From Patagioenas fasciata (lineage: Eukaryota; Chordata; Aves; Columbiformes; Columbidae): a DNA stretch of 64,000 bases. This document shows, in pieces, positions 1 to 64,000 of the stretch (within the stretch, counting starts at the first letter, position 1; the number at the start of each line of letters is the position of its first letter). The stretch spans positions 26,314,367 to 26,378,366 of the forward strand of contig NC_092525.1 in the NCBI RefSeq assembly GCF_037038585.1, in the 5' to 3' direction. The notes under the pieces were generated by a model that saw nothing but the letters and a program-made list of their open reading frames with translations, had not been told where the DNA came from and ran no database searches. The position numbers and the translations under genes are program-made.

Positions 1-17
1 TGTTTATTTCCTTACAG

Positions 18-25001
<24,984 letters not shown>

Positions 25002-26003
25002 AGGCTATACTAAAAAGAAAAAAAAAAAAGTGCTTTTTCATGTGCAAAAATCTTAATGTAAGAAGTATAAGATTTCTTCCTCTTCCCACCTTTTTTTTAG
25101 AAGACATTTACTGCGGTACCAGTTTTTCAAAGGTACAAATGTAAAGAAATACTAGAAACTTTTAGAGAGCGACAAAGAACTGTGAAAGTTGAATTTTTAT
25201 GTAGATTTGCATTTAATACTTCTTCAGAAACCTTTTCACTATTTTTATACTTTTTCTTTTAAAAATAAGTACAGTGTAATACTACGCTGGACAGTGGGAA
25301 GGATTTTTTTTTTACTTCTGTAACAAGGAGAAAAGCAACTCAGAACAACAAGGTTAGTGTGTTGCAAAAACAGCTCTCTCTTCAAAACTATTAGCAAGTA
25401 AATTAACCCAATTGGTAGGCATATATGGCAGCATTTCAGGAGTGCTGACTAAGCACTGCTTTAATAATACTCCATGGAACTTGTGGGACTTTGCCAAAGA
25501 GTTTACTGTTTACATCATGGGGCAATTCCAAGGAAGTCAGATTTACAAATACTCTGGATGTCCTCCTGTATCAATGTGGGATAGAAATTTCTGCATTTTT
25601 CTAACATGCCTCAAGGTGTCCTTGTTGCTCCACATATATTAATCTGAGATTTCAGTGTTCTGACTCCAAGAAGAGTTTGGAGATTGGCATTTGAATGATT
25701 GCAACGATTCTGATAAAAAACTCTTTCTGTTTACTCTTAGAGCGTACAGTATTGTGTGCTTGCACATCTGTTTCTTAGCTTACTGTTATTTAAAGGAATT
25801 GCTTCCATGAATGCGTCTGACCTGTTTTCAGAATTAGAAAATACTTAGATGCTTTTCCTCCAAACCTTGTAGATTTTAATTGGTATAGGATTATTTTTTT
25901 TCATCATGAAGTTTTGTATGTTACAATTGTGCTATTTTTACTATTTCTTGCTGGATTTTAGCTCACTGTTTTTAGAAGAAAATAAAAAATAATTAGTAGT
26001 TGA
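25002..26003 (+). other. PTPRC: PTPRC 3' UTR (approximate end)
   Basis: AT-rich non-coding stretch straight after the stop codon, starting with a purine/A-rich run, with scattered ATTTA pentamers and an AATAAA at 25981-25986. The end is set about 15-20 nt past that signal and is approximate. A roughly 1-kb UTR fits CD45 transcripts. Confidence 0.7.
25981..25986 (+). promoter_or_regulatory. PTPRC: Poly(A) signal AATAAA of PTPRC
   Basis: Canonical hexamer about 980 nt after the stop, followed some 40 nt later by a T/G-rich TTTTGTTCT element. No other clean AATAAA was noticed between the stop codon and this point. Confidence 0.7.
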
Positions 26004-26996
26004 CAAAGTGGAAATTATTTTGTTCTATTGGACTCAACAAACTGATCATCTTCTTCTAAATGCACAGTCTTGTGTTATCCCATACATGGAAAAAATTTAC
26101 AAATTTCAGTAGGAAAACACACCTTTTAATTCTTATAAAACTGTGTGTGAAGCCAGGTAAGTGTCATGATTCTCCCATTACAGAGGAAGGAAAACTCATT
26201 TTTCTTTTGCATGAAGTCATTAAAGGAACAGTCACTCAGCAGATTCAGTGCTCCTGAATCACTGCATATTCCTAACCTCTCTTTACAAAACATAATTGAA
26301 AATTCTTAGAGACCATGTAAACAACATGTACAGTTGCACTTGGTTAAAAAATTAATTTAATTTTGCTGTTACTCTAGATCAAGTATTTCATTCACAGTTA
26401 TCAGCTCAGACAAGTGCTTCCTGGCAGTCTTGGTTGAACACATGTCAGCAAACAGGGACCGAGGCAGTGGGATTCCCCTCGACTGGCAGCTGAGCTGCTT
26501 TTCCAGCTGAAGCTCTGAGAGGTGATAAACTAACAAAGCTGAGGGAATAACCTGTGGAGAAAAAGCTCTTGAGGCTAAATGTGAAGGTAATATACAAAAA
26601 TAGTATGCTCAAAACCTGTTGGCTGTTTTTAGAGGAACATGTTGAAATGGCAAAGTTAGCATACCCATGAAGATCAAAAGGATAAGGAGCCTTAGACGCA
26701 GATTGACTTAATGGTGGTCATTGGATGACAGAGAGCAATTAATTTATTTTTCCTCTTCTAAGATTTGGCCACTGTAAAGCCTCCCTACCTAGTTCAGGTA
26801 GTAAAATAAAAAGGTCAGTGCATCTGCCTATTGCAAGAATGTGGCGACAGAGACTAGTCACACTGTTATGAATAACTGAAAATATTGGCAACATTTTAAT
26901 TTTGTTTAAATCTGGGGGCACTAATACTCCTCATTTCCTTGAAAAATGGCTCTCCAGCTTTTTAAGCTCCTGAGCTGTAAATACCGGAAGCTCGGG

Positions 26997-27110
26997 TTTT
27001 TGGTTTTGTTTGTTTGTTTGTGGGTTTTTGTGTGTTTGTTTTTGTTTTGTGTTTGTTTGTGGTTTTATTTTGAGGGCGGTTTGTTGTTGTTGTTGTTTGG
27101 TTTTTTTCTT
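26997..27110. repeat. T/G-rich simple repeat, (TTTG)n and (TTG)n
   Basis: Runs of TTTG and TTG units with TTTTTT interruptions on the + strand. Open frames through it are poly-Phe/Leu/Val artefacts. Confidence 0.85.
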
Positions 27111-30100
27111 AAAATGTTTTCTAGAATTATTTCAATGTTATTTTGAATGCATATATTAAAAAAAAAAATGCATGCCAGGTTAACTGTTGATTTGTGCATG
27201 TATTTGGAAAGAAAAGTCCTGAAATGTGATAAATTTTGCATCATACATGTTTTCATTGTTAGCCTAATAAGATAAACAGAACCTGACGTTAGAACTGCCC
27301 TCATGTGCTTAGTGTAAACCACTTTTTGTTCCTTACAGTCACAAGGGGATAAACTGAGCTCTTGGCTTTCAATTATTTTCAAATTAATTAACAATTTGCA
27401 CAATTAAATCTCATTTAATCCCGGTGTGACAATTGAGGGAGCCTGTTTTAACACAGCTTAGAAGTTCTGATTGCGTCTAGGAACTCTGTATGCATGTTTC
27501 AGGGATGTTTTTGGTCTTCTCTGTTGTCAATTGAATTTCAAAACTCCACCAGGTGGTGACACTGAGCTTGTAGAAGTTCACTATGCTGGATGCTCCATAA
27601 TCACTTGGCTTATTTCCTGTAGACTTAATTTTATGTCTCCCAGCAACACAGCGAAACATATTATAGGTAAGGCATGAAGCTCAAGCTAATAAACTCTGCT
27701 AGGAAAATAGTCTGGCTTTGTTATGGCGGGAACAACATTGTAGGAGGCTGGATGCCTGGCATAGCCTAAAACCTGAGAAACAAACATGCAAAGTAAGATG
27801 CAAAACATTTATTTTCTCAAGTAGAGCTAAGCTGCCTCAAGCTAAGAGTTAGCTGGTTTTCAAAAGTGTTTTATAATCTGAATCCAGGATAAAAATAACT
27901 AAGCAACAGATCAGCTGCAAGAGGACTTTGGGCAGCAAACGGAGGTAATCAAGGGCTTATGTGACCAAAGGGGCTGGATTTCTCCCACAGCTTGCTGGGT
28001 AGAAGCTGATGGAAAAGTGAGTATGGAAAAGCGATAATGATGTGTCAGCAGAGTCCAGTGCGGGAAGATGAGGAGAGGAAGGATCCCAGAGTCTCCACAA
28101 GATTCTGCTTGATCAGGTAACTGCAGTGGGGAGTGAACTGTGTATTGCTTTTGTTTGGGCTTTTATAAGTTTCTTCTGCTCTGCAATGAAGAAGGTCCCC
28201 ACCTGCCCCTGCCCCATTTCCCACTGCCACCGTTGGGACATTGCTTGGGGGGAACATCTGCCAGAGGAGTGTAGAAAACGGTGGGTTTCCAGCTTTGCTG
28301 TGAAACTGGGAACCTTTGGTAAATCTTGTATGAGAGGCACAAGCAGAGCTGGATAGTGAGTCTGTGACACATGGCAGTGTGGAAGCTAGGAGCTATAAAG
28401 GAAAGAAAAAGACATCATGAGCCATTTATGTGAGTTGGTAAAGAAAGTAAGAAGAATAGTGGCTTCAGACAGGTGTCTCATTAAGCTGGAAATTATATCC
28501 TTTATTTAACATTCCTCAGAAAAACTGTCCAGTAGCACTGCTTATCTCTTTGACAAGGCATCTTGCTTTTGTAAAGGTCCAGTTTTTTTGATGTTGTACA
28601 TTCTCCAGATTGCCTCTAAAAGAACATCAGAAATTCCCTGAGGGCTCCGCACAGCTGTACCACAGCTAGTTTTTCATACATAAAGCAACCGTTTGCCAAG
28701 AACCAGTGTGATGTGTTTCAGACAAGGAAAAAAACAAAATAGAAGAAAAGTAAAGTTTCAGTTGCAGACTACAGCACATTTCTATATGCATCAACTCTAG
28801 TTCAGAAAAAATATGTGTTTTCTGAAGAACAGAAACCAAGAATTTTAAAGGTACAGCAATGCAGAAATAAGGTTTTGTGCAAAGGCTTCATAAGTCAATC
28901 TTTCTTTTCAATGCAAATGAAAGGAAGATGATGACTACAAAAGTAGTAAGCAAGTTTATACTAAAATACCTGCTTTCTAGGGACAAAAAATAATTGTTTA
29001 GTAAGGTTACTTGGTACAAATTATTTTAAAATATTGGTCTCATTGTTTTAACCTCAGTGAAAAACAGGGTTTTATAAAATAGTTAATGTCCTCAGACTCA
29101 GGATTGTCAGCATCAGCCATGCCTAATATTACTGAATTTTTGAAAATAACATCTAACTGTTTACAGCTGGGTTGCTTCTGGAATCCCACAGCTGCACACA
29201 CCGCCGTGGCTGGCAGTACTGATGTTAGTCATCAGCGTGACTGGCTAACATACAGAGGAAAAAATAAAAAGGAAGTTTATTTTGGCCCAATTTTAGCACT
29301 CAGTATCAAATTTTTGGGTTTGGAGATGAAAGCTCTGGGCCTGACCTCGCCTGGCAGTGAGCTGAGACCCAGAGCTTGCACACATCCATATTCCATATAG
29401 TCCTTGGGGTGGACCTGGTGTATTTTCAGAGCTTACCCGCCAGGCTGTGCTGAAACCCTTCCAGTGCCATTTACTCTGTTCAGAGCACTCCTGCAATGCT
29501 CCATTTCAGCAACAGGAACCATTTGAGGTAACAAAAATTACATTTGTGTATATAGCGCTGCAGAGATTGTTATCTGTCCAAGACCAAGCACTAGTTCAGA
29601 GTGTGTGTGCACGTGCGTCGTTCACAGCCTGAAGTGTGAGATCACATTCCCAACCAGAAATCGATGAGTTGTTGAATTGGCAGCTGCCCAGTTTAAAAAA
29701 AAGAAAAATTAGAGAAACAAGGATGATGTGGTGGGCCTGTGCTAACTTTTTTGTGGGGCAATACGGAACTGAGAAAATATTGGATTGTGTTTTCAAAAAT
29801 GAATTTGTAAAAGATAAACTACAGATGAGGTACAGGAGACTGCATGCATACAGAGAGCTCGTGTTGTCACAGACTAAATAGGTGTTGGGATCACTGGCAA
29901 CTAAAATTTATTTGTCAGCTCTCCTGACGTTGCAATGAAAGTCAATGCACCTGTTCAACTGCAGAGAAAAATGGTAAAAAAACTACAATAGAAAGTTACC
30001 ATTGGAAGACAGAGTTCTTGCCAAATGCAGACATTTGGCATGAAGTGTCAATTTTGCTTTTTTTTTTTTTTTATAAAGTAAGAAATAATCATTTTCATCC

Positions 30101-30387
30101 TATTTTACTAGTGTTAGTATGTCATTTTGAGAATAACGATATCTTGTTCTAAGTTCAGCGCTGTACTTCCTTTTACTCCCGCTCTTTTCTGAAATAGTTA
30201 AATATATAATTTTTACTATAACATATCACTGAAACCACTTCAAGACTAGAACAGTTCAGTATCATTAAGTATTTCCTTCTTCTATGCTGCTTTCTTCTTA
30301 TAACTTCTATTCAGCAATAACTTGAAATTCTGACTTAAGTGTATTGATTTAACATAAAATTCTTCCAGAACAGGAATACAATTCCTT

Positions 30388-30424
30388 AAATGGCATTAAT
30401 AAATGCCATAAATAAATGCCATAA
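30388..30424. repeat. Short tandem repeat, unit AAATAAATGCCAT
   Basis: About two and a half copies of a 13-bp unit with the shared core AATAAATGCCATA. Confidence 0.75.
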
Positions 30425-33400
30425 AGAGTTATGTCACCTTCCAAATAAAGAGAGGCATTTCCACTGTCAACTAATGCCTTATCCCACTCCAGTCATGGTG
30501 TAAAGATTCCTGCGGTCGCACAGGTCAGACAAGGCTTGCAGCTCCCCCAGCAGACAACCCTACTCTCATCTCCATAGTCCCATTAGTCGAAGTCTCTGAC
30601 TTTTCCTTTTGTAACTCTTACCTCAGTCCCTGAACAGTGGCCTCTTCTTATTTGAATATTTATATCAGGTTTCTAGGTTTTCTTCTTATTCAGGACATTC
30701 AGCTGAAGAGCCATCTGTTTTCTGCAACCGCCTTCCCCTCCTGCCCTAGCTCGCTTGCCCATCCTCCTGGGTGCCAGAAGCAGCAGAGCTGCTGGGCCTG
30801 CCTTGCCCTGCCCTGCCCCGGGAGCGGAGCACAGCACCAGGGGAGGGACAGTGCCGCAGGGACACGGTCCCACGGTGCCCATGCAAGGTGAGCAGAGCAG
30901 GTCTGCTGGCAGTGACCACATCAGGCAGCAGTCCACTGCTCGCCAGGCAACTGCAAAAGCACCAAAGCAGGACTGAGGCCAAGGAGTCCTGGTGGTGAGT
31001 CAGGGTCAGCTGCGAGCATGGCCAGCTGCAGGTAGACCTGTAGCACAGCAAGTCAAGGCAGGGCTCCTTTCCTTAATGCCTCTCATCTCCTGGCCTGTGG
31101 CAAGGTAAAACTTTCTCTTACATCTTCTTTTCTCATGGCCTTGGACTTTACTTTGGAGCTACTGACTGTGTAAAGTGCCCATAGCATATAGCCAGGCATG
31201 GTGGAGGTCGATTACTTGTCACTGTGTGGCATTTGCTGGAGCCTGCGACATTCTCATACCAGGTTGGTAAGGTAGGAGATGTCAGCAAAATGTCTCAGCA
31301 GCTGAGCTGTTGTATCACAGTGCGTGATTCCATGGGCTCTGCTTTACTGTTTCCGAAGACTGCTGATCTTTTAAATCTTAAGTGTTTAGATGATAGTGAA
31401 ACCATTGACCCTTGTAAAATCAATGCCACAGGCTGAGTGCCAACTGAATACTTGGACTAAAACTTACAACTTTGTTTATAAAAATTATTAGTTTATGATG
31501 GACCATGCAGAATTTCGAGTTAAGAGTTAAATATATAGAGGTGAGAGAAAAGCAAGTTAGCAGAGTTCATTGACTTACAGATAGGATACTCATGTAGATT
31601 TTCATTCAAGGGCCTGTTCTACTCTGTGAACTACATCTGCATCTTCTGCATCCTAAATGAATCCTCCTGTCATCTGGTCACCTGAGTTATTATTTTGAAA
31701 GTTCATGTTAGGCAAGATAGGAAAGAAATAGCCACAAACCAAACATCTTGTTCTCAGCATCTTTTTCTCAACATCTTGCAGAAAAAGCTTTCTGACAGTG
31801 TTTTGTGAGTCACAGTTTCACGCTTGCTAATTTTGAATTCCTAATTGAGTATACCTTGAGGTCATGAACTCTGCAGTGCTGTGCAGAAATGTATTAACAA
31901 GCACCACATCTCATTTTCTTGTTTCTTGTTGAAGGATAAAGCTATATAATGTGCTGTATAATTGCTGTTGTTTTCTGAGAGACCTGTCTCTCTCTTTTTG
32001 TTTTTGACAAACGAGAGAGTTGGGATACCAGTTACTCCTCCTTTTTTCTTTCCTACACCCAAAGAAAAAGATCCCTTGTCCAAATAGATGTATGTATGCA
32101 GACAACATCACAATTCATGACAGGCTACAGCACGAAAAGGTGGTTAAGTTTTGGCTCCAATAATTTTGTGGTCTTTGCCATTTTGAGTGTTGAAGACCTT
32201 GAAGCTGCTGCATGGCAGGACGCTCCTAGAAGGAGGCACTACTGGAGAAGGAGTAAGGTAGCTTGAACTGAGGCAGCCCCACACGCATATGCTCTTTTTC
32301 TAAATAAATGCTCAGGAGTCATCACACAAATGCTGTTCAACAGCCATTTCAGTCTCTTCTCCCTTTTTTCCTCTGAAGTATTTGGATGGAGAAAAGGGTA
32401 TGTTTTTCCTTGTATTTATGGACTTTTGCTTTGGTTCCTTTCTGCACTGTGTTTTTTAAATTGCATCTAGCACTCCATTACTTAACTTCAAGCTTTTGCT
32501 TGTAGCTAAAAATATAAATAAATCAAGAGTTTGTTTAGTTTAATTCCTGGTGCTGCGATTTTTTTCATCCAACTGTCATTATGAATTAGTCGTTTCTTTG
32601 CTCAAAACCATCAAGTACAACAGCATCCAAGGTAAATAGTTCAGCAAATCAAGTCTGATAAATTAAATAGTTATAACTTCAAGAATCTAAGATAAATAGG
32701 AAGGAGTGAATATTTTTGTAAGGTTTGTTCAGGTTTCCTTGGCAAGAGCTTGATCTACAGTAGACATCCCAGCCAGTACCTTCCCCTGCAACCTGACACT
32801 CTTGGCTGAAAGACATCACAAACACAAGCGAGTGACCGTGTGATGGTAACTGCTCCGAACAGCTACAACTGTGTGCCAATGGCTCCTCTGAAGTGGTTCA
32901 CAAGCACAGATCACATGGAAGGGGCCGTTAGAAGGCGGCCTGAGCAGCCCAGTCCTGAAGCTGGAATGGGATGTGCCTCCACAGCAGGGAATGGCCTGTG
33001 TGCAAGAAATAAATGCAGGTGCCTGGCTGTTCTGCTGGACTTCTAACTTGGAAAAGGGCACACCAGATTTAGCGACGAAGATTTTTTAGTCAGTTATAGA
33101 ACTGTATAGCAGCATTTAAGCGAAAAGTTGCAGAACACGTTAATAATTTCTACAGCAAATTAATTGAATTATTTGATAGGGTGGAACTCATTCACTACAT
33201 TTGCTCCCTTGTACTGATTCCCTACTTGTTGTTCTGAGAAACAGAAGCACACTTAAGGCTGCCCCCTGATCCTCAAATGGTCAAGGCAGCTTCATCACAG
33301 AGGACTGAGCTACACAGGGCCAGCAGTACATATTACCATAAATATCCAAGCATCCATTGTCTATCAAGGACTACAGAGAGAAGAAGTTTATATTAAAGAA

Positions 33401-36234
33401 GAAAAGAGCAAATTTTCCTGCTCTGAATACTTTGAGGTAAAGGAGGAGCCCAGTGTGTCAGAGTTCAGCACTGGAAAGGAGAGCTCTGGAAACTGAAGAT
33501 GTCCTTTTCTCTCCAAAGAGGGGACGTTGTGACAGTAACGGCATCATCTGAGTCCTCTGTTAAAGAGCATTTTTGATGACGTTAACCAGACTTCGGAGGG
33601 CAGCTGTTACAAAGTGCAGCTCAAGAAACTGTGTTGCCTCCAGGCCTTGGAGCAGCCTTTTTACTTTTATGTCTTGGCTAATGAATAGGCTGGCCTTTGG
33701 CATCAGTTATATAAGCCAAGAGCTTTTTAAACCCAATGCATTTCACATTCTCCTGAAAAAAAACAATTTTTTTTTACCCAATAGGATAATGCGTAAGCAA
33801 TTCCCTGAGTTATAGCTTTCCCTGAGTTTTCCCAGTGTGGGTTTTTGCTTCACAAAGCACATTATGAGCATGGGGAAAGCAGTTCCATGGACAAACTGCT
33901 TTTGCAATGTTACTTAAAAGTGTCCAGTGATGTCAATATGATCACACCATTCTTCTGAGCTGGGACTCTGTCCTATATCAACTGAAATTAGAGGGATTAT
34001 TTCCAATGATTTTGCTGTGCAGTAAGTTGGGGCTTAAATAAGAGAAGCAAGAATGAATAGATTACATTCAATATATATTTTTTTAATGCCCATCAGTACC
34101 AGAGATACTAATGCTCACAAATACTGCCTCTATGCAGAAAGTTTCCCTCCTGTAATATGCTCGCTCTTCTCCCCAAAACCAAGGGGAAAACAGAGGTCAT
34201 CTACATAAAAATGTGCATTTGGCACACTACTTTTCCTTGAAACAATCCAGTTCTTGGATTCTACTGCCTTGTAAGTGGAGAACAGCACAGGACACGATTG
34301 TGGTGGACTCAGTATTCCCTTTCACATTCTGCTTCTTTAAGAAAAAAAAAGGTACAAGTAATAATTTAAGTTTTATCTGGACCCCACTCTTAAATTGGTC
34401 CTCAGGCAATGGCAATCTAAGAATCTGCTTTTTCCACTAGTTTGGTTCAGTGATAAGGTCCCTGCCAGCCACATGTAGTGGAGACACTGTATGTGGTTAG
34501 TCTTGATTCCTTGGCAAACAGGCACACAATTTGAACAGCAATTGGGAAATTTCTCTTGACCTGGTTATACTGTTTTTCAGAGGCTTACACCTGTTTGTTT
34601 TTCAATGCTCCCTTCCTCTGCATCAGTTGTTGCTTGAGATTTTTTTGTGCATGTAAAAGATCAAAGCAAGAGGCAAGATGAATTTCCTCTTAGAAGTGGC
34701 TTCTGTTATTATATATTAAGATTCAGTTCAGTAGATTAAAAATTGGCATGTAATAAAAAAATCCTGAAAACCATCATCACAGATACAGCTTCTGGCACCT
34801 CATGGGGTTTTTTTTTCTATGGCCAATTACATGAGCATAATTGGAGAACACACAAGTACCTGTTACAGTGTCAGAGTTGGGCAACAGGAAAGTGTAATTA
34901 AATGTGCTGGTTTGGGGTCTTGAAACCTACTTGCAGTCATGCAAACCATTGAGGTTTTGAGCAGATTTGTCACTCTCCCCTCAGCAGAGGTCCCGTACTG
35001 GCACAGCAGCCATGTTTCCCTGCCACCCCTGACTGAGGTGCATTGGCAGACCTGGGCGGGAGGGTTACACAGGGACTGCTTGCACCAAATCTTGCTCTGG
35101 CCAGGATTAATCTCTCATTTATAAGAGCACAAAATTTTACCAACATTTACCGCCAGATTAAAAAACTAACAAGAATGTATTACTAAATCAAATAGACTTT
35201 GCTTTTTCTGCACAAATTAAGCAGAGGCTTATTTAATTTTTGTTGTCTTGGATGAGCAGAACATGGTATTAGGTGCCAAACCTTTAACGGTCTCACGGAT
35301 GTACCTGAAATTAACTCTTTGAGAAGAAAATTAAAGTAACAAGTTGCATACTAGTTTGCAGTTTCCTTTCCTGAAATGCAGGTATCTGAGAGTGTTGTAC
35401 AGCTGCACACGGCGTAGGAGCTCCTCAGACAATGCTGAACCAATGAGGCTGGAGCCATGAACCAGAGCAGTGGAGCAATGTTGCTCCAGCAGCCTCATCA
35501 GAATTAATTAGCCTGGCTGAGAGGCAGGACAGATTTTCCCAGGCAGACTGCAAAGACAGAGCAGCTATAGTGCCCGGTACCTAAGTGAGTTTATTTGGAG
35601 CAATATGAAAGTGCTGTCAGTGCTGAGAAAATTGTACTGACTTAAATGAGTGCCAGATCATACTGTTTATTAGGTCAGTTGTCTCAAATTCACATGTACA
35701 AGGCTGTATTTAAAACAGGTAGTTTTACTTCCATGCTTTTCTTTTTTTGGTATAGCTTCAAGAGAAGGAAGAGTGTGAGTATGATTGCTTGAAAAGCCAT
35801 TCTCTATTAATTCAGCAAAAGAAGATGTAGTAAAGCGGTTCCCTTTCCCATCTCATACGCACATACAAATATTAAGAATGGAAACAGAAGTAGGAACACA
35901 AGAGGTATGTATCAAAGTAGAGATCTCTAAGATTGATCCGTGCACTCACTGGTCTATAATAATTAGATTTTATTTTAGCGGAATCCTTTAAATGAATGTT
36001 TGGCAAACCGTATGTCTGTATTTTATTTCTGAAGTTGTAATAGTAAAGTCCATACATTTACATGCATTAACTTCCAGGATAAATGAATTTGGGGACATAA
36101 TATGCTCTTAAGATCTCTCCAGGTAACGTGAGCCTTTCATCTAATAGGGTTCTCTCGAATCAGAGCTGCTATTGCCAGTAACTCCAGCTTTGAGGAAAGA
36201 AGACTCAGTGGGAGAGGTATATTCCCACCAGTGA

Positions 36235-36320
36235 ACACTGATGGAGACTTAGCTCCTTTGCCCTGGTCTTCCTGTGTGATTATGGGCAAGTCACTCTGGG
36301 AAATAAGACACAAAGGCTAT
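36235..36320 (+). repeat. Ancient MIR/CORE-SINE-like relic
   Basis: The string CTGTGTGATTATGGGCAAGTCACT at 36271-36294 closely resembles the CORE-SINE/MIR segment with the pattern CTGTGTGA-C-TTGGGCAAGTCACTT. The flanks are too diverged to set borders. I assign it from memory of the family consensus, not from a search. Confidence 0.5.
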
Positions 36321-39300
36321 TTGGAAATTGAGCAATATAATACTTAGAAGTAGTGTTAAGTGATTGTGAGATTAAAAAAAAAATTATTGAAAGATTGTGA
36401 ATTTATCAAGAAAAAAGAAAGTACTGTTATGCGTCTTCTTTTGTGGGAATCAAAGAGGAAGCAGGACATAAATGTGAGTAAGAGAATGTGTTTTATATAC
36501 ACATACCTTTAACTGATCGGATCAGTAAGGAAAAGTAGCTCTGGCAGGCTAATCCCTGCCCATATTCTTCACATTATACAGTTATGTCTCAATCCTACAA
36601 CGAAGTCTGTGTTTCATAGCTGAGACTTCAGTATAGTTATACAGGCCATGCAGCTGCTGCTGTAGTATAAAGCACTTAGGGGTGGATGCTGTAGCAGTCT
36701 GGCAGGATGAGTACAGAACAGGAATTAGGACTTTCAGAGCTATCCATTATATTTACATGTCTGTTTCAATTCCGTTAATGGAATAAAAATCCAAAACCGA
36801 AGATTTCAACTATAAATGTCTGGGGAAACATGACATAAGATTTAAATAGCTCAGAAAGTAGCAGATAATGTCCACATTTTTCTGTACAAAAATGTGCTGT
36901 ACTAATTCTGTGTTAAGAAAAAGATTAAAACCCAAACATTTTTATGAGAAGCAGCACTAATGGGGAGACATGTTAACAGGAGCGCTGATTCGTATCGTTA
37001 ATGCAGGCAGGCAGGAACTGTGGAGAGTGAAAGAGCTGTTGGAACATGCTTTTCTTGAGAACACACCTAAATTAAGAAGCTGTCAGAGACATGTGGTTCA
37101 GAGTGTTGGCAACTCAGGTGTAACAAATTACCAAGATGACTATTAGTGAGTACTAACAGCTAAAAAGCAATTCTAATTTCTTGCTGAATATGGAGACTTA
37201 AGTGTCAAGAGTAACAGGGGACTGTAAGCAGAAGTGAAAGTCAGTTGGGATATATGTGCAAAGCAATGCCCGTTAGCAGGGAAAACACAAATGACTTCCA
37301 GATACAATGGGGTTCAAATCAAGTGATGTGATTTAAGAAAAAGAAACAGGAATAGAGGGACTGAAACAATCATCTCATACTTTCCTAGTACAGAATTTTG
37401 TTGATTTCCATGTCAAGCTTTTTGTCTTAGATGGTGGTTCTTGGATCTGGTGTAGTATGGAATTCCTGTCTTCCTGTATTTGCTTTTCTTTTGCTATATT
37501 TTAGAATAGCGTTAATTGCACTAGGAAAAAACACACTAATATTTTTCTTTTCTGAGTGCTACCTTGGTTTTCATTTCTGGATCAGTTTCTTACTGTAACA
37601 GAACCAAAGAGATGATAGGATTTTCTTTCCTGAATGTGACTGATCAATGCCTGAGAAAGTTTTTTATTTCACGGGGGCTGCTTTGCAGAACAGAAGAGGA
37701 AATGAAGCATGACTTTCAAGAATTTCTGTCAACTTTACTACTCTGCTCCTTTCAGTTAGTGGCCAATGATCTGCAGTGGTAGAACATTTTGGAACATGAC
37801 ATAAAGGAAAATAGATCTTCGTGCATTTCTTAATAGCTTGTAGGTATCTTACTAATAAAACATTGATTCGTTTCATATTTGATATTTTTTGTTCTCATTT
37901 TTTTCACTTGGAAATTCTCTCTGAATTTTAACTAAGGGTTGAAAAGAAAACGTAGAACTTCTGATGCCAAATATTAAGAGAGGGTTTTAAGGAAACACTG
38001 AGGCAGCATTCAAGGATGTATATTTTACCTGTTGACTTATTATTGGCAATGTTTTTTATGAAAAGGTTAAAATGGCACTCAGTTTGGTTACTTTCTTTTC
38101 AACAGGCAGCCCCCAATCCCAACTGCACTTGTGACATCTGAAGCTATGAGATTCATGCTACTGATTTTTGAAAAAAACATTTTCTTGCACATTAAAGAAG
38201 TATTTTAATTATAAAGTGCTGACTCATTCACAAAGCAGGGCATCAAGGCCGGTGAAAATGGTAAGACTCAGACCTCTGAAATGGAAGGTGTCCAGGTCAC
38301 ATCTGGAATATCTGGTGCTGGTACCAGAACTCTAGCTAGCCAGGCAGATCACACCATGTAGCTCCATGTTAATCAGGCTTGAACTCTAGTGTTGTGGATT
38401 TATTTTAATTTTTTTTTTTTTCTTTTACAATCATTCAGTACTCCACACTTATGTAATTCTACAAACTTTATTGATTTATGAATCTGATTTATAGTATTAA
38501 TTAAAATTGTGTCTGGGAACACTTTGGAAACACATGTTATTTAGGGCCTGTGTGAAAAACCTCTGAAGGACAAGGGAATGTTCGTTCCCATGACTTTTCC
38601 ATCTGTCTTTCGAATGATGGCTTGCAATGCGCAATAAGTTTCAGGTGGTATTCGAGCAATACTTGGAATCTGTATGTGTGGTGTTTTCTGGGGAAGAAAC
38701 AGCATCAGAAATGAAATTACTATTCACTGTGTGTCTCTAACCACTTAAATGAAAATAATTTGCTAATGTTGCCTCAGCTAGGCAGAGGACTTCTGGGTCC
38801 TAATCTTTCCTCTGATATCCTTTCTGGATCATGCTTGTCCTAAGTGACTGTTTCTGGTGTCTGTGTCAGGCTTGCAAAACCTCCTGATTCCGTGGTTATT
38901 CCTTTAGATGTACACACAAACCATGATGTGACAGAATAACTTCATTTTCTGCCCTAAGGTACACTTTCATCCTGTATCTGCCCTGCCCATCACACAGAAG
39001 ATTTCTTCATACCAAATGCCTTTGCTATTCCTGGTGTTTCGAGCTTGAACTGCAGTTGGGCACGGCAGGAATAACCAGATAAGAAAGGAGGCAAAGGCAG
39101 GCAGAGTAAGGGCTGCAACGTGCCCTCTCCAGCAGCCTCTGAAGTTTATATCACGTGCTGATTGTTGTCATGTTTGTTGACTGTTTGCCCTGGGACCTTG
39201 GCTCCCAGGAGCTAACGATTTACTCCTCACACAGAGATGACAGCCTTTGCACCATTCACCTCTGCTGCAGGTGCCCACAGTCTGGGAGAGGGCTGGCAGG

Positions 39301-42300
39301 ACATCCCGCCCCTGTTCCTGGGAAAAAGGGGTCAGCAGGGAACATTAAGTCAGGCCAGGGCTGGGAGATGAGTCAGGATGAAGTCAAAGACTAGAAAAGC
39401 TTATGCAGGCCGACTGTGGAGCAAACACCATGCCCAATGTTCCCAGTGTGGGTGTGTTTAGGATGCCCTGAGGCTCTGGACTCAAAGGTATTTTAAAGGG
39501 TTTGTATGATATATCCCTTCTAGTAGTTTATGGAGCTATTTTTAATAGCTGAATGTCAGGAGTCTGGGATTTTTTTGTAAAACAAAGCAATTATATGAGT
39601 GTCATTTCTTTTATTCAGTCTTGTGTTTTTATGGCAGACAGATAACATAGAGTAGTCATATTGCTATTTCAAATTGGCATGTTCTATTAAAAATAAGTCA
39701 GGAGATACCCTGTAATGTCTCCTGAATCCAACAGAGCTAATGGAGATTTACACTGAATTTAGTGAGAGGAGAAAATGGCCATTTTTAGACAACAACATTT
39801 TCTATGTAAAGGGATATGTTGTGTTTCCCATAAGGCTTCATATCCCCTCATTAATGGGATTTATGGAACTTGAAGAGAAAATGGACTGCTGGGCAACAAC
39901 TTTATTTTTTGGAACCTGAGCAAGCTAGTGATATATACCTTTTATATTTAATAACAAAATACCTGCCCGGAGCACTTTTTACACTTTCGTTTGTATGTGT
40001 ATTGTGCCTGAGTATTTTATTTCTATTTATATCAGTCTGTTTCTAACATAATATGTTATACATGAAGAGTTTTTACAGTGCCTGGTAAAGTTCTGTCTCC
40101 CTCAAACTGGATTTTGGAGTTCTCAAGTAGGGCATTCTCTGCAATAACTTTCCATCATCCCTTCCAACATTCTTTGTCTCTTTTGAAAATCATGGCTGAT
40201 TAAAAGTCTAATGCAACAGCTGTTTGCGATCATATGATTGATAGGTTTTCTAGACAGATGTTGACTATTAGGAGCAGAAACATTCTGAATTCTTTGCAGT
40301 GCTCAAAAAATTTTGAATTGATACTTTTTAAAGTCACAGTAGGATAGAGCTGCCAGGCAAAGCAGATTCTTTATGTGCTTAACTAAGAATTACTGCAACT
40401 CAAAAGACTGATCACACCACACACAAAAAAAATCCCTGTAGGCATTACATCAGGAGGTGAAATTCAATGTCTGCATGAATCAAAAAGTGCTCTGAAAACT
40501 TTTAGCAACCCACTTTGGCTACATATGTGGGCCGGGATGTGGAGAGGAGGTTTGGGCCCTTAACTAGCGTGTATAGGGAAACTAGGGGGACGTTTTGAAG
40601 AATTTGTGCTGGAATTGCAGAGTGATGTGTTTCTGAACAAATATTCGTGAAGGAAGTTTGAATGGTGCCCTTATCTCTTGTGTGTGCTCTTGGTACCACT
40701 GGTTGTCTCACAGGCATTTGTTTTTCTGGTGGTGTTAAAAATGATGAGCTTGGGTAAGATACATTCTTTTATACCAAACTGGCCTCTGAAAAGTAGCTGA
40801 AGTTGGCTTAATGCTTTCTAGGGAAGATAAATCTTCAGCGATGTGGTTTTCCTTCTAGAAGGTGTGCAGTGCTGATAATCTAATTGTATATACAATTTGT
40901 CTTGGTACTAGGAAGATTTTATTTTCCTTTCTTTACCAGTAGGGCCAGAAGTTCTATTTAGACTGCAAAACTTTCAACGTTTACCTCTGCAGCATGAACA
41001 AGGAAGTGTAAAGTAAATAGTGAATACCCAGCTTGCATTCACATTCTGTCAGGGCTGCACCTTAAATCATTATTGCAGTTGCTGCGATTAAGGGTTGGGA
41101 GTGGGAAGCAAGTTTATTCCATTTTGTGGAGTTAAATTGTGTCTACGGTATGAAGTCACGTTTGAGAACCTAGTCTTACAAATAATCAAAAACTTAAATA
41201 TGATGGTGTTTATCTACTCCTTGTTATTTTTCCAGTAAGATATTTTATTGGTAGAAAAATTCAGTCATGAAGTGACTGTTGTATAAATTAGAGAAACAAA
41301 ATCAACATATTAGTTAACATAGATGGGTTGTGAACTTGGTTTCTGAGAATACTGCAATAATTTATGTTCTCAGCCACCAAACACTGTGTGTATGCTATGG
41401 GAACAAATAATAAACAGTGTATGAAATGAACATTACAAAAAACCTTATCCCTCTTATTATACAAGACAAATAGCCTGCGTGCATTAAATTTCTGTCTCTT
41501 TAGTATAGGGTTTGAAGAAAACTGTTCATTGGAATCTACTGCTTGTAGCTGTTGTTGAGCACAGTTTGGCTTAAAAAGTCTGACAAATGCAAAACCAAAT
41601 AAACGTGTTTATTACTCAGGAGAAATTAAAAGAACAGGACTCGGCACCTGAAGAGACACAGAAAAGGGCTCTGAAAAAAGAGGGGTCAGGGATAAAAAAT
41701 TAGATATGTAACTTGAATATTCCTATATTCGTGAAAACATGCTTTTGGGACAGAAAGGGTATGTTTCTTCCATAACTATTGTAAGTTTCCCTTCAACTAG
41801 AAGCTGGTGATAAACATACAAAAAGTTGTGTAAATAAAATGGTATGCATTCAGTTTGTCTTTGTGTTCAGATCCCCTATAGCAAGGGATGGTCAAAAAAT
41901 ATTTAGACAAGAAGTTGAACCAATGTATTAATACATACAAAAAAATATCCTAAACCAAACACCAATTTAATTTCTTCTTGCTGTTTGCTACAAAGCAAAG
42001 CGATAGATTTAAATGAGTGCAGGTGATCTCAACTACAAGCTAGCAAGTGTGTCTGAAGCACAAGTACCCATATATCAACTGGCTCTTGATAGATCTGTTT
42101 TTTAAGTTACCTGCTTCATTATACAGGGTGGAAATACTTGCTTATGTTCCTAAACTACAAAATATTCTCAAACTTGCCTAATTGATGCTTTAATGAAAGT
42201 GCTTGTATTAAACCTAGGCATATGCATCTAAGATTTGTTTAGCTGATTTTTCTTTTTTGTATTTTCTTTAGGTATTTCTGCTTACATTCGTAACATGTCA

Positions 42301-45300
42301 CAGTTTTCATTCATTATATCACACATTTGGTTTGCCTTTAATAGCGGAAACAAAGAAAATGGGCAGCTATGTAACCTGAATCATCTCACTGAATTCAGGC
42401 TGTGTGACTAGAATAGTGTATAATATATAAGTGTAGCCCCTGCAAAGCCAACAGAGTGCTGTCTTTCTTGGCATTGAGAAACTCCTTTGGAAAAAAGAGG
42501 GCCAAGCTGTACAATAAGTTACATAAAGTATAGCTTCCCTGAAAACATTTCAACAGTTTTACTTCAGTTTGGCCCCAGGATAATTTCTTTTAAGCGTGGA
42601 TGCACTTGTAATTTTTAGAAATTCATGGGACTACTCTGGGTAGATAAAACACAGTAAGTTTCAGGGTTGTTTTCCATGTGGATTATCCATTAATTGTAAA
42701 ATTCGCATAACACAATTAGGGTTGATTAACTGGTTGATTAGTTGTCTTCTAAAGAAGCTCGTAAACATCTGGGGAAACAGGTGGTGCCTCTCCTAAATGC
42801 ATCTGCAAGAAGTGGAAAGCTGCATTGAATGTCTGCCCTGCTTGAATCCAGGGACTTTGTCTTTGACTGCTTATTAGCATTTTCCTGTAGCTGGTCCCAG
42901 CTTCTGACTCAAATGGGATTTTGTCTGGATCTGGTGGTGTAACTATTTAATATGCCACCCATGTTTCCAATGCCACGGTAAGAGCTCCAATGGTTAAAAC
43001 TTGAAAAGCCTCTTCATAAGAGCTTTTTTAACCCCTAATGGATTAGATTCAAAACAGTTTTAAGTAGATATCAGATTTAGAACATGGACGGACAAACTCA
43101 AGAGAAATAAGAGATCCGCAGCCATGTCTCCATAGGGGGGATGGCTGAAAGGATATGAAATTAAGCATTGTATCACGAGATATTTTTGTGCATATACATT
43201 TACAGTAGTCTCTGGTTTATATATGTATGTTCTGGCAATATGGGTTCAGATGTAGTCTGCCACACAGCTTCCTCTTGTCAGCAAATGTGGGTTTTGAGAG
43301 AGATATAACATCATGTTCATAAAGACAGCTTTGCTGTAAAGCTGACTCTGGGAGTTTAGGGCATATGTTTGTTTATTAATGGTGTGCTTTGTACTATGTA
43401 TATAAAGAAAGGCCATAAAAAAGTCAATTTCTGATTTGTAGCTTGAAATTCAGATCTTTAATAAAGTTTGTTTCTGTGCCAAATAGTTGCTCATAAAGAT
43501 ATATGAGTTTGTGTGCAGCCTAGATATTCTGAGATTAAACTAGTGAAAAGAAGCAAGCTTGACTGCTTTGTTTATTAACGGGCAAAAGCACTGTCTGAAA
43601 ATTTTATAATAGAAGAGTAGTTCTAGACAGACAGCAAGGCATCACTGTGGGAGCTGATTGCTCATTATATTTATAGATAAGCACAGAAGCAATGTGTGAA
43701 AGATTGCTTTAAGGGGTGAAGTTTTCTAGTGTGTGATATGAAGTACCAGTCATTTCTGAGAGCTGTTGAGAATACAGATTTAGAAATGGGACCCTGTCTT
43801 TAATAGCTGTTTAAAAATACTAAGTGATAGTTCTTTCTTTTTAAAGACACGTTTTTTTGAAGTTATAGCAGCTCTTGTTGTGTGAGTGAGGAGTTTCTTA
43901 ATTAACACCTAAGTCTGCATGCCTGATGAGCAATAAGAACTTGTGAGCTCTTGAATAAAGGTTTATTGGAATGTTGCATAATCAAATTTATAATTATTGA
44001 TAATAATCAGCCATACCTTGACTTAACTGAATTGGTTATTTGATTTACTTTAAATAATGTGCATTTGAGGCATGGTGAGCAGTCCAATAAAGATTTGGCT
44101 TCCCGCTCAACCAATTCAATACAACACATATTTAAATACTACTTGAAAGCTGGGTATTTTATCTGTGTTTTAACAGGGTCATTTTCTGTGCTTGAAAAGT
44201 TCTTAGACTTATCAAAGAGTAGTAAGGTTGTTGAGGTTTCTTTAAGAGTAAACCTTATGTAGTATTAAGCATTATTTTGAATCCTCAGACTTTAATTTCC
44301 ATACTCTATTGAACCTAACATGATTAATTCAACTTATATTAACCTTTTTTTTCCTGAATCTTGCATAGCATTAAAATTGCTGTAGCTGACACTTAAAAAA
44401 TTTCCTGTATTTTGTCTTTTCAACTTTGTTTACCATGTGCATTTTGCAGGCACTTCTTTAAGGGAAGACTATTCAGGAATATCTTTCTCCTCCAATGACA
44501 TGTTAAAATATAGGCTTAAGGGTAGTCTGTGGTACAATTACTTTGTTTCCAAAATTAACATTCTGCATTTCATATTTGCTCTTTTTTTCAATAGATCTGT
44601 TATGTGTTTGAAGTTCATAATGATATTGTCTATGTCATGAGGTTGTGTGGCTTCTTGTTGAAAAGCTTTGAGATTCTCTCAGGAACACAAGCTGCCAGTG
44701 TTTTCACCGTTTGTGGTTTGGAAGCTGATTGGAGGGCCAGCAAACCCAAATGTGCTGAAGTGCTCCTGGTATTACTCATGGGCTGAAATGAAAGTCTTCC
44801 AGCAAGGGGCTGCACAACTCCTTCCTTGATTGGGTAGAGGCCGTGGCAGACACAGCAAAAATATTCCAGTTTGCAACATCCTCTGTCAGGTTCTTTTGGT
44901 CTCCATTTTGATAAGGTCACCACTTGCTGTGATTCTTTAGTGATGCTGCTTGTGTGTGTGTGTGTGCAAGTTGAAGAAGGTTGCCTGAACAGCAAACTTA
45001 TGTCCTTAACTTCCCTGCATGCCCAGGGTGTTTGGGTGCTGGATTGCTCAGTCACTAAGGCAAACTCCCTGCTGAAACCAGTACAGGCATGTTCACTGAT
45101 GCCTTGGGCCACCCTTATGTCTCAGCAATGAATAAAGTGTTCTAAGATTCAAAATCTTGTTCTGTGTAAGTTTGGACAACATTATACATACTGTAATGAG
45201 ATAATATGCAACAAGAATGCATGATAAATTCTCTGTTGCAAACCAGGTTCCAGAAAATTTTCTGATGTCTGACTTCTGTCATTTTTTCCACATTGTATTT
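36321..45300. other. Intergenic, no gene recognised
   Basis: No coding gene supported. Contains a (TG)8 run at 44951-44966. The frame at 44630-45112 on the - strand (160 codons) lies over low-complexity sequence and has no family signature. Confidence 0.6.
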
Positions 45301-45326
45301 TCAGGATGTGTTAAGGAATTAAGACT

Positions 45327-45400
45327 GTTTTGTTTTTGTTTTTGTTTTTGTTTTTTTTTTTTTTTTTGGTTGTTGTTGTTAGTTGGTTTTTTTTTTTCTT
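45327..45400. repeat. T/G-rich simple repeat
   Basis: (TTTTTG)n, then a long T run, then (GTT)n on the + strand. About 80 bases to the right lies an A/C-rich tract of the complementary type. Confidence 0.85.
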
Positions 45401-45480
45401 TTGGAGAAAAGTGTGTACTTTGTGTACTTTGCCAAAGAAGCTCTACCTAGAATCCCATGTTCATTCACTCTTTGATCATA

Positions 45481-45645
45481 ACACTGCCCCCCTAAAAAAA
45501 CCCTCAACGAAAATGCCACAAACCAAACAAACCCACCGACAAAACAAACAAAAACCCCACAAACAACAACAAACAAAACCAAACAAAAACCACAACAAGA
45601 ACCCAAATAAACAAAAAACCTCACACACAAAACCCAACAAACTAC
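45481..45645. repeat. A/C-rich simple repeat, (AAAC)n-type
   Basis: Irregular AAAC, AAC and ACCC units over about 165 bp. The 171-codon frame at 45330-45845 exists only because both tracts lack stops; its product would be Phe/Val-rich then Lys/Pro/Gln/Asn-rich. Confidence 0.85.
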
Positions 45646-48600
45646 AAGTTACATTAAATTGCAGTCCAGATTTCTGTGCTATGTGCTATCATTTGGGGAT
45701 TTTCATATCAAAAGCCTTCAGATGGAATGTTGAAATGGTTATTACGCATCAAGCAAAAACATTTTCCAGAAGCAGTGATGAAAGAAGTACCACTGATCTC
45801 ATTTCAGTTTCCGTTTTTAGAGTAAGGGTAACAGCTCTGGAATGAGACTGAATGCGGTGGTTTTCCCTGCATGATGGAAAGCGAGCAGGTCATTTTGCCA
45901 GGTTTCCAGTACCTGAGCAATTGCCTGGGTGGAAAAAAGCAAATAGTGGATTCTCAGAGCTAAAATAATGGATTGCGTTTATCCAGATTCTTCTTGTTTA
46001 CTTTATTATTACTTGGATTTTTCAAAGGTGGCTAAGATAGCAATGTATTACGTTTTTACTCCTAAAACATTGAAAATCCCAGCCCAAAAAGTAAATTAAT
46101 AAACTAACAACAAGTTTTCTGTGTCTCACACAGACCACCATGGTAGTTGAAATCACCCTGCAACATATTACTTAATTTGCCAGCTTTCATCATCCCACAG
46201 TTGACTTCATTCTTTATCGAACACAGTAGAACCCTGGTTACCCTCAAATAGCTTTGTGAGACAGGTTTCCATGTTGCTGCTTGTGAATGATAAAGGCTTA
46301 GCTCACTCTCATAAGGACCTTACTTTTTCAAACTTCTTAAGACTGACAAATGTAGAAACTAAATTAATTTTGGTCAAGCTGCAAGTGAATAAAAATGCTG
46401 CTCTGTATCACCTTGTACTATGCAACCACCACTCTACCTTGGAGATCCAAAGCATGATTAACATATGCTGTGTAGTTTGAACAGGCTTTTCAGATTTTGA
46501 ATTAAGATTTATACAGGAAGGAGAGACTTGCTTGTCAATATGCCTGGAAATTGTTGGGAGGAAAGGGAATGAGTGGTAATGAGAGATCATCGAATGGCAT
46601 ATTTTATCCTTGTATCTTCATATTTTGCTTGTCATTGCCTTTCGCATTTTTCTTAAGCTCCATTATGAGTAAATGCTATTTTTATGGGTACACCAAAACT
46701 GCATAGATTCTGGTAATTCCTTGGTATGAAGGAAAGTCGAAACATAGCAGAAATTTCTTTCTGCATTGACATCAACTTTTTGCTTATGCTTCTGGGCTTT
46801 TCTATAGTGTTTATAAAGCAAATAGACATCTGCTTTGCTTGCCTCAATTGTAGCCTTTGGATCCAATGAAATAGCTTTTACCATGTGATATTTAACTTGT
46901 CCAAGTGATAATAGTGCTGACTTTTTACATGGATATTGGTTCTTATGCTTTTGGAAGTCCTGCATGACTCTTTGGGTGAAGAATATACAATCTGGGGTGT
47001 CATGGTGGCAACAAGGGGCAAAGCCTGCTGCAGTGGAAGGAGGCTAACAGGAGCAAGACAGTAACTCAGTTCTGTCTCGATTTATTGTGCAGTACATTCC
47101 CTGAAGTGATGGTTTGTCCACTACCAAATTTTTCTTTGGTGGTGTCTAGAGAAAATTAATATGTATTCTGTCCCCAGACTACCAGTTATGTTTACTACCC
47201 ATGTCAACATGTATCAAAATCCTAACAAATGTAAAGGTGTTCTTTGCAAAATATAATTGAATACTGCTTAGCAAAAGGCTTTGCAATCTCCCAGTTACAT
47301 ATGTGCATTGAAGTACAGATGTTAAATAAAGCTAGACTTTTTCAGTTCAGTGATTGAATTAGTGCATTTGGGAGGAAGAGAGAGGAAATGGTTTCAGGAC
47401 AAACCAAACCAGATGGGAGAAGGTGGGGGTTAGCTTTCCCATCACTTACTTGTGGGTGAACTCAAATACATGGTCTGAAAATAATGTTTTAACTTAGGAA
47501 TTATTTTATATGTGTTTAATCTGCATTAAAAAGAGGTTATTCTAGATGAAAAATGTTCCATGTTTTTGCTTGAAAATACTAAAACAAATGATTCTAAGCT
47601 TCTAATTTTTCTCCTGTCTGTTTTGATTCACATTTTTCATGCAATTTGACTGAAAAATCAGAAAAGGCTTGTTTTTCGGAGCAAATGTGTTTTCAGGTCG
47701 ATTCATCAATTTGTTGTCAGGGGACAGGAAAGTCCAGTTGCTATACTAAATGCTTTGGTTCATTTATTGCATGTTTAACTGCTGTTATTTGTTCCTCAAG
47801 ACTGATCTGAGAGAAGAATGATTTCTTAGCTAAAGTTACACCAGGTCTGTCCATATCAAATGACACAAAAAATGAACCTATCACACAACCTTATTTTAAT
47901 TTTCCCTAATGTCTCTTTGGTGAGAACTGAGGGTTTTTTTCCCTCAATGTCCTTTTGAAAAATTTAGTGAGATACGAAATTACTGTACATTGTGTACAGT
48001 AATACTATATTCAGAAGCATTCATTTTTTATTTCAAATAGAATTTTCCATGAGAAGAGAGATGTTAAATCTTTCTGATCAGCAGAAATACCCTCTGTAAT
48101 TCTAATTTTGGAATCTCACTTGATTAGATGGTAAAGGTAATACACTCGCTAGTTGATGGAGCTGTTTTGATCCCAGTCATAAAAGTCACCACAGACTGAT
48201 GCTACATATTACTCCATTTACTAGAAGCTGATGTTTGTAGACAGTTGGAAAGGTGAGTGCTGTGGTTACTGCATCTTTTTGGCTCAAGACATTTATGCTT
48301 TTCTAGATGAAAGTAGAACATAAGTTTGCTGGAAGCCAGATTATTTTTTTTAATGAACTCTTTACAGTTGAGGGGGGAACAAAACACAGATGAAGTGTCA
48401 TTGTGGACAGATTCAGTAACTTTGTATGTAGTAATACCTTTAATTAGACCAACAGAATAAATATTGCACACAGACTTTAGGGATCTCATAAAAGATTTAC
48501 CCTGACAAAGAGGAAATTGGTGCAACTGGAGGATAATTCCAACAGGAACTGCAAACTGGAAAGAACAGTATCTCCTAGCTTCTTGTGCATTGATTCTTGC

Positions 48601-51600
48601 AGCACCTGCAGATAAATTTAGCATTCCTTTTATGACCTTTCACAAAAAAAGCCTTTCCTGTGAACTTGGAAAGTTTAAGAATAAAATTTGTCAGTCAAAT
48701 GACAAATGTCAGATGACCTTCTGCTATCAGTGTACCTATATCAAGGTTGTTTTTTTTTTTTTTTAATCTTTTGTAAGCACTACAGAGACTAGGTTATTGG
48801 AGCAGAAAAATACCGTGTCTCTTCTGGGCTGCACTGCCCGAGGCACAGAGCTGAAGTTTTTGTGTATGAAGGCTCTGAAGTTAAAGCATAACTGGCTTTT
48901 CTTTTCTCTGTTTTCATTGCCATAAAGAACATGTAACTGGAGTGACAGAGCTCAATGAATAGATGCTTTACACAGCCACCCATTGCAACACCTGTGGGCC
49001 ACTGATGTGGCAGCACCGCAAACCTCTACCCATGGCACTGGGTGGGACGCAGAAACCACTTGTTCAGTTTCAATGTTTTGGAATAGTCAGAAATATACAT
49101 GTAGTAGGTTGCATTTTCCTCATTCTTAAGTGATTTTTTAACATGTGTTTCAACCAAAGGGATGCCAGCAAACATTTAGACTGATTTTCTAGCTCAATAC
49201 TTTGGAAGAAACTATGGCAACGCTACAATCGTACCATGTCATCTTCAGCTTGTGGGGCTGGTTTTGATGACCTTACAGTGGTGGGCAGGCACAGTTAGGT
49301 AGATTGGGTATTTTCATAATCTGTGGCTGTTGATAGTGTCTTGTAGTTTGTGTCTATCTTGAAATAAAAGGCCAATTGGTCAGACTCCAGAAGAGAAGAT
49401 AAATGGGATTTTAAAATTGGACTTTTTTTGCATGGTTGTTGCAAATTGAGGACTTCCACTTGAATGCTGATTGTCAGCAAGATGATAAGGGAATTAAGCT
49501 ACCAAGAGCTCTGAGCTGAACCTTGTGGGTGGGCTGAAGAATGAATGCTTGAACTGGAGAACCCCAATAGCCTCTGCTGTGGAACCACTTGCATGACTTA
49601 CCAGACTGCAGCTTGAAGCTGTGTTCTTCCTGTGTTCTGCTATCATTTGCATGCCTTGATCCATTAACATCACTCCTTAAACATACACAAAATGAAGGCC
49701 AAATGATTTTTTTATAGTACATTTCTAAATTGCTTTAATTGCTTTGTCTTTTTTTTTTTTTTTTTTTAAATCAGAAAGGTCTCTTTGTCCCTTGAAATTA
49801 TGAAAACTACTCTTATACAGAACATATCTTGTAGCAGCCATCAGATCTTTTTTTGACCTTTTTTTTTTTTTTTTTTTAATGTTCATCTCCAAATCCAGGT
49901 CTTGAAAACATAAAAAACTTACATAGTTTTTCCACAGTAGACACCCCTGAGCCCTCTTGGGTATGGAAGACATGTTTGGGGTTTTTTTTAGAATTTCTAT
50001 TTTAAGTCTTACCTTGAAAGTTAATATCTTAATTTATTCACAAAAATTTCTATTTCAAGTGAAAATGAATGACTCTATTTTGCTGTTTAATGTTTTAGCT
50101 GAAACAGCACCAGTGGTTATTTGCATGAGATGCAAGCCAAGACCTTATTAAAAATAAAAGCTGAGCACCTACTGCAGTACTTAATTCTCTTTTTAGTTTT
50201 ATTAACAGTTGAGAGCTTTCTTGGTTGGAGAAGTATTTTGATAATCATAACATAAGAAAAAATTCTATATATGTATAAATGAAACTGGATGATGAAAAGT
50301 AGGTCAGTCCTTCAGCCTGGCTTTTAGCTTCATCTTAAAGATTTCTCTCTGCAGTGATTTGCTGATCCACTTATTCTTAATATGATAATCCTTAAATGCA
50401 TAATCCTCAGTGATAGATAATGATTGCTAACATGTTTAATTTTCCTCATCCAGTGTCAAGAGTGCCAGTGATACATTTGGTCATGTGTTTGTAAGTGGCT
50501 GTCTGTTTCAGAATCTGGTTATTTAAAGGGTATCTAATTTAATTACCAAACAGCAAATACACTGTCTGCAAAAGTCACTGACCTAGAATGTTGCCTCTAA
50601 GCTTTTGAGCATGGCTGGTAGTGGAATGATGTAAAATGACATGAAAGCTGAAGACATAATTGCTCATTGCAAATCTTTTTTTTCAGTAGCTGACATTGTT
50701 CTGAAAATGAAAAGTGACAGTTAAATATTTTTGGCAACTTTTCCCTGTAGGAAAGGAACATGCAACCTACTTATTTTTGCTACTGTTAGGGCTGACTCAA
50801 AATTATATTCATAAAAAGTTTATTTACTGACACTACGGACTGAATTTTTGAGTGGTCTCTACCCAAGTACTAATTTAGGGCTCTTATAATCTAGGTATGT
50901 AGTCATGAAAAATGAGCTGTTAGAGGTTTATCCGCAAAATATCACAAAAGTTATTTCTAGGAACAAATGCTGTGTTTTGGGAGTATCCGAAAAAATAAAG
51001 TGAAGCGTCCAAAATTCAGATGCTGCTTCTGAATATCTTGCTGCACAAAACTTAAAAATGCCATCTGGTGAGAGCTTTACCTTCTATACAGATTCCATCA
51101 GACTGTGTGTGTGTTCCCTTTGCTTGCAAATTTACACTTGTAGCTGATGGAAATGATACATATGTGAAAGCTTGGAAAGCGGTTAGTGAGCAACCTTATT
51201 TTAAAAAGAGCTGATGAAATGTAGCAGCCAACAATCTAAAAGTGAACATAGAGCCTCAGCACACATTGCAGTTTTCTGTGCTTGTAAATATACAGGCTCT
51301 GCGCTCCCTTTAGAACTGTTACAGCTTCAGGTGACAACAAAGATATGTAAACTGCAGTCAGCTCAGGAACCCAACAGCTTCATCTATGTGCACTGCAGAG
51401 ACACCGACTTTATTGCTCAACAAGAAAGGAGGGCCTGTTAAAACTGTGGCTCCTCCTGTTATGAGGAGGATAGTGGCACCAGTGCCCTGTGAGCTCAAGC
51501 ACAGCAAGCTGCTAATGTAATTTTATTGATTTGGGCATCCAAGTCAGAATTTCTTTGTAGATGATTCTGTCAGAGGTAGCCTGAGCTAATCTGGCAGAGT

Positions 51601-54600
51601 CCTCATAGAAAACGAATAAGGCAGGAATACTTCTTCAGGAAAGCATGGCTCAGGTACCTCATCTGAGTAGAGAGGAACCACTAACACTAGACAAAATGAG
51701 CTGGAATGCTATGCACCTAAGCTCTATCAAAAAAAAAAAAAAAGTGTGGAGGTTTGCATGTCTCAGGCTTTGATTACTCCTCAGCAACGTGCCTGACTAA
51801 CTAGCAACAGGTACAGTAGTGTCCCCGAGAGATCAGTACAAGGTTTAAAGCAAAAGTCACACTCCCACACAGATAAGTCTGTACAAGGAAGAAGGAAGCC
51901 TAATGTTTTGGTGTTTTTGTGGTGGTGTGTGGGGTTTTGTTTTGTTTTTATGGAGTGTTTTAGGTGTCTGACTGCATCCACATGGGATGGATGGTGTAAC
52001 AAACACAGAGAGGGGTAAAAAGGAAGGTATTAACATTTTTGGTACTTTTTTTTTTTTTTAAATTGACTATTAACCATCAGTTTTTAGTATTCACTTTGTA
52101 CAGACCTGTAGTTTGGTTGTCTTACTCTTGATGCATGTGATTTCATTCCAGAAGACACTTCAAGTCAGCAGTTTTAAGCATTTGTACACATACCTGCAAT
52201 GTCTAAGATTTTGTAGAATATAAGACATCTTTTGTCTGAAGTCAGTACATAGTTCTGGACCAGAGGGGGCTGCACCCCAAATATCCTGGATATTCTGACA
52301 GAGATATTTTAAATGATGTAATGATGTTTTGCCTTTTTTTCTTTCTCTCAGTTGCAACCAATGAATGGCTCAATTTTACTAGCTCTGTATGAAAATAATG
52401 TGCAATGACGTAAGCCGCACAATGTGAAGGGAGAGGGAGGAAACTAGCTACCATGGCTTGAAGCAGATACACTTGTGCTGTGGGAGCCATCGTCAGATAA
52501 AAATACACTGTGAGCTCTTTCCCACCCACATACCTCAAGCTTCATGAAGAGAAGGAGACTGCCATGTGGTGGCAAAGGCCAGATTACCATAGTGTGGGTG
52601 TGACGTTTTTGCCCCAGAATACTCTCCTGCCTGTTGTGTTCTGAAGTTCCTTATTGGTACATGCAAAGCAGTAATCTGCACAAATGGAGTACTTAGGCAT
52701 CCAAATGCTGTGTGTCCAGGGCCACCCACAGTTTTTCTGCGGACAGAAACGCGCTCTGTAGGTGGGAACACGTGTTTTTCGAGTATGTGTTCTTTTGTTT
52801 CTCTCTGCATTCCCCCAAGAGTGACATCTACCTCTGATTACATTTTTATTTAGTGTAAGATGTGTGACTGTATTTTTACATTTCTCTTGTGCTTGCCAAA
52901 TCCTCAGCTTGTACAAGTTGGCATAATTCCACTGAAATGGATAGAAGCATGTTGACTGAATCCAGCAGAGAATCTGAGTTCATTAGTTAGCAGGTGATAA
53001 TCCACATGAACTTGTGGAATTATCTCCTGCAGTTATTTTGGGGATGTACAGATATCTTCCTGGAGAGGCTACAAAGATTCCTTGAAGATATTCTGTAGGC
53101 CACAGCTGGCAGCCGTCTTAAAGTACTGTCTTTTTTCCCTTTCCTGAATGTCTGTCTGAAAGTGCTGTTAGTTTTGCTATCACTCTAGCGGTTTCTGGTC
53201 TCCGTAGTCTGCGGGACAGTGGACGCAGTGATTTCATCATGCCTGTCAGTGTGGTAACCAGCAGTATATTGATACCGAGACAGTGAGCTGGATGGCATTT
53301 ACACGTAAATCTATCATCATGAACTCCAGGCTTATCATGGCTCATTATTTTGTGGCAAACACGGTAATTAGCACAGGGTGTACTTTATGATAATTAGGCA
53401 TGTTTTACACATCAGATGGTGATGTTGACTTTTGAGGGCAACCACCTGGACTCAGCTTTCACTAGCTAAAATTAATATTTTTGTATTTCTATTTGTTTCA
53501 GTGTTTCAAAATGCCTATGATAAAATATTTTAACTGTTTAATCACTAAATAATAGATCCATGCAATCAATTACAGAATCACAGAATGTTAGCTTAATACC
53601 ATGATTATTTGGATAACTTGCTGTTACCCATAGGTGACAGTGTAGTTTAGATAAATAGTTTATGTACTTTGTAGTTTATCTTGAGTGCAAAGTGAAACTT
53701 CCACTATCTTAATGGCCAGGTGAACGTTACTTTCAACGTATCTTCTCTCTTTGCCTGACCTGGTGTCTGAACATCGGTATCCTAGAATTGTGGTATCCAG
53801 TCCACTTTAGACTCATTTTTCATCACCAACACCTACTGTGACATTTCAAATAGAGAAAATAATGGTGATTTTAAAAACCCCAAACCAAATAAACAAAACC
53901 ACAAAGCAACCAACAAAAGATGACACAACAACTTCCATCACCAGATCGCATGATAATCTGTTTTCGAACTTAAAATACATTACAGTGGCTTTGTTAAAAC
54001 ATCATCAAAAATTTTAGGATTATCTTGGAAGATGCTGTATCTCATGAAACAGTGAGGAAAGGTTAGAATACGTATCATGGGTGTATACACCAGCTGCAGA
54101 GATAGGGGGCTTATTTCTGATCTACTGTGAAACATAGACAAAGTTTCTGTTGCAATTTGTGGTTTGTGTGGATTGGAGTTTATGCACCTGAAGCATTCCC
54201 TAAATTTTTTGTATCGGTTCAGATCCATACTTGGGAGAAGGAGACTATTTTTTGTTCCAGTGACAGTGTGAAGACAGTCTCATAACCAGCAGATGTAGAA
54301 ACTGGCCTATTCTATCAGTTTTTTGGGAAGAGCTGTATTTGGAAGCTGCACAATTTGTATACTCTCCCTGCTTCCTCCTCAGATCAGTACTTCCTAAACT
54401 TAAACATAAATGTTATCTTACATATTATTGTCAGACATATTTGTGCATTCAGATTGTGACAATTGGTTGTTATAAAGTGAAGGATCTAACACGGCAATGT
54501 AAAATACTAAATTTGTAAATACACTTTGGATGCAGACAGCGGAAAGGGCAGTTAACCATTATGCTTGCCATATGAACAAAGAATGAGATGCCATAATGTA

Positions 54601-55350
54601 AAATAGTGTAAAACAGTTCTCTTATGTCTATGCACATTGCAAATACAACTCATTTATATATGAAAAACTTTTCTTTTTTTTTTTTTCTATTGACCCTTTT
54701 GCAGTCTGTACTTTTAAAATTAAAATAACGGGGGGAAATGAAATACAGTGACAAGTTTAAATGGCTTTTTTACTAAAACATGATTGGCTTCTGCTTGTAT
54801 TCAAAGTTCATTCCTACTATTACATGCTGCCATAGATTTTAAGTTTCATCTTTAAGTTTATCTTTATTTTTATCTTTTTTTCCTCCAGGAGGGAGTAGCA
54901 GCTGTATTTTGAAAAATCTTCTCTAAGTTCAAAAACGTGCAAGTGCTGCATTTTAAGGGGATTAAATAATGTATTTCAAACTAAGAAAGAATGTGTGTGG
55001 ACACCAATGTAGCTATGGAATAATGTTAGATAAATATAAATGTGTTAACTGTATGGTGCCATTACAAATGCTATTTTTGGCTAAAAAGGATCAGTGATTG
55101 CTTGTAAAATAAGGAGACATTAGACTGTTTCAGCTGGCCTTGGCTGGACTGTTTGGAATGTGTTCTGCGTTTCTGGCACTTGCACTTAAGGAGGATGCAC
55201 AAGAAGACTAACAGGGAAAAAAAAAGAAGACAAAATTATACAAACCTAAATAAAGGGAAGGGCAAGAGATAAGAATTAATCTGGGCCAAATGTCACTATT
55301 CAAGTGCTTATAAAAAGCTATCATGCAATTCTGGCAAAGTAACAAATATA
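45646..55350. other. Intergenic, no gene recognised
   Basis: No coding or RNA gene supported. Contains T runs at about 48750-48764, 49749-49767 and 49859-49877, and a perfect short palindrome at 47979-48003. Confidence 0.6.
47979..48003. repeat. Perfect inverted repeat, 11-bp arms, 3-nt loop
   Basis: Left arm ATTACTGTACA at 47979-47989 and right arm TGTACAGTAAT at 47993-48003 are exact reverse complements, separated by TTG. No gene nearby explains it. Confidence 0.85.
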
Positions 55351-55353
55351 GAC

Positions 55354-55430
55354 ATAAAAAAACCAAACCAAACCAACAAAACCAAACAAACAAAAACCAA
55401 AACAAACAAACAAAAACAAAACAAAAACCA
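55354..55430. repeat. A/C-rich simple repeat, (AAAC)n-type
   Basis: Irregular AAACC and AAAC units. It is followed about 60 bases later by a T/G-rich tract of complementary composition. Confidence 0.85.
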
Positions 55431-55492
55431 GGGGGTGGTCAGCAAGAAAAACATGGTGTTCACATTAGGGGAAAAGCCAGGATTACAGGGTA

Positions 55493-55543
55493 CTTTTTTG
55501 TTTGTTTGTTTTTGTTTGTTGTTTTTTGTTTGTTTGTTTGTTT
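55493..55543. repeat. T/G-rich simple repeat, (TTTG)n
   Basis: TTTG units with longer T interruptions. It forms an inverted pair with the A/C-rich tract to its left. Confidence 0.85.
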
Positions 55544-58500
55544 CCAGAAAGACATGATGGGAGTCCAAGATCATCTAGATACTGCTTCCAGTTCAACTAT
55601 AGACTACTTCTATATTTAACTTTTTAACTTGCTCTATGTCACTTCACCATCTGTAAAGCAAGAGATGTTAGTGTGGTAGTGTTAGGCTGTGCCAAAAAGT
55701 GAGTCTAACATATTCATCCTGCCACAGCCCTGAATATCACAGACTATTTCTATCATAGGAATTCTTTAACTTGTAGTTTTAGAGGTAGAACCAAATGTAT
55801 TTCTGTACTTGCTAAACAGAAGCTGTAGACTTAATGCAGAAACTGTTGGGTTAGATGTTTTGACCCATCTTATGCCAGAAGTCAGGAAAGAAAATGAGCA
55901 TTTAGAGGTTAAGTAAAATAAACAAACAACAACAACTCCAAACCTTCTAACCAACCCTCAGTATGACCTCTATCTTCAAGCACGGTGTCACGTGCACTGG
56001 GGAACAGCAATTGATGTCTCATGGATTGGAAGTATATTCCTTCTCCTTCTTCTCTGCTGCTGTAAAACTAGTGCTCCTATTATGTCAAGGTCCATCGCAT
56101 TTACTGCAACTTTGATATGCTTGACCTAAAAACATTGCTGTGAGTGAATTATTTAGAGTGACACTGAGGAGCAATTTTCTAGAATGTCTATATGGCCTGT
56201 GGGCATTGCACTGAGTACATATGTATCATATTAAAAAAAACCCCAAACAAACAAGCACAAACATGAAAATGACCATGAAGCCTTTCAACAGTATTTCACA
56301 GCTACTATTACCAAAATGGGATTGTTCTGTGGCTCTACAGCATAAGGAAAGATGTATGTGAGACAATCTCTTGTGAGGTGTGGAATAACTGTATTGTTTT
56401 GCCAGTGAACACTTTGTAAATTACTGATCTGTAGAAGTTGACTTCTAGTTGAGTTGTGTGAAATACTGTGTATCCATACACTAAGAAGTCCTTTTTCTGT
56501 CTCTATATGAAAACATAGTGTCACTAAAATAACTGATAAATTTTATACTAGGCACCAATAAAAGTGATCATTGCTGTAGAGTCTGTTTGTCAGAAACCAG
56601 TGAAAACTTGCAGTCCAGGTGAAAATATTTGTTGAGTGTGGACTGACAATCTGTGCCCAGGTCCATGCTGGCTGAGGTATCTGCACCCTGTTTTAGTAGG
56701 ATATGGATTGTTGCTGTTTAGTATTTAGTGAGTGCATGAAAAAAATTATGATAGAAATAAAACTATGCTAGAAGTAAGGGGAAAACCTGTATTTTGAGGA
56801 AAAGTACCACCTTAGAAAAGGCTATAACTAACTTTATATTTTTCCTGCGCAGGGATCTATCCTGTCAGTGCTAATCATTCAGGTGCTATCAACTTGCATC
56901 AAAAACATATATACAGAACCATTCATGCTCCAGGGTGCTGATACTTTCCATTGTTGCCAAATTCCAGAATCTTCTATTTTGAGAAGTATTTTCTCTGTTA
57001 AAAAGAAATAACAGAACTATAACATTAATAAATGTATTGCAGATAGAAGACCTACATTTTTAGTTTCCAATGAGGAACCTTGATGCATACTATTGCAAGA
57101 ACATACTGGCTACAACTTAATTTGAAAGCTTCTCCTTCTATCTAGAATATATACCTTTGAGTCCTGCTTTTAATATGATTTTATCTATACTGCAATATGT
57201 AAGCTGGTACTAATTTTTGCAGAAATGAGTAAACTTAAAGATACAAGCTCATCTCTGAACAGCGTTACTGAGAAGTCATACTTCCATAGCAACCGATCCT
57301 TTTGATACTTACCTCAGGTTTCTCTGACCACAATAGTATCCAGTGAGCCATAGACGCCAGGGGTTCTTCTCTAGTAAATATTACAATGAAAAAATATAAT
57401 TTTCTGAAACATCAATTTTAAATAATATCCAAACAATTCCAGGATTTAATTTGTCAGTATGGATATGTCTTTGAGGAACTGATGTTTTGTTTTGGTTTTC
57501 CTTTACTCTCTCTCCCTCCCTCCTCAAATATCAGTCTCACATGGTATTGAGGACCTACCTCTTACATGCTTGAAATATACTTTTTTCATTTAAGGAGACA
57601 GGTAACACAAAGACAAGAAGCAACTACAGATGTATTCTCAGATGACAGCTTTGATACTTCTATCCTGTTTAGTTTCTGCATGGTGAAATCTCAGCAAAAC
57701 AAGCAAAGTACAGTATGCAAGGTGACTGTTGTGTAACTGATGTACTGCGGAAACTTTGCAAATAATCAAACTAAACCATTCTTAATGGACACCCCATTGT
57801 GAGGAGGAACAATATGAATGCTGTGTGATTACCTAACTTTTGGAAGTAACTCCTACTCCAGAATACTTAGTTGCACTAAGTCTAAAGGCTGAACTTACCT
57901 TGGATGACTGTGTGATGTGAGAAATGTAGACTGCTCCATCTGTGTGTCTGACTCAATTAGCAAAGGATTGTAAGGAAATAAGAACAAAGTTGTGAGCTTT
58001 TTTATGCTTTTATTTTCTTTTTACCATCAGCAATACTGAGAATGTGACACAGGTACCCAAAGTTTACAGCAATTTTACAGTTTAACTACGGTTCTGTTAC
58101 TATTACTGGCTATACATTTCTCTGCCATCTTTCAGATCCCTAAAAAAGACAAATGTAATAGTATTTACTGTCTAATAGTATTTATTTAGGTGTTTAAAAT
58201 AAATAATGTAAAATGATTTAACCTTTTATTTAATATAACAATTTATCTATATCTTTCAACTCTGTCTCCTATATGTATTTGTCATGACAAGCACAGAGGA
58301 TATTTTTGAAATATTCCACAACGCTTAGTTAAAATGAGATTTAAATATTTTTTTCCTCTTATGCTCAGAGTCCTTAGGAGTGGATACACACAAAGTTCCC
58401 CATATTATTGCTTATTTCAACATAAAGAAAGAATAAGAATTTTTATGGCTTCAATGATGCTGAATCCTGGGAAGACAATATTCAAGAAAAAGGCAGTGTT

Positions 58501-58690
58501 TTTTTTTGGTTTTTTTTTTTTTTTACAGCTAAATTAAACATTTAAAAACAAACAAGCAAAAAGTGAATACCCCAAACTATATATATGTATATATATATAT
58601 TTTTTTTACAAGAAAAATGTAGCCTATAAGAAGTGTTTGCTTCTCATTACTGCTTTCAGAGCTGATGTTCCTCTCGATGGCAACTGTAAA
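55544..58690. other. Intergenic, possibly within the mir-181 host transcript (- strand)
   Basis: No coding gene. The segment lies downstream of the microRNA hairpins in their - strand direction and so may be part of the host primary transcript. A stretch near 55625-55665 (ATCTGTAAAGC) faintly recalls a SINE 3' end. A (TA)n/T run lies at 58577-58607. Confidence 0.5.
58577..58607. repeat. (TA)n microsatellite followed by T run
   Basis: Alternating TA with one TG interruption, then a short T run, about 85 bases from the mir-181b-1 hairpin. Confidence 0.85.
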
Positions 58691-58691
58691 A

Positions 58692-58800
58692 TGTGGGGCC
58701 ACAGTTGCATTCATTGTTCAGTGAGCTTGTCCACATAGTTAAACCCACCGACAGCAATGAATGTTGATTGTGACCTTTTTTTTTGTAAAGCTTTGCAGGG
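58692..58800 (-). ncRNA. MIR181B1: mir-181b-1 precursor hairpin
   Basis: Read on the - strand, the 5p arm at 58743-58765 begins with the miR-181 seed AACAUUC and continues AUUGCUGUCGGUGGGU, the miR-181b form. The 3p arm at 58705-58725 begins CUCACUGAACAAUGAAUGCAA and pairs back with the 5p arm. Loop and flanks (GGUCACAAUCAACAUUC before, GUGGCCCC after) follow the vertebrate precursor closely. Precursor ends are set by analogy to the human hairpin and may be off by a few bases. Transcribed from the same strand as mir-181a-1, opposite to PTPRC. Mature miR-181b guides Argonaute to repress target mRNAs in lymphoid and other tissues. Confidence 0.96.
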
Positions 58801-58867
58801 TGGGGGAGAAATATCATGTGGTGGTTAGGTTGCTATCTTCGATGTTAAGGCCTGAAAGCATGAAGTA

Positions 58868-58975
58868 AGGAGGAGGATGGTTAGCTGGAGGGTACAATCA
58901 ACGGTCGATGGTTTTCACTTTAATTCCAAACTCACCGACAGCGTTGAATGTTCACTGAAGCAACCACTACAACAG
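58868..58975 (-). ncRNA. MIR181A1: mir-181a-1 precursor hairpin
   Basis: On the - strand the 5p arm at 58930-58952 begins AACAUUC and continues AACGCUGUCGGUGAGU, the exact miR-181a form. The 3p arm at 58891-58912 begins ACCAUCGACCGUUGAUUGU, the star sequence that marks the a-1 paralogue. The preceding GGUUGCUUCAGUG and following GCUAACCAUC also match the vertebrate hairpin. It lies about 65 nt upstream of mir-181b-1 in the transcribed direction, so both come from one primary transcript. miR-181a raises T-cell receptor sensitivity in mammals by damping several phosphatases. Hairpin ends are approximate. Confidence 0.97.
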
Positions 58976-61900
58976 AACTCCATTGACTTGACAGCATCTG
59001 AAAATGTCTGAAAGGAGGGGGGGAAATCAACACTGACGCAACAATTTCAGTCATGCAAACGATGCAGCTTCAGTCACTTTTCTCTTACCAACACAAATAC
59101 CCTTCTCTGCCCATCCTATTTCTGTCTTCGTGCAAGGAGTTGGCAGTTTTCCAAACTTCTTTCTATGAAAAAGAAGATATTTCACTCATTCAGGCTTTAG
59201 GAACAGAAGTTAGAGGTCCAGGCACAAATGGATTAATTCTGTCTGTTATTTCACAAAACCGAACTTCACAGCAAACCAAAACACAAGATCCCATGTATCA
59301 GCAGAGCTGGCTAAAAGTTTTATGAATTACTGTTGTCAATCATAGATTGTCCAATTGACTGACATGGTTCAATTGGATTTAAACTTGCTTAGGATTGGTG
59401 AAAACTATATTTTCTTTTAAGAAGACTAAATTTCTCCATTAACATCTTATAGAGAAAGAGGGCCTTTCTTCCTTACCGATTGTCATACATGCAGAGCCTG
59501 TTATAGTAGCTTTCAGGAGGAAAAAAGACAACTGTACATCAAGGATTGATTACTTAAATTTCTATTCATCTATTTTTTTAGGTGACAACATGCTGTCCAT
59601 ATCCAGACCTTCATCATGACACAATAAAGTGCTTATTCTTAAAAATGTCCATATTAGCACAATTTCCAGTCTTCTGAGCCATTCAACTTAATTGTCCTTA
59701 TTCTTAAAATAAATATTTTTTAAAAAATATACACATCTGTGGGATTGCGATTATTGTATTAGGGGAAGAGTTTTAGAGGCTGGATCAGAAGGCAAAACAT
59801 GGTAAACTAGGAAATTTACCTTATTTGCATTTGTGGGCAGAGTTCTGCAGAGGGTCATCTTGCAGCTCAGCTGGTCTGAGTTCTTTTTTGCTAGGTCCAC
59901 TCTTAGCTTGGTGTATAGAAATGACTGTCTTCTATGCATTGTTGTTTATCTTGTCATTTGGTGAAAGATGCCTTGTACTCTTTTTCATCCAGTTCTGATT
60001 ATTTTAAAAAATCACAGTATATCTAAAGGCTGGAGTGTCATTAATATAGCCTGTTGGGGAACTAGACAAGAAAGGAATCAACTAATTTTCTTCTGTATGG
60101 TAGATTAGATGTGTTTTGTATAGGAAAACCACTGTGGTTATGAATATATCTGAATTCTAATCAAATGTGGCAGTCAACTTTTTTTTTCCGATAGAGCAGC
60201 ATGAGATGTTTTGTCTTAAGCTCCAAAGTTTATTATTTCTTTTTTTTTTTTTTTTTTTTCTCCATTTATTTGTACTTACTTTTTGACAGTTTAATTTTGT
60301 GGTGTTACAAAAGGAATTCCTCATACCTGCAGGAGTGATGAGAGAATAAGGGTCTCCAACTCAGGAATATTTTGTGCACCTGTTCAACAGGGTCACTCAT
60401 GTTTGACACCCATCCTATTAAAAGCTGTCTTGCCATACACTCATTTCTTTCAGTACTTACTCCTATGCCCTTGTTCTGTGCTTCCATCTAGCACCTCATG
60501 TTTCCATATGGGGTCTTGCCTGGCTGATACCTGGTAGTTAGGATGGGCTGCAGGGAAGGAGAGGAGCTATGGAGAGCTTGTGACTGGGTGGATTGCATCT
60601 TAGAAGGAATTACTTCCACAGGTTTTTCCCTCCCTGGCCCCCATAACAGAAAAACCTCAGTTCCTTGGTTACTCAACCTCTGTCGAAACAGGCTGAAACT
60701 TGTAAGTACAAAACCACAAAACAGTATTCCTGAACTCCAGCTCTGAACCCTGATGTGTGCAGGTTATGCAGGGTAAAAATGCTTTCATCTTCTCTCATCT
60801 GGTTTTAATTAAAAAAACAAAAAAGAAAAAATCCCTTACCAGTCTTAGCTAGCTGTTATAAATGCCAGCTTTATTTTAAGTTTTATTTCAGATCTGCAGG
60901 CTTATGTGAACATTCAGATTTGATGTATGGTTTTTTTTATATAAGGTTAGTAGGTCATAAATAAACCAAAGCACTTTCCTTGCTATGAGCAATAGGGTCA
61001 TGGTGTACATGAAATATCGCTTTAAAAAAATTGGAAGCTAACATGAATTGACAGAGATACGTGAGGAAGTAGTTCGTTGTGTTGCTGTAAAGGCCATAGG
61101 GATTTGGACTGCTGGAGTTGCCTGTCTTAGGAATAGATTAGATATCTTGTCTGATGACCTGTACTTAATTTAAGTGACTGCCTTTGCCAGTCCTTCCAGA
61201 GGGCAACTGTGTGAAGTAGAGCATCTCATCCTCAGTCTTCAGTCCTTTTCCTTCTCTTGATGGCCTGACCTAAATTGAAGATATGCGTGTTGCACTGCAC
61301 AATTACTTCAGTGCTATGTGAACTGCATGTTTGGTTCTAAATAGTCAGCCTTTCCATTTTGGCCTTGCTTTCTTGAATCAAAAGACTAATGTTCAACTTC
61401 ATTTTACTGGTTAATACTGGCAACTATTATACAGTACACTCATGTTTAGCAGCTGCTTTATGTAAAACAATAACAAAAGCTCCCTCTCCTTACGTAGAAA
61501 TAGTGGCTGGAGCGGCGAAGTGCTGCTCTGCCCTGCTTGGTGCCCCACCTCTTCCTTTTCTTCCTTCTCCCTCCCCCCAATACTTGATGAAATATAAATA
61601 ATAGATGTCAGGTCTGGCTTGCAGACTACTTCAAATAGCTGTTTTAGTACTTTAAACAATGTCACTGCTTGCACAGTGGTGAGATCACTTAGGAAAAAAT
61701 ATTTAGGTAAATAAAAACAATCTCAGGTTTGGGGAGTTTCTGATGATTTTAGATAACTTCCTTAATGATGCATTCAAACATTCTATTCAGATTGTACACT
61801 GATTAAAATAGCATGTTAACTTATTTATATGGTGGATACTCTGCATTGTTTACAGCATCTTCTTTAGCTGGCATTGAATTGTTACTGGAGTTAATACCTT

Positions 61901-62144
61901 TTGAAGGCAAATATCCATTTGTATAAAAGGAAGACAGCAGAACAATACTCATACTGCAAAGTTATCTCATGGATACAGTTGTTGGCTACATCCACCTCCC
62001 AGTTGCCCTCTCCCACAGTCTGTCAACAGGCTTCCAGTTATACACTTGGGGACAGGAAGAAATGTAATGCGTGGATGTATTTTTAATTGTGTTGCAAAAG
62101 TGAATTCCAGTGGAAGTGTCTAAAAATGGAACTAACACACTTGG

Positions 62145-62226
62145 GATCAGATTCTCAGCTAGCGTAAACTGACACAGCTCCGCTGACGTCAGTGGCATCT
62201 GCGTTTACACCAGCTGGCACCTGGAT
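62145..62226. repeat. Palindromic MITE-like ancient repeat relic
   Basis: An imperfect inverted repeat of about 80 bp centred between 62187 and 62188, where CTGAC meets GTCAG. Left arm CAGCTAGCGTAAACTGAC mirrors right arm GTTTACACCAGCTGG. The pattern recalls a hairpin-type interspersed repeat seen in many copies in turtles and crocodilians (CAGCTGGTGTAAA arms). Family assignment is from memory. Confidence 0.6.
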
Positions 62227-63110
62227 ATTCATCTGGAAAAAGTGAAGTAGAATGATCAGTTATCAGTTCTTATCACCTTTTCTGGTTTTTGTGTTGTGTG
62301 TTCATCTCTTTTATTAAACCTTTCTCAAATGACAAATTTTCATGTTGCATTGACACTTTACCTACAATAAATTAGCAGTAATACTAAATCTCAGTAAGTA
62401 TTGACACTGCTGTGCTTTCAAGGGGAATTAAATCCAGCTGACTGTAGTTATTAGAGATTCAATTTATTCTTGGGTGACTTTGAGTTATATACTGAAAGTA
62501 AAAACTCCGTGCAGCTATCAAGAGGAAGTCCTATTTCTGACAAAATGAAAAGTGTTCATTTCTTCTGTGGACTTAAAAACTGCAAGAACAGAATCCAATT
62601 ACCCTCATTACAATCTAAGACTTTCACTGTATTCCAGAAATGCTAACTGCAGTTGTTTCTATAGTGTGTTGGAGTGTAGAATCAGCTTTTAATTACTAAT
62701 GCAGTAATTCTAAGGCAAATATTTTTCAAGAAATCCAACTAGACAATCAAATATTTCCATGTTGCCTTCAACCTATGGAAACGTCTCTGTAAACCTCTGC
62801 TGGAATAAAAAGATGTTTTAAGGAGTAGTTAATGATTTACTGGAATACAGCCATCTCTGGACAAAGTAGCAGCTGCATAATATCTTGAAGCGGTATGGCA
62901 TGCAAGCCTGAGACAGGAGGGAGAACTGCAATCGACTTGTTTAAATTCTGCATTCTACAAGGCTGCTTTTTTGTACATTATTATATGAAGAAATCTAAAG
63001 TTATGCAGAATCATTGTTGTTCTTGTTTATGAAATAAGCAAGCTTTCTGGCACACCAGAAAGCGCTTTTTGAGGTTGAAATAATAACCACAAGCCTGTCT
63101 TTTGATTTTA

Positions 63111-63188
63111 AAACAAAAAACAAAAACAAGGCAAACAAACAAAAAACAACAAAAAAACCAAAACAAACAAACAAACAAACAAACAAAC
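63111..63188. repeat. (CAAA)n simple repeat
   Basis: Regular CAAA units at the right end and irregular A-rich units on the left. ORFs on either strand through it are low-complexity artefacts. Confidence 0.88.
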
Positions 63189-64000
63189 TTGTTTGACTTT
63201 CATCCATCACAGATCAATCTACAGTTCATTCAGTCCTCTCAGAGTTCTGCTGGCCCAGAAACCAGGACACCTCCAGGTATGCTACTTCATGTGTTTGTAG
63301 TCTTAGCTGACTTAGTTTTTTAGTCCAAAAATTGACTGTGCTCTTGAAATTAAAGCCATCAGATAGCATTACATATTGACAACACAGGCAGTGAGGTGGG
63401 ATCCTGATTAGCCAAGTTAATTTGGGAACAGAACACATGTGAGGAGCAGCAATGATATTAGTTCAATCAAATATTTGATTGCACTACCAGAAATAATATA
63501 ATTGCAGAGTTAAAAACTGTGCTTTGCACATTAGAATTTTATCTGATTAATATTTTGTTAAATTTTTGATATTAAGGACACTTCCAAAACAAAATTTAGT
63601 GTAAAAACACCCGAGGCAATATTTACTGTTTTACTTATTGCTTTAGACTTCATCAATATAAATTGTTACTCTTACTTACCAAGTCATAGGTGCATTCATG
63701 TGTTCTAAATAGACTTTAGATCTGAGCTACTGAGCCTGACTTTGCAGTTTATTACTTCATTTTGTTAGCCTTGTTTGAAATTGTCAGAGCTTTTTCAACG
63801 TACAGGATTGTGGTACTGGACCTATAAACATTGCTTTTTATTTAAAGCCAAGAAATTGGGGAATAAATTCTAATACTGCCTATAATTTCCCAGCCCTTTG
63901 GATGACAATTCTCTACTCTTTTACACTGGAGCACGTTACTATTTATGGAAGATATGTATATATTTCAGTGTCTATAAATCAGATGCAAACATCTGTTCTT

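Follow-up and report, generated by a model that had tools for sequence, protein, structure and literature searches.

A mir-181a-1/mir-181b-1 cluster converging with PTPRC (CD45) in Patagioenas fasciata

Two microRNA hairpins of the mir-181 family lie beyond the end of the CD45 gene PTPRC in Patagioenas fasciata, and the locus raises the question of which mir-181 cluster this is and why it stands beside PTPRC. We analysed a stretch of 64,000 nucleotides (hereafter the window; C6:26314367-26378366) from an assembly of 1.45 Gb in 359 contigs. The whole window was searched against Rfam on both strands, which returned two matches at the gathering score, both to RF00076 mir-181 (gathering score 45.5 bits). 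These two full hairpins are on the minus strand, 187 bp apart from 5p arm start to 5p arm start, and point towards PTPRC. The best overall explanation, which we hold with high confidence, is the vertebrate mir-181a-1/mir-181b-1 cluster converging with PTPRC. The features of the locus are as follows.

15632..25001, plus strand: PTPRC (CD45), coding pieces for both phosphatase domains of the cytoplasmic part, to the stop; 13 of 13 pieces in order, domain 2 matching 1ygr
25002..25986, plus strand: PTPRC 3' untranslated region to the first AATAAA (at 25981), the presumptive mRNA end
58695..58776, minus strand: mir-181b-1 precursor hairpin; RF00076, 72.8 bits, E 6.7e-15, model 1-83 of 83; fold z -4.82
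58705..58725, minus strand: miR-181b-1 3p arm; single occurrence; 0/21 differences from what we take to be the human b-1 arm and 1/20 from what we take to be the b-2 arm
58743..58765, minus strand: presumed miR-181b 5p arm, main mature product; single occurrence
58881..58963, minus strand: mir-181a-1 precursor hairpin; RF00076, 77.5 bits, E 2.9e-16, model 1-83 of 83; fold z -3.66
58891..58912, minus strand: miR-181a-1 3p arm; 0/22 differences from hsa-miR-181a-1-3p and 3/22 from hsa-miR-181a-2-3p, as excerpted from PMC8728617
58930..58952, minus strand: miR-181a 5p arm, the principal mature product; no difference from the hsa-miR-181a-5p sequence given in PMC8728617

The peptide pieces of PTPRC all fall in rising order between 15632 and 24827 on the plus strand, and the last frame closes at the stop codon at 24999-25001. 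When the pieces of the second phosphatase domain were joined by eye, the best solved match was CD45 (1ygr, E 5.6e-130), and the next match, PTP-alpha, was far weaker (E 7e-81); this search used domain 2, and domain 1 was placed in order by its pieces. The distance from the stop codon to the nearer hairpin edge is 33,694 bp, in agreement with the roughly 33 kb given by the first-pass annotation of this DNA, and ~32.7 kb separates the first AATAAA after the stop from the nearer hairpin. The hairpins had also been called antisense. They are indeed on the minus strand, but they do not overlap PTPRC; the two units converge and the term was loose.

Both hairpins are complete with both arms, as had been described: the model matches are full-length, all four arms were placed, and each arm occurs once in the window, on the minus strand only. 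Folded alone, the mir-181a-1 hairpin reached -24.7 kcal/mol (z -3.66) and the mir-181b-1 hairpin -33.2 kcal/mol (z -4.82), and in neither case was any of 200 shuffles equally good. Joint folding of the 291 bases of 58690-58980 (minus strand) also gave both hairpins, but the signal was weaker (z -2.51; of 200 shuffles, 4 were equally good). At E <=0.5, Rfam gave four extra rows, all under their own gathering scores, two of which are the plus-strand complements of the two mir-181 hairpins. A mir-5365 match at 48149-48225 (plus strand) is under its gathering score, and a weak mir-1756 match at 62148-62223 (minus strand; 33.6 bits vs a gathering score of 100) is perhaps chance or repeat. The claim that no open reading frame covers the hairpins is literally untrue, as stop-to-stop and ATG frames overlap 58695-58963: a putative 66-aa stop-to-stop frame at 58538-58738 (plus strand) overlaps the b hairpin, and eight putative ATG frames of 22-53 aa touch the interval (frames >=20 aa counted). 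Judged by the usual positions of Drosha motifs, the predicted processing signals are mixed: in mir-181a-1 a basal UG sits at -14 and a CNNC motif follows the 3p arm at +17/+18, and in mir-181b-1, which has neither at the usual place, position -14 is AA and CNNC occurs at +6, +8 and +25 only.

The names mir-181a-1/b-1 and PTPRC given by the first-pass annotation were borne out by the Rfam matches, the 3p arm, the pair spacing and the CD45 match; the assignment to a-1/b-1, made from sequence, rests jointly on the 3p arm, the spacing and the PTPRC neighbour. Across the genome we found at least five mir-181 matches in three places, namely the window pair, a pair on contig C27 and a single copy on contig C39; the five came from 57 of 122,189 first-look candidates that were scored and are thus a lower bound. 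The lone hairpin at C39:3733242-3733324 (local L005 1501-1583, minus strand; 61.7 bits, z -3.12) sits in a stretch of 70-72% GC on a contig of 4.1 Mb. Its 5p arm is that of miR-181a, its 3p arm has 5/22 differences from each human a arm, and no second hairpin was found in 9.9 kb around it. It may be the counterpart of mir-181c/d, which to our knowledge is absent from chicken miRBase. The miR-181a sequence gave 0 matches in viral contigs and the miR-181a/b pattern 0 matches in prokaryote contigs, as is expected for a vertebrate gene. The contig that holds the window, C6, has 56,105,523 bases and exceeds chicken chromosome 8 (~30 Mb), a length compatible with a chromosome fusion in this lineage. 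The C27 pair (local L007 4398-5392, plus strand) has its members 914 bp apart, compared with 1640 bp for chicken a-2/b-2 in the excerpted text of PMC2777939, and we infer that it is a-2/b-2.

Could a rearrangement have moved another mir-181 cluster, a-2/b-2 or c/d, beside PTPRC? The mature 5p products leave room for this, since the 5p arms, which in both window hairpins carry the seed ACAUUCA, are identical between the clusters of this genome; chicken 5p reads are for the same reason not locus-specific. Moreover, each 3p arm of the C27 pair is one base off the a-1 or b-1 reference. With 1/22 differences from hsa-miR-181a-1-3p and 2/22 from hsa-miR-181a-2-3p (references excerpted from PMC8728617), the C27 a copy is likewise nearer the human a-1 arm, so that in this genome the 3p arm does little to tell the paralogues apart, and we dropped it as decisive for a-1 versus a-2. 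Still, the window arms are exact to the a-1 reference as printed and to the b-1 reference as we assume it, whereas the C27 arms are inexact. Spacing separates the clusters further. In the portion of PMC2777939 used here, chicken mir-181a-1/b-1 is on chromosome 8 with annotated starts 189 bp apart, and mir-181a-2/b-2 is on chromosome 17 with annotated starts 1640 bp apart; the 187 bp seen here fits the former and not the wider a-2/b-2. The remaining two mir-181 places are elsewhere in the genome, on C27 and C39, and the neighbours of human PTPRC are MIR181B1 and MIR181A1 (PMC5677966, PMC9318831, in excerpt). Taken with these points, a relocated cluster is extremely improbable.

The mir-181a-1/b-1 assignment is in line with the known relatives of the pair. 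Chicken gga-mir-181a-1 and gga-mir-181b-1 are the same two precursors, with the 189 bp measured between annotated starts and our 187 bp between 5p arms (PMC2777939). The a-2/b-2 pair (C27 here by inference, chromosome 17 in chicken, an NR6A1 intron in human) is paralogous and has the same 5p arms, but its spacing is wider and the C27 3p arms are unlike those of the window. Human MIR181A1 has miR-181a 5p and a-1 3p arms identical to those of the window (PMC8728617, in excerpt). The window departs from the human sequence at 3 of the 24 bases of the a-1 reverse primer site.

PTPRC and the cluster in human presumably lie on opposing strands, at a distance that we take to be ~100 kb, compared with 33.7 kb here. 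The first-pass annotation had spoken of a compacted interval. It is shorter, at about one third of the assumed human distance, but little of this is left for a special compaction to explain: the human genome is ~3.1 Gb, the 1.45 Gb of this genome is ~0.47 of that, and the shorter interval is therefore mostly a matter of general genome size. PTPRC of chicken is presumably also on chromosome 8. The mammal-like arrangement that had been proposed holds for the adjacency of PTPRC and mir-181, which human MIR181A1 and MIR181B1, in MIR181A1HG, share (PMC5677966, PMC9318831, in excerpt), its human strands and spacing being those assumed above. A 1q region list runs PTPRC, MIR181B1, MIR181A1, without strands and not in strict chromosome order throughout (PMC9318831), and miR-181a and miR-181b are assigned to 1q32.1 in the excerpted text of PMC10537407. 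In an excerpt of PMC5677966, the position hg38 chr1:198808343 carries a multiple-sclerosis variant, annotated as intergenic, whose closest genes include MIR181A1HG, MIR181B1, MIR181A1 and PTPRC. The position of mir-181a-1/b-1 downstream of PTPRC is thus a real, ordinary and already known arrangement.

A single primary transcript, the counterpart of human MIR181A1HG, would run leftwards through both hairpins, which Drosha and Dicer would excise; the 5p arms would then be loaded into Argonaute and would damp mRNAs through their seed, in lymphocytes those of phosphatases and others. The targets of miR-181 in thymocytes include mRNAs of phosphatases that restrain T-cell-receptor signalling. The human cluster is listed as intronic to the non-coding MIR181A1HG, and human mir-181a-2/b-2 as intronic to NR6A1 (PMC8232258, in excerpt). 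In human mesenchymal stem cells the RNA of MIR181A1HG is nuclear and interacts with chromatin (PMC9095685), and human and mouse transcript accessions are tabulated for mir-181a-1~181b-1 (PMC2632650), each according to the excerpted text. During thymocyte selection the level of mir-181a/b-1 is very high (excerpt of PMC6428341), and small-RNA reads of chicken mir-181a-1 and b-1 came from lung and trachea (excerpt of PMC2777939). Against this reading, no host transcript turned up. To the right of the hairpins, nothing CpG-island-like within the window passed our filter, and the next 9.9 kb beyond the window held one barely passing stretch (GC 0.48, CpG o/e 0.21); a CpG-island promoter of the host transcript was rejected over this range, the right side of the window plus the 9.9 kb. 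Ten frames, sampled from the 252 window frames of >=60 aa, were compared with Pfam (eight between PTPRC and the hairpins, two right of the hairpins). None had a match above the curated cut-off, and three weak matches in two frames were each under theirs. A protein gene in the interval was rejected on this ten-frame sample, which a small gene could escape.

Does the neighbourhood reflect a functional tie? One possibility is that miR-181 from the cluster directly represses PTPRC in a local feedback loop, for which there is the nearness of the two and a single 8mer-type site at 24205 (plus strand). That site, however, is apparently intronic, ahead of the coding piece at 24234, and the stretch 25002-26030 contains no 8mer, 7mer-m8 or 7mer-A1 seed site for miR-181. 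PTPRC is thus probably not a miR-181 target via its 3' end, as far as seed pairing predicts; we rejected direct repression on the lack of seed sites in 25002-26030 and regard such a loop as very improbable. Another possibility is that shared lymphoid enhancers in the interval keep PTPRC and mir-181a-1/b-1 together. PTPRC and miR-181 both act in lymphocytes, they are neighbours here and in human (PMC5677966, PMC9318831), and both are among the genes closest to the intergenic multiple-sclerosis variant (PMC5677966, in excerpt). Against this, inheritance alone can preserve gene order, and in the papers retrieved on PTPRC with mir-181a-1, with the mir-181 cluster in chicken and with MIR181A1HG, judged mainly by titles and abstract openings, a shared-enhancer proposal was not found. 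We consider enhancers as the force that keeps the genes together unlikely. The fuller form, in which the interval would have been one lymphoid regulatory domain since early amniotes, with shared enhancers co-setting CD45 and miR-181 and hence the T-cell-receptor threshold, is distinctly unlikely. The adjacency of PTPRC and mir-181 is most simply inherited gene order.

The result adds one further genome to a known arrangement, a mir-181a-1/b-1 cluster that converges with PTPRC. Were shared enhancers to prove true, they would explain why an immune phosphatase has stayed beside a phosphatase-tuning microRNA, and would aid the interpretation of the human multiple-sclerosis variant that an excerpt of PMC5677966 annotates near both.
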